Assembly: GCF_003755185.1 (NCBI RefSeq)
Contig: NZ_RKIC01000010.1
Coordinates: 248,001 to 312,000, forward strand
Source: Frigoribacterium sp. PhB24
Lineage (GTDB): Bacteria > Actinomycetota > Actinomycetes > Actinomycetales > Microbacteriaceae
Length of the DNA: 64,000 nucleotides
Reading direction: 5' to 3'
Shown here: one piece after another, positions 1-64,000 of the stretch
Layout: each line of letters starts with the position of its first letter
Numbering within the stretch: the stretch's first letter is position 1
Notes under the pieces: model-generated
Databases searched by the model: none
What the model was told of the DNA's origin: nothing
The model's input: only the letters and a program-made list of their open reading frames with translations
Program-made: the position numbers and the translations under genes

Positions 1-844
1 GATGCAGGCCGATGCCGATGACCACGATGGCGGTCACGTACAACCAGCTGACGAGCGCCACCCCCCAGAGGCCGGTCGTGACGATGCCGTAGACGGGGCC
101 GACGACGACCGTGCCGATCGCCGCGATCACGGCCGCCGTGACGACACCGGCGAGGAGGCGCCGGCCGAGACCCAGCCGAGCGCTCGCCGCCGAGATGGCG
201 GCGGCGCTCGCGTACGCACCGACGCTGAGGGCGACGAGCAGGAAGAACAGCCCCTGACCCGTCGGGTCACCCTGTCCGCTCGGGACCACGTCGTCGACCT
301 TCAGGGGCAGGCCGAGCCGATAGGCGACGGGGCCGAAGACCTTCTGCAGCACGCTCGCGGTCGTGTCCGACGCGGCGGACGAGACGTAGAGGGTCGCGTC
401 GGCCGTGCCCACCTCGAACGCTCCGGCGATCTCGCGATCGGTGATGAGGGCCCGGGCCGCGTCGGCGTCGGCCACGGTGCGCACGTCGAGGGCGTCGGGA
501 TCGGCGTCGTTGAGCTGCTGGGCGAAGACCTCGCTCTGGGCCGTGCCGCCGACCACCGCGACCGGCACGTGGTGCGGGGCCGGGTGGCCGAAGGCGCCGA
601 GGTAGGCGAGGGCCATGCCGGTGGCGAGGAAGAGGGGAATGAGCACGTGCAGCGCGAGGGAGCGCCAGGCGGCGGCGTCGGGGCGGGGCCGACGCGCGGC
701 CGCCGGCCGGGCGTGCTGGTGACCGCGGGGGAGGCGCGGGTCGGGCCGGTCGTCCCCGCCACGGAGCGCGTCGTCGCGGAACGGGCGCCGATCGGGGTGC
801 GCGCCGTCGTCGGGTCGGTGCAGGGTCAGGTCGGTGGTCGTCAC
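1..844 (-). CDS. YhgE/Pip-like multi-pass membrane protein, 3' end outside window
   Basis: The gene reads leftward off the window; the first 281 codons are visible. A GTG start at 844 follows a GAGGAG ribosome site. The protein has a proline/arginine-rich cytoplasmic leader of about 60 residues, one membrane helix (around LHVLIPLFLATGMALAYLG), an outer domain of roughly 100 residues, and then the start of a cluster of hydrophobic helices at the end of the visible part. That layout resembles the YhgE/Pip (DUF3533, ABC-2 permease-like) membrane proteins. The substrate is unknown. It is divergent from a MarR regulator 110 bases away with a perfect palindrome between them, so control by that regulator is likely (inference). 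Confidence 0.6.
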   Translation of the reverse strand, partial: MTTTDLTLHRPDDGAHPDRRPFRDDALRGGDDRPDPRLPRGHQHARPAAARRPRPDAAAWRSLALHVLIPLFLATGMALAYLGAFGHPAPHHVPVAVVGGTAQSEVFAQQLNDADPDALDVRTVADADAARALITDREIAGAFEVGTADATLYVSSAASDTTASVLQKVFGPVAYRLGLPLKVDDVVPSGQGDPTGQGLFFLLVALSVGAYASAAAISAASARLGLGRRLLAGVVTAAVIAAIGTVVVGPVYGIVTTGLWGVALVSWLYVTAIVVIGIGLH

Positions 845-889
845 GGGGCTCCTCGTGGTCGGGGGCGCCGTTGCCCGTCAGGTCGTACA

Positions 890-904
890 GTTGCATTATG
901 CAAC
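890..904. promoter_or_regulatory. 15-bp perfect palindrome, probable MarR operator
   Basis: GTTGCATTATGCAAC is a perfect inverted repeat around one central base. It sits in the only gap between the divergent membrane-protein and marR genes. This is the position and size expected of a MarR-family operator controlling both genes. Confidence 0.6.
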
Positions 905-953
905 ACAAAAGGCGTCCTCGGTGTTCCCGTCTGCCCGCCGTTAGGCTGACCCC

Positions 954-1394
954 GTGACGGACCAGCGGGGGCAGCGAGGTATCGACACGGTCTACTCGGA
1001 ACTCGAGACCGTGTCGCGGCGGGCCGTGGCCCGCGCCCGGCACAAGAGCGCTCCGTTGTCGTTCGTCGAACACTCGCTCGTCACCTTCATCGCCGCGAAC
1101 CCCGGTTGCCGCGCCACCGACATCGCGACGGACTTCGGCCTCAACCGCTCGACCGTCTCGCGCCAACTCGGCGGGCTCGTCGAGCTGGGCCTGGTCGAGT
1201 CCGGCGAGGGGGGCGTGGCAGAAGGGCGACGTGGCCAGGCCCTCACGCTGACCGCCCGAGGCCACGACCTGCTCGGCCGCTCGGTCGACGCCAACCGCTC
1301 CGCCCTGGCCGATCGGCTCGAGGGGTGGACGGCCGACGAGGTCGACGCCCTCGCCGCAGCGCTCCACCGCCTCAACTCGGCCTTCGTCGACTGA
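954..1394 (+). CDS. MarR-family transcriptional regulator
   Basis: A 146-residue winged-helix regulator. The helix-turn-helix lies around residues 48-75 (ATDIATDFGLNRSTVSRQLG), followed by a basic wing (GGVAEGRRGQALTLT), and helices at both ends would form the dimer interface. The GTG start at 954 has a -10-like TAGGCT at 942-947, only 6 bases upstream, and no Shine-Dalgarno sequence, so the mRNA is probably leaderless. It likely represses itself and the divergent membrane protein through the palindrome at 890-904. The ligand is unknown. Confidence 0.85.
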   Translation: MTDQRGQRGIDTVYSELETVSRRAVARARHKSAPLSFVEHSLVTFIAANPGCRATDIATDFGLNRSTVSRQLGGLVELGLVESGEGGVAEGRRGQALTLTARGHDLLGRSVDANRSALADRLEGWTADEVDALAAALHRLNSAFVD

Positions 1395-1592
1395 TCCCGA
1401 CGACCGGCCCGGGCGGCGATCTGCCACCGTCACGCGACGCCTGTCGTCGTGGGCGACGCGGAGGGCCCGGTCGCGCCTCCTCGTCATTCGGGGTACAGAT
1501 CGTGTGACGGATGTGACTGGAGTCACGTCGTGCGTCCTGCTGTGCACCCCCGACTGGGGACAAGCCGATCACGAGAAACCCTGAGGTGCGGG

Positions 1593-1621
1593 TTTACCCT
1601 TCCCGGTTCCGCCCGTAGGCT
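1593..1621 (+). promoter_or_regulatory. Probable promoter of the M23 peptidase gene
   Basis: TTTACC (1593-1598) and TAGGCT (1616-1621) are separated by exactly 17 bases, a normal housekeeping-type arrangement. Transcription would start near 1628, giving a leader of about 75 nt. The 307-base gap 1395-1701 otherwise shows only a small palindrome, GTGAC-TGGA-GTCAC, near 1513-1526. I looked for a c-di-AMP riboswitch, common before actinobacterial wall hydrolases, and did not recognise one. Confidence 0.5.
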
Positions 1622-1701
1622 GATCGAGTTCCCCACCCCCGACGACCGTCGATCCGACGCGTCCTGCGGGCTCGGGACCGACCACAGATAGGTGCTCTTC
1701 C

Positions 1702-3066
1702 GTGACTTCGCCCGTGACCCCGCCCCGCCGTCAGGGCGTCGCCGCCGCCGCCGCGACGGTGCTGCTCAGCCTCACGCTGGTCGTGTCGGGCACGGTGCTC
1801 GGGGCCTCACCCGCGCAGGCGGCCTCGTACCCGTCGTGGGACGACGTCCAGGCCGCCCGCTCGAGCGAATCCGCCAAGGCCGCCGAGGTCAGCCGCATCC
1901 AGGGGCTGCTCGATCAGCTCGCGAGCGACGCCGCGTCCGCCCAGGCCGAGGCCGAGCGTCTCGGTGCCGAGTTCGAGAAAGCCCAGGCCGATGCCGACGC
2001 CGGCGCCGCCAAGCTCGCCGAACTGCAGTCGCAGGCCGACGAGAAGGCCGCCGTGGCCGATGCCAGCGAGCAGCGTGCCGGTCAGGTCTCGGCCCAGCTC
2101 GCCCGCACGGGTGGTGGCAACGTCTCGTCGCAGCTCGTGGGCGACACCGAGCAGGCCGACGACCTGCTCTACCGACTCGGCGCGATGAGCAAGCTCACCG
2201 AGCAGACCGATGGCATCCGTCAGCAGGCCGTGAACGACCGCAACGTCGCGCAGTCGCTGTCCGACCAGGCCAAGGTCGCCTCGGACGCGCTCGTCGAGTT
2301 GCAGGGGGCCGCCCAGGTCTCGATGGACGAGGCGCAGGCCGCGTCCGACGCCGCCGCCGCCGCCGTGGCCGCCCAGCAAGAGAACGAGTCGCGGCTCCAG
2401 GGCCAGCTCGCCGTGCTGCAGGACCAGAGCCTGCAGACCGAGGCCGACTACGCCACCGGCGTCGAGGTCGCGCGCAAGGCCGAGGAGGCCCGCAAGGCCG
2501 CCGAGGCCGCCGAGGCCGCCCGCCAGGCCGAGGCTCTCCGCCAGCAGCGCGCCGCGGCTGCTGCCGCCGCCGCCGCCCGGCCCTCGACGCCCTCCGCGCC
2601 CGCGCCCGCTCCGTCGACCGGCGGCGGTTCGTCCGGTGGTGGCGGTGCCTCGACCGGCTCGGGCTGGGTGCGTCCCAGCGCCGGCTACATGTCGAGCGGC
2701 TACGGCATGCGTGTCAACCCGGTGACCGGCGTCTACCGCATGCACGACGGCATCGACCTGGCTCCCGGCTGCAACAGCCCCATCTACGCCGCGACCTCGG
2801 GCACCGTGACGTTCGCCGGCCAGGCGAGCGGTTACGGCAACTACGTCCAGGTCAACCACGGCGGCGGCGTCTCGACCGCGTACGGCCACATCGTCAACGG
2901 CGGCATCAAGGTGTCCCGCGGGCAGAGCGTCGTCGCGGGCCAGTTGATCGCCCTCGTCGGGTCGACCGGCAACTCGACCGGCTGCCACCTGCACTTCGAG
3001 ACCCGCGTGGGCGGCGCCTCGACCAATCCCGTGCCCTTCATGGCCGCGCGAGGCGTGCGACTCTAG
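1702..3066 (+). CDS. Secreted M23 (LytM-type) peptidase with coiled-coil region
   Basis: 454 residues. A signal peptide ends near ASPAQA-A (residues 36-40). A long Ala/Glu/Gln-rich coiled coil (about 45-295) is followed by a Pro/Ser/Gly linker and a C-terminal peptidase M23 domain (about 325-445). The zinc ligands are visible in MHDGID (HxxxD) and HLHFE (HxH). This is the architecture of NlpD/EnvC-like or RipA-neighbour wall hydrolases that cut peptidoglycan cross-bridges outside the membrane. All the catalytic residues are present, so it could be an active enzyme rather than only an activator. Start: GTG 1702; GTG 1692 is also in frame. Confidence 0.85.
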   Translation: MTSPVTPPRRQGVAAAAATVLLSLTLVVSGTVLGASPAQAASYPSWDDVQAARSSESAKAAEVSRIQGLLDQLASDAASAQAEAERLGAEFEKAQADADAGAAKLAELQSQADEKAAVADASEQRAGQVSAQLARTGGGNVSSQLVGDTEQADDLLYRLGAMSKLTEQTDGIRQQAVNDRNVAQSLSDQAKVASDALVELQGAAQVSMDEAQAASDAAAAAVAAQQENESRLQGQLAVLQDQSLQTEADYATGVEVARKAEEARKAAEAAEAARQAEALRQQRAAAAAAAAARPSTPSAPAPAPSTGGGSSGGGGASTGSGWVRPSAGYMSSGYGMRVNPVTGVYRMHDGIDLAPGCNSPIYAATSGTVTFAGQASGYGNYVQVNHGGGVSTAYGHIVNGGIKVSRGQSVVAGQLIALVGSTGNSTGCHLHFETRVGGASTNPVPFMAARGVRL

Positions 3067-3093
3067 GCACCCCCGAGGGGGCAGAATCGTCTG

Positions 3094-3642
3094 GTGACGA
3101 ACACCGCTCCCTCCGCCCTGCCCCCGCTGCACCTCGAACGCGTCGCCTTCGACGACCCCCGTGCCGTCGCCCTGCGCGATGCCATGGACGCCGAGATGAC
3201 CGTCCGCTACCACCGGGACGTCGTCGAACCCGTCGCCGTCGTCGAGGCGCGGAACGCCGCACTCACGGTGCACCCGTCGAACGTGTTGGGAACCGTGCTG
3301 GTGGTCGCCGAAGGCGGTGCCGACGGCGGTGCCGACGGCGGTGCCGACGGCGGGACGGCCGTGGGTCACGCCCTCGTGCAGAGCCGGGACGGCGAGTGGG
3401 AGGTCAAGCGTGTGATCGTCGCGGAGGGTCAGCGCGGCCGCGGCATCGGCCGGTTGTTGATGGCCGAGCTCGAGGCGGTCGCCCGCGAGAACGGCGCGCG
3501 TCGACTCATCCTGCAGACGGGCGACCGCCAGCCCGACGCCGTCGCCCTCTACGAGAAGATCGGGTTCACGCGCATCCCGACCTACGAGCCCTACGTCACG
3601 ACCATCCCTCAGTCGATCTGCTTCGAGAAACCCATCGTCTGA
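3094..3642 (+). CDS. GNAT-family N-acetyltransferase
   Basis: 182 residues. The acetyl-CoA-binding loop is QRGRGIGRLL (about residues 111-120), followed by the family's Leu-rich helix and a LYEKIGF motif near the C-terminus. The substrate cannot be told. Codons around 3314-3352 carry three tandem copies of GGTGCCGACGGC, giving a Gly-Ala-Asp-Gly loop between two strands; this looks like a recent slippage expansion. The GTG start has CAGAAT six bases before it and no ribosome site, so it may be leaderless. Confidence 0.8.
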   Translation: MTNTAPSALPPLHLERVAFDDPRAVALRDAMDAEMTVRYHRDVVEPVAVVEARNAALTVHPSNVLGTVLVVAEGGADGGADGGADGGTAVGHALVQSRDGEWEVKRVIVAEGQRGRGIGRLLMAELEAVARENGARRLILQTGDRQPDAVALYEKIGFTRIPTYEPYVTTIPQSICFEKPIV

Positions 3643-3690
3643 CGGCCGCGGGCCGATGCCCGTCGAGGAGGCGCGGGTCGCCACGACGAC

Positions 3691-3728
3691 GGAGGCGCGC
3701 CCCGGTCGCGTGACCGGGGCGCGCCTCC
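3691..3728. terminator. Bidirectional hairpin terminator
   Basis: A perfect 17-bp stem (GGAGGCGCGCCCCGGTC paired with GACCGGGGCGCGCCTCC) with a 4-base loop lies between the convergent acetyltransferase and protease genes. There is no U-run on either side. The outer arms contain the dispersed GGAGGCGCG word. Confidence 0.7.
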
Positions 3729-3807
3729 TGCGCTCTGAGGGCGGGCGTCTTCGTGCGAGTCGGGCGGCCGTGGCCGCCCGTCGCCCACGGACCCGCCCGC
3801 TCGCGGA

Positions 3808-4545
3808 CTAGAGGCCGGCCGTCGAGCGGATCCAGCTCGCGCTCTGCGACAGCACGGCGTAGTTCGACCCGGCCCGGGTGTTCGCGCCCGGGTCGGCCTC
3901 GTCACCGGTCGAGCAGACGGCCACGATCTGGCCGGCCACGATCAGTGGGCCACCTGAGTCACCGTGGTTCGCCGCACCGGTGGTGCCGTTCAGGTGCTGG
4001 GCGACCCCGCCGTAGGCGTCGGTGCTGCGGCCGGTGAGGCCGACCGTCGCCTGGTAGAGGCCGTCGGACTGCACCGAGTTGGCGCGCAGGCCGTAGCCCA
4101 TGATCGTGCCGCTGCCCGACGAGGTCGCCTGGAACCCGAGGTTCAGTGACGGGTAGCTGCCGAGCGCTTTCGACTGGCCGAGGTGCACGAGCGCGATGTC
4201 TCCCGACGGTGCCGCGGCGACACGGTCGACGGCGATCGCGGTGCCCGGGTTCGTCGTGCTGTTCGAGTGGTAGACCTGCATCGACGTGACGCCATCGATG
4301 CAGTGGCGGGCCGTCAAGACCCAGTTGGCGTTGATCTGCTCACCGGTGCAGGCGTAGCTCGCGGTGCCTCCGGTCTGGAAGACCAGCTGCACGGCCCATG
4401 GCGTCGTGGGTGCTTTCTGGCCGCCGACGACGTCAGTCGACCGGATGGTGTCGTCGGGGCCGGCGGCGACGGCCGGGGTCGAGACCCCGAGCGATCCGAC
4501 GGCGAGGGCCGCGGCGGTCAGGGCTGCGGCGACGAACTTCTTCAT
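3808..4545 (-). CDS. Secreted trypsin-fold serine protease (S1 family)
   Basis: 245 residues. It opens with a classical signal peptide (MKKF then a hydrophobic core, cut near AVA-A, residues 25-28). The catalytic triad is visible: His in TARHC, Asp in SGDIALVHL and Ser in GDSGGP. Cysteines flank the His loop (YACTG/ARHC), allowing the usual Cys42-Cys58 disulfide. The residue six before the catalytic Ser (chymotrypsin position 189) reads as Ala, not Asp, so cleavage after Lys/Arg is not expected. ATG 4545 is chosen because AAGGGG lies 6 bases upstream and the signal peptide begins there. Confidence 0.85.
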   Translation of the reverse strand: MKKFVAAALTAAALAVGSLGVSTPAVAAGPDDTIRSTDVVGGQKAPTTPWAVQLVFQTGGTASYACTGEQINANWVLTARHCIDGVTSMQVYHSNSTTNPGTAIAVDRVAAAPSGDIALVHLGQSKALGSYPSLNLGFQATSSGSGTIMGYGLRANSVQSDGLYQATVGLTGRSTDAYGGVAQHLNGTTGAANHGDSGGPLIVAGQIVAVCSTGDEADPGANTRAGSNYAVLSQSASWIRSTAGL

Positions 4546-4756
4546 GTGGTTCCCCTTGGTTCGTGTCGGGTGGTGCTGGGCGGGCGGTCCGGCGATCGCC
4601 CGACCCGGGGATCGGGCACGTGCCGCCTGGGTCGAGCCTCCGCCTGGCCCTCGTTCGGGGGCAAGTCGGCACTCTGGCCGACGTGACGCCGGGCGTTGCA
4701 GGTGGCAACAGGGGTGCTGCTCGCGGCGGATGCGGGCGGGCGGGTAGCGTGTGCGG

Positions 4757-5116
4757 GTGATCACGCGACGAGACGCCGCCCTGCGGCTGGACATCCCGCT
4801 CGAGATGGCGAAGCGCCACGGCCTCCCGCCGAAGATGACGGTCGACGAGCTGGTCGCGATCGAACGGACGCCGCCGGCCTGGCTCGTGCAGTCCCGCGCC
4901 AACCGCACCGGCAAGCCGGTCTGGGTCGAACTCGAGTGCGTCGTCTGCGGGTACCACGAGGCGGCCCGCCCCAAGAAGTGGTGGCCCGAGTACACCTACC
5001 TCAGCTGCGACGACCACGGAGCGGACGAACTGCCCGAGCCCGAGCCGGGCGTGGTCCGGGCCGAGGTCGACGGCGTCGGCACCCGGTTCGTCGCCATCGT
5101 CGACGTCGCCCCCTGA
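4757..5116 (+). CDS. DUF5997-like small protein with possible zinc site
   Basis: 119 residues. The pattern CVVC, about 26 residues, then CDDH could bind one zinc ion. The segment MTVDELVAIERTPPAWL resembles the actinobacterial DUF5997 family; that resemblance comes from memory of the family and is not a search result. Start: GTG 4757 is six bases after TAGCGT (4745-4750), which fits a leaderless mRNA; GTG 4751 is in frame but would overlap the promoter spacing. No function is known. Confidence 0.6.
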   Translation: MITRRDAALRLDIPLEMAKRHGLPPKMTVDELVAIERTPPAWLVQSRANRTGKPVWVELECVVCGYHEAARPKKWWPEYTYLSCDDHGADELPEPEPGVVRAEVDGVGTRFVAIVDVAP

Positions 5117-5174
5117 CCCGAGCCTCCTCGACCCCGACCCCTGTGCCCGTGCTTCTCGTGCACGCCGACTGTTC

Positions 5175-5233
5175 GCGGCGCGGCGCGGCGCGGCGCGGGC
5201 CGGGCCGGGCCGGGTCGGGCCGGGTCGGGCCGG
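5175..5233. repeat. Low-complexity GC-only tandem repeats
   Basis: A run of GGCGC units is followed by GGGCC/GGGTC units, 59 bases in all, ending at the stop codon of the next leftward gene. It separates two convergent genes and may act as a crude terminator or a slippage site. Confidence 0.7.
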
Positions 5234-6220
5234 TCAGACCGTGTACTGCACCGAGACGGGCGGCTCGAGCCCGGCGAGCAGGTGCACGTACGCCTGGCGG
5301 GCGTCCTCGACGAGCAGCTGGCGTTGGATGTGCTGGTCGTGCCACTCGACGAGGTCGTCGGGCGTGACGTCGTCGACGTCGTCGGCCACGAGATAGCTGA
5401 ACGCGTAGGCGCTGCCGCCGTCGTCGAGGGTGCGGCGGTAGCCCAGGGTCTGGTGGCTGGTGGCATCGACGAAGACCTCCCAGCCGGGGTCGCTCGGGTC
5501 CGGCAGGGTGACGTCGACCACGGGGTGGGCGGCCCCGTCGGCGGGCGAGGCCAGTCTCGTCCCGAGGGTGGCCGACCGCATTGTCGTCGCAGCGGGGCCG
5601 GCCGTCGCGAGATCGGCGGTTCGGGCATCGTCCGACCAGGGATCGTCCGACGCGGCACGGCCCGTGCCGGAAGCGTTCGCCGACGAATCCGACGCTCGGG
5701 CCGCCGAGGCCGCACCGGCCAGCGACGACTCGGGTGAACTCGTGTCGGTGCCCCGCACGACGTCGTGGTCGACCCGGGCGACGGCACGACCGAGCGCGCC
5801 CTCGAACAGGTGCAGTCGTCGGGCCGTCGCGCGCAACCAGGCTTCGAGGGCGTCGCGTTCGGCGGCCGTGAACGGTTCGGGGTCGAAGGAGTGCACGGCG
5901 AAGGACGCGGCCTCGACCGACCACTCCCATTCGAGCACGATGCGGAGCAGAGCCGACCGGCGCGGCATCAACGCGAGCGTCCCATGACGCAGACCGGGCG
6001 TGAAGTGCAACTCGGGCTCGTCGAGCAGGTGCCGGACATCGGCGGCCGCAGCGGTCGAGGTGGTCGGCACGAGGAAGGCCACCCGGACCTCGCGCCAGGG
6101 TGCGGCGCGGATGGGAGGGGCGTCCTCGTCCCGCAGGATCGTCAGGCTGCTCGGCATCTCAGGAGGCAGGGCTGACGGGGCGTCTGCGGGATCGACGGGG
6201 TCTCGGTCGTTCGTTGCCAT
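5234..6220 (-). CDS. Hypothetical protein, two domains with a variable linker
   Basis: 328 residues with no family I recognise. An N-terminal part (about residues 45-165) and a C-terminal part (about 235-328) look folded. They are joined by a Ser/Ala-rich, low-complexity linker (about 170-225). There is no signal peptide or membrane helix. The start ATG follows CATGCT by 6 bases, so it may be leaderless. Neighbours give no functional hint. Confidence 0.6.
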   Translation of the reverse strand: MATNDRDPVDPADAPSALPPEMPSSLTILRDEDAPPIRAAPWREVRVAFLVPTTSTAAAADVRHLLDEPELHFTPGLRHGTLALMPRRSALLRIVLEWEWSVEAASFAVHSFDPEPFTAAERDALEAWLRATARRLHLFEGALGRAVARVDHDVVRGTDTSSPESSLAGAASAARASDSSANASGTGRAASDDPWSDDARTADLATAGPAATTMRSATLGTRLASPADGAAHPVVDVTLPDPSDPGWEVFVDATSHQTLGYRRTLDDGGSAYAFSYLVADDVDDVTPDDLVEWHDQHIQRQLLVEDARQAYVHLLAGLEPPVSVQYTV

Positions 6221-6345
6221 GGCCCGAGCATGGTGGCACGACTCGATGCGAGCCGGCTGGACGGGCCACCGCCCCGGGTCGGTGGGCCCACGGGCCCGGC
6301 CCAGGTCCGACGGGCCCGCCCCGGGTCGGCCGGCCCGACCAGCCG

Positions 6346-7242
6346 TCAGAACGAGAGTTGATCGACCGAGGTGAGCGGCACCCAGCCCTCGCGGATGCCG
6401 TCCGGCGGCTCGATCGTGGGCACCGGCCGCAGGGTGTCGGCCTCGGCGAGTTGCGCGAGGTCGAAGCCCGTCATCGCGGCGATGTCGCGGACGGGCACCT
6501 GGTAGGTGCGGTAGGGCCCGAGCGGCGGCGGATCACCCTGCTCGTGCGCCCGGGCGAACGCCGCCTCGAGGTCGACGCCGTCGAGCTCGGGGGACTGATC
6601 GAGCAGGTACGCCGCCGTGCGCAGCGAGCCCCCGTCTGACGTCGTCCATGCCGCGATCTTGAAGAACCGCCGCGGGAGGCGGATGCCGCGGTACGGCGCG
6701 TCGTCGTCGAGCAGCACGGGGGCCGTGAAGACCGTCAGCCTCTGCCGATGCGTCGAGGCGTACTGCAGCACCTGGTCCTCGAGACCCAGCCAGAGCTCTT
6801 TCGACTGGTTGAACTCGGCCGCCTGTGGGGCGGCGTTGGTGAAGCAGAACGTGTCGACGTTCGCCTGCACGGCCACCGCCTGCTCGCCCCAGACCGGGTC
6901 ACGGCGACGCACGAGGTGCCCACGGTCGAGGTCGTTCGAGGCGTAGACCCCTGGCCCGGTCTGCTCGTCGTCGGGCACACGTCCGTCGAGATGCCAGTCG
7001 ACGCCACGACCCAGGTCGACGAGCGACGAACCGTCGACGTTGACCGCCGTCAGGGCGGCCAGCCGCCGGACGGGGTCGAGCAGCACGGTGAAGTGGACGT
7101 AGGGCAGCTCACGCACGGTGGTGTGCACCGCGGGCAGCGGCAGGTCGACCGTGAGGAACGCCGGGTCGTACCCTGCCCGGTCGAGGTCGGCGGTGGTCGC
7201 GGCGGGGGGACCGTCTGCGGTGGGATCGTCTGCGGTGCTCAT
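6346..7242 (-). CDS. DNA/RNA non-specific endonuclease (NUC family)
   Basis: 298 residues. It has the DRGH catalytic motif in DLDRGHLVRR (His is the general base), followed by a strand and the metal-binding Asn in NAAPQ...FNQ, the beta-beta-alpha-metal fold of Serratia-type nucleases. Magnesium-dependent cleavage of DNA and RNA is expected. No signal peptide is visible, so a secreted role is uncertain and export by another route or an intracellular role is possible. A ribosome site (GGAGGC) precedes ATG 7242. Confidence 0.85.
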   Translation of the reverse strand: MSTADDPTADGPPAATTADLDRAGYDPAFLTVDLPLPAVHTTVRELPYVHFTVLLDPVRRLAALTAVNVDGSSLVDLGRGVDWHLDGRVPDDEQTGPGVYASNDLDRGHLVRRRDPVWGEQAVAVQANVDTFCFTNAAPQAAEFNQSKELWLGLEDQVLQYASTHRQRLTVFTAPVLLDDDAPYRGIRLPRRFFKIAAWTTSDGGSLRTAAYLLDQSPELDGVDLEAAFARAHEQGDPPPLGPYRTYQVPVRDIAAMTGFDLAQLAEADTLRPVPTIEPPDGIREGWVPLTSVDQLSF

Positions 7243-7315
7243 GGGCGCCTCCGGCGGGTCGTCGTGCTCGTGGGCCCATCTTGCCCACGACCCCCGACAT
7301 CGGGACCGGTCGGGG

Positions 7316-7990
7316 TCAGTCGGCCAGGATCGCGTAGAGCGCGCGCCGGGTCTCGTCGAGCTTGGCGGTGGCGGCGGCCCGCTGGGCCTCGCTGCCGTCG
7401 TGGTGGAACTGCTTCACGACGCCCATCAGCTTCATGAGGCTGGTCTGGAACTCGCGGTCGGTGTCGCTCGCGTCGTCGGCCGTCGCGGCCCAGGCCTTCT
7501 CGATCTCGTCGGCGTGTTCGGCGACGTAGGCGCGGCCCGTCTCGGTCAGCGTGAAGACGCTCTTGGTCGCGGCCTCGTCGGACGAGATGAGCTCTTCGTC
7601 GACGAGCTGCTGCAGCGTCGGGTAGACCGAGCCGGGGCTGGGCTTCCAGGTGCCGTCGGTGCGCTCGGCGATGGCCTTGATCAGGCCGTAGCCGTTCGAC
7701 GGGGCGTCGGACAGCAGCGAGAGGATCGCGAGCCGCACGTCGCCGCGTCGGGCCCGGCCGCGTCCGCCGCGGCCCGGACCGAAGCCACCGGGGCCGAAGC
7801 CCGGGCCGCCGGGGCCGAAACCGGGGCCGAAGCCGCCGAAGCCGGGGCCGGGGCGGAAACCGCGGCCGAACGGACGGCCGAAGCGGCCGTGCCCTTCGCC
7901 GCGTCCGAAGAGGTCGCGTCGGGCGTCGGGGGAGTCGTGGTGCTGGCGACGGGGGTCGCCGTGGTGCTCGGGGGTGAAGTCGGTACCCAT
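7316..7990 (-). CDS. PadR-family transcriptional regulator with Gly/Pro-rich N-terminus
   Basis: 224 residues. The PadR winged helix begins at VRLAILSLLSDAPSNGYGLIK and includes the diagnostic SPGSVYPTLQQL; a C-terminal helical region would mediate dimerisation. Upstream of it is an unusual 75-80 residue tail of His, then Phe-Gly-Pro-Gly repeats, then Arg/Gly, not found in ordinary PadR proteins. The start at 7990 is supported by AAAGGAG 7 bases upstream. Half-sites in the 5' region (8049-8081) suggest autoregulation. No co-regulated transporter lies beside it. Confidence 0.85.
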   Translation of the reverse strand: MGTDFTPEHHGDPRRQHHDSPDARRDLFGRGEGHGRFGRPFGRGFRPGPGFGGFGPGFGPGGPGFGPGGFGPGRGGRGRARRGDVRLAILSLLSDAPSNGYGLIKAIAERTDGTWKPSPGSVYPTLQQLVDEELISSDEAATKSVFTLTETGRAYVAEHADEIEKAWAATADDASDTDREFQTSLMKLMGVVKQFHHDGSEAQRAAATAKLDETRRALYAILAD

Positions 7991-8048
7991 GGGGTACTCC
8001 TTTCGGGTCAGGGGGAGAAGTCGAGATCGAGACGTTCTGTCGCGATGT

Positions 8049-8081
8049 GTCAAAGATATGTCGTTGACTATCGCGTGTCAA
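8049..8081. promoter_or_regulatory. Three alternating half-sites upstream of padR
   Basis: GTCAA (8049-8053), TTGAC (8064-8068) and GTCAA (8077-8081) form two overlapping inverted repeats with spacers of 10 and 8 bases. They lie 60-90 bases upstream of the padR start and probably serve as its operator. Confidence 0.45.
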
Positions 8082-8110
8082 GGCCGTCGAGACACTCGGG
8101 CGAGAAAAAA

Positions 8111-8142
8111 AGGAGGCGCGTCCCGGCCGGGACGCGCCTCCT
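8111..8142 (-). terminator. Rho-independent terminator of the CitE-like gene
   Basis: A perfect 14-bp stem (AGGAGGCGCGTCCC / GGGACGCGCCTCCT) with loop GGCC. A run of seven A on the left becomes a U-run in the leftward transcript, so it terminates the gene ending at 8158. Both arms start with the dispersed AGGAGGCGCG word. Confidence 0.85.
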
Positions 8143-8157
8143 CTCGTCGTCGAGCGG

Positions 8158-9096
8158 TCAGCTCGCGGGCCGCACGTCGAACGCCGACGCGAGCTTCTCG
8201 ATCTTCTGGGCCCGGCCCAGGCGGGGCAGGTCGCTGCCGTCACGGATGACGCGCCCACGGCTCTCGAAGTCGGCGAGGAAGTCCTGGGCCCAGGCGACGT
8301 CCGACGGCGTGGGGCTGATGACCTCGTTGATGACGGGCAGCTGCTCGACGTCGAGGCAGAGCTTGCCGGTCAGGCCAAGGGCGACGGCCACACCCGACTG
8401 CTCGCGCAGGACGGGGTGGCTGCTGCCCACCGTCGGCCCGTCGATGGGGCCGGGCAGCCCGCCGATGCGGCTGGCCACGACGAGCCGCGAGCGAGGGTAG
8501 GCCATGGCCAGGTCGTCGGCGCTCGTCCCGGTGTCGCGGCGGTAGTCACCGCTGCCGAACGCCAGGCGGAACGCGCCGCGGGCCTTGGCGATGGCCGGGC
8601 TCTCTTCGATGCCGAGGGCCGACTCGACGAGCGCGAGCACCGGCACCGCGCCTCCGAGCCGATCGAACGTCTCGGTGACGTGCTCGGGCGCCTCGGTCTT
8701 GGCGAGCATGACGCCGTGCAGTCCGGGCAGGCCCATGAGGGCGTCGACGTCGTCGGACCAGAAGTCGGTCGAGCGGTCGTTGATGCGCACCCAGGCTTCT
8801 CCGCCGCCCGTCAGCCAGGCGACGACGTCGTCGCGAGCGGCGGGCTTGCGGGCCGGGTCGACCGCGTCCTCGATGTCGAGGACGATCTGGTCCGCCCGTG
8901 ACGCCTGTGCCGAGTCGAAGCGGTCGGGCGCGGTGCCCGGCACGAGCAGCCACGAGCGGGCGATGTCGGGGTTCGGTCGCGCCCGGCCGACCGTCGAGGC
9001 CCGGCGGGTCGTCGCCGTGGCATCGGTCGCGGCGACGTCGGGCTCGGCGGCGTCGGTCGCGGTCGGGTCGGAGGGGATCTGGCTGGTGTCGGTCAT
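8158..9096 (-). CDS. HpcH/HpaI aldolase / CitE-like lyase
   Basis: 312 residues. The first 40 are Thr/Ala/Asp-rich and probably disordered. The TIM-barrel domain begins at SWLLVPGTAPDRF and carries the family motif LDIEDAV (metal-binding acid) and LVESALGI. Single-gene actinobacterial CitE-like proteins cleave or hydrolyse acyl-CoA substrates such as malyl-CoA or citramalyl-CoA rather than act in a citrate lyase complex. No citrate lyase alpha or gamma partners lie nearby. The exact substrate cannot be assigned. Confidence 0.8.
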   Translation of the reverse strand: MTDTSQIPSDPTATDAAEPDVAATDATATTRRASTVGRARPNPDIARSWLLVPGTAPDRFDSAQASRADQIVLDIEDAVDPARKPAARDDVVAWLTGGGEAWVRINDRSTDFWSDDVDALMGLPGLHGVMLAKTEAPEHVTETFDRLGGAVPVLALVESALGIEESPAIAKARGAFRLAFGSGDYRRDTGTSADDLAMAYPRSRLVVASRIGGLPGPIDGPTVGSSHPVLREQSGVAVALGLTGKLCLDVEQLPVINEVISPTPSDVAWAQDFLADFESRGRVIRDGSDLPRLGRAQKIEKLASAFDVRPAS

Positions 9097-9263
9097 GACG
9101 TCGTCGTCCTTCGTCGCTCGGCGGTCCCGTCCACGCTACCGGCTCGTCCGGGCCCGTGAGTCCTTCCGACGAGGGCGAGGGCTCCCGGCCTGCGGTGCCG
9201 TTCGGGCGTAACGTTCAGGAGGATCACAGATCCAGGGAACGACCCCACCGACAGGAGTGAGCC

Positions 9264-10739
9264 ATGACCGACGCGAACGATCCGCGGCGCGACCGCCCCG
9301 ACCACGAGGGACGCGATCCCCAGTACGGCGACGACACGAACGACGCCCCGCGGTCCGACGAGACCGGTGAGACCGGAGAGCGGGCCGAGGTGCCCTACGG
9401 CTCCGAGGTGCCGACCCAGCAGCCCCCCGCCGTCGATTTCGGCGGCGACGCCCCGACGCAGCAGCAGCAGCCCGCCGTCGACTTCGGTTCGGACGCGCCG
9501 ACGCAGCAGGGCCCGATCGCCGACGCGGAGGACCGCCCGGTCGTGGCCGAGACCCACGCGACGTCCGCCCCGTCCGACGAGGAGGCGCTGCCGGAGTCCG
9601 TGCCCGCCGAGTACGTCCCCGGCGACACGGCGTCCGACCGGCCCGCCGATGCCGACGCCGACGCGTCGACCGACGCCGACCGTCGCGACACCGAGGTCCT
9701 CTCCGAGTCCGACCGCGACGCGGCCTCGGCCGGCCGTCCCACCGAGGCCGTCCCCATGGTCGCGCCGACCGAGCCCGCCCAGCGGGCCTGGTCCGCCTCG
9801 ACCGACGGCACGCGACGTCCCCTGCACGACGACGAAGCCCTGCGTGCGGCCGAGGCCGCACGCGCCGGTGACCCCGCCACCGGTGACCGGGGTGACGACA
9901 CGGCCACCGCGGCGTCCGCGACGGCGGCGACCGGCGCCTCCTCGTCCACCCACGACGGGTGGGTCGACGACCGCTCGGACGCCGAGCGCGACGCCACCGA
10001 CCGCGCCGCGGCCGAGCGTCAGCCCTCGTTCGGCCAAGACGCCCCCACCGCCGTCGCGCCGACCGCGGCAGCAGCAGGAGGCGCGGCTGCGGGTGCCGCC
10101 GCCGGTCGCGACACCGGGTCCCACGCCTACCCCCTGATCAAGGACTCGGGCATCGACCACGTGTCGGTGCGCCGTGAGCTGCTCGCCCAGCAGAAAGAGG
10201 AGTTCGGCGGCATCCGTTTCGGTGCCGGCCTGCTCGGCTGGTTCGCCGCGACGGGCTTCGGCCTGGTCATGATCACGATCTTCGGCGGCGTGCTCGCGGC
10301 CTGGGGCGGGGTCGCCTCGGGGTCGACCGCCATGGCGGACCTGCGCTCCTTCACGACCGACAACGCCGACGTGCTCGGTCTCACCTCGGGCATCGTGGTC
10401 CTCGCGATCATCTTCTTCGGGTACCTCATCGGCGGGTACACGGCCTCACGCATCGCCCGCTTCAGTGGCGTCAAACAGGGGCTCGCGACGTGGCTCTGGG
10501 GCCTCGTGATCACCATCGTGCTGGCGGTCGTCGTGGGCGTCGTCGGGACCCAGGCCGGCGACTCGTCGTCGCCGAACCCGTTCGTCCCCTCGATGGACGA
10601 CCTGCAGTCGTCGTCCCTCGCCGGGCTGATCGGCCTCGGGCTCCTGGTCGTGCTGAGTTTCGGCGGAGCCGTCCTCGGTGGCCTGCTGGGTCAGCGCTAC
10701 CACCGCAAGGTCGACCGCTTCTTCGCCGAAGAGGAATGA
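9264..10739 (+). CDS. Membrane protein with long acidic disordered N-terminus
   Basis: 491 residues in two halves. Residues 1-285 are rich in Asp, Glu, Ala, Thr and Pro and predicted disordered, with three near-repeats of PTQQ..PAVDFG. Residues about 315-480 hold four hydrophobic helices (starting FGAGLLGWFAATGFGLVMIT) and glycine-rich turns, ending in a basic/acidic tail RKVDRFFAEEE. It may be an envelope scaffold, but I recognise no family. A good ribosome site (AGGAG) precedes ATG 9264. The nearest 3' neighbour is a lipoprotein on the same strand, about 115 bases away. Confidence 0.75.
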   Translation: MTDANDPRRDRPDHEGRDPQYGDDTNDAPRSDETGETGERAEVPYGSEVPTQQPPAVDFGGDAPTQQQQPAVDFGSDAPTQQGPIADAEDRPVVAETHATSAPSDEEALPESVPAEYVPGDTASDRPADADADASTDADRRDTEVLSESDRDAASAGRPTEAVPMVAPTEPAQRAWSASTDGTRRPLHDDEALRAAEAARAGDPATGDRGDDTATAASATAATGASSSTHDGWVDDRSDAERDATDRAAAERQPSFGQDAPTAVAPTAAAAGGAAAGAAAGRDTGSHAYPLIKDSGIDHVSVRRELLAQQKEEFGGIRFGAGLLGWFAATGFGLVMITIFGGVLAAWGGVASGSTAMADLRSFTTDNADVLGLTSGIVVLAIIFFGYLIGGYTASRIARFSGVKQGLATWLWGLVITIVLAVVVGVVGTQAGDSSSPNPFVPSMDDLQSSSLAGLIGLGLLVVLSFGGAVLGGLLGQRYHRKVDRFFAEEE

Positions 10740-10854
10740 TCGCCGAGAGGGGGGCGTCCCAGGCGGGTCGCCCCTCTGCTCGTCGCCCCATCCGACGCCG
10801 CCCGGGCGTCGAACACCGATCAACCCCACCGGGCAGCACAGACAAGGACCACTC

Positions 10855-11571
10855 ATGCGCACCCCCCTCCGTTCATCACTCGGTCGAGGCGTCCTCGGCG
10901 CCGTCGCGACCGGAGCTCTCGTTTTCTCGCTCGCGGCCTGCGCCTCGACCTCGGACTCCGAGAGCAACAACACGGCTCCGACCCACCCCGTGAACCAGAC
11001 CCGCGAGCCCGGCCCGGGCGAGAGCCTCCTGCCCCAGGCGTCGATCCCCGACCTGTCGAACGGCGTCGACACGCAGGTCGCGGTGGACGCATCGTTCGTC
11101 GAAGCCCTCACGACGCTCGGCCTGACCCCGGGCGTGGTCGGCACCGCGACCTTCACCGACGGCACGTTCTCGTTCCCGATCACGGGCGGGCACGTCGACT
11201 ACTTCGGCCCTGACAGCGAGATCCGTCCCTACGTGCAGGGCGAGATCGACCACGACGGCTCGGGCCTCTCGCTGACCGCGGGCAGCACCGCCGTCGAGCT
11301 GAGCGACTTCCGCATCGACCCGGGTGAGTCGAAGCTCTACGGCACCGTGACGGCGAACGGCCAGGTCGTCGCCGAGGACGCCTATCTCTTCACCCTCTGG
11401 GGCGGCACCCTGAAGCCCCTCGAGGTCGTCGACGGCAACGCCGTGCTCGAGGGCACGACGGTCCACGTCAGCCCCGACGCGGCCGAGCTGCTGAACGAGA
11501 CCTTCGGGACGGACGCCGTCCAGGACGAGATGCTCGTCGGCGTCGCGAAGATCACCGCCGCGACCGAGTAA
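10855..11571 (+). CDS. Predicted lipoprotein of unknown function
   Basis: 238 residues. The N-terminus has a basic start (MRTPLRSS), a hydrophobic stretch and a lipobox LAAC at residues 26-29, so Cys29 would be lipidated and the protein held on the outer face of the membrane. After a Ser/Thr/Pro-rich spacer, a beta-rich domain (about residues 80-235) contains the pattern FSFPITGGHVDYF, which faintly recalls HtaA-type haem-binding domains; I would not assign that. ATG 10855 has AAGGA upstream. A strong terminator follows at 11615. Confidence 0.75.
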   Translation: MRTPLRSSLGRGVLGAVATGALVFSLAACASTSDSESNNTAPTHPVNQTREPGPGESLLPQASIPDLSNGVDTQVAVDASFVEALTTLGLTPGVVGTATFTDGTFSFPITGGHVDYFGPDSEIRPYVQGEIDHDGSGLSLTAGSTAVELSDFRIDPGESKLYGTVTANGQVVAEDAYLFTLWGGTLKPLEVVDGNAVLEGTTVHVSPDAAELLNETFGTDAVQDEMLVGVAKITAATE

Positions 11572-11614
11572 TACCGAACTGCGGCGTGATCCGGTACCTA
11601 CCGAATCAGCCTCG

Positions 11615-11675
11615 AACCCGGTTTCGAACCATGAACCCAGTTTCTCCTGGGTTCATGGTTCGAAACCGGGTTTTT
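11615..11675 (+). terminator. Strong rho-independent terminator, 26-bp perfect stem
   Basis: The left arm 11615-11640 and right arm 11647-11672 are exact reverse complements, with a 6-base loop TTTCTC. The stem is followed by a T-run (11671-11675). It closes the lipoprotein gene and insulates mntH. The stem is unusually long and AT-richer than its surroundings. Confidence 0.9.
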
Positions 11676-11712
11676 CGGCACCAGTCCGAATTGAGACAAG
11701 ACGACAACCAGG

Positions 11713-11740
11713 TTTCGGGGTGCCGAAACATTGCTAGGGT
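11713..11740 (+). promoter_or_regulatory. mntH promoter with overlapping palindromic operator
   Basis: GTTTCGGGGTGCCGAAAC (11712-11729) is an inverted repeat with 7-bp arms and a 4-base centre. The -10 element TAGGGT (11735-11740) starts 5 bases later, and ATG follows 6 bases after that. A partial copy, TTTCGGCACC, lies at 11673-11682. The position fits a repressor such as MntR/DtxR-type blocking RNA polymerase when manganese is plentiful (inference). Confidence 0.6.
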
Positions 11741-11746
11741 CGAGGC

Positions 11747-13027
11747 ATGAGCTCGACCGACGCCCGCCGCGCCGACGCCCACCGACCCCGTGGCGGCGGC
11801 CCCGGCCGGGTCGTCCACGCCCGGCCGCGCGGCACCCTGCTCGGCCCGGCGTTCGTCGCCGCGATCGCCTACGTCGACCCGGGCAACGTCGCCGCGAACC
11901 TCACCGCAGGGGCGGCGTACCAGTACACGCTGCTCTGGGTGCTCGTGCTGGCCAACGCCATCGCCGTGCTGGTCCAGTATCTGTCGGCCAAGCTCGGCAT
12001 CGTCACGGGGCGCTCGTTGCCCGAGGTCATGGGCACGCGCCTCCGTCGTCGGCCGCTCCGGCTCGCGTACTGGGGGCAGGCCGAGCTGGTGGCGGCGGCG
12101 ACCGACGTCGCCGAGATCATCGGCGGCGCCCTCGCGCTGCAGCTGCTCTTCGGTGTGCCGCTCGTCGTCGGGGGCCTGATCACCGGGCTCGTCTCGCTCG
12201 GCCTGCTGATGCTGACCCGGTACCGCGGCGGTCGGGTCTTCCAGACCGTGGTGATCGCCCTGCTGGCCGTCCTCACCCTCGGCTTCTGTGCGGGCCTGCT
12301 CTTCGCGCCGCCTTCGGCCGGGGGCATGCTCGCCGGCCTCGTGCCCCGTTTCGAGGACAGCACGGCCGTGCTGCTCGCCGCGTCGATGCTCGGGGCCACG
12401 GTCATGCCGCACGCCGTCTACCTGCACTCCGCGCTCACCCGTGACCACCACGGCGTCGTCGCCGAGGGGGCGGACCGTGCCCGCGTGCTCCGGGCCACGC
12501 GCTGGGACGTCGTCCTCGCCCTGCTGGTCGCGGGCGGCGTCAACGTCGCCATGCTCGTGCTCGCGGCCTCGACCCTGGCCGGTCAGGACGGCACCGACAC
12601 GATCCCCGGGGCACAGCAGGCCATCGCCGCGGCGCTCGGGCCCGTGATCGGAGTCCTGTTCGCCGTCGGCCTGCTCGCGTCGGGTCTCGCCTCGACGTCG
12701 ATCGGGGCGATGGCGGGCGCAGAGATCATGAAGGGGCTGTTGCACGTGCAGGTACCGCTCCTGGTGCGTCGCGTCGTGACGCTGATCCCGGCCCTCGTGT
12801 TGCTCGCGACGGGCATCAGCCCGACCTGGTTGCTCGTCCTCAGCCAGGTCGTGTTGAGCTTCGGGATCGCCTTCGCCCTCGTCCCGCTCGTCGTCGCGAC
12901 GAGCGACCGGGCGCTGATGGGGACGGGCGTCAACGCGGCCGCCACGCGGGTCGCGGGCTGGGCGGCCGTGGTGGTCGTCGTCGCGCTCAACCTCGTCCTG
13001 ATCGGGTTGACCGTCTCGGGGGCGTGA
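11747..13027 (+). CDS. mntH: Manganese/divalent metal transporter, Nramp family
   Basis: 426 residues with about 11 membrane helices. The two unwound helices that bind the metal are clear: DPGN in helix 1 (VDPGNVAANLT) and MPH in helix 6 (ATVMPHAVYLHS), the Asp/Asn and Met/His ligands conserved in Nramp proteins. Import of Mn2+ with protons across the cytoplasmic membrane is expected. The gene stands alone with its own palindromic operator, and the ATG 6 bases after TAGGGT suggests a leaderless mRNA. A basic, disordered 25-residue N-terminus precedes helix 1. Confidence 0.92.
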   Translation: MSSTDARRADAHRPRGGGPGRVVHARPRGTLLGPAFVAAIAYVDPGNVAANLTAGAAYQYTLLWVLVLANAIAVLVQYLSAKLGIVTGRSLPEVMGTRLRRRPLRLAYWGQAELVAAATDVAEIIGGALALQLLFGVPLVVGGLITGLVSLGLLMLTRYRGGRVFQTVVIALLAVLTLGFCAGLLFAPPSAGGMLAGLVPRFEDSTAVLLAASMLGATVMPHAVYLHSALTRDHHGVVAEGADRARVLRATRWDVVLALLVAGGVNVAMLVLAASTLAGQDGTDTIPGAQQAIAAALGPVIGVLFAVGLLASGLASTSIGAMAGAEIMKGLLHVQVPLLVRRVVTLIPALVLLATGISPTWLLVLSQVVLSFGIAFALVPLVVATSDRALMGTGVNAAATRVAGWAAVVVVVALNLVLIGLTVSGA

Positions 13028-13031
13028 GGGG

Positions 13032-13050
13032 GCGGGTCGACCCGACCCGC
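13032..13050. terminator. Short hairpin between convergent genes
   Basis: GCGGGTC-GACCC-GACCCGC, a 7-bp stem immediately downstream of mntH and facing the convergent hydrolase gene, followed by a copy of the CGCGCCTCCT word. It is weak and lacks a U-run. Confidence 0.4.
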
Positions 13051-13063
13051 GCCTCCTGTGTTC

Positions 13064-14173
13064 TCAGCGGTCGGCGTCGCCCGTGGTGGGTTCGATGTGT
13101 GGCCCGTCGTCGGGGGCCTCGCCGGCCGCGACCTTCTCGGCCTGGCGCCGGTCGAAGGCCGCCTGCATCGACTCGGCATGGTCGGTCTTGGCCTTCGCGA
13201 GGGCCTCGTCGTCGCCGCGCATGGTCGCCGCGGTCGAACGCAGGCGGGCCCCGACGGCTGTGACGAAGTCGGCCGGGCTGGGGCTGAAGTCGTCGCTCTC
13301 GTCACCGTCCCCCGCGTCGACGTAGTGGTGCAGCTCGTCGCCCTCGTCGTGTCGGATCGGTTGCTGGGCGTGTTCGACGCACAGCTTGGCGACCTCTTCG
13401 GCATGGGCGTGCATGACCGAATGGGCGGCGCCGGGCATCTCCCACAGGCGGGACGAGGGCAGCAGGTCGCCGACCCGACGCACCCATTCGCGCGGGGCGA
13501 CGGCGTCGTGCTCGCCGCGGATGACCAGGGTGTCGGCGGTGATCTGCGGCAGGTGCCGCTCGATCGGGTACGTCATCATCTTGGGCAGGATGCGCGAGAA
13601 CCAGCGCACGCCGCAGAGCACGTAGGCGCTGAGCGCCAAGAACTTGACGCGGCCGGGCTCGTGCCAGGCGGCCCGGGCGAAGCGCACCGCCTGCTCGAGC
13701 AGGTGACGGTGGGCCGGGTCGATGACCGGCCCGATCAGCACGACCGTCGACAGGTCGGGTCGGCGCGCGGCGAGGTCGACGACGATCTGCGTGCCCATCG
13801 AGTGCCCGACGACGATCGGGTCGTCGAGCCCGAGCTCGTCGATGGCCGTGCCGACGAGGTCGGCGTACTCGCGGATGGTGAGGGCGTGGCCCGGGTGCGG
13901 CACCCCGGCGAAGCCCGGCAGGTCGAGGGCGTGCACGGGGCCGAACTCGTTGAGGTTCGGCGCGAGGCGCTCGAAGTAGTCGGACGAGACGCCGATGCCG
14001 GGCACCAGCACGAAGGGACGCTCGCCGGTGTCGCCGATCGTGTTGACCCGCACGTAGAGGTCGCCGCGCTCGACGCGGCGGACGGTCACGTTCGTGTCGA
14101 CGCCGCCCGACCGGGAGGCGTCACGAGCGGCCGCGCGGCGGGCCGAACCGGCGTGGCGACGTCGAGGACTCAT
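13064..14173 (-). CDS. Alpha/beta hydrolase
   Basis: 369 residues. The nucleophile elbow is GHSMG (IVVGHSMGTQIV), the acid is Asp in IRGEHD and the base is His in GAAHSVMH, so the triad is complete. The oxyanion loop is VPGIGVSS. A C-terminal extension of about 70 residues (after AQQPIRHDEG) is charged and absent from minimal hydrolases. Esterase or lipase-like activity is likely; the substrate is unknown. ATG 14173 was chosen because the reading upstream is only Arg-rich shadow sequence. Confidence 0.8.
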   Translation of the reverse strand: MSPRRRHAGSARRAAARDASRSGGVDTNVTVRRVERGDLYVRVNTIGDTGERPFVLVPGIGVSSDYFERLAPNLNEFGPVHALDLPGFAGVPHPGHALTIREYADLVGTAIDELGLDDPIVVGHSMGTQIVVDLAARRPDLSTVVLIGPVIDPAHRHLLEQAVRFARAAWHEPGRVKFLALSAYVLCGVRWFSRILPKMMTYPIERHLPQITADTLVIRGEHDAVAPREWVRRVGDLLPSSRLWEMPGAAHSVMHAHAEEVAKLCVEHAQQPIRHDEGDELHHYVDAGDGDESDDFSPSPADFVTAVGARLRSTAATMRGDDEALAKAKTDHAESMQAAFDRRQAEKVAAGEAPDDGPHIEPTTGDADR

Positions 14174-14271
14174 CGGATCAGTGTGGCACGGCGGGCTCGG
14201 AGCCCGACGCGCTGCTGCGGCGTCGGCCCTCGATGCCAGGCCGACCCCGCCGTCCGGTCGAGGCGGGGTCG

Positions 14272-14808
14272 TCAGGCGGGGGCCACGACGCCGTCGAGGG
14301 CGCGCAGGTTGCGCCGCAGGATCAGCGACAGGGCGAGCGCCGACGCGGGCCCGGCGGCACGCATCCACCAGGCCGACGGGCGCCAGACGACTCGGATGTC
14401 GAGCGTCACGCGATCGTCGTCGTGACGGTGCACCCGGTAGCTCTCCCACCCGCGCTGGGGGTGGCCGACCAGGGCCGCGTGGCCGAAGCCGACCTCGGCG
14501 TCGGTCCGGACGACGGAGAACACCCGGCACGCGACGGGTGGGTGCAGGGGGCCGAAGGTGACGCCCCAGACGCTCGTCGCGCCGACGGTCACCCGGTCGG
14601 GCACCTCGAGCGGCACGAAGCCCGAACCGTGGTGCACCTGCCAACGCAGCACGGCGTCGCCCGCGGCGTCGAAGGCGGCCCGGCCGTGGCCGATCACCCG
14701 GCTGCGGGTCGTGACGTGGAACCCGGCGGGTGGCGGGCCGTCGAGGCTCGGTTCGCCCTCGAAGGCGTAGCCGTCGCCGAACCGGGCCCGGGGCGGGTGT
14801 GACGTCAT
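14272..14808 (-). CDS. DUF1990 family protein
   Basis: 178 residues. The pattern of a GY/F-type N-terminus, RVIGHGRAAFDAAGDAVLRWQVH and VGHPQRGWESYRV matches the DUF1990 family, which has no established function. The fold is expected to be cytoplasmic alpha/beta; a weak hydrophobic segment sits near residues 145-160. The start ATG 14808 lies 6 bases after CAGGGT, consistent with a leaderless mRNA, and is divergent from the next gene by only 48 bases. Confidence 0.7.
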   Translation of the reverse strand: MTSHPPRARFGDGYAFEGEPSLDGPPPAGFHVTTRSRVIGHGRAAFDAAGDAVLRWQVHHGSGFVPLEVPDRVTVGATSVWGVTFGPLHPPVACRVFSVVRTDAEVGFGHAALVGHPQRGWESYRVHRHDDDRVTLDIRVVWRPSAWWMRAAGPASALALSLILRRNLRALDGVVAPA

Positions 14809-14856
14809 GGGTCGACCCTGCCACGTCCTGGCGCGTCGGCGGGGCATGATCGGACC

Positions 14857-15492
14857 GTGACCGACCCGACCGACCCGACCGACCCGACCGCCCCGACGCC
14901 GACCCCGCCCACGGCCTACCTGATCCTGCACGGGTGGCGGAACCATCGCCCCGAGGGCCACTGGCAGCGCTGGCTCGCGGCCGAGCTCGAGGTCCGCGGG
15001 CACGTGGTGCGCTACCCGCAGCTGCCCGACGCCGACGAGCCCACGCCCGCCGCCTGGGAGGCCGCGGTGCGTCGGGAGCTCGCCGCCCTTCCCGAGGGCC
15101 GACCGGTGACGGTGCTGTGCCACAGCCTCTCGTGCCTGCTCTGGCTGAGGTTGCAGGCCGGCGACGAGCCTCCGCGGGCCGACCGGGTCGCGCTCGTCGC
15201 GCCTCCGTCGCCGGAGCTGATCGCCGGGCAGCCGATCCACGCGTTCGTGGCCGGCGACCCGTTCGACGGGCGTCGGCTCTCACCCGGTGGGTCCGCCGAG
15301 GCGGTCGTCGTCGCCGGCGACGACGACGAGTGGCTGCCGCTCGGCCCGGTCGACACCTGGGAGGCGCGGGTCGACGCCCCGGTCGTCGTCGTGCCCCGAG
15401 GCGGTCACCTCACCCCCGACTCGGGCCACGGCGAGTGGCCGGCCGTGCTGGCCTGGGCGCTCGGCGTGCCTGCGGCGGAGGCGTTCGGCTGA
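14857..15492 (+). CDS. RBBP9/YdeN-like serine hydrolase
   Basis: 211 residues. Motifs in order: ILHGW (oxyanion), CHSLSC (Ser nucleophile in an atypical CHSLS elbow, as in the RBBP9/YdeN group) and GGHLTPDSGHGEWP with the catalytic His. The acid is probably Asp in the GDDDEWLP segment. The N-terminus carries Thr-Asp-Pro triplets from a 9-bp tandem repeat at 14859-14890, likely a slippage product. The GTG start is tentative because no clear ribosome site is visible. Confidence 0.75.
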   Translation: MTDPTDPTDPTAPTPTPPTAYLILHGWRNHRPEGHWQRWLAAELEVRGHVVRYPQLPDADEPTPAAWEAAVRRELAALPEGRPVTVLCHSLSCLLWLRLQAGDEPPRADRVALVAPPSPELIAGQPIHAFVAGDPFDGRRLSPGGSAEAVVVAGDDDEWLPLGPVDTWEARVDAPVVVVPRGGHLTPDSGHGEWPAVLAWALGVPAAEAFG

Positions 15493-15522
15493 GAGCCCGC
15501 CGGGCCCGTCGGCTGGTGACGC

Positions 15523-16809
15523 CTACGCGTCCGGCGCGAGGAAGGCCGCGGCGGCGCGGGACAGGTAGGCGGGGTCGTCGGCACCGCAGAGCTCGCGGGC
15601 CGAGTGCATGCCGAGCAGCGGGATGCCGACGTCGATCGTGCGGATGCCCAGGCGCGTCGCCGTGATCGGCCCGATGGTCGAGCCGCAGGGCACCGAGTTG
15701 TTCGAGACGAACTCCTGGAACGGCACGCCGGCCTGCTCGCAGGCCCTCGACCACTCGGCCGCCCCGAGCCCGTCGGTGGCGTAGCGCTGGTTGGCGTTGA
15801 TCTTGAGCAACGGCCCGCGGTTCACGACCGGCTGGTTCACCGGGTCGTGCCGCTCGGGGTAGTTCGGGTGCACGGCGTGTCCGGCGTCGGCGCTCAGGCA
15901 CCACGACCCGGCCAGGGCCCTGCGGTGCTCGGTCGTCGTGGCCCCGAGACCGGCCGAGACCCGCGCGAGCACGTCCTCGAGCAGCGGCCCGGCGGCACCC
16001 GACGGCGTGGCCGAGCCGACCTCTTCGTGGTCGAACGCGGCGAACACGGCGACGTGGTCGAGCTCGACGCCCGACGTCGCGGTCTCGATCAGGGCGACGA
16101 GACCGGCGTGGGTCGACGACAGGTTGTCCATGCGCCCGGCGGCGAACAGCTCGCCGCCCATGCCGAGGACGGCGGGAGGCGCGGTGTCGGCAACGACCAC
16201 GTCGTACCCGGTCACGTCGGCTCCGGTCAGCCCGGCCAACCCGGCGAGGTGGCCGAGGACGTCGGCCTCGTCGAGCGGCCCCGCCCCGACCACGGGGTTC
16301 AGGTGGCGCTGGGGGTCGAGCTTCAGCCCGTCGGCGTTGACGCCACGGTCGAGGTGGACGGCGAGCTGCGGGAAGCGCAGCAGCGGGCCCGTGCGCACGA
16401 GGTGCGTCTCGCCGCCGCGGGTGACCAGCCGTCCGGCGAACTCGAGGTCGCGGTCGAGCCACGAGTTGAACAACGGGCCGCCGTAGACCTCGACACCGGC
16501 CTGCAGCCAGCCGCGGGTGCCGGTGGTCGGCTTGGGCTTGAGCCTGAAGCCGGGAGAGTCGGTGTGCGCCCCGACCACGCGGAACGGCGTCGTGGCCGTC
16601 GCGGTGGCGGGTTCGATCCAGGCGATGACCGCGCCGTCGCGCACGACGTAGCGGCGGCCGGGCCCGGTGGGCCACTCGGCGGTCTCGTCGAGGGCGACGA
16701 ACCCGGCGTCGTCGAGCCGACGGGCGGCCTCGGCCGCGGCGTGGAAGGACGAGGGCGAGGCCTGGATGAAGCGGGCGAAGTCGTCGAGGTGGGGGCGCGT
16801 GTCAGTCAT
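15523..16809 (-). CDS. M18 family aminopeptidase
   Basis: 428 residues, the usual M18 length. Metal ligands and catalytic residues are visible: AHTDSPGF (His/Asp), the FDHEEVGS acid pair, DAGHAVHPNY and the C-terminal GMHSARE. The enzyme is a cytoplasmic dizinc aminopeptidase, typically a dodecamer, that removes acidic or neutral N-terminal residues from peptides. The start MTDTRPH at 16809 is preferred to an upstream in-frame ATG at 16821 because it matches family N-termini. Confidence 0.9.
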   Translation of the reverse strand: MTDTRPHLDDFARFIQASPSSFHAAAEAARRLDDAGFVALDETAEWPTGPGRRYVVRDGAVIAWIEPATATATTPFRVVGAHTDSPGFRLKPKPTTGTRGWLQAGVEVYGGPLFNSWLDRDLEFAGRLVTRGGETHLVRTGPLLRFPQLAVHLDRGVNADGLKLDPQRHLNPVVGAGPLDEADVLGHLAGLAGLTGADVTGYDVVVADTAPPAVLGMGGELFAAGRMDNLSSTHAGLVALIETATSGVELDHVAVFAAFDHEEVGSATPSGAAGPLLEDVLARVSAGLGATTTEHRRALAGSWCLSADAGHAVHPNYPERHDPVNQPVVNRGPLLKINANQRYATDGLGAAEWSRACEQAGVPFQEFVSNNSVPCGSTIGPITATRLGIRTIDVGIPLLGMHSARELCGADDPAYLSRAAAAFLAPDA

Positions 16810-16848
16810 CCCCACCAGCATGCACCACCCGAGGGCGGACCCGACTTC

Positions 16849-16912
16849 CGCCGAGATGTCACGACGTGCCTCTCATCTTCGAACGTCAGCGGCACGTCGT
16901 GACATCTCGGCG
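16849..16912. repeat. Intergenic 22-bp perfect inverted repeat
   Basis: The arms 16849-16870 and 16891-16912 are exact reverse complements around a 20-base loop. It lies between two leftward genes, upstream of the aminopeptidase start. There is no U-run, so it is not a textbook terminator; it could be a REP-like element or an RNA hairpin. Confidence 0.85.
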
Positions 16913-16923
16913 GGCACAGCAGC

Positions 16924-17298
16924 TCAGCGGCCGCCGCTGCCGCCGCGGTTCGCGCCGATGTCGCCACGGTGGGCGTCGGCCTCGGGGTCGGCCGAGTGCG
17001 GGTCCTCGTCGTCGACGGTCAGGGCGGCGTCCTGCTCGCCCGAGACGCCCCCGGGGCTCACGGCGACGTAGCCGTCCTCGCCCGAGTGGCTGCCGCCGAG
17101 CAGCTGCGTGACGTCGCCGTCCGGCGTCGCGTCGCCCGACCCGGCGGGCTCGCCCTGCGTGTCGGTCGGGCCCGACGGGTGGGTGGCGCGGTGCGTCTCG
17201 ATCGCGGCGGCCTCGACGGCCGCCTGGTCGAGCGCGTCGCCGTGGCCGAGCTCGTCGTCCGGGTCGTGCGCGTCGGGGTTCGTGCGGGCGTCGCTCAT
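16924..17298 (-). CDS. Acidic disordered hypothetical protein
   Basis: 124 residues, dominated by Asp, Gly, Ala, Glu, Ser and Thr, with no hydrophobic core and predicted disordered throughout. It starts at ATG 17298 behind GAGAGGACACCCG, a usable ribosome site. Similar small acidic proteins are common in Microbacteriaceae without known function. Its composition resembles the leader of the 9264 membrane protein. Confidence 0.55.
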   Translation of the reverse strand: MSDARTNPDAHDPDDELGHGDALDQAAVEAAAIETHRATHPSGPTDTQGEPAGSGDATPDGDVTQLLGGSHSGEDGYVAVSPGGVSGEQDAALTVDDEDPHSADPEADAHRGDIGANRGGSGGR

Positions 17299-17386
17299 CG
17301 GGTGTCCTCTCGTGGTGGACCTCCGACGCTAGGCGCACCGCGCCTCCTCGTCCGGGCTGCCGACGCGGCGGGTGGCGCCGGGCGCG

Positions 17387-18322
17387 TCACGGCGCCGTCG
17401 GCAGCACCGCGGCCCAGAGGTGGAACAGGGCGTAGGCGCGCCAGGGCGACCACGCCGATCCGGCGGCCTCGGCCTGCTTCGTCGTCAGGCCGCCCAGCAC
17501 CCGCCGCAGCACGAGGTCGCCCGCGGGCCAGGCGTCGCGGTCGCCGAGAGCCCTGACGGCGAGGTACTCGACCGTCCAGGGGCCGATGCCGGGGACGGCG
17601 AGCAGACGGCGGCGGGCATCGACGTGGTCGACGTCGGGGGCGATCACGAGTCCGGAGGCGACGACCTCGGCCAGGGCGTGGATCGTGCGTGCCCGGCTGT
17701 TCGTCACACCGACCGCTGCCCGGAGCTCGTCGACGTCGGCCGCGGCCAGCCGGTCGGCGCGGGGGAACCGCGTGAGCCCGGTGCCGGCGACCGGATCGCC
17801 GTACGCCGCCACGAGACGTCCGGTGAAGGTGCGCGCCGCGGCGAGCGAGACCTGCTGCCCGAGCACGGTCATCACGGCCGTCTCGAAGCCGTCGGGGTTG
17901 CCCGTCACACGGATTCCCGGACGTGACGCGACGAGCGGCCCGAGCACGGGATCGTCGGCGAAGCCCCGTTCGACGTCGTCGAGGTCGGCGTCGAGGTCGA
18001 GCCAGTCGCGCACGACGTGTCGGGCCGCGTCGATGGTCGTCTCGGTCGGCACCACGCCGTCGGACCCGGTCAGCGTCACGTCCACCCCGGTCGGCGCGAA
18101 CGCCAGGTCGAGACGGTAGGAGGCGCGCGCGGCCGCCGAGCCCAGCTCGACCAGTCGCGCGTGCGTGGCCGCGGCGACGTCGGTGGCTTCGGCCCCCGGC
18201 ACGCTGTGCGCGGCCAGCAACCCGACGGCGTGGGCGTGATCCCAGGCACCGACCGGCTCCACCACGAAACGCGCGGCCGCCGTGCCGTGCCCGGGGGAGG
18301 TCTCGGGTGGTCCGACGGTCAT
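17387..18322 (-). CDS. alkA: DNA-3-methyladenine glycosylase II
   Basis: 311 residues. An AlkA N-terminal domain (about 1-120) is followed by the helix-hairpin-helix glycosylase core: the hairpin VPGIGPWTVEYLAVRALG and, after the GPW turn, the catalytic Asp in AWPAGDLVLRR. It excises alkylated purines such as 3-methyladenine from DNA. ATG 18322 overlaps the stop of tag by four bases. It is the last gene of the alkylation repair operon that begins at 20693. Confidence 0.9.
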   Translation of the reverse strand: MTVGPPETSPGHGTAAARFVVEPVGAWDHAHAVGLLAAHSVPGAEATDVAAATHARLVELGSAAARASYRLDLAFAPTGVDVTLTGSDGVVPTETTIDAARHVVRDWLDLDADLDDVERGFADDPVLGPLVASRPGIRVTGNPDGFETAVMTVLGQQVSLAAARTFTGRLVAAYGDPVAGTGLTRFPRADRLAAADVDELRAAVGVTNSRARTIHALAEVVASGLVIAPDVDHVDARRRLLAVPGIGPWTVEYLAVRALGDRDAWPAGDLVLRRVLGGLTTKQAEAAGSAWSPWRAYALFHLWAAVLPTAP

Positions 18323-18981
18323 CGCGCGGTCAGCGGCCGGCCGTCGTCTCCCCACACCCCCGACGACCCGCGCCGGTGGCTGTCGACGAGGTGCGTGTCG
18401 ACGATGCCCGCGGCCTCCATCAGCGCGTGCATGGTGGTCGGCCCCACGAAGGTGAACCCCTTCACCTTGAGCGCCTTCGACAGGGCGACCGATTCGGGCG
18501 ACGTCGTCGGCACCTCGGCCATCGTGCTCGGTCGCGGTGTCTCGGCGGGCCGGAACGACCAGACGACGTCCACGAGCCCGCCGTCCGCCCGCAGGTCGAG
18601 CGTCGCCCGCGCGTTGCGGATGGTCGCGTCGATCTTCAGCCGGTTGCGGACGATCCCCGCGTCCGCCATCAACCGTGCCCGGTCGTCGTCGTCGAAGCGG
18701 GCGACGACCTCGGGGTCGAAGTCGGCGAACGCGGCGCGGAACGCCGGGCGCTTGCGCAGGATCGTCGCCCACGACAGCCCCGACTGGAACGCCTCGAGGC
18801 TCAGCCGCTCGAACAGGCCCCGCTCGTCGCGGACGGGCAGGCCCCATTCGGTGTCGTAGTAGTCGCGCAGCAGCGGGTCGGTCGCCGCCCAGACCGGTCG
18901 GGCCAGCCCGTCGTCACCGACCACGACGCCGGTGCCCGTCGGGCCAGGCGGCACCACGCCCGGGGTCACCGCGTCGCTCAC
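18319..18981 (-). CDS. tag: DNA-3-methyladenine glycosylase I
   Basis: 220 residues. It has the Tag signatures YYDTEWGLPVRDERGLFERLSLEAFQ (split here: YYDTEWG, then LFERLSLEAFQSGLSW), MADAGIVRNRLKI and a KGFTFVGPTTMHALMEAAGIV tail region. The zinc-binding Cys/His set of E. coli Tag is only partly visible: HLVDSH supplies two His, while the N-terminal Cys is missing. It removes 3-methyladenine specifically. Four-base overlaps with both neighbours show translational coupling. Confidence 0.9.
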   Translation of the reverse strand: MSDAVTPGVVPPGPTGTGVVVGDDGLARPVWAATDPLLRDYYDTEWGLPVRDERGLFERLSLEAFQSGLSWATILRKRPAFRAAFADFDPEVVARFDDDDRARLMADAGIVRNRLKIDATIRNARATLDLRADGGLVDVVWSFRPAETPRPSTMAEVPTTSPESVALSKALKVKGFTFVGPTTMHALMEAAGIVDTHLVDSHRRGSSGVWGDDGRPLTAR

Positions 18982-19604
18982 GCGCGCGCCTCGAGGTCGA
19001 TCAGGATCTGCTTGGCCGCCATGCCCCCACGGTAGTTGCCGGCGGACCCGTCGCTCCGCACCACCCGGTGGCAGGGGACGACGACCGGCAGCGGGTTGGT
19101 CGCGCAGGCCGTGCCGACGGCCCGCACCGCCCGGGGGCTGCCCGAGGCGAGGGCCACCGACGCGTAGCTCGCCGTCGCGCCGTAGCCGATGTCGGGCAGG
19201 TGTTCGAGCACCGTCCGCTGGAAGCCCCTCGACAGGCGCTGGTCGAGCGGCAGGTCGAACGTGCGGCGCTCGCCGCGGAAGTACTCGTCGAGCTCGCGTG
19301 CCACGGTGTCGAGCCGTGACGGCGCCTCGACCACGCGGGGGCTGACGGTCGAGGCCAGGCGGTCGAGCACCGTGTCGTGCCCTTCGATCTCGAAGGCGAC
19401 CCGCAGCAGGCCGACGTCGGTCGCGCAGACGAGCAGCGGCCCGACGGGGGAGTCGAGGGTGCGGTAGGCCACGTCGACGGCTCCGGCGTCGAGGGCGGCC
19501 TCGGCGAAGCGGGCGTGCAGGGCTGCGAGGCGGTCGTCGGTCGGGTCGAGGCCGGCGAGCAGACGGCGCGGGTCGTCCGACGCGTCGGGGGAGGAGGCGG
19601 TCAT
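18978..19604 (-). CDS. ogt: Methylated-DNA-protein cysteine methyltransferase (first copy)
   Basis: 208 residues. The acceptor cysteine is in PCHRVV, with the helix-turn-helix just before it (RAVGTACATNPLP) and the closing NYRGG. An extra N-terminal segment of about 40 residues precedes the ribonuclease-like domain (YRTLDSPVGPLLV). It transfers the alkyl group from O6-alkylguanine to its own Cys. The start overlaps the sigma-factor stop by four bases and its stop overlaps tag by four. Confidence 0.9.
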   Translation of the reverse strand: MTASSPDASDDPRRLLAGLDPTDDRLAALHARFAEAALDAGAVDVAYRTLDSPVGPLLVCATDVGLLRVAFEIEGHDTVLDRLASTVSPRVVEAPSRLDTVARELDEYFRGERRTFDLPLDQRLSRGFQRTVLEHLPDIGYGATASYASVALASGSPRAVRAVGTACATNPLPVVVPCHRVVRSDGSAGNYRGGMAAKQILIDLEARA

Positions 19605-20173
19605 CGGACGCCCTTCGGCTCGGGTGACGGAGAGGGGGACGGAGACGGGAAGGAGGCGCGACCCACGGCCCGGCCCGGGACGCCGGTGGGTCGAGCTGCC
19701 GCCGGCTCGGCCAGCAGCCGGCGCAGCGCGGCGATCCCGTCGGCGGACGCGCGCCGGGCCGCGTCCGCGCTGATGCCCGTCACCTCGGCGACCTCGCGGT
19801 GCGAGAGCCCGACGAGGTGGTGGTAGACCACGGCACGGCGTTGTCCCGGCGGCAGCGTCCGCAGGGCTCCGTCCAGTTCGTCGGTGCGGGCGATCGCCTC
19901 GTCGTGAGGAGGCGCGGGCGGGGGTTCGGGCACCGTCCCGACCGGTCGGGGGCGCCGATCCCGGGCCCGCAGCACGTCGATGGCCTTGCGGTGCGCGATG
20001 GTCACCAGCCACGCCTCGAGGTTCGTCGACGCGGGCAGCGACGGGTAGGCGACGAGGGCCGCCACGAACGTCTCGCTCCATGCGTCGTCGGTGTCGTGCT
20101 CGTCGAGCACGGCCCGGCAGACGCGCCAGACGGTGCGGCCGTGCCGTGCGACCACGCGCTCGAAGGGTTCCAC
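19601..20173 (-). CDS. ECF-type RNA polymerase sigma factor inside a DNA repair operon
   Basis: 190 residues. Region 2 is visible as DAWSETFVAALVAYPSLP..LEAWLVTIAHRKAIDVLRAR, and region 4 as LPPGQRRAVVYHHLVGLSHREVAEVTG, a normal sigma-70 helix-turn-helix. The C-terminal 30 residues are Pro/Ser-rich. No anti-sigma gene is adjacent. Coupled translation with the flanking methyltransferases suggests it drives an alkylation response, taking the place that Ada has in other bacteria (inference). Confidence 0.85.
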   Translation of the reverse strand: MEPFERVVARHGRTVWRVCRAVLDEHDTDDAWSETFVAALVAYPSLPASTNLEAWLVTIAHRKAIDVLRARDRRPRPVGTVPEPPPAPPHDEAIARTDELDGALRTLPPGQRRAVVYHHLVGLSHREVAEVTGISADAARRASADGIAALRRLLAEPAAARPTGVPGRAVGRASFPSPSPSPSPEPKGVR

Positions 20174-20174
20174 G

Positions 20175-20693
20175 TCAGAACAGCCGGCCGGTCTCGGGGC
20201 CCGACGGCTGCCCGGCCTCGAGCCCGAGCAGGAACCGTTTGCGGTCGAGCCCGCCGGCGTAGCCGACGAGGGCCCCTCCCGCGCCGACCACGCGGTGGCA
20301 CGGAACGACGATGCTGAGCGGGTTCAGCCCGTTGGCGGCGCCGACCGCGCGGGCCAGGCCGACGCCGCCGAGCGCGGTCGCGAGCTGTCCGTAGCGACGG
20401 GTCTCGCCGAACGGGATGTCGCGCAGCAGGTCCCACACCCGTACCTGGAAGTCGTTGCCGCGCGGTGCCAGCGGGAGGTCGAAGGAGCGCCGCTCCCCGT
20501 CGAAGTACTCGCCGAGCTGGCGTTCGACCTCGGCGAAGTCGCTCAGCCCGACGCCGTCCCGCGAGATCGGGCCGAAGCCGGTCGGATCGGGCAGGTGGCG
20601 GTGCTCGTCGAAGTAGAGGCCGACGAGGCCCGTCTCGGCCCCGACGACGGTCAGCGGGCCGACGGGGGTGTCGACGGTGGTGTGGACGCTCAC
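20175..20693 (-). CDS. ogt: Methylated-DNA-protein cysteine methyltransferase (second copy)
   Basis: 172 residues, a minimal MGMT: VDTPVGPLTVVG start, DFQVRVWDLLRDIPFGETRRYG, acceptor Cys in VVPCHRVVG and a C-terminal YAGGLDRK. It differs clearly from the copy at 18978, so the two are not a recent duplication. GTG 20693 follows GGAGGG by 4 bases. It is the first gene of the repair operon. A possible -10, TACCTT, lies at 20803-20808 on this strand, but the -35 is poor. Confidence 0.9.
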   Translation of the reverse strand: MSVHTTVDTPVGPLTVVGAETGLVGLYFDEHRHLPDPTGFGPISRDGVGLSDFAEVERQLGEYFDGERRSFDLPLAPRGNDFQVRVWDLLRDIPFGETRRYGQLATALGGVGLARAVGAANGLNPLSIVVPCHRVVGAGGALVGYAGGLDRKRFLLGLEAGQPSGPETGRLF

Positions 20694-20916
20694 GGTGCCC
20701 TCCTGGCTCTCGGCGATGGTACTCACCCCGTAGACGCCCCAGGGCGTCGCGATGTGAGGTGACCGACCGAACCGGTCGGGGTGATCGGGACGGGCCGTCG
20801 AGAAGGTACCCTTGAACGCCCGGTCCGGGCACTCCACACTGTCGGGTGTGTGTGAGCGTCCGGGCCGGGTCTCTCGTCCCCAGGCCGGTCGGCCCTGTTC
20901 CCGATCGCCGCTCCGG

Positions 20917-21195
20917 CTAGTGCCGGGTGCGGAACTCGCTCTCGCCCACCGGGGGGATCTCGCTCACCTCGACGCGGTCGACCCGGGCGCCGCGGGGCCC
21001 CTGGCGCAGCCACTCGAGCAGCAGGCCCACCCGGTCGGGGCGCCCCTCGACCTCGACCTCGACCGTCCCGTCGGGCAGGTTGCGGACGAAGCCGCCGACC
21101 TCGAGTCGGTCCGCCTCGCCCTCGGTCGAGAAACGGAAACCCACGCCCTGCACCGATCCGTGCACGAGGGCCCGGCGTCTGATCACGTCGTCCAT
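20917..21195 (-). CDS. acyP: Acylphosphatase
   Basis: 92 residues, the usual size. The active-site Arg is in VQGVGFR and the catalytic Asn in GFVRNLPDGTVEV. It hydrolyses carboxyl-phosphate bonds such as those in acyl phosphates. The 220-base gap between it and the repair operon shows no other gene. Confidence 0.9.
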   Translation of the reverse strand: MDDVIRRRALVHGSVQGVGFRFSTEGEADRLEVGGFVRNLPDGTVEVEVEGRPDRVGLLLEWLRQGPRGARVDRVEVSEIPPVGESEFRTRH

Positions 21196-21223
21196 CGTTC
21201 GACCGTACCCGCGCCTCCTCGGT

Positions 21224-22210
<987 letters not shown>

Positions 22211-22275
22211 GGCCCCGAGCCAACTCCTCCGCACCCCACGACGGCCCAGGCCCGGTGCGGGGCACGGTGGACGGA

Positions 22276-22314
22276 AGGAGGCGCGGTGCCCGTCGGACGG
22301 ACACCGCGCCTCCT
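22276..22314 (-). terminator. Hairpin terminator built from the dispersed word
   Basis: AGGAGGCGCGGTG (22276-22288) pairs perfectly with CACCGCGCCTCCT (22302-22314), with a 13-base loop. In the leftward transcript the stem is followed by UUCC. It probably ends the surface-protein gene that stops at 22354. Confidence 0.7.
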
Positions 22315-22353
22315 CGGCCCGCCGGGTTCAGGACCCGACGCTCGCCGCCGCCG

Positions 22354-24381
22354 TCAGCGGCGTCGCGCGCGGCGACGGACGACGGCCGAGCCGGTGACGA
22401 GCGCGAGGCCCAGGGCCAGGGCGGCGGCACCGAGGCCGAGGGGCAGGCCGGGCTGACTACCCGTGTAGGCGAGCGGTCGACCCGATCCACCCGTGGCCGA
22501 GCCGCCGGTGCCCGGACCGTCGGCCGCGGGCACGACCGGCGCCGGCGGGACGGTGGGGTCGGGGCTCGGCTCGGGGTCGGGCACGGGCGTCACGACGGGA
22601 GGCGCGGCGAGGGTGATCGTCGGCACGGTGCCGTCGGCGAAGGGGGCGGTGAAGGTGCCGACGACCTCGCCGTCCAGGACGACCCCGTAGTCCGTGCCGG
22701 GGACGAGGGCCTCGGCGCGGTAGACGCCGGCCGCGTCGGTGGTCGGGGTGGCGACGGGCTCGGGCTCGGCGGCGTCGGCCTCGATCACCTGCAGCTGCAG
22801 GGCCGCGGCGGGGGTGCCGTCGGCGTTCAGGACGGTGCCCTCGACGGTGACCGCGGCGGGCGCGGCGATCTGCACCGGCGGGATCGTCCCGCTCGTCGCG
22901 GGGGCGGTGATCGTGACGGCCGAGTCGACGTCCTCGTCCAGGACGACCTCGTACTGCTCACCCGGGGTCAGCCCGCCCGCCGTGAAGGAACCGCCCGCGC
23001 CGGTCTCGACGCTGGCGACCGGGGTGGTCTCGCCCACCGGCACGACGTCGACGGTCGACCCCGTCGCGGGAGCCGAGCCGTCGGGCTCGACGATGCTCGT
23101 CGTGACCTCGACGGTGACGGGCTCTGCGGGCAGAGTGATGGTGACCGGCTCACCCGGCGTGAGGGCGTTCGTCGAGCCGCCCGTGGTCACGTCGGTCACG
23201 ACGTAGTCCTTGGCCGGGTCGAGCCCGGTGAAGGTCGCCTGCCCGGCCTCGTCGGTCGTGATCGTCTGCGAGGGGAAGGCGTCGCCCTCGGCGGCGATCG
23301 AGAGCTCACGATCGGGAACGGGGGCCGTGGTTCCGTCCGCCGCGGCCTGCACCAGCGTCACGGGCAGCGTCACCGCGACCGGAGCCGTCGCACCCGTGAA
23401 CGCGACGTCGCGGACGACGTCGTCACCGTCGACGGTGACGGCCTGGGCGGGCACGTCGGCCGCGGCACCGGGCGTGGCGACGTCGACCGAGTAGTCCCGA
23501 CCCGACACCAGGCCCGGGAACGCGTAGGCGCCCGTGGCGTCGGTGGTGGTCGTGCGGCTCTGGCCCGTCACGGTGTCGACCAGGGTGACCGTGGCGCCGG
23601 CGTACGCCTCACCGTCGGAGGTCGCGACGCCGCTCGCCGTGAACGTCTTGGTCACGAACCAGGTCTGGTACACGGGGAACCCGGAACGTTGCTGGTACGT
23701 GAAGGTCAGGGTCGAGAGCGGCACGGACGGGCTGAACCAGGCGGCGGCGCCCTCGGTGTCGGCCGCCGCCGCGTTGCCGGTCAGCACACCCGTGGTGGCG
23801 TTCCACGTAGGCACGTCGCGCGACCCGGCGGCGTCGCACGACGGCGACGGGCCGCCGGCCGCGGTACGGCAGTAGTTGTAGGTGCTCTGGAACCCGAGTG
23901 CGCCGACCGGCACGGCCGCGCCGGCGGCGTCGGTGGCCGACACGGTCACCTGGTCGGCGTCGACGTCGCCGAGCACGAACGACCAGTCGCTCGTGGGCGT
24001 CGCCCGGTCGAAGGTGTAGGTCGTTGCCGACGCCGCCGCGGCGGTCGGCGAGTCCTGGGTCGGGCGCAGGTTGAGATAGGGGCGGCCGCGGCTCGAGTCG
24101 TACTCGGCACCGACCGGGGTGCCCGTGCCCTGCCAGGTGCTCGACCCGCTGGGGATCGTCGCCTGGCGCGAGGTCGACGTGAACGTCGCCTGCGGGAAGT
24201 CGCCGGGCAGCGTCATCGTGCCCGTGTAGGCCCGTGCCGTCCCGTCGACGGCGAAGTCGGCCCAGCCGACCGTTCCCGGCCCGGCTGCCGAGGCGCTCGC
24301 CGCGCCCCCGAGCACCAGGGCACCGGCCATGACGACCGTCACCCCCGTCGCCGCCCACGCCCTGATGCGCTTGGTGACCAT
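22354..24381 (-). CDS. Surface protein with Cna-B/SpaA-like repeats and LAYTG anchor
   Basis: 675 residues. The signal peptide ends at ASASAA (about residue 32). An N-terminal beta-rich domain (about 35-250) is followed by four to five repeats of the carboxypeptidase-regulatory / Cna-B type, each with a TDATGAYAFPGL- or TDEAGQATFTGL-like core. Then come a Pro-rich linker, LAYTG, a hydrophobic helix and a basic RRRARRR tail. LAxTG is the motif used by class E sortases of high-GC actinobacteria, so wall anchoring is likely. A role in adhesion is an inference. Confidence 0.8.
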   Translation of the reverse strand: MVTKRIRAWAATGVTVVMAGALVLGGAASASAAGPGTVGWADFAVDGTARAYTGTMTLPGDFPQATFTSTSRQATIPSGSSTWQGTGTPVGAEYDSSRGRPYLNLRPTQDSPTAAAASATTYTFDRATPTSDWSFVLGDVDADQVTVSATDAAGAAVPVGALGFQSTYNYCRTAAGGPSPSCDAAGSRDVPTWNATTGVLTGNAAAADTEGAAAWFSPSVPLSTLTFTYQQRSGFPVYQTWFVTKTFTASGVATSDGEAYAGATVTLVDTVTGQSRTTTTDATGAYAFPGLVSGRDYSVDVATPGAAADVPAQAVTVDGDDVVRDVAFTGATAPVAVTLPVTLVQAAADGTTAPVPDRELSIAAEGDAFPSQTITTDEAGQATFTGLDPAKDYVVTDVTTGGSTNALTPGEPVTITLPAEPVTVEVTTSIVEPDGSAPATGSTVDVVPVGETTPVASVETGAGGSFTAGGLTPGEQYEVVLDEDVDSAVTITAPATSGTIPPVQIAAPAAVTVEGTVLNADGTPAAALQLQVIEADAAEPEPVATPTTDAAGVYRAEALVPGTDYGVVLDGEVVGTFTAPFADGTVPTITLAAPPVVTPVPDPEPSPDPTVPPAPVVPAADGPGTGGSATGGSGRPLAYTGSQPGLPLGLGAAALALGLALVTGSAVVRRRARRR

Positions 24382-24504
24382 GTCGTCGTCCTTCCGGACC
24401 CACCCCTGACGAGGGCCACGAGGTCGAGGTTATGTCAGGTGTGGGTGTCTTGTCACACGGCCGATCGTCACGCGGCGCCGCGACGTGCCCGGGACGACGA
24501 CGAT

Positions 24505-24582
24505 GCGCCGCCTCGCGACCGGGACGACGAAGGGGCGCCGCCTCGCGACCGGGACACCCGGTGCGGAGGTCGGCGCCCCTTC
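24505..24582. repeat. Two 21-bp direct repeats and a 12-bp inverted repeat
   Basis: The same 21 bases occur at 24505-24525 and 24535-24555. GAAGGGGCGCCG (24529-24540) pairs with CGGCGCCCCTTC (24571-24582). The hairpin lies 15 bases past the stop of the small Lys-rich gene and probably terminates it. Confidence 0.7.
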
Positions 24583-24596
24583 GGGGACGTCTGGGG

Positions 24597-24734
24597 TCAG
24601 CGCTTCTTGACGTTCGAGACGATGTCCTCGGAGTGGCTGCCCGTCGCTCCCTTGGCCTTCTTGTCGGCGCGCTTCTCCTTCAAGGAGCGCACGGCAACCT
24701 TCGCGGTGCCTTTTTTCGCTGATTTCTCTGCCAT
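24597..24734 (-). CDS. Small Lys/Ala-rich basic protein (45 aa)
   Basis: ATG 24734 is preceded by GGAGG with a 6-base spacer, and the frame is open for 45 codons: MAEKSAKKGTAKVAVRSL..., ending SNVKKR. About a third of the residues are Lys or Arg, and the tail is acidic/polar. Nothing similar to a known domain is seen; binding to nucleic acid or ribosomes is a guess. The strong ribosome site, downstream hairpin and isolation between two larger genes support it as real. Confidence 0.65.
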   Translation of the reverse strand: MAEKSAKKGTAKVAVRSLKEKRADKKAKGATGSHSEDIVSNVKKR

Positions 24735-24939
24735 GGTGGTGCCTCCGTCGCGGACCGAGATGATCCGGTCCGCCCGAGGCTACGGTGCCGCGGCCCCGGT
24801 GTCTGTAGCGACGACCATGTTCACGGCTCCTACACTGCCCAGTGGCCGGGTCCGCCTCGCCCGAGGTGTGTCCGCCCCGCACCCGATCGCCCGCGAACGC
24901 CCGCCCGACCCCGACGACATGCAGAGACGACAGGCACCG

Positions 24940-26298
24940 ATGACCCCCGTCCCCACCTCGACCTCGGTCGCCCCGACGCGCAGCGAGCGCCTCGACGAGC
25001 TGCCGTTCACCTCGAAGCACCGCCGCCTGCTCGCCGGCTCGGGCATCGGCTGGGCCCTCGACGCGCTCGACGTCGGTCTGCTCTCGTTCGTCATCGCGCA
25101 GCTGATGACCGTGTGGAGCGACCAGGCCGGGCAGCTCGCCTGGGTCGCCTCGGCCGGGTTCGCGGGCATGGCGATCGGCGCGGCCGTCGGTGGCTCCCTG
25201 GCCGACCGCCTGGGCCGCAAGACCGTCTTCGCCTTGACGCTGCTGCTGTACGGGCTCGCCACCGGCCTCTCGGCCCTCTCCTGGTCGGTCGGCGTGCTGC
25301 TCGTCCTGCGCTTCGTCGTCGGACTCGGCCTGGGCTCCGAACTGCCGGTCGCCTCGACCCTCGTCAGCGAGTTCTCGCCGCGGCGCATCCGCGGTCGCGT
25401 GGTCGTCCTGCTCGAGGCGTTCTGGGCCGTGGGCTCGATCGGGGCGGCCCTCGTCGGCTACCTCGTGATCCCGACGAGCGACGACGGCTGGCGCTGGGCC
25501 CTGCTGATCGGCGCCGCCCCCGCGCTCTACGCCGTCTTCGTGCGGCTGAGGATGCCCGAGTCGGTGCGCTTCCTCGAATCGAAGGGTCGTCACGACGAGG
25601 CCGAGCGGACCGTCCGCGGTTTCGAGCAGGCCGCCGGCGTCGCCGCGCCGACCGTCGTCGCCGAGGAGGCGCGGGTCGTCGCAGAGCCCGCCCGCGCCTC
25701 CGTCGGTCGGTTGTTCGGTGCCGGGATGGCGCGCCGCACGGTCGCGATCTGGGTGGTCTGGTTCATGACGAACTTCTCGTACTACGGCGCCTTCGTCTGG
25801 CTGCCGTCCTTGCTCGTCGCGGCGGGGTTCCCGCTCGTGCGCTCGTTCGAGTACGTGCTGATCATCACCCTGGCGCAGCTGCCGGGGTACGCGGCCTCGG
25901 CCTGGCTGATCGAGACGTGGGGTCGCCGGGGGACGCTCGCGACCTTCTTGCTCGGGTCGGCCGTCGCGGCGGTGTTCTTCGGCTTCGGGGCGGTCAGCGG
26001 CAGCGTCGCCCAGATACTCGTCGCGGGCATGGCCCTGTCGTTCTTCAACCTCGGCGCGTGGGGCGCGCTCTACGCCGTGACGCCCGAGCTCTACCCGACG
26101 CCGCTCCGAGGCACGGGTGCGGGGTGGGCCGCGGGCGTCGGGCGCATCGCCTCGATCGCCGCCCCGTTGTCGGTTCCGCCGCTGATCGCCCTCGGCGGGC
26201 CGCCCACCCTGTTCGTCGTCTTCGGCGCGGTCTTCGTCGTGGGGGCCGTCGCCGCCACGATGCTGCCCGAGCTGCGCGGCACGCGGCTCGCCGAATGA
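24940..26298 (+). CDS. MFS transporter (sugar/aromatic acid porter type)
   Basis: 452 residues, about 12 helices. The conserved loop between helices 2 and 3 is GGSLADRLGRKTV, with a second copy of the pattern at ETWGRRGTL in the second half. Helix 4-5 carries GLGLGSELPVASTLVSEFSPRRIRGR and the central loop PESVRFLESKGRHDEA, both typical of metabolite:H+ symporters. The substrate cannot be told. Start: ATG 24940; ATG 24919 is also in frame. The stop overlaps the next gene's ATG. Confidence 0.85.
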   Translation: MTPVPTSTSVAPTRSERLDELPFTSKHRRLLAGSGIGWALDALDVGLLSFVIAQLMTVWSDQAGQLAWVASAGFAGMAIGAAVGGSLADRLGRKTVFALTLLLYGLATGLSALSWSVGVLLVLRFVVGLGLGSELPVASTLVSEFSPRRIRGRVVVLLEAFWAVGSIGAALVGYLVIPTSDDGWRWALLIGAAPALYAVFVRLRMPESVRFLESKGRHDEAERTVRGFEQAAGVAAPTVVAEEARVVAEPARASVGRLFGAGMARRTVAIWVVWFMTNFSYYGAFVWLPSLLVAAGFPLVRSFEYVLIITLAQLPGYAASAWLIETWGRRGTLATFLLGSAVAAVFFGFGAVSGSVAQILVAGMALSFFNLGAWGALYAVTPELYPTPLRGTGAGWAAGVGRIASIAAPLSVPPLIALGGPPTLFVVFGAVFVVGAVAATMLPELRGTRLAE

Positions 26299-26888
26299 GC
26301 GCGCGTCGCCGGTCGCGTCGTCGCCTCACGCCGCGTCGGCTGCTCGGGATCGTCGTGGTGCTGGTGGCCGGGGCCGTCCTCGTGGCGTTCCCGCGCCTCC
26401 TCGGCGACGGGTCGGGGGACGGCGGCCCGGGAGGCGCGGGTGCGGTTCCCGTGCCCACGAGCGTCCCGGCCGCGGCGGCCGAAGCCGTCGTCGAACGCGT
26501 GGTCGACGGTGACACGGTGATCGTCACCGTCGAAGGGGAGCGCGAGCGCATCCGCCTGATCGGCGTCGACACCCCCGAGGCCGTGAAGCCGGACGCCCCG
26601 GTCGACTGCTTCGGCCCCGAGGCCAGCGCCTTCACGACGGCCGCCCTGCCCGAGGGGTCGACGGTCTGGCTCGAGGACGACGCCTCGCAAGGTGACGCCG
26701 ACCGCTACGACCGGTTGCTGCGCTACGTCTGGTCGCCCGACGGCACGATGCTCAACGAGCGGTTGGTCGCCGAGGGTTACGGGCGTGAGGACACCTACGA
26801 CGACGCGTACCGCTACCGCGACCGGTTCGTCGCCGCCGAGGCGTCGGCCGAGCGGGCCGGCGCCGGGCTCTGGAACGCCTGCCGCTGA
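26295..26888 (+). CDS. Membrane-anchored or secreted thermonuclease (SNase family)
   Basis: 197 residues. A basic start, one hydrophobic helix (about residues 16-33) and a Gly/Pro linker precede the SNase domain (about 65-195). Catalytic pattern: VVDGDTVIV (Asp), IRLIGVDTPE (Arg, Asp, Glu) and YDRLLRYVW (Arg). Calcium-dependent cleavage of DNA/RNA outside the cell is expected. Its ATG overlaps the MFS stop (ATGA), so the two are co-translated, an odd pairing that could supply nucleic-acid breakdown products to the transporter (inference). Confidence 0.85.
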   Translation: MSARRRSRRRLTPRRLLGIVVVLVAGAVLVAFPRLLGDGSGDGGPGGAGAVPVPTSVPAAAAEAVVERVVDGDTVIVTVEGERERIRLIGVDTPEAVKPDAPVDCFGPEASAFTTAALPEGSTVWLEDDASQGDADRYDRLLRYVWSPDGTMLNERLVAEGYGREDTYDDAYRYRDRFVAAEASAERAGAGLWNACR

Positions 26889-26900
26889 CGGCCCGGTGCC

Positions 26901-26974
26901 GGCTGCGGCGGGTTCCCGTCATCGGCGGCGGGTCGGCGCCGACCCGCCGCCGATGACACCACCCCGCCGCAGCC
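26901..26974. terminator. Long palindrome overlapping the 3' end of the MMPL gene
   Basis: GTCATCGGCGGCGGGTCGGC (26918-26937) is followed at once by its exact reverse complement (26938-26957). Outer arms GGCTGCGGCGGG (26901-26912) and CCCGCCGCAGCC (26963-26974) extend the stem. It lies between convergent genes and encodes the last residues of the MMPL protein. Confidence 0.8.
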
Positions 26975-29075
26975 CGCTCACCCGGCGGCTCGGCCACCAG
27001 AAGGCGTCACCGGTGAGGAAGACGAGCGCCGGCACGAGCACGGTGCGCACCACCAGGGTGTCGAGCAGCACGCCGAGGCAGACGATCACGCCGACCTGGG
27101 TCAGGGCCACGACCGGCAGCACGCCGAGGACGGCGAACACCGCGGCCAGCAGGACGCCGGCGCTCGTGATGACGGCTCCGGTCGACGCCAGGGCCCGCAC
27201 CATGCCCTCGCGGGTGCCGTGCACGAGGCCCTCCTCGCGGGCCCTGGTGGTGAGGAAGATGTTGTAGTCCACCCCGAGTGCGACGAGGAACAAGAACGCG
27301 TAGAGCGTCACCGCCGTGTCGAGCGCGGGGAACCCCAGGACGTTCTGGAACAGCCAGGTCGAGGCCCCGAGGCTCGCGAAGAACGTGGCCAGCACCGAGG
27401 TGATGAGCAGCACGGGGGCCACGAGCGACCGCAGCAGCAGGGCCAGGACGGCGAACACGACCGCCAGGATGATCGGCGCGATCAGGTCGACGTCGGCCTG
27501 CGCGGCGACCTTCGTGTCGTAGGCGGCGGCGTCGCTGCCGCCGACCAGCGCGTCGGCGAGGCTGCCGCCGGCGTCGGCGTACCCGGCACGCAGGCGCTCG
27601 ACGGTGGCGAACGCGGCGTCGCTCTCGGGCTCGGCGGTGAGTTGCAGGTCGACGCGGGTCAGGCCGCCGTCGGTCTCGCCGGGCGTCGCCGTGTCGACCC
27701 CGTCGGTGCCGGACGCGAGCGCCGTCGCCTCGTCGGCCACGGCCGACGGCACGAGCACGGTGGTGCGGCTCGTCAGCCCTGCCGTGAACGACTCGTCGAT
27801 GACCTTCTGGGCGGTGACGGAGTCGGGCTCGCCGAGCAGCTGGTCGGTCTGCGAGAGGCCGACGGCGTATCCGCCGAGGCCGAGACAGAGGACGCCGATG
27901 CCCGCGACGGCGGTCACGGCCACGACGGCCGGACGGCGTCGGACGCCGCGCCCGAGACGGTCCCAGAAGCCGCGTCGCGGTGCCGCGGGGTGCGCCGCGC
28001 CTCCTGCGGACACTGCCGACGCTGCCGACGCCGCCGACGCGTCGGACGAGGAGGCGCGGGGCACGAAGGGCCAGAACAGCCCGCGACCGCAGACCACCAG
28101 CGCCGCGGGCAGGACCACGAGGGCGAACACGATCGCGACGGCGACGCCGACCGCGCAGGCGAGGCCGAGGGCACGGTTGCCCGAGAGCGACGCGAGCAGC
28201 AGCGTGAGCAGGCTCAGGACCACCGTGCCGCCACTGGCCGCGATGGCCGGTCCGGCGCTCGTCACGGCGGTGCGCATGGCGCGGTGCCGGTCGGGCCGCA
28301 GCAGCAGCTCCTCGCGGTAGCGCGCGACGAGCAGCAGGGCGTAGTTGGTCCCTGCACCGAACACGAGCACCGAGAGGATGCCCGAGATCGAGGCGTCGAT
28401 CGAGATGCCGAGCGGCTCGGCGACGGCGGTGGCGACCCGGCCCGCCAGGGCGTCGGCGGTACCCACGACGGCCAGCGGCACGATCCACAGCACCGGGCTG
28501 CGGTAGGTGACGATCAACAGCACCGCCACGACGATCACCGTCACGAGCAGCAGGCGGAGGTCCGCGCCGGCGAAGGCGTTCGCGACGTCGTCCTGGAACC
28601 CGATGGGCCCGGTGAGAAGGGCGTCGAGCCCGGCGGGCAGGTCGGCCGAGGCCGCGTCCCGCAGGCTCGTGGCGGTGCCCGCGACGTCGGCGTCCGCCGT
28701 CGCGGCGTCGAGCGGAACCGCGACGAGCGCGACGGTGCCGTCGTCGCTGACCCGGGGCCTCACGGCCTGCGGCGTGGTCGAGAGTTCGGCGAGGACGCCG
28801 GCCCGGTCGTCGATCGCGGCGAGGTCGCGGGTGTCGAGTCGGTCGCCGCCGTGGCGGAAGACGACGATGCCCACGGTCGTGTCGGCGCCGGGGAACCGGC
28901 TCAGCAGGTCGGTGACCTGCGCCGACTGGCTCGTGTCGGGGACGCCCGACGGCGGGGCGGCGTCGCCCTCGCTCGCCGGGAGGACGGCGAAGAGGAGTGC
29001 GACGGCCACGGTGGTCGCGGCGAGCACGGCCCAGGCGGTGCGGTGGCCGCTGACGATGCGGGCGAGGGTGCGCAT
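26919..29075 (-). CDS. MMPL/RND-type exporter
   Basis: 718 residues with two repeats of one helix, an outer domain, then five helices. The key region of MMPL proteins is seen as GTNYALLLVARYREEL in the first half and GVDYNIFLTTRAREEG in the second; these carry the proton-relay Asp/Tyr positions, though the first half has Asn in place of Asp. It exports lipids or drugs using proton force. It is divergent from a MarR gene with two palindromes between, which strongly suggests regulation by that repressor. Confidence 0.88.
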   Translation of the reverse strand: MRTLARIVSGHRTAWAVLAATTVAVALLFAVLPASEGDAAPPSGVPDTSQSAQVTDLLSRFPGADTTVGIVVFRHGGDRLDTRDLAAIDDRAGVLAELSTTPQAVRPRVSDDGTVALVAVPLDAATADADVAGTATSLRDAASADLPAGLDALLTGPIGFQDDVANAFAGADLRLLLVTVIVVAVLLIVTYRSPVLWIVPLAVVGTADALAGRVATAVAEPLGISIDASISGILSVLVFGAGTNYALLLVARYREELLLRPDRHRAMRTAVTSAGPAIAASGGTVVLSLLTLLLASLSGNRALGLACAVGVAVAIVFALVVLPAALVVCGRGLFWPFVPRASSSDASAASAASAVSAGGAAHPAAPRRGFWDRLGRGVRRRPAVVAVTAVAGIGVLCLGLGGYAVGLSQTDQLLGEPDSVTAQKVIDESFTAGLTSRTTVLVPSAVADEATALASGTDGVDTATPGETDGGLTRVDLQLTAEPESDAAFATVERLRAGYADAGGSLADALVGGSDAAAYDTKVAAQADVDLIAPIILAVVFAVLALLLRSLVAPVLLITSVLATFFASLGASTWLFQNVLGFPALDTAVTLYAFLFLVALGVDYNIFLTTRAREEGLVHGTREGMVRALASTGAVITSAGVLLAAVFAVLGVLPVVALTQVGVIVCLGVLLDTLVVRTVLVPALVFLTGDAFWWPSRRVSGLRRGGVIGGGSAPTRRR

Positions 29076-29083
29076 GCTGATCC

Positions 29084-29113
29084 TTCAGTGACTGAATGTC
29101 TTAGTAGCTAAGA
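29084..29113. promoter_or_regulatory. Two adjacent palindromes, MarR operators
   Basis: TTCAGTGACTGAA (29084-29096) and TCTTAGTAGCTAAGA (29099-29113) are each perfect inverted repeats, 15-16 bases centre to centre. They fill the gap between the divergent MMPL and MarR genes and are AT-rich against the surrounding sequence. Confidence 0.75.
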
Positions 29114-29163
29114 GTATTGCAGATCACAAGAGCATCCACCAGACTCGTCACGCAGGAGGTTCC

Positions 29164-29679
29164 ATGCCCACCCCGAGAGACCCGGGCCCCACGGCCCCGA
29201 CGGCCCGTCCGCCGCGCTCGCCGCAGGCCGACGCGATCGTCACCCAGATGCAGAGGCTGACCACCGAGTCGCAGAAGGTCGCCCAGGCCTTCGCCTCGAG
29301 GCACGGCCTCGGTCACATCGACCTCGAGGCGCTGCTCCACGTCATGCAGGCCGAACGGGACGGTGATCCCGTGACGGCCGGCGGGCTCGGCGAGCTGCTG
29401 GGTGTCACGTCCGGGGCGGCCACGGGCGTCATCGACCGTCTCGAGAAGGTCGGACACGTCCAGCGCAGTCGTGACGCCGCGGACCGCCGTCGCGTGCTCG
29501 TCCGCTACTCCGATCGCGCCCGCGAGGTCGCCGGGGCGTTCTTCGGCCCCCTCGGGGTGATGAGCGACCGCGTGATGGCCGACTTCGACGAGGCGGAGCT
29601 CGCGACCGTCCGGCGGTTCCTCGAGGGCATGTCGGGCGCGATGGCCGAGCGGGCCCGCGAGGTGGGGCGTCCTGCCTGA
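29164..29679 (+). CDS. MarR-family repressor of the MMPL exporter
   Basis: 171 residues. The winged helix runs from about 75 to 125 (AGGLGELLGVTSGAATGVIDRLEKVGHVQRSRD, here shortened: SGAATGVIDRLEKVGHV) and the wing DAADRRRVLVRYS is intact. The N-terminal 20 residues are Pro/Thr-rich. GGAGG lies 5 bases before ATG 29164. From its divergent position and the two palindromes it probably represses both itself and the exporter and releases on binding a lipophilic substrate (inference). Confidence 0.88.
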   Translation: MPTPRDPGPTAPTARPPRSPQADAIVTQMQRLTTESQKVAQAFASRHGLGHIDLEALLHVMQAERDGDPVTAGGLGELLGVTSGAATGVIDRLEKVGHVQRSRDAADRRRVLVRYSDRAREVAGAFFGPLGVMSDRVMADFDEAELATVRRFLEGMSGAMAERAREVGRPA

Positions 29680-29789
29680 GGCGACCCGCGCCTCCTCGGT
29701 GGCAGGCGGCTCCGACCGTCGGTGCCCGGCGGCTCCGACCGTCGGTGGCAGCGGGTAACGTCGTCGTGACCCCGGAAGGCAGGTGGCAC

Positions 29790-31214
29790 GTGACCGACCA
29801 CGTCTCGGCTCTCGACCTCTTCTCGATCGGCATCGGCCCGTCGAGCTCTCACACCGTCGGCCCGATGCGTGCCGCCCGCGAGTTCCTCCTCGGCGTCGAG
29901 CTCGACGGCCGGCTGACCGACGTCGCCCGGGTCGAGGCCGTGCTCTACGGCTCGCTCGCCGCGACCGGCCTCGGCCACGGCACCCCCTCGGCCGTGCTCG
30001 CCGGTCTCGCGGGCATGCAGCCCGAGACCTGCGACCCCGAGGTCGTCTCGGGCATGCAGCAGGCGGTCGAGCACGGCGGCGGCCTCCGATTGCTCCGTCG
30101 GCACCAGATCGCCTTCGCTCCCAACGACCTGCGCATGGCACCGCTGACGCGCATGCCGCGACACCCGAACGCCCTGAGCGTCGAGGCGTTCGACGTCGAC
30201 GGCGCGAGCCTCGCCCGCGAGGTCTACTTCTCCGTCGGCGGGGGATTCGTCGTCCGCGACGGCGACGACGAGCAGGCCGTGCCGACCGCCGAGGCGCCGT
30301 TCGCCTTCTCCGACGCCGACGACCTGCTGCGCCTCTGCGACGCCGAGGGCGTGTCGATCGCCGAGCTCGCCTGGCGCAACGAGGTCGCGCTGCACGGCGA
30401 GGCCGCTGCCGCGTCGGGTCTCGACTCGCGATGGGCCGCCATGAGCGCCTGCGTCGACGCGGGTCTCGCGGCGACCGGCGTCCTGCCGGGCTGGATGAAA
30501 GTGCCGCGGCGCGCACGCCAGTTCGCGACGATGCTGCGTCAGCAGGACGAACGGGCCACCGCCTTCGCCCTCGGCGGTTCCGCGATCGACCAGGGTCGCG
30601 CCTCCTCGCTGCTGGCGTCCGACCTGCCGGCCCAGTGGCTGCAGGCCTACGCGATGGCGGTGAACGAAGAGAACGCGGGCGGCGGTCGCGTGGTCACGGC
30701 CCCGACGAACGGTGCCGCCGGTATCATCCCGGCCGTGGGTTACTACGCCATGCGGTTCCACGGAGCGACCGCCGACGAGCTGGCGCGCACCTACCTGCTC
30801 ACGGCTGCCGCGATCGGGTCGCTCTACAAGCGCAACGCGTCGATCTCGGGGGCCGAGGCCGGGTGCCAGGGCGAGGTCGGCTCGGCCGCGTCGATGGCCG
30901 CGGGGGCGCTCACCGCGCTGCTCGGCGGGACGCCGCGCCAGGTCGAGAACGCCGCCGAGATCGCGATGGAGCACCACCTCGGGCTCACCTGCGACCCCGT
31001 CGGCGGTTTCGTGCAGGTCCCCTGCATCGAGCGCAACGCCATCGCGGCGGGCACGGCCGTCGCCGCGACCCGCATGGCCCTGCTGGGCGACGGCAGCCAC
31101 GTGGTCAGCCTCGACACCGTCATCGAGACGATGCGCCAGACCGGCCGCGACATGAAAGACAGCTACAAAGAGACCAGCCGCGCCGGTCTCGCCGTCAACG
31201 TCATCGAGTGCTGA
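29790..31214 (+). CDS. sdaA: L-serine ammonia-lyase, iron-sulfur dependent, single chain
   Basis: 474 residues. The beta domain ([18 protein letters not shown]) and the alpha domain ([20 protein letters not shown]) are fused, as in E. coli SdaA. Cysteines for the 4Fe-4S cluster are visible in [17 protein letters not shown] and VPCIERN. It converts L-serine to pyruvate and ammonia. GTG 29790 is chosen for its match to family N-termini; GTG 29766, four bases after TAACGT, is an in-frame alternative that would give a leaderless mRNA. Confidence 0.92.
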
Positions 31215-31279
31215 GCGCGGGCGGCGCCGTCGCACCAGGAGGCGCGGGTCGTGTCGCACCCCGCCGCTAGCCTCGTCGC

Positions 31280-31972
31280 ATGACCCCGCCGCGCCGCCCC
31301 ACGCCGTCCCGCCCCGCGACCCCGGGCGGCACCGACGTCCCGCGGCTCGACCCCGTCGACCCACAGGGGCTCGTCGACCTCGGCACCGACCTGCTGGGTC
31401 CGCGCGACAGCCGTGAGCTCGAGCGCTACGTCCGCGCCGACCTGACCGACCGCGACCTCGAGGGGGCCGAGTTCACCGAGTGCGTCTTCGAGTCGCCCCG
31501 GCTCGGGTCGGCCCGCCTGCGCGGCGCCCGGCTGGTCGAGTCGGTGCTGACCGACTCGTTCGCGCCCGAGCTCGCCGCGTCGCGAAGCACCTGGCGCGAC
31601 GTCCGCATCGAGCGGCCCCGGTGGGGGTCGGCCGAGCTGTTCGACGCCGAGCTGCGCTCGGTGCACCTGGTCGGCGGCAAGATCGACTTCCTCAACCTGC
31701 GGGGGGCTCGTCTCACCGACGTCGTGATCGAGGGCTGCACGATCGGCGAGCTCGACCTCGGCGGTGTGCAGGCCCTGCGGGTCGCGCTGGTCGACTGCCG
31801 CATCGGCACGCTCGACGTGGCCCGCGCCTCCTTGTCGCACACCGACCTCCGCACGAGCGACTTCTCGCGCATCGACGGCTTCGAGGGCCTGCGGGGCGCG
31901 ACGATCGACGAGCTGCAGCTCGCGACCTTCGCCCCGACGATGGCGGCCCACCTGGGGCTCGTCGTCGGCTGA
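31280..31972 (+). CDS. Pentapeptide-repeat-like protein
   Basis: 230 residues. From about residue 55 on, a five-residue periodicity is visible, with Leu/Phe at the centre (DLEGAEF, RLGSARLRGARL, LRGARLTDV, RASLSHTDLRTSDFS), forming a right-handed beta helix. Function in such families is varied and not known here. TAGCCT (31268-31273) is six bases before ATG, so it is probably leaderless. Its last 426 bases are duplicated at 37352-37777, flanking the acquired island; this left copy is the intact one. Confidence 0.75.
   Translation: MTPPRRPTPSRPATPGGTDVPRLDPVDPQGLVDLGTDLLGPRDSRELERYVRADLTDRDLEGAEFTECVFESPRLGSARLRGARLVESVLTDSFAPELAASRSTWRDVRIERPRWGSAELFDAELRSVHLVGGKIDFLNLRGARLTDVVIEGCTIGELDLGGVQALRVALVDCRIGTLDVARASLSHTDLRTSDFSRIDGFEGLRGATIDELQLATFAPTMAAHLGLVVG
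31547..31972 (+). repeat. Left copy of 426-bp direct repeat flanking the island
   Basis: These bases recur at 37352-37777 without any insertion or deletion. By hand I count 13 mismatches, about 97% identity, with most mismatches in the first 120 bases. The repeat ends exactly at the stop codon of the pentapeptide gene. Confidence 0.95.
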
Positions 31973-32113
31973 GGGCGGTTGCCGGGCTGCCGTTCCTCGT
32001 CGCCACGGGCGCGAACGACGAACATCGTCCGATGGGCGGTCGTTCATCGGGACACTTCTTCGGACCCGTTCCGCCGGCTGAGGTCACGTGGCGCCTGGCC
32101 TGCGGATTCGAGT

Positions 32114-32172
32114 ATGCCTGTCCCGCAAATGTGCTCGGTGAAAGGGGGGCGGGGTCTAGACGCGACAGGCAT
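32114..32172. repeat. Inverted repeat just upstream of the recombinase remnant
   Basis: ATGCCTGTC (32114-32122) and GACAGGCAT (32164-32172) are perfect reverse complements 41 bases apart, ending where the recombinase reading begins. It may be a leftover recombination (res-like) site or the element's end. Confidence 0.5.
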
Positions 32173-32708
32173 TCGGGCTCATCGGATGCGCCCAGATGTC
32201 GACCTCGCGACAGGCTCTCGCAGCACAGCGCGATGTTCTTGTAGCGCTCGGTGTTGACGATGAGCACGTGCATGTCAAACATGGCTTGTCGGGTACGACT
32301 TGAGCTAGGCCAGGCCTCCGCGAGGCCCTCGACGCGTGCCGTGCCGGCGACGTCCTCGTCGTCACGAAACTCGACTGTCTCGTCCGCGATCGCTGCGAGA
32401 TGCAACAGCGATCGCGGACGAGCTCACGGATGAGGCGTCGCGCTGAAACTCGGGGGAGCGGTCTACGACCCCACCGACCCGGTCGGCTCTTGTTCAACGT
32501 CCTCGGCAGTGTGGCCGAGTTCGAGGCCGACCTCATTCGTGCCCGGACCCTCGAGGGCATAGCTATCGCCAAGGCCGCCAGCAAGCTCCGAGGCCCGAAG
32601 CCCAAGCTCGCCGCCTCCCAGGACAAGCACCTCGTGCAGCTGCACCGCACCGGCACCCACACCACCAACGAGATCACTGAAATCTTCGCCGTCGCCCGCC
32701 ATCTCTGA
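32172..32708 (+). pseudogene. Decayed serine recombinase (resolvase/invertase type)
   Basis: In-frame from about 32175 the reading GLIGCAQMSTSRQALAAQRD matches the N-terminus of small serine recombinases (usual form YARVSTxxQ, with catalytic Ser in ST). It continues through LGVDDEHVHVKHGLSGTT, then a TGA at 32301-32303. The frame resumes as ARPGLREALDACRAGDVLVV. After a scrambled stretch at 32381-32420 and at least one frameshift, LLFNVLGSVAEFEADLIRAR appears in another frame and the protein stops at 32708 within its DNA-binding hairpin. No start codon is seen. It cannot be functional. Confidence 0.88.
32381..32420. repeat. 15-bp perfect inverted repeat inside the recombinase remnant
   Basis: CGTCCGCGATCGCTG (32381-32395) and its exact reverse complement (32406-32420) surround a 10-base loop. 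The right arm is the normal recombinase coding sequence (IADELTDE region). The left arm replaces the missing segment after LDCLV, suggesting an inverted templated copy. Confidence 0.85.
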
Positions 32709-33125
32709 CACGTGCCACTTGCCGTAGTCGCCATGGAGAAAGCGTCCGTAGAGCTGGGCCATCAAGAGCTCGTCATTCATGTAAATCTTCGAATTGTCAC
32801 CAAAAACGCTGCCGATACCGTCTTCCATGACGGCGACGTTCTTGACCATGAGGTCCCATTCTTCAGCTAGCTGCGCTTCGTCAGTGGTGCAGTCGCGTGC
32901 TGACCGGACAACCTGCGCCAGAAACAGCCGGTCGCCCGACTGAAAGTACTTACGGAGGAGTAAGGCGTGCATCACGACCCTCCAGCGGGCTTCCTCCTCG
33001 ACGTGCCCGAAAAGATTGACGGAGCGACCGATCGGCATGACCGCGTCTAGGCGTTCATAGTCTGCGACGGTCGAGAGGAAGTGTCGGACGCGGTCGCTTG
33101 CTGTCGGATGATCGCTGGACCCCAT
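32463..33125 (-). CDS. Unidentified protein whose 3' end runs into the recombinase remnant
   Basis: ATG 33125 has GAGAGGG 7 bases upstream. Residues 1 to about 138 (MGSSDHPTASDRVRHFLST... KWHVSEMAGD) look like a natural mostly helical protein, rich in charged residues, with no family I recognise. Beyond about 32708 the reading is simply the opposite strand of the decayed recombinase gene, so the original C-terminus has probably been lost and replaced. It may be inactive. Confidence 0.45.
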   Translation of the reverse strand: MGSSDHPTASDRVRHFLSTVADYERLDAVMPIGRSVNLFGHVEEEARWRVVMHALLLRKYFQSGDRLFLAQVVRSARDCTTDEAQLAEEWDLMVKNVAVMEDGIGSVFGDNSKIYMNDELLMAQLYGRFLHGDYGKWHVSEMAGDGEDFSDLVGGVGAGAVQLHEVLVLGGGELGLRASELAGGLGDSYALEGPGTNEVGLELGHTAEDVEQEPTGSVGS

Positions 33126-33651
33126 GCAGACACCCTCTCGTCTAGGTGATCCTTCGGTTAATGGCACAGCAACTCGGCACATGCCCTTGCGGTGGTCACT
33201 CAACGAGATCTGTTCCAAGCTGACCTATTGAGACATCTCGCGACCCGCAGGTACAAGAGAGTGACTGACCCGCGGGGTCGTTCGGTGACCGTTCGGCTAC
33301 CGCACCCCTTGGTCTCGGCAGCCCTGCTTACTGGGCTCGGGGATGAGGGCGTGATGCCGGTTCTATACTCCTGGTCGCGTTCGAGCATCTACCTCATCTG
33401 CCCGGAAGGCGATGCCGCGAAGTATCAACACCGCATGAGTCAAAGCATGGACTCCTTCAGCTTCAAGTGGGAAGCCGTTGTTTTGCCGGTAATCGGCTGC
33501 TCCATCGGGCAACACCTCGTATGTGTCGATCTCCGTAGTCGACGAGCCAGTCGCCGCACAGCCGAGGACGAACCCATCGGCTGTTCCACCATGGCCCTTC
33601 CGTGGAGTAGATGTAGGTCCTCACTCGCGTGGTCGCTCACAGCGACCGGGT
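33126..33651. other. Ambiguous stretch with competing short reading frames
   Basis: A rightward frame (33192-33737, 181 codons, first half GC-rich at third positions) and a leftward frame without a start codon (about 33620 down to a stop near 33367, containing FVLGCAATGSSTTEIDTYEV, which resembles a lipobox) overlap here. Neither has a ribosome site. This may be a broken gene at the end of the peptide operon. I cannot say which strand coded. Confidence 0.3.
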
Positions 33652-33655
33652 TCAT
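33440..33655 (-). CDS. Possible 71-residue protein at the end of the peptide operon
   Basis: ATG 33655 overlaps the M50 protease stop in the ATGA form seen between the other operon genes. The product is hydrophilic, with a basic stretch (RRLARRLRRSTHTRCC), and matches no family. A frameshift into the alternative frame described for 33126-33651 would make a longer protein with a lipobox-like motif, so this ORF may be the broken start of a larger gene such as an immunity protein (speculative). Confidence 0.3.
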   Translation of the reverse strand: MNPVAVSDHASEDLHLLHGRAMVEQPMGSSSAVRRLARRLRRSTHTRCCPMEQPITGKTTASHLKLKESML

Positions 33656-34428
33656 GGTGTCTTCGTCGAAGAATCTTCCTGCGCGGTCAAGGCGTCGCGG
33701 CCGTCTTGCGTTAGTGGAGTCAGGCCGAGGAGGTTGACTACAAGGAGTAGGCCGCCGACGGTGGCAAGGCTTGGCGATGAGGAGAAGATTACCGTCGTGA
33801 GGCCGGCTGTACTGGCCCCGGCGAGTGGGCCCGCAAGAGCGATCAGACGTTTATGGCCTCCCTTAGTTGCCGCGTAGGTCACCGCGCAGGTGCTCCAGCC
33901 GACGAGGAGAGCGCCGGATGCGCCTCCGAGGTAGCGACGAACTGCGATCCAGTGTCCGGTCTCGTGGGCTGCGATGACCAGGAGGACAAGGAGTGGGGCG
34001 GCGGCAAATTCGAGAGTTGTCGTCAAATCTGCGCCGAGGCTGGTCAGAGCGAGCGCTGCCAGGAGGCTGATGGTGGCTACGGCGGCGCCCCACGTGCGAG
34101 ACACACCGCGGAGGGCATGGGCCAGTAGCCACCGAGATCCGGGTGGTGCGAGGGTGCGGCGGAGTTTGCCCCATCGATGCACTTGGTGGCGCGTGGCAGT
34201 ATTTCGAACGTCAGCCCTGTCCATGACTCTCAGGCGCGTAGCGCAATCCGCGCGAGCGAGTCCGTTGATGAGCAGGAAGGCTGAGGCGACAGCCTCGAGC
34301 TCGTGCGGGGACTGGGCGTCTGAGGTGATTTGCTCGTCGGTTCCTGTCGCCGGGTCTGTGATGCGCGCTGTCCCTCCGGAAGATGACACACGCACTCCGT
34401 CGTGGAGTGTCACCGGTAGGTCGATCAT
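33652..34428 (-). CDS. M50-family intramembrane metalloprotease in the peptide operon
   Basis: 258 residues. The zinc motif HETGH is at 155-159 in a hydrophobic helix (VLLVIAAHETGHW). The second S2P motif reads NLLGLTPLTQDG (232-243), where Asp242 would be the third zinc ligand. Residues 1-105 form a soluble N-terminal domain, and four to five helices follow. Site-2 proteases cut within membrane helices; the one-helix peptide encoded at the operon's start is the obvious substrate. Its ATG overlaps the permease stop (ATGA). The arrangement recalls YydH of the B. subtilis yyd cluster. Confidence 0.8.
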   Translation of the reverse strand: MIDLPVTLHDGVRVSSSGGTARITDPATGTDEQITSDAQSPHELEAVASAFLLINGLARADCATRLRVMDRADVRNTATRHQVHRWGKLRRTLAPPGSRWLLAHALRGVSRTWGAAVATISLLAALALTSLGADLTTTLEFAAAPLLVLLVIAAHETGHWIAVRRYLGGASGALLVGWSTCAVTYAATKGGHKRLIALAGPLAGASTAGLTTVIFSSSPSLATVGGLLLVVNLLGLTPLTQDGRDALTAQEDSSTKTP

Positions 34429-35840
34429 GCGGTGATGGATCGGTTGCGTCGGATGCGCACCAACGCCGGAACGGCGACGGTCCAGATTGCTGCGGCTACC
34501 AGCAAAACGATCGTTCGAGCGGAATCGGTGGCGAAGGTGGAAGCGAGGGCCAGGGGTGCGATGGTCAGGGCGACGGCCTCGAGAAAGGCTATGACGGGGG
34601 CGCCGGGCATCTCCAGATCGGCCGGGAAGTGAACTCCCGCGAGGAGGCATGCAGCTGAAGCGAGCGCGGTGCAGGCAAGAACAGTTGTCCAGGGCACCGC
34701 GGCGAGGTGCCCGAGCGCGGCGCCTACTCCAGTGACTGCCAGGAGAAGCATCCCCGCCAGCATCGCGGTCGTGCCCAGTTTGATGACGCCCCACATGGCG
34801 GAGCTCTCACGTCGGATCGAGGTGCGTAGCCAGAGAGCCCGCCGATTCGTGCCGTAGGTGATGAGGCAGACCGACGACGGCACAGCCACCATCAGAAGGA
34901 ACATGACCGTTGCCCACGCTGGGGATGCCGGGGGGGTGACCAGAACTGTGGCTACAACGGCAATCCCCATCAAGGTCACCGTGGAGGCGAAAAGCGGGTT
35001 CCGCACGCTCTGCACGACGTCAGCAAGAGCGGAGCTGAGATGTGTTCGCGAGGGCGTCGGGAACCATCGCACGACTGCGGCGGCATGCTCGGGTGGCGCG
35101 AGCCGTCCGATGACACACAGCGCACTTGCTGCGGTCCCCAGAACAACCACAACCAACACCACTGCTGTCCATGATTTATTGGCAGCATCTGCCAGCGGGA
35201 GGGCGCTCACCCATTCTTCTCGGGACCACCTGGCGTACACGCCCGCTGAGGCGGCGAGGGCGACACCTGCGGAGATGCTGGTGGCGATCGTCCGGGGAAT
35301 TCCCAACCGGCAGAAAAGAGCTTCCGCTGCCTTGATTAGTGCAGCGAGGATGACGGTGCCGGCTGCAGAACCGAGGACCGCGCCCGCCACAAGAGCAGGG
35401 CCAAGTCGCGATCCGCTGAGGTGAACACTGGACGCAATCACAGGCGACATGACCAGAGGCGCAAACACTGTCGCGATCGCGATCGGAGTCGCAAGCTGGC
35501 CCAGCAACCAGCTCCCAGGTCGCAACGGTGTTGCGGCGAGCATCGGTGCGAGCTCGCGTGGCGCTGGGCTGAGAACGAGGAGGACTGTGATCGTGCATCC
35601 CGACGCGAGGGCCGTTCCGGCGATGATCTCACCCAGAATTTGCAGTTGGACTGGCTCTGGAATCGTTACCGAACCAGCGCCGGCGGTGAGGACGGCTATG
35701 ACTTGCCAGGCGATGACACCGACTGCGGTGACAGCGAGGAGCACCTGAGAGAGGGTGCGTGAGCCGGTGACGCTTCGAGAGAGGTCACCGAACCAGATGC
35801 CACAGATCAATCGGGCGACGCCCAGCGAATCGCGAATCAC
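34425..35840 (-). CDS. ABC transporter permease, multi-pass membrane protein
   Basis: 471 residues with about 12 hydrophobic segments and short loops. It has no signal peptide. The amphipathic N-terminus (RLICGIWFGDLSRSVTGSR) precedes the first helix. No family motif is clear, but position beside an ABC ATPase and the two-halves arrangement (helix groups 30-270 and 300-465) fit an ABC-2 type or YydJ-like exporter permease. It shares four bases with both neighbours. Export of, or immunity to, the peptide is an inference. Confidence 0.7.
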   Translation of the reverse strand: MIRDSLGVARLICGIWFGDLSRSVTGSRTLSQVLLAVTAVGVIAWQVIAVLTAGAGSVTIPEPVQLQILGEIIAGTALASGCTITVLLVLSPAPRELAPMLAATPLRPGSWLLGQLATPIAIATVFAPLVMSPVIASSVHLSGSRLGPALVAGAVLGSAAGTVILAALIKAAEALFCRLGIPRTIATSISAGVALAASAGVYARWSREEWVSALPLADAANKSWTAVVLVVVVLGTAASALCVIGRLAPPEHAAAVVRWFPTPSRTHLSSALADVVQSVRNPLFASTVTLMGIAVVATVLVTPPASPAWATVMFLLMVAVPSSVCLITYGTNRRALWLRTSIRRESSAMWGVIKLGTTAMLAGMLLLAVTGVGAALGHLAAVPWTTVLACTALASAACLLAGVHFPADLEMPGAPVIAFLEAVALTIAPLALASTFATDSARTIVLLVAAAIWTVAVPALVRIRRNRSITA

Positions 35841-36139
35841 AGCTGGTCGAGCTGCCTCGTGTTGATGCGTCGGCGCGCATGCATCCGGAAAGCCATCAAG
35901 CTCGCCGCGGTGAATCCGGCAGTGATGGTCACGAACCAGATGGCGCTGCCGGGGGAGATGAATTGGGTCGACGCAAGGTCGGCACCGTCACCGGCGGTAG
36001 CGGTGACGAGACCGGGGACACCCGCTGTCGAGTTCGTCGCCACAGCGAGAGCCGTAACGGCCATGGCGGAGACAACGACGATGAAAGCCGCAGCGATAGC
36101 CGAGCCAAAGACGGTGAGAGTGATACGGAGTGCGGTCAT
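35837..36139 (-). CDS. Small two-helix membrane protein
   Basis: 100 residues: a hydrophobic helix at about 5-35, an outer loop of about 30 residues (rich in Thr, Ala, Gly, Asp), a second helix at about 67-87 and a basic tail RMHARRR. It may be a transporter accessory subunit or an immunity protein. No family is recognised. It lies 8 bases after the ATPase stop and overlaps the permease start by four bases. Confidence 0.65.
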   Translation of the reverse strand: MTALRITLTVFGSAIAAAFIVVVSAMAVTALAVATNSTAGVPGLVTATAGDGADLASTQFISPGSAIWFVTITAGFTAASLMAFRMHARRRINTRQLDQL

Positions 36140-36147
36140 AGTGTGAG

Positions 36148-36921
36148 TTACCTTTCAGCGCGAATGAGATCTCTGAATCGCTGCGTGTCCCGAGTCGGAG
36201 CGTGGAGTCCAGTTGTCGTGAGGAAGAACTCCTCGAGGTCAGGCATGCCCGAATTGCGAACGAGCTCGCTGGGGGACCCATCCGCCACGCTGATTCCGTC
36301 GTGCATGATCACGACGCGCTCGAACCAGTGCTCCGCGGCGAGGATGTCGTGGGTGGCGACGAGTACCGCTGTTCCTTCCGCTCGGAGCGCATCGATAAAT
36401 GCCCGAATGGTTCGCACCGCGTGCGGGTCGAGGCCCCGGAAGGGTTCGTCCATAACAAGGAGGCCAGGTGAATGGGCCGCAGCGCCCACAACTTGAAGCT
36501 TCTTTTTAGTGCCGTGAGACATGTCAGCGATGAACTTGGACAAATGCGGCTCGAGTCCCAAGGCGTCGATCAAGGCATCGTCAAGCCCGGAGCGGCCGAC
36601 CCGCCGGAGTCGTCGGAGGTGAGCCAGGTACTCCGCCCCGGTCAGCGAGAGGGGGATCGGGAGTTCGTCTGGGACAAACCCCAGATCCTTCTTCGCTTCG
36701 GCCGTCTGATGCGGGTTGCCTTGGATGAAGACCGTTCCCGCATCGAACTGGTGAAGGCCGACGATGCCATGAACGAGAGTTGACTTACCGCTCCCATTCG
36801 GGCCGAGGAGGGCCAGGAGATCCCCGGGGTCGACCGTGAGGTCGACCCCGAAGACTCCGGCGCCGCCTGCGTAGCGCTTCGTGCACTGTTGCGCAGAGAG
36901 CGCAGGACCGGTGCGAGACAT
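36148..36921 (-). CDS. ABC transporter ATPase of the peptide operon
   Basis: 257 residues. Walker A GPNGSGKST is at 40-48, the signature is a degenerate MSHGTKKK at 134-141 (normally LSGGQ), Walker B LLVMDEP is at 154-160 and the switch His at 191. The degenerate signature is typical of ATPases in ABC-2 exporters for peptides and lantibiotic immunity. It starts two bases after the peptide gene's stop, so both are translated together. Confidence 0.9.
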   Translation of the reverse strand: MSRTGPALSAQQCTKRYAGGAGVFGVDLTVDPGDLLALLGPNGSGKSTLVHGIVGLHQFDAGTVFIQGNPHQTAEAKKDLGFVPDELPIPLSLTGAEYLAHLRRLRRVGRSGLDDALIDALGLEPHLSKFIADMSHGTKKKLQVVGAAAHSPGLLVMDEPFRGLDPHAVRTIRAFIDALRAEGTAVLVATHDILAAEHWFERVVIMHDGISVADGSPSELVRNSGMPDLEEFFLTTTGLHAPTRDTQRFRDLIRAER

Positions 36922-36923
36922 CG

Positions 36924-37187
36924 TTACCTGATGCAGGCGAACTTGACGTTTGCCGAGGCGGGGTTGTTCCAGTTGACGTTGATGACGCCGCCGAACCCCC
37001 GGTACCCCCTTCCGAGGCAGATGCCCGTGAGGTAGGCGATGAAACCGAGACCGAGCACGATGGCGGCCGCGACGGCGACCACGATGACCGGGTTGCGGCT
37101 CGTGGCGACCCGATGCACCACGGCGTCGCGTACCTGTGCGGCGGCGACAGTGGCGCGCACCGGTGCCTCGAGAAGAATGTTCGACAT
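36924..37187 (-). CDS. Candidate peptide precursor, 87 aa, one helix and two cysteines
   Basis: ATG 37187 follows AAGGAG with a 6-base spacer; an upstream ATG at 37220 region (MSKENY) is weaker. The product has a polar N-terminus (MSNILLEAPVRATVAAAQ), a hydrophobic helix at 33-53, and a 34-residue C-terminal part with Cys57 and Cys85, many Gly and Asn, and an aromatic/cationic pattern (CLGRGYRGFGG ... FACIR). It resembles precursors of membrane-active peptides cut near or in the helix, with a possible disulfide as in SDP. No lanthipeptide or radical-SAM enzyme is nearby. First gene of the operon. Confidence 0.65.
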   Translation of the reverse strand: MSNILLEAPVRATVAAAQVRDAVVHRVATSRNPVIVVAVAAAIVLGLGFIAYLTGICLGRGYRGFGGVINVNWNNPASANVKFACIR

Positions 37188-37351
37188 GTAGTTCTCCTTG
37201 CTCATCTTCGAACCGCCCGTCTGGACGTCAGTGAAGGCTACATAACGCAGAATACTAAACACAACGGCAATGCAGTGATGCTCCACACATCGGGCCAGAT
37301 GCATGCCCGGTTCTCTAGCGGTCTTGAGGGCCGGATGGGTGCGTCGCGGAC

Positions 37352-37777
37352 CTGACCGACTCGTTCGCGCCCGAGCTCGCCGCGTCGCCCAGCACCTGGC
37401 GAGACGTGCGGGTCGAGCGGCCGCGGTGGGGCTCGGCCGAGTTGTTCGACGCCGAGCTGCGGTCGGTGCACCTGGTCGGCGGCAAGATCGACTTCCTCAA
37501 CCTGCGGGGGGCTCGTCTCACCGACGTCGTGATCGAGGGCTGCACGATCGGCGAGCTCGACCTCGGCGGCGTGCAGGCCCTGCGGGTCGCGCTGGTCGAC
37601 TGCCGCATCGGCACGCTCGACGTGACCCGCGCCTCCTTGTCGCACACCGACCTCCGCACGAGCGACTTCTCGCGCATCGACGGCTTCGAGGGCCTGCGGG
37701 GCGCGACGATCGACGAGCTGCAGCTCGCGACCTTCGCCCCGACGATGGCCGCCCACCTGGGGCTCGTCGTCGGCTGA
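37352..37777 (+). pseudogene. Truncated second copy of the pentapeptide-repeat gene
   Basis: This is the right copy of the 426-bp direct repeat; it encodes the last 141 residues of the 31280 protein. A TGA lies a few codons before the homology starts, so the natural N-terminus is gone. A new protein could start at the ATG-like codon 37406, but no ribosome site is seen. The mismatches are mostly silent, meaning this piece was under selection elsewhere before it arrived or diverged. Confidence 0.85.
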
Positions 37778-37823
37778 GCCGTGCCGTGCCGGCGGGTGGG
37801 AACCGCAGCACGGGGTGGGCCTT

Positions 37824-37926
37824 GCGCCACGATGTGGGCACCGCGCCACGAGGCGGGCACAGCACCACGATGTGGGCACAGCGCCACGATGTGGGCACAG
37901 CGCCACGATGTGGGCACAGCGCCACG
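37824..37926. repeat. 19-bp tandem repeat, 5.4 copies
   Basis: The unit GCGCCACGATGTGGGCACA is repeated five times (the first two copies degenerate) plus a partial sixth. Each unit contains CCAC and GTGG, so a structured RNA could form. There are no spacers, which rules out CRISPR. It lies between the truncated pentapeptide copy and the riboflavin operon; the region 37778-38040 holds no gene. Confidence 0.9.
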
Positions 37927-38042
37927 TCATCTCGTGGCGGCGTGCACATCTCGTGGCGTCGTCCGCGTCGCGTCGCGCTACGCCGTCGCCGAACACGACG
38001 GCGGCGGCCCGGGCGGCGGTGCTATCGTCGCCGACAGAGCAA

Positions 38043-38180
38043 CGCGCTCCGGGGTCAGTGAAAATCTGAGCCGGCGGTCACAGTCCGCGACCCGTGTCGT
38101 CACCGAGAGGTGGGGGCCCGGTTGAACCGGTGGAACTCCGGTACCGACGGTCATAGTCCGGATGAGAGGTGCGCGGGCCC
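38043..38180 (+). ncRNA. FMN riboswitch (RFN element)
   Basis: The conserved RFN blocks are present in order: GCTCCGGGGTCAGTGAAA, then CCGGCGGTCACAGTCCGCGACCC, then GGTGGAACTCCGGTACCGACGG, then AGTCCGGATGAGAGG (each fragment is part of a longer block). Binding of FMN turns down the downstream rib genes. A possible promoter -10 TATCGT is at 38023-38028. GC-rich arms just after the aptamer (about 38181-38210, GGGCCCGG with CCGGGCC) may form the expression platform. Confidence 0.95.
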
Positions 38181-38273
38181 GGTCGTCCGTCCGCGGGCCC
38201 CGGGCCGATGCCGACCGTCGCGTCGCGCACCCCCGGAGAGCCCTCGGCACAGCCAGGCAGACCGGAGGACGAC

Positions 38274-38360
38274 ATGACCACGCAGGCAGCGAACACGCCC
38301 CGTACACGACCCGCGGGGGCGCGACGCCCGCGCGGCACGACGGCCACGGCGGTGCGCTGA
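38274..38360 (+). CDS. 28-codon leader ORF coupled to ribE
   Basis: ATG 38274 is preceded by CGGAGGACGAC, a strong ribosome site. The product is MTTQAANTPRTRPAGA... ending TATAVR, basic and Pro/Thr-rich, with no fold expected. Its TGA overlaps the ribE ATG (TGATG). ribE has no ribosome site of its own, so ribosomes reach ribE by termination-reinitiation from this ORF. The riboswitch could therefore control translation of the whole operon by hiding one site. Confidence 0.65.
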   Translation: MTTQAANTPRTRPAGARRPRGTTATAVR

Positions 38361-38995
38361 TGTTCACCGGACTCGTCGAAGAACTCGGACGCGTCGAGCG
38401 CGTCGACGACCAGGGCGACAGCGTCCGTCTGACCGTCCGGGGCCCGGCCGTCCTGGCCGACGCCGCGCACGGCGACTCGATCTCGGTCAGCGGCGTCTGC
38501 CTGACCGTCGTCGTGCAACAGGGCGACACCTTCACGGCCGACGTGATGCGCCAGACCCTCGCCATGAGCACCGTGGGCTCGTTCGGGGCGGGCACGGCCG
38601 TCAACCTCGAGCGCGCCGCGCGGGTCGGCGACCGCCTCGGCGGCCACATCGTGCAGGGCCACGTCGACGGCACGGCCACGGTCGTCGAGATCGAAGAGGG
38701 TGACGCCTGGCGTCGGGTCCGGTTCGACCTCGCCGACGACCTCGCGCCCCTGCTCGTCGACAAGGGGTCGGTGACGCTCGACGGCGTGAGCCTCACGGTC
38801 AGCGCGATCAGCGACCCCGGCGAGGCACCGGGGTGGTTCGAAGTCAGCCTGATCCCCGAGACGCTCGCCGTGACCACCCTCGGGCGCAAGGCCGTCGGCG
38901 ACCGGGTCAACGTCGAGACGGACGTGCTCGCCCGTCACGTCCGCCGCATGCTGCGGTTGGACGCGCTCGACGCCGCCGCGACGGGTCGCCCGTGA
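38360..38995 (+). CDS. ribE: Riboflavin synthase alpha chain
   Basis: 211 residues with two lumazine-binding repeats: MFTGLVEELG...VSGVCLTV in the first half and GHIVQGHVDGTATV...LDGVSLTV in the second. It joins two molecules of dimethylribityllumazine to give riboflavin. The N-terminal MFTGLVEE fixes the start at ATG 38360, overlapping the leader ORF stop. The stop overlaps the next gene's GTG (GTGA). Confidence 0.95.
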   Translation: MFTGLVEELGRVERVDDQGDSVRLTVRGPAVLADAAHGDSISVSGVCLTVVVQQGDTFTADVMRQTLAMSTVGSFGAGTAVNLERAARVGDRLGGHIVQGHVDGTATVVEIEEGDAWRRVRFDLADDLAPLLVDKGSVTLDGVSLTVSAISDPGEAPGWFEVSLIPETLAVTTLGRKAVGDRVNVETDVLARHVRRMLRLDALDAAATGRP

Positions 38996-39729
38996 CCGGG
39001 GCGGCACCGGCCGAGGAGGCGCGGGTTGACTCGCGCCTCGCTCCGATCGAGCTCGCCCTCGAGCACCTCCGACGGGGTCGGCCGGTCGTGGTGGTCGACG
39101 ACGAGTCCCGCGAGAACGAGGGCGACGTCGTCCTGTCGGCCGAGCTGGCCTCGTCCGAATGGATCGCCTGGACGGTACGGGTGTCGTCCGGCTTCGTCTG
39201 CGCGCCGATGACGAACGAGGTCGCCGACCGACTCGACCTGCCGCCGATGGTCGCCCACAACGAGGACGCCCGCGGCACGGCGTACACGGTGAGCGTCGAC
39301 GCGGCTGCCGGTGTGACGACGGGCATCAGCGCGTCCGACCGGGCGACGACCCTGCGCACGCTCGCGTCGCCGACCAGCGTGCGCGACGACCTGCACCGCC
39401 CCGGGCACGTCCTGCCGCTGCGGGCCCGCGACGGCGGCGTGCGAGAGCGCGACGGCCACACCGAGGCCTCCGTCGACCTCATGAAGGCCGCCGGGCTCCG
39501 ACCCGTCGCGGTCATCAGCGAGATCGTCGGCGACGACGGCGAGATGATGCGCCTGCGCGAACTGCTCGACTTCGGCGCGCGCGAGGGTGTGCCGGTCGTC
39601 ACGATCGCCGACCTCGTCGCCTGGTTGGGCGACCGCGACCTCGACGAACCCGACCCCACACCGGTTGCACCGCCCACGGACACCACGACCACCACCACCA
39701 CCCGCACCCCCGAAGGAGACCCCGCATGA
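38992..39729 (+). CDS. ribB: 3,4-dihydroxy-2-butanone-4-phosphate synthase
   Basis: 245 residues. The active-site motif is [14 protein letters not shown], with the substrate/metal His in [10 protein letters not shown]. It makes the four-carbon unit for lumazine from ribulose 5-phosphate. Only the RibB domain is present; the GTP cyclohydrolase II (RibA) half found in many actinobacterial fusions is absent, and the tail after residue 215 is a short Asp/Pro/Thr-rich extension. Start and stop overlap both neighbours by four bases. Confidence 0.93.
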
Positions 39730-40226
39730 GCGGAGCAGGCGCCCCCACCGAACTCGACGTCGACGGCACCGGAGTCCGCGTGACGATCGTCGCCGGCACC
39801 TGGCACGAGACGATCACCGACGGGCTGCTGGCCGGTGCGCTGGCGACCGTCGAGCGTCTCGGCGCCACCGCCACCGTCGTGCGCGTGCCCGGCAGCTTCG
39901 AGCTCCCGGTGGTGGCGAAGGCCGCGCTCGAGGCCGGGGCCGACGCCGTCGTCGCGCTCGGCGTCATCATCCGGGGTGGCACGCCGCACTTCGAGTACGT
40001 GTCCGATGCCGCGACCTCCGGCCTGTTGCGGGTGACCCTCGACACGGGCAAGCCGGTCGGGTTCGGCGTGCTCACCCTCGACGACGAGCAGCAGGGCCTC
40101 GACCGGGCCGGCCTGCCCGGCTCGAAGGAGGACAAGGGTGCCGAGGCGGCACACGCCGCCGTCGCGACGGCCGTGCAGCTGCGCGACATCGCCCGCGCAG
40201 GCACCGCCCGGGTCGCCGGCTTCTAG
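39726..40226 (+). CDS. ribH: 6,7-dimethyl-8-ribityllumazine synthase
   Basis: 166 residues. Motifs: the substrate-binding [29 protein letters not shown] (with catalytic His) and [16 protein letters not shown]. It forms icosahedral or pentameric assemblies that make the lumazine precursor. Last gene of the operon. No ribD or ribA follows, so the early steps of the pathway must be encoded elsewhere. Confidence 0.95.
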
Positions 40227-40335
40227 GACCTGCGCGGCGCTGGTCCCTCGACCCGTGCCTCCCCGGGTCCCGGACCGCGCCTCCTGCCGGGCGGCCGGTG
40301 TCGCGACGTGCACACCGGGGCAGGGGGCCGAGCGG

Positions 40336-41133
40336 CTAGGCGAAGACCTCGGACAGGAACGCCTCGAGCTGCTGCCACGAGCGGCGGTCGGCCCGGGCGT
40401 CGTACTGCGCACCGTGGTCGGGGGAGTCCGTGCCGGGGACGGCGAAGGCGTGCATGACGCCGCTGTAACTGAGCACCTGCCAGTCGGGGGCCTCGGCGGC
40501 GCGCATCTCGTCCTCGAACGCGACGACCGCCTCGTCGGGCACCACCGGGTCGGCCGCACCCGTCATCACCAGCAGAGGGGCGGTCACGGCGCCCTTCTCG
40601 GCGGGCATCCCGGTGCCGAGTCCGCCGTGGAACGACACGACGCCGGCGACGTCGACGCCCGCGCGGGCCACCTCGAGGGCGCCCGAGCCGCCGAAGCAGT
40701 AGCCCATCACGGCGATCCGCGACGGGTCGACTCCCGGCTCGGCCCGCAGGCGTTCGAGGTTCGCCAGCAGGCGCGAGCGGAACAGGGCGACGTCGCCGTA
40801 GTACTTGCCCGCCTCGCCCGCGGCCTCCTGTGGCGACGGGCGGACGCCCTGCCCGTAGACGTCACCGGCGAGCGCCACGTAACCGAGCCGGGCGAGCATC
40901 TGGGCGCGCACCTTGACGTGGTCGACGACGCCGAACCAGTCGTGCAGCACGAGCACGCCGGGCACGAGGTCGGACGAGGAGGCGCGGGTCGGTGTCGCGA
41001 GGAATCCCTCGAGATCGACGTCGGTCGCCGCGTAGACCACGTCCGACGTCGCGACGCCGCCCGGGTCGGGCACGCTGTTGAGGACGCGCTGCAGGTCGGG
41101 GGAGAGTGCGGGAGCGGGTTCGGTCGTGGTCAC
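40336..41133 (-). CDS. Dienelactone hydrolase family protein
   Basis: 265 residues. The nucleophile is Cys in GYCFGGS, with Asp in GAADPVVP and His in SGVMHAFAVPG, the Cys-Asp-His triad of dienelactone hydrolases. The substrate is unknown. The segment TPTRASSSDLVP is encoded by the reverse of the dispersed AGGAGGCGCGGGTC word, an apparent in-frame insertion. GTG 41133 is six bases after TAGCGT, so the mRNA is probably leaderless. Confidence 0.85.
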   Translation of the reverse strand: MTTTEPAPALSPDLQRVLNSVPDPGGVATSDVVYAATDVDLEGFLATPTRASSSDLVPGVLVLHDWFGVVDHVKVRAQMLARLGYVALAGDVYGQGVRPSPQEAAGEAGKYYGDVALFRSRLLANLERLRAEPGVDPSRIAVMGYCFGGSGALEVARAGVDVAGVVSFHGGLGTGMPAEKGAVTAPLLVMTGAADPVVPDEAVVAFEDEMRAAEAPDWQVLSYSGVMHAFAVPGTDSPDHGAQYDARADRRSWQQLEAFLSEVFA

Positions 41134-41175
41134 ACGGGGACGCTACTCCCGGCCGGGCGACGGAGCCGCGCAGGC

Positions 41176-41739
41176 TCAGCCCGGGGCGACGATCCGGGCC
41201 ACGGCCTGACGCACGACCTCGCACCGACGTTGCTGCGGGCCGGTGTGCAGGTTGGTCGCCTCGGGCGTGACGAACCAGGCGAGGACGACGCCGAAGACCA
41301 TGGTCAGCAGTTCGTCGGCGTCCCATTCGGACGAGATGTCGCCTGCGGCCTGGGCCGCGTGCACGGAGTCGCGCCTGGCCTCGAGCTGCTTGTGGTCGAG
41401 CACGCCGGGGCTCGGCAGGGCCACGCCCTCGATCTGACCCCAGAGCAGCAGCCGGGCGTCGTCTGGATTCGAGGCCAGGTGGTCGTAGAGCGAGCTCGCC
41501 CAGGCGGGCAGGTCGTGGGCGTCGAAGGGGACGACGGCGACCCAGCGGCCGATGCTCTCGCCGAGAGCGGCGTCGAACAGGTCGCGTTTGGTCGAGAAGT
41601 GGGCGTAGAGCCGCTCTTTGCTCGCCTCGGCGTCCCGGGCGATCGTGTCGACTCGGGCGCCGGCGAGGCCACGGGCCGCGAACTCCGTCCGCGCTGCCTC
41701 GAGCAGCCGTTCCCGGGGCGGGGTTGGTCGTCGTGCCAT
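41176..41739 (-). CDS. TetR-family regulator
   Basis: 187 residues. The DNA-binding domain is RERLLEAARTEFAARGLAGARVDTIARDAEASKERLYAHF (here shortened: VDTIARDAEASKERLYAHF). The ligand domain is TetR_C-type helical. TATGCT (41746-41751) is six bases before ATG 41739, so it is probably leaderless. Three copies of a 19-bp site lie upstream. It may also regulate the dienelactone hydrolase 40 bases downstream on the same strand. Confidence 0.85.
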   Translation of the reverse strand: MARRPTPPRERLLEAARTEFAARGLAGARVDTIARDAEASKERLYAHFSTKRDLFDAALGESIGRWVAVVPFDAHDLPAWASSLYDHLASNPDDARLLLWGQIEGVALPSPGVLDHKQLEARRDSVHAAQAAGDISSEWDADELLTMVFGVVLAWFVTPEATNLHTGPQQRRCEVVRQAVARIVAPG

Positions 41740-41763
41740 GCCCAGAGCATAGGGGCTCGACCC

Positions 41764-41838
41764 CACCGGACCGCCCGGTTCGGACCGAGGACTTCGCGTA
41801 CCGTACCGAACGGTTCGTTTACCGTACCGGCCGGTTCG
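41764..41838. promoter_or_regulatory. Three copies of a 19-bp operator upstream of tetR
   Basis: Copies start at 41764, 41799 and 41820 with the pattern yACCGkACCGnnCGGTTCG. The last two are 21 bases apart, two helical turns, which fits cooperative binding of dimers. The core ACCG-nn-CGGT is palindromic. Confidence 0.65.
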
Positions 41839-41868
41839 CGCGACGTCCCGCCGGCACCGTCGGGCGAC

Positions 41869-42978
41869 TCAGAGGGTGCGGGCGTCCACCGACTCGACGC
41901 CGGCCGCCGCCGCGACGCCGGCGTTGGTGATGCGTCCGGCGACCGCGTTGACACCGCGGGCCAGCGAGGGGTCGGCGGCGACGGCGTCTCGCCACCCCCG
42001 GTCGGCGAGGGCGAGGGCGTAGGGCATGGTCGCGTTGGTCAGGGCCCGGGTGGACGTCTGGGGGACGGCACCCGGCATGTTGGCCACGCAGTAGTAGACG
42101 CTGTCATGGACGGCGAAGGTCGGGTCGTCGTGCGTGGTCGCGTGGGAGCCCTCGAAGCAACCGCCCTGGTCGATGGCGATGTCGACGAGCACCGACCCGG
42201 GGCGCATCGACGCCACCATGTCGTCGGTGACGAGCTTGGGGGCCTGGGCGCCGGGGATCAGCACCGAGCCGATCACCAGGTCGGCGGCCGCCACCTGCGC
42301 GCCGATCTCGTAGGCCGTCGACGCACGGGTCTGCACCCGACCGCCGAACTGCACCTCGAGAGCGCGGAGGCGCGGCAGCGACACGTCGATGACGGTCACG
42401 TCGGCGCCGAGGCCGAGGGCGTTCGCCGCGGCGTGTTCGCCGGCGACCCCGCCGCCTATCACGACCACCTTGGCCTTCGGGGTTCCGGGGACACCACCGA
42501 GCAGCACACCCGGGCCGCCGATCGGCTTCATGAGGTGGTAGGCGCCGACCATCGTCGAGAGACGGCCCGCGACCTCGCTCATCGGCGAGAGCAGCGGCAG
42601 GCTGCGGTCGTCCCGCTGCACCGTCTCGTAGGCGATCGCGGTGGTACCGGAGGACAGGACGGCCTCCGTGCACTCGGGCGACGCCGCGAGGTGCAGGTAG
42701 GTGAAGAGCGTCTGGTCCGCCCGCATCAGCGGGTACTCGGCCGCGATCGGTTCCTTGACCTTCATCACCAGGTCGGCCTCGCCCCACACGGTGGCCGCGT
42801 CGTCCACCACCGTGGCGCCTGCGGCGACGAACTCGTCGTCCGAGAACCCGGAACCGCGCCCGGCGCCCCTCTGCACGATGACGTCGTGTCCGCGGCGTGA
42901 GAACTCGTGGACCCCGGCCGGGGTCGCGGCGACACGGTTCTCGTTGTTCTTGATCTCGGTGGGGATGCCGACGCGCAT
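41869..42978 (-). CDS. ald: Alanine dehydrogenase
   Basis: 369 residues. N-terminus MRVGIPTEIKNNENRVAATP is the family start, the catalytic Lys is in MKVKEP, the active-site His in TYLHLAA, and the NAD fold is VVIGGGVAGEHAA. It interconverts alanine and pyruvate with NADH. ATG 42978 has GAGAGG upstream. It is divergent from an Lrp/AsnC regulator with palindromes between, the usual ald-aldR arrangement. Confidence 0.95.
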   Translation of the reverse strand: MRVGIPTEIKNNENRVAATPAGVHEFSRRGHDVIVQRGAGRGSGFSDDEFVAAGATVVDDAATVWGEADLVMKVKEPIAAEYPLMRADQTLFTYLHLAASPECTEAVLSSGTTAIAYETVQRDDRSLPLLSPMSEVAGRLSTMVGAYHLMKPIGGPGVLLGGVPGTPKAKVVVIGGGVAGEHAAANALGLGADVTVIDVSLPRLRALEVQFGGRVQTRASTAYEIGAQVAAADLVIGSVLIPGAQAPKLVTDDMVASMRPGSVLVDIAIDQGGCFEGSHATTHDDPTFAVHDSVYYCVANMPGAVPQTSTRALTNATMPYALALADRGWRDAVAADPSLARGVNAVAGRITNAGVAAAAGVESVDARTL

Positions 42979-43039
42979 GGTTCGTCCTCTCGGGAGTGGC
43001 CTCGACGACGGGCGGCCGGTGCACGCCTCTGTTCGCCGA

Positions 43040-43103
43040 ACTGACGTCAGTGTGCTGTTTCGTGCCGATGCGTGCCAAGCTTTCCGCACGAGATTCTGTG
43101 CGG
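43040..43103. promoter_or_regulatory. Palindromes between ald and its regulator
   Basis: ACTGACGTCAGT (43040-43051) is a perfect 12-bp palindrome. CCGCAC-N8-GTGCGG (43084-43103) is a second inverted repeat, with further CGTGC/GCACG words around it. They fit multiple binding sites of an Lrp-type octamer. Confidence 0.55.
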
Positions 43104-43146
43104 GCCTGTTCTTGCCGCACGATCGACAGAGAGAGGGCGGCGAGAC

Positions 43147-43617
43147 GTGGCTGCGACGAACGACGTTCGGCTCGACGAGATCGACCGGCAGCTCGTCCGG
43201 CTGCTGGTCGCGAACAGCCGCACCCCGAACGCCACGCTGGCCGCGCAGGTGGGGATCGCTCCCTCGACCTGTCTCGCGCGCCTCCGGTCGCTCGTCGAGC
43301 GCGGGGTCGTCGCCGGCTTCGGCGCCGACGTCGACCTGGCGGCTCTGGGGCTCGACCTGCAGGCACTCATCAGCGTCACGATCCTCGCGTCGGCCCGGCA
43401 GCGCATCGCCGCGTTCTCCGCCGAGATCCGGGCCCTGCCGCAGGTGGTGCAATTGTTCTTCCTGGGTGGGTCGGAGGACTTCATCATCCACCTGGCCGTC
43501 CGCGACACGAACGACGTGCGCGAGTTCGTGCTCGACCACTTGTCGGCGCACCCGGCGGTCGCCTCGACCCGCACCAGTCTGGTCTTCGAGCACCACCACC
43601 CCGGCCCGACGGTCTGA
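43147..43617 (+). CDS. Lrp/AsnC-family regulator, probable activator of ald
   Basis: 156 residues. The helix-turn-helix is LDEIDRQLVRLLVANSRTPNATLAAQVGIAPSTCLARLRSL in part (TLAAQVGIAPSTCLARL), followed by a RAM ligand domain. In mycobacteria the AldR orthologue activates ald in response to alanine; the same role is likely from the divergent gene order. GTG 43147 is chosen since the upstream in-frame reading begins inside the operator region. Confidence 0.9.
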   Translation: MAATNDVRLDEIDRQLVRLLVANSRTPNATLAAQVGIAPSTCLARLRSLVERGVVAGFGADVDLAALGLDLQALISVTILASARQRIAAFSAEIRALPQVVQLFFLGGSEDFIIHLAVRDTNDVREFVLDHLSAHPAVASTRTSLVFEHHHPGPTV

Positions 43618-43653
43618 CGGTCCGCCGACGAGGCACCGTCGGGCGGGACGGGC

Positions 43654-44097
43654 CTAGCGCGTCGCCGCGAGCGTCATGGGCCGGTGCGGGATGCCGTCCT
43701 CGAGGAACTCCTCGCCGTCGACCTCGAAGCCGAACCGCGCGTACCAGTCGGTGAGGTGGGCCTGGGCGTCGAGCCTGGTCAGGCGGCCCTCGCACCCGGC
43801 GACGGCCGCGCGCATCAAGTCGCCGGCCAACCCGTGTCCTCGCGCGACGGCCGCGGTCGCCACCCGGCCGATGCGACGGTCGTCACCGTCGTGCAGCACC
43901 CGGAGCGTCGCCGCGACGCGGCCGTCGTCGTCGGCGAACCAGAGGAGGCGCGTGGTCGGTTCGAGGTCGCGCCCGTCGAGTTCGGGGTAGGGGCAGTCCT
44001 GTTCGACGACGAAGACGTCGACCCGCAACCGCAGGATCTCGTACAGGACGACGGGGTCGATCACGGCGACGGACGACCAATGCGGGGTGGTGCTCAC
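43654..44097 (-). CDS. GNAT acetyltransferase, ElaA-like
   Basis: 147 residues. LYEILRLRVDVFVVEQDCPYPELDGRD is characteristic of ElaA (shown in part: LRVDVFVVEQDCPYPE). The acetyl-CoA loop is VARGHGLAGDLM. The substrate is unknown. GTG 44097 is six bases after TAGCGT (44104-44109), so probably leaderless. It contains one in-frame copy of the dispersed word near 43943. Confidence 0.85.
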   Translation of the reverse strand: MSTTPHWSSVAVIDPVVLYEILRLRVDVFVVEQDCPYPELDGRDLEPTTRLLWFADDDGRVAATLRVLHDGDDRRIGRVATAAVARGHGLAGDLMRAAVAGCEGRLTRLDAQAHLTDWYARFGFEVDGEEFLEDGIPHRPMTLAATR

Positions 44098-44149
44098 GAG
44101 GACACGCTACCGACCCCGTGGGCACGGCAGGAGGCGGGGCCCATGCCGG

Positions 44150-44935
44150 TCACCACGCCTCGCCCAGGGGCATGGACGTGAAGGAGCCGCCGACGGGGGC
44201 GTCGGGCGGTTGCACCTGACCCGCGAATCGGTCGGCGAACGCCTCGGCGTCGTCCTCGGGGTGGTAGCCGATGGCCTCACCCGCTGCGAGCGACACCACG
44301 CGGCGGGTGTTGCGACTGACGCCCCAGACGACGTGGTGCCCGGTGGGGGCCGTCGTCAGGGTGGCCAAGATCAGCCGGGCCGCGTCGGCCGGCGAGAGCC
44401 AGGTGCCGAGGCTGCGGACGTCGTGCGGCTCGACCTCGGCCGTCATGATGCGCGCCGAGACGACGGTCGAGCCGAAGCGGTCGGCGTACAGGCTGCCGAC
44501 GGCCTCGAGCAGCACCTTGCTGACGCCGTAGAACGAGTCGGGGCGAGGGGCGGGGACGTCGTGGTCGGCGGCACTCGAGCCGGGTTCGAACCCGACGGCG
44601 TGCACCGAGCTGGCCGCGAGCAGGCGGCTCACGCCGGCGCGACGGGCGGCCTCGTGCACGACGTACGCGCTCTCGACGTTGAGGTCGCGGATCTCGTGCC
44701 ACGTGCGCTCGCTGGCGTGGGACGCGAGGTGGACGACCAGGTCGGCCCCGCCGAGCGCCACGGTGAGGGACTCGAGATCGGTCACCCCGACGTGCTCGAA
44801 CGTCTCGCGTTCTCGGAGGTCGTCCGGTGGCGGGACCACGTCGAGCAGCCGGAGATCGTGGCCGGCCTCGAGCAGAACGGGACGGACCCAGGTCGCGATG
44901 CGCCCCGAGCCCCCCGTGATCGCGATGATCGCCAT
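44150..44935 (-). CDS. NAD-dependent epimerase/dehydratase, uronate dehydrogenase-like
   Basis: 261 residues. The dinucleotide fold begins ITGGSGRIA (GxxGxxG), the catalytic pair is YGVSK, and the active-site Ser is in LLAASSVHAVG. The short length and SSVHAVGF pattern resemble uronate dehydrogenases, which oxidise galacturonate or glucuronate to the aldaro-lactone. Other short-chain epimerases cannot be excluded. ATG 44935 is the natural start of the fold. The 293-base gap to 45228 shows no gene. Confidence 0.75.
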   Translation of the reverse strand: MAIIAITGGSGRIATWVRPVLLEAGHDLRLLDVVPPPDDLRERETFEHVGVTDLESLTVALGGADLVVHLASHASERTWHEIRDLNVESAYVVHEAARRAGVSRLLAASSVHAVGFEPGSSAADHDVPAPRPDSFYGVSKVLLEAVGSLYADRFGSTVVSARIMTAEVEPHDVRSLGTWLSPADAARLILATLTTAPTGHHVVWGVSRNTRRVVSLAAGEAIGYHPEDDAEAFADRFAGQVQPPDAPVGGSFTSMPLGEAW

Positions 44936-45228
44936 GTGTGTCGCCTCTCGTCGTGGACCGGACAGCCCGTCCTGTCGTCCTGCCCCGATCCTGCCCGCGA
45001 CCACCGACACCGCGCCCACCGACGCCGCGCCCGGGGCACGCCCCGCGTCCGCCGAACGACCCGCGCGAGGCGTCCCCGCGTCCCCCGGATGCCCCACTCC
45101 AGGCTGGCAGGGCTCTGCGGAAGGCCTGGAAGGGCACTCCACGGCCGGGGTCGGTGACGCGTCACCTCCTACCGTGTCGGAAGGCCCGACGACGTGCCCC
45201 GACCTCGCCCCCGACCGAAAGGCACACC

Positions 45229-45678
45229 GTGTCGTCAGCTCTCTCGTCCCTCGGAATCCTCCTGCTGCGCGTCGTCCTCGGGGTCGTCTTCGTCGCCCAC
45301 GGATGGCAGAAGCTCGCCGTCGACGGCCTCGCCGCGACGCAGGGCGCGTTCGGTGGCATGGGCATCCCGCTCGCCGAGGTCGCCGCCCCGGTCGTGGCCG
45401 TCACCGAGCTCGCCGCCGGGGTGGCTCTCGTCGTCGGCTTCGCCACCCGGGTCGCCGCCGCCCTCCTGGCGATCACGGCGGTCGTCGCCCTGGTCGCCGT
45501 CCACCTGCCGAACGGCTTCTACTCGACGACGGGCGGCATCGAGTACGTCCTCGTCCTGGCGGTCGCCTCGATAGCGGTCGTGCTGACCGGCCCCGGCCGA
45601 CTCGCCCTCGACGCGCTCGTCGTCCGCGGCCGTCGTGCCCGTCGCGACGCCCCGGTCCCGCAGCCCGCGACCGTCTGA
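45229..45678 (+). CDS. DoxX-family membrane protein
   Basis: 149 residues with four helices: LGILLLRVVLGVVFVAHGWQK (family start, shown in part as VVFVAHGWQKL), a PLAEVAAPVVAVTE helix and two more. DoxX relatives take part in sulfur or redox metabolism at the membrane; function here is unknown. GTG 45229 has GAAAGG 6 bases upstream. Confidence 0.8.
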   Translation: MSSALSSLGILLLRVVLGVVFVAHGWQKLAVDGLAATQGAFGGMGIPLAEVAAPVVAVTELAAGVALVVGFATRVAAALLAITAVVALVAVHLPNGFYSTTGGIEYVLVLAVASIAVVLTGPGRLALDALVVRGRRARRDAPVPQPATV

Positions 45679-45792
45679 CCGAGGACCCCGCCCGCCCGGT
45701 CGACGGGGCCCGGGACGGGTGAACGTGCCGCCCCCACGAGGGTGATTTGCGCCGCTTCGTCCCGTCCCGGTCCTCGATCCGTGGTCGGGTGG

Positions 45793-46731
45793 ATGCCGAT
45801 GACCCTCGCCAACCACCGCCTCCGTCCCTCGGGTGACCGACCCCGAGCCGGATCGCCCGTCCTCGTCTTCGGGGACGTCCTCGACGACATCATCGTCAGC
45901 CCTCGCACCGCCGAGGTCGCCGGGTCCGAGACGGCCGCGACCATCCGGCACCGTGCCGGGGGCTCGGCCGCGAACACGGCGGCGTGGCTCGGGTCGTTGG
46001 GTGTCGAGGTGTCGTTCGTCGGGCGCGTGGGCACGGCCGACCTGCAGCGGCACTCCCGACTGCTCGCCGACGCGGGCGTCGTGGCCCGTCTGGCCTACGA
46101 CGCCCACGACCCGACGGGTACGGTCGTCATCACCGTCGACGGCTCGTCGCGCACCATGTTCACCGATCGGGGGGCAGGTGCCTCGCTGGGGCCCGACGAC
46201 GTGCCGGACGACCTCGTCGCGGGTGCCGGCCTCGTGCACTTCACCGGCTACACGGTCGCCCAGTCCCGCAGCCCCGTCGCGTTCCGTCGCCTGGTGGGCC
46301 GGGCCCGCGAGGCCGGGGCGCTCGTCTCGGTCGCTCCCGGCAGTGGCTCGATCGTCCGGAGGTTCGGGGCGTCGGCGTTCCTCGGGGCGGTCCAGGGGGC
46401 CGATCTGTTCTTCCCGTCGGACGAGACCGCACGCGAGCTCACCGGGCTGGACGAGCCGGTCGCGGCGGCGACGGCGCTCGCCGAGCGCTTCGGAGTGGTC
46501 GCCCTCGTCACCGACGACGGGGGAGCGATCGTGGCGTCTCGAGACCTGCCGCCGGTCGTCGTCGACAGCGTCACCTCGCGCTGGGTCGATTCGGTCGGTC
46601 TGGTCGACGCGTTCTCGGCCGGGTTCATCGCCGTGTGGCCGACGTCGCGCAGCCTGGTGATCGCCGGACGTAGCGGTGCTCGCGCCGCGGCACGGGCCGC
46701 CGGCGTGGCCGGGGGGCGGCCGCCCGCCTGA
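45793..46731 (+). CDS. PfkB-family carbohydrate kinase with altered catalytic loop
   Basis: 312 residues. PfkB signature 1 is visible as HRAGGSAANTAAWLGSLG. Signature 2, usually DTxGAGDAF, reads DSVGLVDAFSAGF: the catalytic Asp remains but the Gly-Ala-Gly anion hole has become Gly-Leu-Val. Activity may be reduced, or the protein may have another role. The sugar is unknown. Start: ATG 45793, or ATG 45799. It converges on the next gene with a 22-base gap. Confidence 0.7.
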   Translation: MPMTLANHRLRPSGDRPRAGSPVLVFGDVLDDIIVSPRTAEVAGSETAATIRHRAGGSAANTAAWLGSLGVEVSFVGRVGTADLQRHSRLLADAGVVARLAYDAHDPTGTVVITVDGSSRTMFTDRGAGASLGPDDVPDDLVAGAGLVHFTGYTVAQSRSPVAFRRLVGRAREAGALVSVAPGSGSIVRRFGASAFLGAVQGADLFFPSDETARELTGLDEPVAAATALAERFGVVALVTDDGGAIVASRDLPPVVVDSVTSRWVDSVGLVDAFSAGFIAVWPTSRSLVIAGRSGARAAARAAGVAGGRPPA

Positions 46732-46753
46732 CGCCGCCGGGCCCGAGCGACGG

Positions 46754-48178
46754 CTAGCGAGGACTCTCGGCGCTCACGAGCACGGCCTGCACCCGGGGTG
46801 GACGCTCGGGGGTGAGCCTGATCTCGAACCGGACGACGCCCCGTGTGCCGCGTCGTCGCCAGACCAGGTGTGACGGCGCCGTCGACTCGTCGGCCGGCGT
46901 CGCGTCACCGGTGTCGTCCCAGCCGCCCACCGAGTCCACGACGGCGGCCCAGGAGGTGCGGCGCCGGTCGAGCGGGAGGTCCAGCTCGACGTTGTCGCTG
47001 AACAACCCGTCGGGCACGTCCCCACCGCGGACGACGGCCTCGACCGTGGCACGTGCCGCGGTGGTCTCGGGCCACGGGGCGACGATCACACGGGCGTCGG
47101 ACCGGTCGGCCATCACGCCGTCGAGGGCGAGCCCGATCGGTTCGGAGACCTTCGAGTAGGTCGCGTTCTCGAACCCGATCGCGCCGAGGCCGGTCGCGGT
47201 CTGCCAGCGCATGTGGGCCGAGAACCCGGGGTAGCCTCCGCTGTGCGACACGACGGTGCCGTGGTCGGGGTAGTGCTCGACGAACAGGCCGAACCCGTAG
47301 CCGCCGGGGTGCCCGGCGCGGGCGGGGACGAACCGCTGCACCTGCTGCATCTCGCGTCGCGAGGCACGTGACAGGATGCCGTCCAGGTCGCCACGGCCCT
47401 CGGGGTCGAACGCCGAGCCGAGCCACCGAGCCCAGCGCGTCAGATCGGTCACGGTGCTGAACAGTCCGCCGATCGGCGAGAACGCGCCCGGTCCCGAGAA
47501 CGGCAGGGCGTCACCCCCGTCGGAGGCGCGGCGGTGGCCGATCGCGATGCCACCCGCGGCCGGCACGGTCGCCTCGAAGCCCGTGGCCTCGAGTCCGAGG
47601 GGCCCGAGGATCGTCGATTCGACGACCTCGCGGTACGGACGCCCGGCGACGGCGGCGATCGCGCGACCCACGAGGGCGAAGCCGAGGTTGGAGTAGGCGA
47701 AGGTCGTGCCCGGCACGCTGTCGAAGCTCAACCCGGCCCGCAACAGGGCGTCGAGCTCGTCGTCGGTGAGGGATTCTTGTCGGTCGCCCCACGGATCGTC
47801 GGTGGGGAAGCCGGCCGACATGGTCAGGAGCATGCGCAGGGTCGGCGTGGGAGAGTCGGCGGTGGGCAAGGCCACGTCGGCGAACGCCGGCACGAAGTCG
47901 CTGATCGGCGCGTCGAGCGACACGAGCCCGGCGTCGCGCTGGGCGAGCAGGGCCGTGGCGGTGAAGCTCTTGGTGCACGAGGCGATGCGGTAGGCCGTGT
48001 CGACACCGGGCGCGGTGCCCGGGGCGATCTCGCCGTACGAGCCGTCGTGCGTCATGCCCGTGCGGTCGAAGGTCGCCCAGACCGCGCTCGGCCCCCGCCG
48101 CTCGGGTCGGCGGGCGGCGAACACGGCGTCGATGCCCGTGGGCGCGTCGGGGCCGGAGGGGTGGATGGCCGTCGTCAC
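46754..48178 (-). CDS. Serine hydrolase, beta-lactamase/S12 family
   Basis: 474 residues. Catalytic motifs: SxxK as SCTKS, YxN as YSNLG, and the third motif as HSGGYPG in place of KTG, as in esterase EstB and D-aminopeptidase relatives. There is no signal peptide, so it is probably a cytoplasmic esterase or peptidase. The last 100 residues form a lipocalin-like beta extension. GTG 48178 has GAGAGG upstream and lies 25 bases after the photolyase stop, so the two may be cotranscribed. Confidence 0.82.
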   Translation of the reverse strand: MTTAIHPSGPDAPTGIDAVFAARRPERRGPSAVWATFDRTGMTHDGSYGEIAPGTAPGVDTAYRIASCTKSFTATALLAQRDAGLVSLDAPISDFVPAFADVALPTADSPTPTLRMLLTMSAGFPTDDPWGDRQESLTDDELDALLRAGLSFDSVPGTTFAYSNLGFALVGRAIAAVAGRPYREVVESTILGPLGLEATGFEATVPAAGGIAIGHRRASDGGDALPFSGPGAFSPIGGLFSTVTDLTRWARWLGSAFDPEGRGDLDGILSRASRREMQQVQRFVPARAGHPGGYGFGLFVEHYPDHGTVVSHSGGYPGFSAHMRWQTATGLGAIGFENATYSKVSEPIGLALDGVMADRSDARVIVAPWPETTAARATVEAVVRGGDVPDGLFSDNVELDLPLDRRRTSWAAVVDSVGGWDDTGDATPADESTAPSHLVWRRRGTRGVVRFEIRLTPERPPRVQAVLVSAESPR

Positions 48179-48203
48179 GGGCTGTTCCTCTCGTGGTGCG
48201 GGG

Positions 48204-49577
48204 TCACTCGGTGCGCGTGCTGCGACGCATCGCCTCGTAGGCGTCGAGCGCGGCGCGGCGCGAGGCCTTGAGGTCGACCATGGGCTCGGGGTACGAGTCG
48301 TCGTCGACCTCGGGCACCCAACGGCGCACGTAGTCGCGGTGCTTGTCGAACTTGTCGGCCTGCAGCACGGGGTTGAACACCCGGAAGTACGGGGCCGCGT
48401 CGGCCCCCGAGCCGGCCGTCCACTGCCAGTTGGCAGGGTTGTTGGCCTCGTCGGCGTCCACGAGGGTGTCCCAGAACCACTGCTCGCCGACCCGCCAGTC
48501 GGCCAGCAGGTTCTTCACCAGGAAGCTGGCCGTGACCATGCGCACCCGGTTGTGCATGTACCCGGTCGTCCAGAGTTCCCGCATCCCGGCGTCGACCAGC
48601 GGGATGCCGGTCGTGCCGTGCTGCCAGGCCTGGAGTTCTCCCGGCTCGAGCTCGTGCCATGGGAACTCGTCGAACTCGGGTCGGTAGTTCTTGGTGGCGA
48701 GGTGCGGGTTCGCGAAGAGGACCGTGTGGTTGAACTCACGCCAGACGAGTTCACGCAGGAAGCCCGAGGCCTGTTCGCGGGCGTCGGGTGCGAGATCGCC
48801 GCGCATGCGGTGCCAGACCTGGAACGGACTGACCTCTCCGAAGCGGAGGTGCGGGGAGAGGTGGCTCGTCGCCTCTTGGGCAGGCTCGTCGCGCAGGCCG
48901 TAGTCGGCCAGGTGGCCGGTGGCGAAACGTTCGAGGGTGTCGAGCGCAGAGGCCTCGCCGGGGGTCCAGGAGTCCCGCAGCCCGGCCGACCAGTCCGGCG
49001 CGGTGGGCAGCAGGGCCCACGAGTCGAGGTCGTCGCTGGCCGGTGCGGCGCGGGGGACGTGGAGTTCGTCCGGGACCGCCTCGGGGTGGCGGGGTTCGGG
49101 GCGGTCGAGGCACGCGCGCCAGAACGGCGTGAAGACCTTGAACGGCTGGCCCTGGCCCGTCTGGATCGTCCACGGCTCGAACATCAGGTTGGCCTGGAAG
49201 CTGCGGACGTCGAGCCCGCGTTCGCGGAGCGACGACTTGAGGTCGGCGTCGGCGTCACGGGCGGCCAGACCGTATCGGCGGTTCCAGAAGACGGCACCCG
49301 CACCGACCTCGTCGACGAGGCGGGGGAGTTCGCGGGCCTGGGGGCCGCGTCGCAGGGTCAGCCGACCACCGACGGCTCGCAACGACTCGCCGAGCGCGGT
49401 GAGGCTGTGGTGCAGCCACCACCTCGAGGCACCGCCGAGAGGGCGGATGCCGTCGGTCTCGTCGTCGAGCAGGAACAGGACGACGACCGGTTCACCCCGG
49501 TCGACGGCGGCCACGAGCGCGGGGTTGTCGGCGAGGCGCAGGTCGTCGCGCAACCAGACGATCGAGGGCGACGTCAT
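48204..49577 (-). CDS. phr: Deoxyribodipyrimidine photolyase, class I
   Basis: 457 residues. The N-terminal alpha/beta domain starts SIVWLRDDLRLADNPAL. The FAD domain has the signature WREFNHTVLFANP, then TGIPLVDAGMREL, TGYMHNRVRM and a conserved Trp-rich end WQWTAGSGADAAPYFRVFNP (seen in part). It repairs cyclobutane pyrimidine dimers using light. It begins inside the stop codon of a MarR gene (ATGA), so it is regulated with it. Confidence 0.93.
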   Translation of the reverse strand: MTSPSIVWLRDDLRLADNPALVAAVDRGEPVVVLFLLDDETDGIRPLGGASRWWLHHSLTALGESLRAVGGRLTLRRGPQARELPRLVDEVGAGAVFWNRRYGLAARDADADLKSSLRERGLDVRSFQANLMFEPWTIQTGQGQPFKVFTPFWRACLDRPEPRHPEAVPDELHVPRAAPASDDLDSWALLPTAPDWSAGLRDSWTPGEASALDTLERFATGHLADYGLRDEPAQEATSHLSPHLRFGEVSPFQVWHRMRGDLAPDAREQASGFLRELVWREFNHTVLFANPHLATKNYRPEFDEFPWHELEPGELQAWQHGTTGIPLVDAGMRELWTTGYMHNRVRMVTASFLVKNLLADWRVGEQWFWDTLVDADEANNPANWQWTAGSGADAAPYFRVFNPVLQADKFDKHRDYVRRWVPEVDDDSYPEPMVDLKASRRAALDAYEAMRRSTRTE

Positions 49578-50026
49578 GTGCCCGCTCCGGCCGGCGTGCC
49601 CAGGCGCAGCTTCGTGCACAGGTCGGCCAGCGAGGCCAGCTCGTCGTCGTCGAGCGCGCCGCCCACGCGCCGGCGGATCGCCTCGGCGTGACTGACGGCC
49701 GTGCGCCGGTAGAGGTCGTAGCCCTCGTCGGTCATGGCCACGATGATGCCTCGCCCGTCGCCGGGGTCGGAGGCCTTCTCGACGATGCCCTTCGAGGCGA
49801 GCCGGTCGACGAGACGGCTGATGCTCGGTTGCGTGAGCAACAGGTGCCGGGTCAGATCGCGGATGCGGGCCCGCCGGTCGGGTTGGTTCGACAGGTTGAA
49901 CAGCACGTCGTACTCGTTGAACGAGATCTCGTTGGTCGGGAAGCACTCGGTCAGTTCGCGCATGACGCTGACCTGGGCCCGGAACAGGGCTTCCCAGGCC
50001 CCCACGGCCATCGATGTCTCGCTCAT
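49574..50026 (-). CDS. MarR-family regulator, first gene of the photolyase operon
   Basis: 150 residues. The winged helix reads RIRDLTRHLLLTQPSISRLVDRLASKG (in part: LLLTQPSISRLVDRLASKG), with wing DPGDGRGIIVAMT. ATG 50026 has GAGGTG upstream. The coupling to phr suggests it controls photolyase, perhaps with oxidative or light-linked signals; this is inference. No clear palindrome sits in the 100 bases upstream. Confidence 0.85.
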   Translation of the reverse strand: MSETSMAVGAWEALFRAQVSVMRELTECFPTNEISFNEYDVLFNLSNQPDRRARIRDLTRHLLLTQPSISRLVDRLASKGIVEKASDPGDGRGIIVAMTDEGYDLYRRTAVSHAEAIRRRVGGALDDDELASLADLCTKLRLGTPAGAGT

Positions 50027-50130
50027 GTCGCACCTCACGTTCGTCGAGGACGAGTCTACGAAAGGCCACCGACGTCGGGCCGACACGGGCGCGCGCCGAG
50101 GGGCTCCGGCCGCGTCGCCGGGCACACGAC

Positions 50131-50164
50131 AGAGGGCCGGTCGCCCGATGGCGTCCGGCCCTCT
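50131..50164. terminator. Hairpin between two leftward transcription units
   Basis: AGAGGGCCGG (50131-50140) pairs with CCGGCCCTCT (50155-50164), loop 14 bases, followed leftward by no strong U-run. It lies between the winged-helix gene and the marR-phr operon. The gap 50027-50338 (312 bases) contains this, the palindrome at 50280 and no gene. Confidence 0.6.
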
Positions 50165-50279
50165 TCCCTTGCACCAGGAGTGTCCTGCAATCACATTCCG
50201 CCTCGGCCGCCACAGCAAACGACGTCGGCGAGACACAATCTATAACGGATCGGTAACGGTGGTCCAGGTGCGGGCCTCA

Positions 50280-50297
50280 CGAGTTCCTGGGAACTCG
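50280..50297. promoter_or_regulatory. 18-bp palindrome downstream of the winged-helix gene
   Basis: CGAGTTCCTGGGAACTCG is a perfect inverted repeat around TG, 41 bases past the 50339 stop. It may be a weak terminator or a protein-binding site. Confidence 0.5.
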
Positions 50298-50338
50298 CAC
50301 AGAGCGAGCCCTGATCCGTCGGAGGCCCGACCCGCCGA

Positions 50339-51115
50339 TCAGAAGACGTCGGGCGACGGCGTCGACGCGTGGCGGATCGAGACGTCCGCATGGCGGTCGA
50401 AGCGGTATCCGACGCCGCGTACGGTGCGGACGATGTCCTCGAAGGCTCCGAGCTTGGACCGCAGTCGGCGGACGTGCACGTCGATGGTTCGTTCGTTCGG
50501 GACCTCGTCGTCGCCGTCGGCCCAGAGGCCCGAGATGAGCTCGGCTCGCTCGATGGTGCGGCCCTCGCGGAGGACGAGGTACTGCAGCAGCTCGAATTCC
50601 TTGTAGGTCAGGGGAGCGACGTCGCCGTCGAGCAGCAGGCGTTTGCGTGAGATGTCGACCACGACGCCGCCGCGGGCGCCGGGTTCGTCGTCCTCGGTGA
50701 CCTGGCGGCGCTTGGCGAGAGCCGCCGGGTCCTGCAGGGCCAGGCGGACCACCTCGACGTCGCGGCCACCGGCCCCCTCGGGGGCGAGCGCCACGGCGGC
50801 GTGCGTCTCGGCGGACGGGGCGATGCGTCCGACCAGCTCCTTGATCTGGGACACCACGTCGCCCAGCGAGGTGCCGTCCGCGGCGGCCTTGAGCTCGTCC
50901 AGTCCGACGTACAGGACGAACCCTCGGGCCTCGGTGCCTTCGGGCACGGCGCGGGGTCGCGGTGCCGCGGGGGAGGCGGGGGCCGAGGGGCCCGCCGCCG
51001 GGACCGGGGCGGCCGAGCGGGTGGGCGTGATCTCGCGGAGGGGCGTCGGGGCGGCGGAGCGGGCGGGTGAGACGGTGCGGGTGGCGGTGACGGGGCGGTC
51101 GAGGATGAGGGACAT
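50339..51115 (-). CDS. Winged-helix (OmpR-type) regulator without a receiver domain
   Basis: 258 residues. The C-terminal 100 residues are a full OmpR/PhoB DNA-binding domain (LTYKEFELLQYLV ... ERTIDVHVRRLRSKLG ... VRGVGYRF). The N-terminus lacks the CheY-type receiver: residues 1-70 are Pro/Ala/Arg-rich and 70-165 form a small alpha/beta domain (GFVLYVGLDELKAAADG) of unknown role, so it is not switched by a normal Asp phosphorylation. The long upstream region carries a small ORF and a promoter. Confidence 0.85.
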   Translation of the reverse strand: MSLILDRPVTATRTVSPARSAAPTPLREITPTRSAAPVPAAGPSAPASPAAPRPRAVPEGTEARGFVLYVGLDELKAAADGTSLGDVVSQIKELVGRIAPSAETHAAVALAPEGAGGRDVEVVRLALQDPAALAKRRQVTEDDEPGARGGVVVDISRKRLLLDGDVAPLTYKEFELLQYLVLREGRTIERAELISGLWADGDDEVPNERTIDVHVRRLRSKLGAFEDIVRTVRGVGYRFDRHADVSIRHASTPSPDVF

Positions 51116-51381
51116 GACAGGCGGGGTCCTAGCGTGACGGCGGCGGCCCTCCGGGCCGACGGGTCGCCGGGATGCGGAAGGACTGCTCGATGTGTGTCGG
51201 TGCTCGATCCCGCCGGCGATGGTGCCGTACGTCACGAGCAGTCGGTGCGATGCACCGTTCGGGATGCGCGTCGAGGGTGGCGACGCGGAGCATCCTGGAG
51301 TCGGTGGCTCAGCGACCGGGTGGGGCCGCGAGCTCAGCTGGCGGTGTCAGCAGCTTCGACTCGGCGAGGTGTGTTGCCGGA

Positions 51382-51480
51382 TCAGGCACACATTCGACAC
51401 ATGACAGCGTGCATCGGCATCATCATGCCGGTGCTCCCGAGGGCCTCACGAGAGGTCGGGGCGAGCACACTGTTAGTCAT
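51382..51480 (-). CDS. 32-codon upstream ORF rich in Met and Cys
   Basis: ATG 51480 to TGA 51382 encodes MTNSVLAPTSREALGSTG then MMMPMHAVMCRMCA. Seven of the last 15 residues are Met and two are Cys. The start is exactly 7 bases after a -10-like CAAACT (51488-51493), so the mRNA would be leaderless. Its size, position 267 bases before a regulator gene and biased end suggest a leader peptide that senses Met/Cys supply by ribosome stalling (inference). Confidence 0.5.
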   Translation of the reverse strand: MTNSVLAPTSREALGSTGMMMPMHAVMCRMCA

Positions 51481-51487
51481 GGGGTCG

Positions 51488-51517
51488 AGTTTGTTACACC
51501 CCGCATCCTGATGTCAA
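51488..51517 (-). promoter_or_regulatory. Housekeeping-type promoter reading leftward
   Basis: TTGACA (51512-51517 on the minus strand) and CAAACT (51488-51493) are separated by 18 bases. Transcription would begin at or next to the ATG of the small ORF and run toward the winged-helix gene, giving a leader of about 365 nt. The region 51116-51381 between holds a 6-bp hairpin (51144-51158) and no other ORF I trust. Confidence 0.55.
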
Positions 51518-51559
51518 GCGACGTTCGTGATCCGGCACCGTGACCGGTCCTGAGACGCC

Positions 51560-51594
51560 GGACCGCGCCTCCTGCGGTCGAGGAGGCGCGGTCC
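51560..51594 (-). terminator. Hairpin terminator of upp
   Basis: A 14-bp perfect stem (GGACCGCGCCTCCT / AGGAGGCGCGGTCC) with a 7-base loop, 22 bases past the upp stop. Both arms contain the dispersed word. No U-run. Confidence 0.75.
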
Positions 51595-51616
51595 GGGTGG
51601 TCGGGGGCGACCCGCC

Positions 51617-52249
51617 TCAGGCGAGCCCGTAGAGGCGGTCGCCGGCGTCGCCGAGCCCGGGGACGATGTAGCCCTGCTCGTCGAGCCTCTCGTCGACGGC
51701 GCCGAGCACGACGTGGACGTCGCGGCCCTCCATCGCCTTCTCGACGGCGGCGAGGCCCTCGGGCGCGGCCAGGATGCAGACCGCCGTGACGTCGACGGCG
51801 CCGCGGTCGAGCAGGTAGTCGATGGCCGCGATGAGCGAGCCGCCCGTGGCGAGCATCGGATCGAGCACGAAGCACTGGCGGTTCGAGAGGTCGTCGGGCA
51901 GGCGCTCGGCGTAGGTCGTCGGCTGCAGGGTCTCTTCGTCGCGCACCATGCCGAGGAAGCCGACCTCGGCGGTCGGGACGAGCTTGGTCATGCCCTCGAG
52001 CATGCCGAGGCCGGCACGCAGGATCGGCACCACCAGAGGCCGCGGCTGGCTGATCTCGAGACCGGTGGTCGGGCCGACCGGGGTCTCGATGTCGACGGGG
52101 CTGGTGCGGACGTCGCGCGTCGCCTCGTAGGCGAGCAGCGTGACGAGCTCTTCGGTCAGCGCCCGGAAGGTGGGGGAGGGAGTGCTCTTGTCGCGGAGCA
52201 CGGTCAACTTGTGGGTGATCAGGGGGTGGTCCGCTACGTGCACTCGCAT
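51617..52249 (-). CDS. upp: Uracil phosphoribosyltransferase
   Basis: 210 residues. It begins [16 protein letters not shown], the typical start; the PRPP-binding loop is [15 protein letters not shown] and the uracil site [16 protein letters not shown]. It salvages uracil to UMP. ATG 52249 lies 7 bases after TACCGT (52257-52262), so leaderless. Confidence 0.95.
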
Positions 52250-52309
52250 AGGCTCAACGGTAGCGGAGTCGCCCGGTTCCGCGAGCCGTCCCGACCCCGC
52301 AGAGGCCCC

Positions 52310-52774
52310 GTGATCGCCGTCCCCCCCGAGTTCGACGACTGGATGTCGCTCGCCCTCGCCGAGGCGGACGCCTGCCGGGTCTCGGCCGACGTTCCGGTCG
52401 GGGCCGTGGTGGTCGACGCCGACGGCGTGGTGATCGCGACGGGCCGCAACGAACGCGAGCTCCGGCAGGACCCGACCGCCCACGCCGAGGTGATCGCCCT
52501 GCGGGCCGCCGCCGAGCGCACCGGTGACTGGCACCTCACGGGAACGACCCTCGTGGTCACCCTCGAACCGTGCCCGATGTGCGCCGGGGCCCTGCTCGCC
52601 GCGCGGGTCCCGCGGCTCGTCTACGGCGCCTGGGACGACAAGGCAGGAGGCGCGGGCAGCGTCTACGACATCGTCCGCGACCGCAGGCTCCCGCACCGCG
52701 CCGAGGTCTACGCCGGCGTGCGCGAGGCGGAGTGCCGCAGCCGGCTCGACGCCTTCTTCGCCGAGCGGCGCTGA
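52310..52774 (+). CDS. tadA: tRNA adenosine(34) deaminase
   Basis: 154 residues. The zinc/catalytic motif HAE ([12 protein letters not shown]) and PCPMCAGAL are intact. It converts A34 of tRNA-Arg to inosine, an essential step. GTG 52310 gives a short N-terminus; it is divergent from upp with a 60-base gap. One copy of the dispersed word at 52645 falls inside the gene as AGGAGS codons. Confidence 0.9.
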
Positions 52775-52814
52775 GGCGGGCGACCCGAGGTGGCCGGCCC
52801 GCGCCTCCTCGGGG

Positions 52815-53777
52815 TCAGTCGGCGGCGCGGATGACGATCGCGTCGGTCGGCGGGTCGACCTGACCGGGCTTCACCCAGACGTCGGGCTCGACGTAGATGA
52901 CGCGCGCGATCGGCACCGCCTCGCGGATGCGTGACTCGACCGCGTTGATCGCGCTCGCGACGTCGGCCAGCACCGTGCGGCCGGGCATCGCGACCTTGAC
53001 GCCGACGAGCAGCTCGTCGGGGCCGAGGTAGAGGGTCTTCATGTGGATGATCGACTCGACCTCGGGTCCGCCGGTGATCGCCTCGCGGATCTTCCGCACG
53101 TCGTCGGCCGAGGCTCCCTCGCCGACGAGCAGGCTCTTGGTCTCGATGCCGAGGATCACGGCCACCGCGACGAGCAGCACGCCGATGGCGATCGTGCCGA
53201 TCGCGTCGTAGACCCCGTCGCCGGTGATCCAGGTGAGCACGACGCCGATCATCGCGAACGACAGGCCGAGCAGGGCCGCGGCGTCCTCGAGCAGCACCAC
53301 CGGCAGCTCGGGAGCCTTCGCCCGCCGGATGAACGACGCCCAGCTCTGCTGGCCCTTGCTCGGACGGGACTCGCGGATCGCGGTCCGCAGCGAGAAGCCC
53401 TCGAGTGCGAGCGAGATCGCGAGCACGAGCACCGGCAGCCAGGGCACCTCGAGCGGGTGAGGCTCGCGCAGCTTCTCGACGCCTTCGTAGAGCGAGAAGA
53501 CGCCGCCGACGCTGAACAGGATGATCGAGACGACGAAGGCGTAGACGTAGCGCTCGCGCCCGTGACCGAAGGGATGCTCGGCGTCGGCGGCCTTCTTGGC
53601 CTTGCGGCCGCCGAGCAACAGCAGCAGCTGGTTGCCCGAGTCGGCCAGCGAGTGGACGCCCTCGGCGAGCATCGACGACGACCCCGAGAAGGCCCAGGCG
53701 ATGAACTTCGTCACCGCGATGCCCAGGTTCGCGCTGAGTGCGGCGATGATCGCCTTGTTGCCGCCGTGACTGCTCAT
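52815..53777 (-). CDS. Cation diffusion facilitator (zinc/iron exporter type)
   Basis: 320 residues, six helices then a cytoplasmic ferredoxin-like domain (about 215-310). The metal site in helix 2 reads [13 protein letters not shown] (HxxxD) and in helix 5 LEDAAALLG (D). It exports Zn2+ or similar divalent metal ions by proton exchange. The HPFGHGRER loop is also typical. Confidence 0.9.
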
Positions 53778-53823
53778 CGGTTCGATCCCCTCGTGTGGTC
53801 CTGGTCGATCCTAGGATGGCGGG

Positions 53824-54675
53824 ATGGTCACCACCCTCCCCACCACAGCGATTCTCGGAGCCGGCTCGATGGGCGGTGCGATCCTGCAGGGCCTGCTGCG
53901 CCCAGAAGTGTCCGTCGAGGGCGGCGTGCGGGTGACGAACCGCACCGAGGTCAAGGCCCGCGCGCTGCGGCACGGCGCCGTCACCTCGCTCGCGACCGAG
54001 ACCGACCCGAGTGCCAACTCCTCGGCCGTCGTCGGTGCGCGGTTGGTGCTGATCGGCGTCAAGCCGCACATGGTGGTCGACCTCCTCCACGAGATCGGCC
54101 CCGTGCTGGACGCCGGCGCCGTCGTGGTGAGCCTCGCGGCCGGCGTCACGACCGCCACGATGGAGGCCGCCCTGCCCGACTCCGTCTCGGTGCTGCGGTC
54201 GATGCCGAACACTCCGTCGCACGTCGGGCTCGGCGTCACCGGGCTCAGCGCCGGGTCACGGTCGACCGACGCCGACCTCGCGCTCGCCCGCTCGCTCTTC
54301 GCCGTCGTCGGCGACGTCGTGGTCGTCCCCGAGTCACAGATCGACGCGCTCAGCACCATCTCGGGTTCGGGCCCCGCGTACGTCTTCTTCCTGATCGAGC
54401 AACTGCAGGAGGCGGCGGTCGCGTTGGGCTTCACCCGCGCGCAGGCCGCGACCATGGTCCAGGGCACGTTCCGCGGCGCGAGCGAGCTGCTCGCCGCGAG
54501 CGACGTCCTGCCGGCCGACACCGCGCCGGCCGAGCTGCGTCGCCGCGTCACGAGCCCCGGCGGGACGACCGAACGCGCCGTCGCCGAACTCGCGCAGGGC
54601 GGCCTCGTCGACCTCTTCGAGCGGGCGACCCAGGCCGCCCTCGCCCGCAACCGCGAGATCGCCGAAGGCCGCTGA
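53824..54675 (+). CDS. proC: Pyrroline-5-carboxylate reductase
   Basis: 283 residues. NADPH-binding GAGSMGGAI at the start, VKPHMV, MPNTPS and the C-terminal STISGSGPAYVFFLIE and VTSPGGTTERAV are diagnostic. It makes proline as the last biosynthetic step. TAGGAT (53812-53817) is six bases before ATG, so leaderless. Confidence 0.95.
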   Translation: MVTTLPTTAILGAGSMGGAILQGLLRPEVSVEGGVRVTNRTEVKARALRHGAVTSLATETDPSANSSAVVGARLVLIGVKPHMVVDLLHEIGPVLDAGAVVVSLAAGVTTATMEAALPDSVSVLRSMPNTPSHVGLGVTGLSAGSRSTDADLALARSLFAVVGDVVVVPESQIDALSTISGSGPAYVFFLIEQLQEAAVALGFTRAQAATMVQGTFRGASELLAASDVLPADTAPAELRRRVTSPGGTTERAVAELAQGGLVDLFERATQAALARNREIAEGR

Positions 54676-54682
54676 CCTGCGC

Positions 54683-55354
54683 TCAGCCCTCGAGGGCTGC
54701 GAAGCGCTCGATCGCGCGGCTGTCGCCCGACACGATGATCAGGTCGTGGTTGCTGATGACCGTCTCGGGCGTGGCCTCGACGAACGCGCCTCCGGGGCTC
54801 TTGACGCCGACGATCGTGATGCCGTACTTCGTGCGGATGTTCGACGCCGCCAGCGAGGCTCCGCGCACGGGCTTCGGCGGGTACATCTTGACGATGGCGA
54901 AGGCGTCGTCGAACTCGATGTAGTCGAGCATGCGGCCCGAGACGAGGTGCGCCACGCGCTCGCCGGCCTCGCGCTCGGGGTAGATCACGTGGTTGGCGCC
55001 GATGCGCGCGAGGATCTTGCCGTGCGACTGGCTGATCGCCTTCGCCCAGATCTGGGGCACCTTGAGGTCGACGAGGTTCGCGGTGATCAACACGCTCGCC
55101 TCGATCGACGAACCGACGGCGACGACCGCGATCGAGAAGTCCTGCGCGCCGATCTGTTTGAGGGCGTCGATGCTGCGCGCGTCGGCCTGCACCGCGTGCG
55201 TCACGCGGTCGGCCCACTTCTGCACGAGGCCGGCGTCGGTGTCGACGGCCAGGACGTCGCGATCCTGTCGCTCGAGTTGCCCGGCGGTCGCGGCACCGAA
55301 GCGGCCGAGGCCGATGACGAGCACCGGGGCGTCGTGCTTGATCTTGTCAACCAA
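54683..55354 (-). CDS. ktrA: Potassium channel regulatory subunit (KtrA/TrkA, RCK)
   Basis: 223 residues. The RCK-N domain starts VLVIGLGRFGAATAGQLERQ with the NAD/ATP-binding GxGxxG and acid DTD; RCK-C (about 140-223) binds a ligand. It gates the KtrB channel. The TTG start at 55354 overlaps the channel gene's end by 8 bases; no ATG or GTG is available in the right place. Confidence 0.9.
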   Translation of the reverse strand: MVDKIKHDAPVLVIGLGRFGAATAGQLERQDRDVLAVDTDAGLVQKWADRVTHAVQADARSIDALKQIGAQDFSIAVVAVGSSIEASVLITANLVDLKVPQIWAKAISQSHGKILARIGANHVIYPEREAGERVAHLVSGRMLDYIEFDDAFAIVKMYPPKPVRGASLAASNIRTKYGITIVGVKSPGGAFVEATPETVISNHDLIIVSGDSRAIERFAALEG

Positions 55355-56804
55355 CGATCGGTCGCTCCTCGGCTCTCGTGAACAACTGGCGTCGCTGGCT
55401 GGCGGCCAGGGCGACGGAGAGTGTCACTGTACCAACGCGGCCCATCCACATCGTGACCGCCAGGATGTACTTCGCCGAGTCGGGGAGGCGTTCGGTGAGG
55501 CCCGTGCTGAGGCCCGAGGTGGCGAACGCCGAGATGGACTCGAACAGCACGTGGTCGAGGGGCTCCTTCGTGATGTGCATGATCAGGATGCTCGACACGG
55601 CGACGATCGTGGCGCCCCAGAGGACGACGCTGACGGCCAGGCGCAGGACGTCGCTGGGGATGCGGCGGCCGAAGGCCTCCATCGACCGCTGACCTCGGGC
55701 CTCGGCGAACGCCGCGAGGAACAGCACGGCGAGCGTCGTCACCTTGATGCCGCCGGCCGTCGAGGCGGAGCCGCCGCCGATGAACATGAGCATGTCGGTG
55801 ACGAGCAGCGACGACCCGTTCAGGTCGGAGATCTGGATCGTCGAGAAGCCGCCGGATCGCGTCATCATGCTGAGGAAGAGCGACTGGAACACCGTCGGGC
55901 CGGCCTCGATGCCGCCGAACGTCTTCGGGTTGTCGAACTCGAGGATGATGTAGAGCACCATGCCGAACACGATCAGGATCGCCGTCGTCAGCAGGGTCAG
56001 CTTGACGTGCACGGACCATCTACGGGGGTTGCGCGGGTTGCGGGCCAGGGCGTAGATCACCGGGAACCCGATGCTGCCGAGGAACACCCCGACCATGATC
56101 AGGCTGAGGAACCAGTAATCGTTCTCGAACGCCGCCAGACCCTCGGCGTTCGGCGTGAACCCCGTGTTGGTGAATGCCATCGCCGAGTAGTAGAAGCTGT
56201 CGAGCACGGCGTCGTCGACGGGGATGCCGTCGATCAGCATGCGCGGGATCATCAGCAGCGCGATCGCGAGCTGGATGACGAACGAGCTGAGCGCCACCGT
56301 CGTCAGCAGGCCGCCGATCTCGCCGAGCCGCACCGCCTGCCCCTCGGGCACCGGGCCGGCGTGCACGCGCAGCGGGTTCTGGTCGCCCGCCGCCATGAGT
56401 CGTGCCCGCAGGCCGAGCTTGCGCGAGACGACGAGGCCCATGATCGAGGCGAGGGTGAGCACACCGATGGCGCCGATCTGCACGCCGACGAAGATCACGA
56501 CGTGCCCGAACACGGACCAATGGGTGGCCATGTCGACGGTCGCGAGTCCGGTCACGCAGATGACCGAGACGGCGGTGAAGACGGAGTCGGCCAGAGGAGT
56601 GATCGTCCGGTCCGCGGACGAGATCGGCAGCGAGAACAGCAGCGTGAAGACGACGATCAGCCCGGTGAAGATCAGGATGGCGAAGCGCGCGGGCGACTTG
56701 CGACCGATGTCGTCGATCGCGTCGCTGAGTCTGCGCCAGGGCGAGCGGCCGGGGTCCGAGGGGCGGCGTCGACCGGCGACGGGGGCGCGAGTCACGCCGG
56801 TCAT
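55347..56804 (-). CDS. ktrB: Potassium uptake channel subunit (KtrB/TrkH)
   Basis: 485 residues with four M1-P-M2 repeats. Filter glycines are visible as VSVICVTGLATV, FTNTGFTPNA, MTRSGGFSTI and FATSGLSTGL. It carries K+ and, with the RCK subunit encoded directly after, forms the Ktr complex. ATG 56804 is the start. The overlap with ktrA keeps the stoichiometry coupled. Confidence 0.93.
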   Translation of the reverse strand: MTGVTRAPVAGRRRPSDPGRSPWRRLSDAIDDIGRKSPARFAILIFTGLIVVFTLLFSLPISSADRTITPLADSVFTAVSVICVTGLATVDMATHWSVFGHVVIFVGVQIGAIGVLTLASIMGLVVSRKLGLRARLMAAGDQNPLRVHAGPVPEGQAVRLGEIGGLLTTVALSSFVIQLAIALLMIPRMLIDGIPVDDAVLDSFYYSAMAFTNTGFTPNAEGLAAFENDYWFLSLIMVGVFLGSIGFPVIYALARNPRNPRRWSVHVKLTLLTTAILIVFGMVLYIILEFDNPKTFGGIEAGPTVFQSLFLSMMTRSGGFSTIQISDLNGSSLLVTDMLMFIGGGSASTAGGIKVTTLAVLFLAAFAEARGQRSMEAFGRRIPSDVLRLAVSVVLWGATIVAVSSILIMHITKEPLDHVLFESISAFATSGLSTGLTERLPDSAKYILAVTMWMGRVGTVTLSVALAASQRRQLFTRAEERPIVG

Positions 56805-56858
56805 GCTATCCCGGCGGACAGCCCGGCCGCGCTCGCCCGGGGTCACTACGCTGGTCGC

Positions 56859-57395
56859 ATGCCGGACATCTTCGCCGTGATCGCCGACGCCACCCGCCGA
56901 GACCTCTTGAAGGTGCTGCTCGACGCCTCGTTGTCGACCGACTCCGCCAACGCCGACATCAGCGTGGGCGAGATGGTCACCTCGCTCGGCGTCAGCCAGC
57001 CGACGGTGTCGAAGCACCTGCGCGTGCTCCGCGAGGCCGGTCTCGTGAGCGTCCGCGAAGAGGGACAGCACCGTTACTACTCTCTCGAGTCCGGGCCGCT
57101 CGAGGTCGTCGAGGACTGGTTGATCCCGTTCGTCAGCGCCGAGACCCTCACGTCCGAGGTGCTGTCCAGCACGCCGTTCGCGGCCTGGGCCGGGGCCGGC
57201 GTGCCCGCCCCTATCCGGCGGGCGGCCGAGAACCTGCCCGACGCCGAGGACGTCGGGAGCACGCTGGGCCGCTACGCGGCCGGGGCGCAGTACCGCGCCT
57301 CCTCGGCTCTGCACGACGCGCAGAGCGCGCTCGGTGCCCTCGACGAGCGTGTCATCGATCCCGTCCGCAAGCGCCTGGGGCGTACCGGGCAGTAG
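56859..57395 (+). CDS. ArsR-type winged-helix regulator
   Basis: 178 residues. HTH region ISVGEMVTSLGVSQPTVSKHLRVLREAGLV (shown in part: LGVSQPTVSKHLRVL) with DATRRDLLKVLL before it, as in ArsR family. No Cys metal motif, so likely not metal-sensing. The C-terminal 75 residues are a helical extension. TACGCT (56847-56852) is six bases before ATG, so leaderless. The dispersed word at 57294 falls in frame (YRASSA). Confidence 0.85.
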   Translation: MPDIFAVIADATRRDLLKVLLDASLSTDSANADISVGEMVTSLGVSQPTVSKHLRVLREAGLVSVREEGQHRYYSLESGPLEVVEDWLIPFVSAETLTSEVLSSTPFAAWAGAGVPAPIRRAAENLPDAEDVGSTLGRYAAGAQYRASSALHDAQSALGALDERVIDPVRKRLGRTGQ

Positions 57396-57508
57396 CGTCC
57401 GACCGTCCTTTACACCGAGTCACACGCGCCCCTAGAGTTGCCCCCAGGCACACGGGAAACACTCGTCTGCGCCACAGCCCCGCCCGGGGCCCGAGTCGAG
57501 GCAGGGTC

Positions 57509-57703
57509 ATGTCGCCGGATCTGTCGGATGTGCGGTTCCTCACGGTCGCCGAGGTGGCCGACATGATGCGCGTGTCGAAGATGACCGTCTACCGCATGGT
57601 CCACTCGGGCGAGCTTCCCGCGATCCGCTTCGGACGGTCGTTCCGGGTGCCCGAATCGGCCGTCGCGGCCGTGTTGCGCATCGGCATCGCCGACGTCGGC
57701 TAG
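57509..57703 (+). CDS. BldC-like/excisionase-type helix-turn-helix protein
   Basis: 64 residues: RFLTVAEVADMMRVSKMTVYRMVHSGELPAIRFGRSFRVPE (shown in part: LTVAEVADMMRVSKMTVYRM), the MerR/excisionase winged helix of BldC, a conserved actinobacterial development regulator. The size matches. The start ATG follows AGGCAGGGTC, a weak ribosome site. Confidence 0.85.
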   Translation: MSPDLSDVRFLTVAEVADMMRVSKMTVYRMVHSGELPAIRFGRSFRVPESAVAAVLRIGIADVG

Positions 57704-57809
57704 GCCACTTCGACTTTCTCGGGCCGTCCTAGTAGACTGACCCGAGGCATTTTTCCGCGGTTCTGTTTCGGACCCGGTCGGTCCAATCCAGAAATCAGTG
57801 AGGTCCTCT

Positions 57810-57908
57810 ATGGGTTCTGTCATCAAGAAGCGTCGCAAGCGCATGGCGAAGAAGAAGCACCGCAAGCTGCTTCGCAAGACTCGTCACCAGCGTCGCAACA
57901 AGAAGTAG
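57810..57908 (+). CDS. 30S ribosomal protein bS22 (AURKAIP1/COX24 domain)
   Basis: 32 residues: MGSVIKKRRKRMAKKKH then RKLLRKTRHQRRNKK. This is the highly basic bS22 protein found on the actinobacterial small subunit. GTGAGGTCCTCT upstream contains AGG as ribosome site. A promoter-like TAGACT is at 57732-57737. It is too short for most gene finders. A strong terminator follows. Confidence 0.92.
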   Translation: MGSVIKKRRKRMAKKKHRKLLRKTRHQRRNKK

Positions 57909-57917
57909 TCGCTCGAC

Positions 57918-57958
57918 ACGAAGGCCCCCGCCGACCACCGGTCGCCGGGGGCCTTCGT
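57918..57958 (+). terminator. Terminator of the bS22 gene
   Basis: ACGAAGGCCCCCG (57918-57930) pairs exactly with CGGGGGCCTTCGT (57946-57958); loop 15 bases. Confidence 0.85.
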
Positions 57959-57998
57959 CGTGCCCGGCTCCCGCCCGGCTCTCGCTACCCTTGACGGC

Positions 57999-58265
57999 AT
58001 GGCCGAACCGCGAATCACCCTCTTGACCAAGCCGGGCTGCCACCTGTGCGACGACGCCCGTTCCGCGCTGCACGAGGTGCTGGCCGAACCCGAGTTCGCC
58101 GATGCGGGCCTGGCCGTCGGCGAGAAGAACATCCTCGACGACTCCGAGCTCGTCGCCGAGTACGCCGAAGAGATCCCCGTCGTCCTGATCGACGGTCGGG
58201 TGCACACGATCTGGCGCATCGAGCCCGAACGGCTGCGCACGGCGCTCCGCGCCGCGGTCCGCTAA
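57999..58265 (+). CDS. Glutaredoxin-like thiol protein
   Basis: 88 residues. The redox motif is KPGCHLCDDA (CxxC), with cis-Pro in EEIPVVLIDG. It belongs to the short DUF836/glutaredoxin-like group common in actinobacteria. TACCCT (57986-57991) lies 7 bases before ATG, so leaderless. Target unknown. Confidence 0.88.
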   Translation: MAEPRITLLTKPGCHLCDDARSALHEVLAEPEFADAGLAVGEKNILDDSELVAEYAEEIPVVLIDGRVHTIWRIEPERLRTALRAAVR

Positions 58266-58289
58266 GCCGGTCGAGCACGCACGACGACG

Positions 58290-58325
58290 AGAAGCCCCGA
58301 CGAGATGACTCTCGTCGGGGCTTCT
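58290..58325. terminator. Bidirectional terminator between glutaredoxin gene and aspS
   Basis: A perfect 16-bp stem, AGAAGCCCCGACGAGA / TCTCGTCGGGGCTTCT, with loop TGAC, between convergent genes. Confidence 0.85.
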
Positions 58326-58343
58326 GCGGTTCGTGCGGCGAAC

Positions 58344-59678
58344 CTACGGCTGGAGGCGCGTGGGACCGCGGAAGAGGAAGGTCACCTCGCGCAGGTTGGC
58401 CTGGTGCAGCATCAGCATCAACACGCGGGCGAGGCCCATTCCGAAGCCGCCGTGCGACGGGGCGCCGTAACGGAAGAAGTCGAGGTAGCTCGAGAGTTCT
58501 TCGGGCTTCATGCCCTTCTCGCGGATCTGCTGCTCGAGCACCTCGATGCGGTGCTCGCGCTGTGCGCCCGTGGTGATCTCGGTGCCGCGGTAGATCAGGT
58601 CGTAGCTCTTGGTGAGCTGCGGGTCGTCGTCATGACGCATGTGATAGAACGGGCGGATCGATGCGTCGTAGTCGGTCAGATACACGAAGTCGTGCCCGAA
58701 CTCCTCGGCCACGTACTCGGCGATGCGGCGTTCGCCCTCGGGGTCCATGTCGGCGTCGGCGCGGGGCACCTCGTAGCCGCGCTCGGCCACGATGCGCTTG
58801 GCCTCGGCCAGAGGGATGCGCGGGAACGGCACGGTGGGCACGACGAGGTCGACGTCGAAGAGCTCCTTGATCTCGGCGCCGTGCTTGTCGGCCACGGCCT
58901 GGAACGCGAAGGCCAGCAGCTGCTCCTGCATCTCCATGACGTCCTCGTGGCTCTCGACGTAGCTGATCTCGGCATCGACCCCGGTGAACTCGGTCGCGTG
59001 ACGGGACGTGAACGACGGGTCGGCGCGGAACACCGGGGCGATCTCGAAGATCTTGCCGAAGCCGGCCGACTGGGCCATCTGCTTGAAGAACTGCGGGGAC
59101 TGAGCCAGGTAGGCGACGCCGTCGAAGTAGTCGACCTTGAACAGTTCGGCGTTCGACTCGCTCGGGGTGGCCATGAGCTTGGGGGTGTGGATCTCGACGT
59201 AGTCGCGCTCGATCCACCAGGTGCGCAGGGCGTGCTCGAACGTCGTCTGCACCCGGAAGATCAGGGCGTTGCGGGGGACCCGCAGGTCGAGGAAGCGCCA
59301 GTCGAGGCGCTTGTCGATGCCGCTGTCGGCGGCGATCGGGGTCTCGGGGTCGGCCAGCGAGTCGACGACGAGGGTCTCGACCTTGACCTCGATGCCGCCG
59401 AGCTTCACGCGCTCGTCGTGCTTGAGGTCACCCGTGACGGTGACGAAGCTGCCCTGCGAGAGCGACGAGATGGCGTCGGCGACGTCGTCGGTCTCGCCCG
59501 CGGCCTCGAGCACGTCGGCCGCGGTGCGGGGGCGGACCAGCTGCAGGGCGCCGGTCTCGTCGCGGAGGACGACGAACTGCACCTTCTTCTGATCACGCAC
59601 CGTCTCGACCCAGCCGGTCACGGTCACGGGTCCGTCGGGCAGCGCGGACAGGTCTTTGATGGGGGTGCGTTCGATCAC
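58344..59678 (-). CDS. aspS: Aspartyl-tRNA synthetase, non-discriminating type
   Basis: 444 residues. It has an OB-fold anticodon domain (about 1-105) and a class II core: FRADPSFTSRHATEFTGVDAE region (motif 2, seen in part as FRADPSFTSRHATEF) and GFGMGLARVLMLM (motif 3). The short archaeal-type form lacks the bacterial GAD insertion and usually charges both tRNA-Asp and tRNA-Asn. GTG 59678 is chosen because TAAACT (59687-59692) ends 8 bases before it; GTG 59699 is in frame but lies upstream of that promoter. Confidence 0.93.
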   Translation of the reverse strand: MIERTPIKDLSALPDGPVTVTGWVETVRDQKKVQFVVLRDETGALQLVRPRTAADVLEAAGETDDVADAISSLSQGSFVTVTGDLKHDERVKLGGIEVKVETLVVDSLADPETPIAADSGIDKRLDWRFLDLRVPRNALIFRVQTTFEHALRTWWIERDYVEIHTPKLMATPSESNAELFKVDYFDGVAYLAQSPQFFKQMAQSAGFGKIFEIAPVFRADPSFTSRHATEFTGVDAEISYVESHEDVMEMQEQLLAFAFQAVADKHGAEIKELFDVDLVVPTVPFPRIPLAEAKRIVAERGYEVPRADADMDPEGERRIAEYVAEEFGHDFVYLTDYDASIRPFYHMRHDDDPQLTKSYDLIYRGTEITTGAQREHRIEVLEQQIREKGMKPEELSSYLDFFRYGAPSHGGFGMGLARVLMLMLHQANLREVTFLFRGPTRLQP

Positions 59679-59798
59679 GAGGCCCGAGTTTACAGTCACC
59701 GCCTCTCGCGGCCCACCGCACCGCCCGTCCATGCCGCGGCGAGCTTGGGGGTTCCCGTGTGGGAGGTGTGCAGGCGGTCCCGACCTAGACTCGTTCGC

Positions 59799-60446
59799 AT
59801 GCCCGCGCAGCACATCCACCTCGTCCGGCACGGTGAGGTGCACAATCCCGAGCACGTGCTCTACGGCCGCCTCGACGGGTTCGGCCTGAGTGATCTCGGC
59901 CACCGCATGGCGGCCGCTTCGGCCGACGCCTTCCACGAGCAGGGCGTTCCCGTCCGAGCCGTGTTCGCCTCGCCGCTGCAGCGCACCCGTGAGAGCGCGG
60001 CGCCGTGGTCGTCGGCTTTCGGGCTCGAGACGCAGATCGACGAGCGGCTGATCGAGCCGACCAACAAGTACCAGGGTCGGCGCAGCGACTTCAGCATCGC
60101 CAAGCAGCTCAAGGTGCCGGCCGAATGGCCGTGGATCGTCAACCCGTTGAAGCCCAGTTGGGGCGAGGCCTACGTCAGCATCGCCGCCCGCATGCTGTCG
60201 GCGATCGACGAGGCCTGGTCGAGCGTCGACGACGGGGACGTCGTGCTCGTCAGTCACCAGCTGCCCATCTGGATGGTCCACCGCAGCGTCACGGGCGCCC
60301 GGCTGTTCCACGATCCCCGCCGTCGACGTTGCACCCTCTCGAGCATCACCACGCTCGAACGCCGCGAAGGGGGCTTCGTCGAGGTGGGCTACCAGGAACC
60401 CGCTGCACACTTGAACGAGTCCGCCGTCGACCTGGGAGCAGTGTGA
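59799..60446 (+). CDS. Histidine phosphatase family protein
   Basis: 215 residues. The phosphohistidine motif is HLVRHGEVHNP, the second Arg is in SPLQRTRESA, and His in LVSHQLPIWM. It belongs to the phosphoglycerate mutase-like superfamily; the substrate is unknown. TAGACT (59786-59791) is 7 bases before ATG, so leaderless. Its stop overlaps the next gene's GTG. The pairing with cytochrome c maturation genes is typical of actinobacteria. Confidence 0.9.
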   Translation: MPAQHIHLVRHGEVHNPEHVLYGRLDGFGLSDLGHRMAAASADAFHEQGVPVRAVFASPLQRTRESAAPWSSAFGLETQIDERLIEPTNKYQGRRSDFSIAKQLKVPAEWPWIVNPLKPSWGEAYVSIAARMLSAIDEAWSSVDDGDVVLVSHQLPIWMVHRSVTGARLFHDPRRRRCTLSSITTLERREGGFVEVGYQEPAAHLNESAVDLGAV

Positions 60447-61069
60447 GATTGACCACCCGCCCGACCCGCGCCCGGCTCGTCGCGCGCGGCCTGGCCCTCA
60501 CGGCCGTCGTGGCCCTCGTCGCCACGGGGTGCTCGGCCACGGCCGACGACCTCGCGACGCAGTACGGCAACGGCACCACCGAGAACTACATCTCGGGCAA
60601 CGGCACCGTCACCGAGATCGCCCCCGACGACCGCACCGACCCGGTCGCGTTCACCGCCGAGACCGACGCCGGCGAGACCGTCTCGCGGTCCGACCACGAC
60701 GGCGAGGTCGTCGTCCTCAACTTCTGGTACGCGGCGTGCCCGCCCTGCCGCCTCGAAGCGCCCGAGCTCGAGAAGCTCAACCAGTCGTACGCCGACAAGG
60801 GCGTCGAGTTCCTCGGCGTCAACGTGCGCGACCAGGCCGACACCTCCCTGGCCTTCGCCCGCACCTTCGACGTCACCTACCCGTCGGTCGTCGACGCCAA
60901 CGACGGGGCCGTCCAACTCGCCCTCGCGGGCACGATCGCGCCCAACGCCGTCCCGACCACGATCGTCCTCGACAAGCAGGGCCGCATCGCGGCGCGCATC
61001 CTCGGCGGTCTCGACGGGCCGAGCATCCTCGACACACTGATCTCCGACACCCTCGCCGAGACGTCCTAG
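60443..61069 (+). CDS. TlpA/ResA-like thiol-disulfide lipoprotein
   Basis: 208 residues. Signal with lipobox VATGC (Cys at about 30), thioredoxin fold with WYAACPPCRLEAPE (CPPC) and cis-Pro in NAVPTTIVLD. It reduces apocytochrome c haem-binding cysteines outside the membrane (ResA role). GTG 60443 overlaps the phosphatase stop (GTGA). First of the ccs genes. Confidence 0.9.
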   Translation: MRLTTRPTRARLVARGLALTAVVALVATGCSATADDLATQYGNGTTENYISGNGTVTEIAPDDRTDPVAFTAETDAGETVSRSDHDGEVVVLNFWYAACPPCRLEAPELEKLNQSYADKGVEFLGVNVRDQADTSLAFARTFDVTYPSVVDANDGAVQLALAGTIAPNAVPTTIVLDKQGRIAARILGGLDGPSILDTLISDTLAETS

Positions 61070-61834
61070 GTGTATCAGGGCAATCCCTTCTTCGACGCGG
61101 TCGTGGGCGGTCAGCTCGCGGTCGGCCTGCCGGTCGCCCTGCTGGCGGGGCTCATCTCGTTCCTGTCACCGTGCGTGCTACCGCTCGTGCCGGGGTACCT
61201 CGGTTACGTCGGCGGCCTGACCACCGGGGCGACCGAGGCAGGGGCCAAGCGTCGCGACCGCCGCCGGCTCGTGCTCGGCGTCGTCCTGTTCATCCTCGGC
61301 TTCTCGGTCGTCTTCGTCGGCACCTCGCTCGCGTTCGCCTCGGCGGGGTTCTGGCTGATCCAGTGGCGCGAGGTCGTCACACGGGTCATGGGTGTCGTGG
61401 TGGTCCTGCTCGGCCTCGTCTTCATCGGACAGTTCACGTTCCTGCAGCGCACGCTGAAGCCCGGATTCCTCCCGAAGACGGGCCTCGCCGGGGCACCGCT
61501 GCTCGGTATCGTCTTCGGCATCGGGTGGACGCCGTGCATCGGCCCGACCCTGGCCGCCGTGCAGGTGCTCGCCCTGGGCTCGGGCTCGGCCTGGCAAGGC
61601 GTCCTGCTCGGGGCCTTCTACTGCATCGGCCTCGGGGTGCCGTTCCTGCTCGTCGCGCTCGGCTTCGGCTGGGCGTCACGGTCCATCTCGTTCGTCAAGC
61701 GGCACATCCGCGTCGTCAACATCGTCGGAGGGTCACTGCTCGTGCTCATCGGTCTGCTCATGGTCACGGGCCTCTGGTCCAGCCTCATGTCGCACGTCGG
61801 GGCGGTGATCGCGACCTATGGCACGATCGTCTGA
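61070..61834 (+). CDS. ccdA: Cytochrome c biogenesis thiol transporter CcdA
   Basis: 254 residues, six helices. The two redox cysteines lie in SFLSPCVLPLVPGYL and GIGWTPCIGPTL, in the first and fourth helices. It passes electrons from cytoplasmic thioredoxin to the outer ResA-like protein. GTG 61070 follows the previous stop with no gap. Confidence 0.93.
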   Translation: MYQGNPFFDAVVGGQLAVGLPVALLAGLISFLSPCVLPLVPGYLGYVGGLTTGATEAGAKRRDRRRLVLGVVLFILGFSVVFVGTSLAFASAGFWLIQWREVVTRVMGVVVVLLGLVFIGQFTFLQRTLKPGFLPKTGLAGAPLLGIVFGIGWTPCIGPTLAAVQVLALGSGSAWQGVLLGAFYCIGLGVPFLLVALGFGWASRSISFVKRHIRVVNIVGGSLLVLIGLLMVTGLWSSLMSHVGAVIATYGTIV

Positions 61835-63665
61835 CCGCGACGGGGGTGACGCGACCCGCGCCTCCTCGGCCGGCACCGACACCGGGGCGAGCGACACCGG
61901 GCTGACCGACACCGGGCTGACCGATGCCGACGCGACCGACGTCGGCGGCGACCCGCTGCGCCCGAGCGACCACATCGACTCGGTTCGCACCGCTGCCGCC
62001 GACGGCGCGGGAGTCACGCAGCCCAAGCTCGGCCCCGTCGGCTACCTGCGCTTCTTCTGGCGGCAGCTGACCAGCATGAAGACCGCGCTCTTCCTGCTCA
62101 TGCTGCTGGCCGTCGCGGCCATCCCCGGTTCGCTCGTGCCGCAGCGCACCTCCGACCCCAACGGCGTCGTCCAGTACCGCACCGACCACCCCGACCTGTT
62201 CCCCGTGCTCGACAAGCTCGGCGTCTTCGACACCTACTCGTCGCCCTGGTTCTCGGCTGTGTACCTGCTGCTCTTCATCTCGTTGATCGGCTGCATCATC
62301 CCGCGCACGCGGCACCATTTCGAGGCGCTGCGGGCCCGCCCGCCGAAGACCCCCGCGCGGCTGTCGCGCCTGGCCGGCTACCGGTCGATCACGCTCGAGA
62401 CCGGAGGAGGCGCGGGTGAGGCCTCGACCACGACCGCCCGTGCCGTCGACGCGGCCCGCGCGCAGCTGAAGCGCGCCGGCTACCGCACGCAGGTCTTCGG
62501 CGACTCGGTCAGCGCGGAGCGCGGCTACCTGCGCGAGACCGGCAACCTGGTGTTCCACTCGGCGCTCGTCGGAGTGTTGCTGACCGTCGGGGTCGGCGGC
62601 GGCTTCGGGTACTCGGGCCAGCGCGTGGTCGTCGAAGGGCAGACCTTCTCGAACGTGCTCGGCTCGTACGACTCCTTCAACCCGGGCCGCTGGTTCGACG
62701 AGTCGCAGTTGTCCCCGTTCTCGATCGCACTCGACGAGTTCTCGACCGAGTACGCGCCGGACTCCGCGGGTGCCGCCGGCATGGCCACCGACTTCACGGC
62801 CGACGTCACCGCGCAGGCGCGGGGCGGCGAGGCCGAGAAGACGCAGATCAAGGTCAATTCGCCCCTGTCGATCGGTGGATCGAACGTCTACCTGCTGGGC
62901 AACGGCTACGCCGTCGACGTGACGGTGCGCGACGGCGAGGGCAACGTTGCCTTCCGCGACACCGTGCCGTTCCTCCCGCAAGACACCAACCTCACCTCGC
63001 TCGGCGTCATCAAGGTGCCCGACGCCCTGCCCGAGCAGCTCGGCATGATCGGGTTCTTCTACCCCAGCGCCGTCGACCTCGGCACGGGGGCGCTGTCCTC
63101 GAACGACCCCGACACGACGAATCCCGTGCTCAGCCTGAACGTCTACTCGGGCGACCTGGGGCTGGACGACGGCGTGCCCACCTCGGTCTACACGTTGACG
63201 ACCGACGGGCTGACCCCTCTGGCCGGCACGGACGACGCCGCGAAGGAGAAGGCCATCCAGCTGAAGCCCGGCGAGACCGCGACGATCCCCGAGGGCCTCG
63301 GCACGATCACCTTCGACGGCGTCAAGCGTTTCGCCTCGTTCGACATCCACCACGACCCCTCGCAGGTCTGGGTGCTGCTGTTCGCCGGGCTGTCGTTCGC
63401 CGGCCTGCTGACGGCGCTGTTCGTGCCCCGCCGTCGCGTCTGGGTCAAGGCCACCGAGACCGACCGAGGCGTGCGGCTCGAGTACGCCGGGCTCGCCCGC
63501 GGCGAGGACCCCACACTCGGACGTGCCGTCGGTGACATCGCCAGGACCCACCTCGGCGGTCTCGGCGTCCCACCCGACGTCGCCCGCGAGGTGGCGGACG
63601 ACCCGGCCCGTCACGACGTCGAGAAACCCGGCCCCGGTGCGGGCGGGCGCGGACGTAAGATCTGA
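61818..63665 (+). CDS. resB: Cytochrome c biogenesis protein ResB
   Basis: 615 residues. A Thr/Asp-rich cytoplasmic leader with repeats of TDTGL/TDA (about 15-40) precedes ResB: helices at about 85-105, 140-160 and 245-265, a long outer domain (about 270-540) and a final helix near 550. It holds apocytochrome and haem with CcsB. It overlaps ccdA by 17 bases. One dispersed word at 61857 encodes TRASSA. Confidence 0.92.
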   Translation: MARSSDRDGGDATRASSAGTDTGASDTGLTDTGLTDADATDVGGDPLRPSDHIDSVRTAAADGAGVTQPKLGPVGYLRFFWRQLTSMKTALFLLMLLAVAAIPGSLVPQRTSDPNGVVQYRTDHPDLFPVLDKLGVFDTYSSPWFSAVYLLLFISLIGCIIPRTRHHFEALRARPPKTPARLSRLAGYRSITLETGGGAGEASTTTARAVDAARAQLKRAGYRTQVFGDSVSAERGYLRETGNLVFHSALVGVLLTVGVGGGFGYSGQRVVVEGQTFSNVLGSYDSFNPGRWFDESQLSPFSIALDEFSTEYAPDSAGAAGMATDFTADVTAQARGGEAEKTQIKVNSPLSIGGSNVYLLGNGYAVDVTVRDGEGNVAFRDTVPFLPQDTNLTSLGVIKVPDALPEQLGMIGFFYPSAVDLGTGALSSNDPDTTNPVLSLNVYSGDLGLDDGVPTSVYTLTTDGLTPLAGTDDAAKEKAIQLKPGETATIPEGLGTITFDGVKRFASFDIHHDPSQVWVLLFAGLSFAGLLTALFVPRRRVWVKATETDRGVRLEYAGLARGEDPTLGRAVGDIARTHLGGLGVPPDVAREVADDPARHDVEKPGPGAGGRGRKI

Positions 63666-63667
63666 GG

Positions 63668-64000
63668 GTGACCGCCGACCTCGCCTACTACTCGCTCGTC
63701 GCCGTGTACTCGGCGATGGCCATCTACACGATCTCGTTCGTGGCCTTCGCCCTCGACCTGGCGAAGCGGTCCGGTGACGCCCAGCAGGCGGCGGCGCGTG
63801 CCGCCAAGGCCGAGGCCGTCTCGACGGCGTCCGTCTCCCGCTCGGCGTCGGGCGGCAGCACCGTCGTCCTCGACCGGCCGTCGGGCGGCTCCGGTGCCTC
63901 CGTGGGGTCCGGCGCCGGCACCCGGACCAAGGCATCGAGCTTCGAGCGCGTCGCCGTCGCGATGATGCTCCTCGGCTTCGCCGTGCACGTCGCCTCGGTC
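63668..64000 (+). CDS. ccsB: Cytochrome c synthase subunit CcsB/ResC, 3' end outside window
   Basis: The first 111 residues are visible from GTG 63668, 2 bases after the resB stop. A first helix (LVAVYSAMAIYTISFVAFAL) is followed by a 50-residue Ala/Ser/Gly linker and a second helix starting VAVAMMLLGFAVH. This matches the start of actinobacterial CcsB, which transports and ligates haem. The Trp-rich WWD domain must lie beyond the edge. Confidence 0.85.
   Translation, partial: MTADLAYYSLVAVYSAMAIYTISFVAFALDLAKRSGDAQQAAARAAKAEAVSTASVSRSASGGSTVVLDRPSGGSGASVGSGAGTRTKASSFERVAVAMMLLGFAVHVASV

Follow-up and report, generated by a model that had tools for sequence, protein, structure and literature searches.

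The window is a 64,000-nucleotide stretch of DNA from Frigoribacterium sp. PhB24. Near its middle lies an island of lower GC content which carries a small peptide gene packed together with its neighbours on the minus strand. The genes are labelled below after the tmc genes with which they are compared.

31974-37351, no strand: inserted island carrying the cassette, 5.4 kb, GC content 0.51-0.66 in the pieces measured against 0.72-0.74 in the flanks
32400-32708, plus strand: serine recombinase remnant within the island (PF00239 at 27.5 bits against a cut-off of 23.3, covering no more than profile positions 109-143)
33440-33655, minus strand: ORF71, 71 residues, probably not a gene
33652-34428, minus strand: TmcP-like S2P-clan protease, 258 residues, ATG start at 34428
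34425-35840, minus strand: TmcC-like ABC permease by profile match to the Bacillus-type permease, GTG start at 35840
35837-36139, minus strand: TmcE-like two-helix membrane protein, by position and topology a putative escort or protease partner
36148-36921, minus strand: TmcB-like ABC ATPase, Pfam ABC_tran (PF00005) at 72 bits
36924-37187, minus strand: TmcA-like precursor, 87 residues, with a putative leader at about 1-32, a predicted helix at 33-59 and a Cys57-Cys85 loop
37352-37778, plus strand: 427-bp copy (97%) of the 3' end of a pentapeptide-repeat gene, the full gene being at 31280-31972

The island is missing at the same place in all seven congeners compared, and all 15 other genomes of the genus that were compared carry the pentapeptide-repeat gene once. 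Coordinates read directly from the sequence agree with an earlier note on this DNA, which described six leftward frames: two junctions are gaps of 2 and 8 bases and the rest are 4-base overlaps. The precursor ATG is preceded by AAGGAG, six bases upstream, and the gene order is A-B-E-C-P. The sixth frame, ORF71, had been listed as a doubtful part of the system and was rejected as a cassette member: it belongs to no family, and its best tblastn match in the other loci examined has an E-value of 0.5. Neither Pfam nor NCBIfam gave a family above cut-off for the precursor, the two-helix protein, the permease or ORF71, and a PADLOC scan of five proteins gave no match.

A simple hydropathy scan finds one hydrophobic segment in the precursor and both cysteines are where the earlier note had placed them. 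The AF2 model (mean pLDDT 70) has a helix at residues 33-59 and strands at 64-71 and 79-86 (pLDDT about 71-77), which as a prediction only amounts to a two-stranded hairpin after a long helix; Foldseek found no similar PDB structure for this model. Both cysteines are present in every precursor listed, 22 actinobacterial and 10 from Bacillota, and are kept in the aligned precursors of two alignments (20/20 and 21/21). The stretch ahead of the first Cys, judged by eye, is hydrophobic throughout these 32 precursors. A Trp on the N side of the helix is found in 9/22 actinobacterial and 10/10 Bacillota precursors and one on the C side in 17/22 and 9/10, and Trp is absent from both helix ends in the window precursor and in that of one other locus, L091. 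The Cys spacing is 28 in both of these; it is 24-25 in nine of the 10 listed Bacillota precursors. Between clades the loops are strongly divergent. NCBIfam models hit by precursors (FocB, mediterrocin, CtaJ) scored far below their cut-offs; these look like chance helix matches and were set aside.

The ATPase was correctly recognised as an ABC protein in the earlier note, but its signature is not degenerate: SHGTKKK is normal for the subfamily, which reads SHG[MT][KR][RK]K in 5/5. It is 39% identical to its orthologue at locus L023, and a profile of these two ATPases scores the window ATPase at 486 bits, other cassette ATPases at 221-240 bits and paralogues at 177 bits or less. The large permease likewise stands, but the hydropathy scan gives overlapping segments which do not fix the number of helices at the 12 proposed. 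The two-helix protein does show two segments. It is alignable across the 11 actinobacterial cassettes chosen for its alignment, and its size, its topology and where it stands in the operon would suit a TmcE. No sequence homology was found between the two-helix proteins of Actinomycetota and Bacillota (2/100 shuffles were as good), nor among those of the different Bacillota types themselves.

In the protease, the HETGH and distal Asp ligands named in the earlier note are residues 155-159, counted from the ATG, and Asp242, and the hydropathy scan shows four segments. It scores 10 bits against Pfam M50 (cut-off 27.2). Structural comparison of its model gives Z 10.1 with SpoIVFB and Z 10.0 with mjS2P; a Z of 10 is in the range which helical bundles can reach without kinship, and Foldseek alone gave an E-value of 0.1. 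About 85 N-terminal residues form an extra domain, modelled as four strands followed by helices with pLDDT 44-81. PqqD homology of this N-terminus was considered and rejected, hhalign giving 0.3% and no PqqD match appearing at E up to 1.

The cassette recurs. Among 80 loci found through the ATPase in Actinomycetota and Bacillota, 34 have a precursor and a protease on the ATPase strand, and among 299 genomes searched the whole cassette is present in the window genome and three others. Loci L023, L069 and L070 carry the whole cassette in the same order, and L073, L075-L081, L083, L088, L091 and L097 carry it by profile matches, the L080 protease being without the second His (HELGL). Some loci have missing parts: L074 has no protease match, L071 has neither precursor nor protease, and L082 starts inside the ATPase at a contig end. 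A precursor with the ATPase is found in Curtobacterium, Arthrobacter, Microbacterium, Leifsonia, Sinomonas, Homoserinibacter, Micropruina and others. Around paralogous ATPases, by contrast, a precursor or protease match was found at 0 of 25 loci, within a reach of 1.5 kb on each side which covers the position of the precursor and not that of the protease. Because the ordered cassette is found in other genera and not at these paralogue loci, the arrangement is beyond chance. The small peptide and its packed neighbours are a real, conserved cassette, and the earlier note's question whether one-helix, two-Cys peptides recur beside protease and ABC genes in other actinobacteria is answered with yes (both Cys in 22/22).

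Searches with single sequences were less informative. The protease found no relative in the genome contigs (136 stretches) and none on plasmids; in 299 genomes of the family it found the window and two weak matches (1e-4 and 9e-4), and blast around these gave no cassette. The permease found the window and two weak matches in 297 genomes, and none on plasmids. With the precursor, 120 genomes out of 199 gave hits when E up to 1 was allowed, taken as nearly all noise; of the places checked, G105 has a cassette and the ORF lists of G341 and G314 have none, and a plasmid search was empty. Hits of the two-helix protein at E up to 0.1 came from 127/299 genomes; most of them are noise, and a lone relative in G201 stands without a cassette. 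An Enterococcus precursor and protease found nothing on plasmids, and the ATPase found five plasmid records, of which the one read is Peribacillus.

The arrangement is not a new kind of system. The earlier note had suspected an undescribed one, and it is not undescribed because the same gene set is published as the TMcin class (PMC12328743, PMC13252029). As described there, TMcins are membrane-spanning antibacterial peptides, published in 2025-2026, whose precursor has a helix followed by a two-stranded antiparallel sheet; two Cys are universally conserved, one at the outer end of the helix and the other close to the C-terminus, and two Trp residues flank the helix and are called highly conserved, not universal (PMC12328743, PMC13252029). 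Homologues in Actinomycetota are among those published. The core operon is given as tmcA/B/C/E/P, and tmcD is missing from non-staphylococcal clusters too (PMC13252029). For TMcin-G1905, the account is that the protease strips a 45-residue leader and the transmembrane helix stays in the product, which has Cys25 and Cys50 (PMC13252029). That protease is the fourth ORF, with H68EYMH, D158 and PF11667 (DUF3267), and the product is reported to be antibacterial and to form pores (PMC12328743, PMC13252029). A confidently co-folded ternary complex is reported for TmcA, TmcE and TmcP.

In all sequence comparisons TMcin-G1905 was represented by three G1905-type operons, L176-L178, which a profile of six Bacillota precursors retrieves at E 2e-15 to 2e-13. 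Their gene order is B-C-E-P-A in L176 and L177, with C-E-P-A seen in L178. The L176 and L177 proteases have H68EYxH, with Asp157 in L176, and the three proteases score 30.7, 25.3 and 42.6 bits against PF11667 (cut-off 27.1), two of them above the cut-off. The actinobacterial precursors match the 10 Bacillota precursors, G1905-type operons included, in a profile comparison (87.8%, E 3.4e-6); none of 100 shuffles was as good, by the narrow margin of 34.1 against 30.6 for the best shuffle. Protease comparisons used positions 33655-34425, without the start Met, and left L080, L085, L086, L090, L023, L069 and L070 out of the alignment. The window-type protease profile matches Bacillus-type proteases at E 3e-10 and G1905-type proteases at 3.3e-5, and 0/100 shuffled profiles matched the G1905 type as well. 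The window protease itself has no match to PF11667 at E up to 1, though the G1905-type proteases matched by its profile do. The permease has no significant direct match to the G1905-type permease (0.5%), and is connected to it through an intermediate: it matches the Bacillus-type permease over 445 aligned columns (E 6.9e-9, 0/100 shuffles as good), which in turn matches the G1905 type at E 3.8e-7. Since the precursor and protease profiles, and the permease via its Bacillus-type relatives, link the window to operons of TMcin layout, the five genes are read as a diverged actinobacterial TMcin biosynthetic cluster, with a probability of roughly 85% and a predicted activity. The shared set of five parts, the invariant cysteines and the modelled helix with two strands speak for this reading. 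Weighing against it are the Trp missing from the window precursor, the window protease's lack of a PF11667 match, the insignificant direct permease comparison, the two-helix proteins' lack of homology between phyla, the narrow margin of the precursor match, and the modest pLDDT, Foldseek and Z values of the models.

M50 proteases and ABC genes also occur together in two other peptide classes, the yyd-type epipeptides and the daptides, and one Bacillota relative of the protease scores 34 bits against NF041824, a daptide protease model with a cut-off of 300. The window protease, however, has no match to that model at E up to 1, and the cassette proteins scanned include no radical SAM enzyme, dehydrogenase, decarboxylase, aminotransferase or methyltransferase, so that membership of either class seems very improbable.

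If the cassette works as a TMcin cluster, the precursor would insert into the membrane of the producing cell, N terminus on the cytoplasmic side, and the two C-terminal cysteines would form an extracellular disulfide pinning the two-stranded loop beside the helix. The S2P-type protease, aided by the two-helix protein, may cut off the leader at about residue 33, close to where the helix meets the cytoplasm, as suggested by TMcin-G1905. The ABC transporter would pull the product, helix included, out of the membrane and release it. By analogy to TMcin-G1905 processing, the product is likely to be about 55 residues long; starting at Pro33, 24 residues ahead of Cys57, it would have a calculated monoisotopic mass of 5672.1 Da, and starts from residue 36 to residue 30 would give 5.36-6.03 kDa. 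The earlier note instead had the protease cutting inside the helix and freeing a disulfide-bonded C-terminal peptide of 30-35 residues, which would be soluble, as an antimicrobial or signal. S2P proteases do commonly cut inside a helix, and the C-terminal part is bracketed by Cys57 and Cys85, but the stretch before the first Cys is hydrophobic in all the precursors listed, which is what one expects of a segment retained in the product, and TMcin-G1905, the only member studied in the published account, keeps its helix and loses a 45-residue leader (PMC13252029). Such a fragment is thus unlikely.

As for function, our best guess, by the same analogy, is that the helix-retaining TMcin-like product is antimicrobial; it would enter the membranes of Gram-positive competitors and open pores there, as reported for TMcin-G1905. 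The divergent loops, together with the missing Trp and wider Cys spacing of the window and L091 precursors, could also suit a TMcin-like machinery that now makes a signal or a kin-recognition factor instead of a killing peptide. Yet scans of island proteins revealed neither a receptor nor a regulator, and being carried on an island absent from congeners would be more usual for bacteriocins; we consider this a shade less likely still than the soluble fragment.

TMcins are a young class (2025), with one staphylococcal strain studied in the accounts cited (PMC12328743, PMC13252029). The cassettes found here add a wide, sequence-diverse actinobacterial set for comparing pore shape, leader recognition and self-protection. 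Such cassettes are easily overlooked by family names, because no scanned precursor or permease had a Pfam or NCBIfam family above cut-off. We would offer, quite tentatively, a two-part idea which may well prove wrong: TMcin proteases might carry lineage-specific leader-recognition domains (of PqqD/RRE type in Bacillota clusters, and in many clusters of Actinomycetota another small domain at the N terminus), so that the intramembrane protease itself would capture the leader; and the branch of the window and L091, with no flanking Trp and a longer loop, might make a structurally distinct pore or target other membranes.

Among known systems, yydFGHIJ of Bacillus subtilis, the epipeptide cluster, is alike in its small peptide, M50 protease and ABC transporter. 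The earlier comparison with it survives as a loose analogy: that cluster has a radical SAM enzyme and none is present among the cassette or island proteins scanned, its precursor is not known to be related to the window precursor, and the epipeptide product is not known to be a transmembrane peptide. Daptide clusters are alike in their M50-type intramembrane metalloprotease and ABC genes; their modifying enzymes are missing among the proteins scanned, and the window precursor does not have the Thr end that is a daptide trait. Closer are the Bacillota TMcin-like clusters (L087, L092, L093, L095, L096, L098, L099, L101-L103 and L153), whose precursor, permease and protease are homologous by profile. 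Their gene order, by eye, is A-B-C-P-E or P-A-B-C-E, and where their proteases were tested (L096, L103 and L175) all three begin with a PqqD domain, one that the searches did not show in the window protease. The TMcin-G1905 cluster of Staphylococcus aureus (TmcA, TmcB, TmcC, TmcE and TmcP, plus TmcD) differs from the window in gene order, in its TmcD, in the Trp at its helix ends, in a Cys spacing of 25 and in a protease without the extra N-terminal domain. The two share a precursor that has one helix and, towards its C-terminus, two conserved Cys, an S2P-clan protease with HExxH and a distal Asp, an ABC ATPase with a large permease, a two-helix protein that in the window is a putative partner, and a packed core operon.

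The earlier note had described six packed leftward ORFs in the window, and direct reading gives the same positions, with junctions that are 2- or 8-base gaps or 4-base overlaps:

37187-36924, leftward, precursor (A), with a good ribosome-binding site (AAGGAG) ahead of its ATG at 37187
36921-36148, leftward, ABC ATPase (B)
36139-35837, leftward, two-helix protein (E)
35840-34425, leftward, permease (C)
34428-33652, leftward, protease (P), start codon ATG 34428; calculations used 33655-34425, hence without the start Met
33655-33440, leftward, ORF71, 71 residues

ORF71 had been called doubtful, and it found no relative among the other loci compared (best E 0.5). Of the proteins of the five-gene cassette, the ATPase alone is recognised by the family databases Pfam and NCBIfam. 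The window protease reaches 10 bits against the M50 family (cut-off 27.2), and the precursor has a single far sub-threshold NCBIfam match, 15 bits against a cut-off of 499.

The TMcins are a published class of bacteriocins. The gene of the S. aureus member, TMcin-G1905, is 297 bp long; a 45-residue leader is cut off, and the product retains its helix and has Cys25 joined to Cys50. The core operon encodes the ATPase TmcB, the 12-helix permease TmcC, the two-helix escort TmcE and the S2P-clan protease TmcP, which in TMcin-G1905 is the fourth ORF and has H68EYMH, D158 and the family PF11667 (PMC13252029, PMC12328743). By PSI-BLAST the authors found homologues in Bacillota and Actinomycetota, in three gene arrangements (PMC13252029, PMC12328743). 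The cassettes here may be among those homologues, and A-B-E-C-P may be one of the three arrangements. We put the probability that the window cassette is a TMcin-class cluster at about 85%. Its gene set and Cys pattern, its conservation, the profile homology and the predicted folds are what the analysis shows. The system had been proposed as possibly undescribed; most probably it belongs instead to the class described in these papers (PMC13252029, PMC12328743). For the window cassette we infer the topology, cut site, disulfide, export and killing.

A weak precursor match in genome G105 revealed a second cassette (L023), whose five parts and their order are those of the window. Its precursor is 35% identical to that of the window and retains both Cys, and its ATPase, permease and protease are 39%, 25% and 29% identical. 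An ATPase profile search of 299 family genomes gave five places of at least 220 bits, the next being 177; the profile was built from the top two of those five. The whole cassette is present at four of them (window, G105, G180 and G228), while the fifth, G042, has the two-helix protein, ATPase and permease, with neither precursor nor protease seen at the ATPase locus. At L037:6240-7054 in genome G201, a lone two-helix-protein relative and an SdpI-family gene (PF13630, 46 bits) are convergently oriented, and the ORF list around them shows no cassette; the two are possibly a self-protection pair.

The ATPase middle region was searched against further genomes and gave at least 487 relatives; the 80 best of them became the loci compared. 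Precursor and protease profiles built solely from the window and the cassettes of the family-genome set matched, at E<=0.05, 19 and 27 respectively of 40 loci (L073-L112). The earlier note had asked whether small two-Cys peptides recur beside M50 and ABC genes; later profiles at E<=0.01 gave a precursor in 36, a protease in 36 and both in 34 of the best 80 of at least 487 loci. Of the 36 precursor loci, 21 match by construction because their rows are in the profiles, and 15 contributed no rows, although L118, counted among these 15, and the contributing locus L177 seem to lie on one and the same contig. At paralogous-ATPase loci, reaching 1.5 kb each side, 0/25 had a precursor or protease match. 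The closest relative among the matches listed is L091, from Microbacteriaceae bacterium PS02332, with identities of 47-49% for the precursor, 39% for the two-helix protein, 37% for the protease and 34% for the permease. Another order is seen in Kocuria (L085:4253-8012) and Serinicoccus (L086:4223-6549), namely precursor, two-helix-like ORF, protease and ATPase, then the permease in Kocuria; the two-helix and precursor matches in both are weak.

The window cassette sits within a lower-GC island, 31974-37351, which also contains a partial serine recombinase. The pentapeptide-repeat gene preceding it (31280-31972) occurs as one copy in 15/15 other genomes of the genus (E<=1e-20), and in all seven congeners compared (L155-L161) the chromosome continues from this gene to the DNA beyond the island, the segment being absent. 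At the island's far side the 3' end of the gene is repeated as a 427-bp copy, 97% identical, insertion and copy spanning 31974-37778. Short direct repeats of about 19-20 bases, CACATCGTGGCGCTGTGCC-like by eye, lie at 37815-37920, between this copy and the next genes.

Three operons, L176-L178, stood in for the S. aureus TMcin-G1905 sequences as the G1905-type side of all comparisons. They were drawn from three of the 10/299 genomes of the class that matched A8, a profile of six Bacillota precursors, at E<=0.001. L176 and L177 are laid out B-C-E-P-A, as is the TMcin-G1905 operon in its published description, and L178 reads C-E-P-A within the ORFs listed, its ATPase side lying beyond that list. 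The three proteases have 171-177 residues and HEYxH from His68 (3/3), with Asp157 in L176, and score 30.7, 25.3 and 42.6 bits against PF11667 (cut-off 27.1). The L176 permease frame is interrupted. Behind tmcP, at L176:6405-7042 (G676), is a tandem pair of nearly identical TmcA-like precursor genes.

Profile comparisons, with E-values per single comparison, matched the actinobacterial precursors to the combined Bacillota set including G1905-type (87.8%, E 3.4e-6) and to the A8 six alone (82.7%, E 9.4e-6). The actinobacterial proteases matched the G1905-type (72.2%, E 3.3e-5) and the Bacillus type, that is, the other Bacillota TMcin-like clusters (96.8%, E 3e-10), and the latter two matched each other (E 1.2e-11). 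For the permease, actinobacterial matched Bacillus type (95.8%, E 6.9e-9) and Bacillus type matched G1905-type (E 3.8e-7); the direct comparison of actinobacterial with G1905-type was non-significant (0.5%). As a control, five pairs were compared with 100 profiles whose columns were shuffled in blocks of 12, plus one reversed. No shuffle in 100 equalled the real score for the precursor (best 30.6 vs 34.1), either protease pair (21.0 vs 35.6 and 19.5 vs 74.9) or the permease (20.2 vs 75.4). For the two-helix protein 2/100 shuffles were as good as the real cross-phyla comparison, and its homology across phyla is therefore not demonstrated.

The AF2 model of the precursor, made from the window sequence and 20 relatives (mean pLDDT 70), has helices at 14-29 and 33-59 and strands at 64-71 and 79-86, a predicted arrangement like that reported for TMcin; against the PDB it gave no match of weight. 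The protease model (pLDDT 81) aligned with SpoIVFB (Z 10.1, rmsd 3.1, 141 aligned), mjS2P 3b4r (Z 10.0, rmsd 3.4, 145 aligned) and RseP (Z 8.2; first unrelated row 7.3), values of a size that helical models can attain without kinship. Foldseek alone ranked 3b4r top, at E 0.1. All 15 aligned proteases, L080 left out, have His154, Glu155, His158 and Asp241 (numbering that omits the start Met). In the L080 protease, from a Microbacterium MAG (L080:8280-9053), HELGL replaces HExxH and the remaining cassette matches; either the copy has decayed or the sequence contains an error.

The window cassette also differs from known TMcins. The window and L091 precursors have no Trp at either helix end, as counted in fixed stretches ahead of the first Cys. 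Their Cys spacing is 28, with 22-29 in the other 20 actinobacterial precursors and 24-25 in those of Bacillota, where L103 is scored as 28 because it has one Cys more. At its N terminus the window protease is longer by about 85 residues. At that place three Bacillota TMcin-type proteases have a PqqD domain above the Pfam cut-off of 23.4:

L096:7887-8843, 26.9 bits
L103:4490-5392, 25.4 bits
L175:8826-9740, 37.3 bits

Profile comparison gave no link between the actinobacterial N-terminal stretch and PqqD. On the Peribacillus muralis plasmid pG25-68 (L153:4695-7408), a TMcin-like precursor, ATPase and permease are plasmid-borne; by eye, a PqqD-like start with no Pfam match is all that remains of the protease, and a recombinase fragment lies at 4041-4283. 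In both TMcin papers the main text is silent on PqqD (PMC13252029, PMC12328743). Judged from sequence, the N-terminal PqqD suggests that leader recognition may be built into the Bacillota TMcin-type protease.
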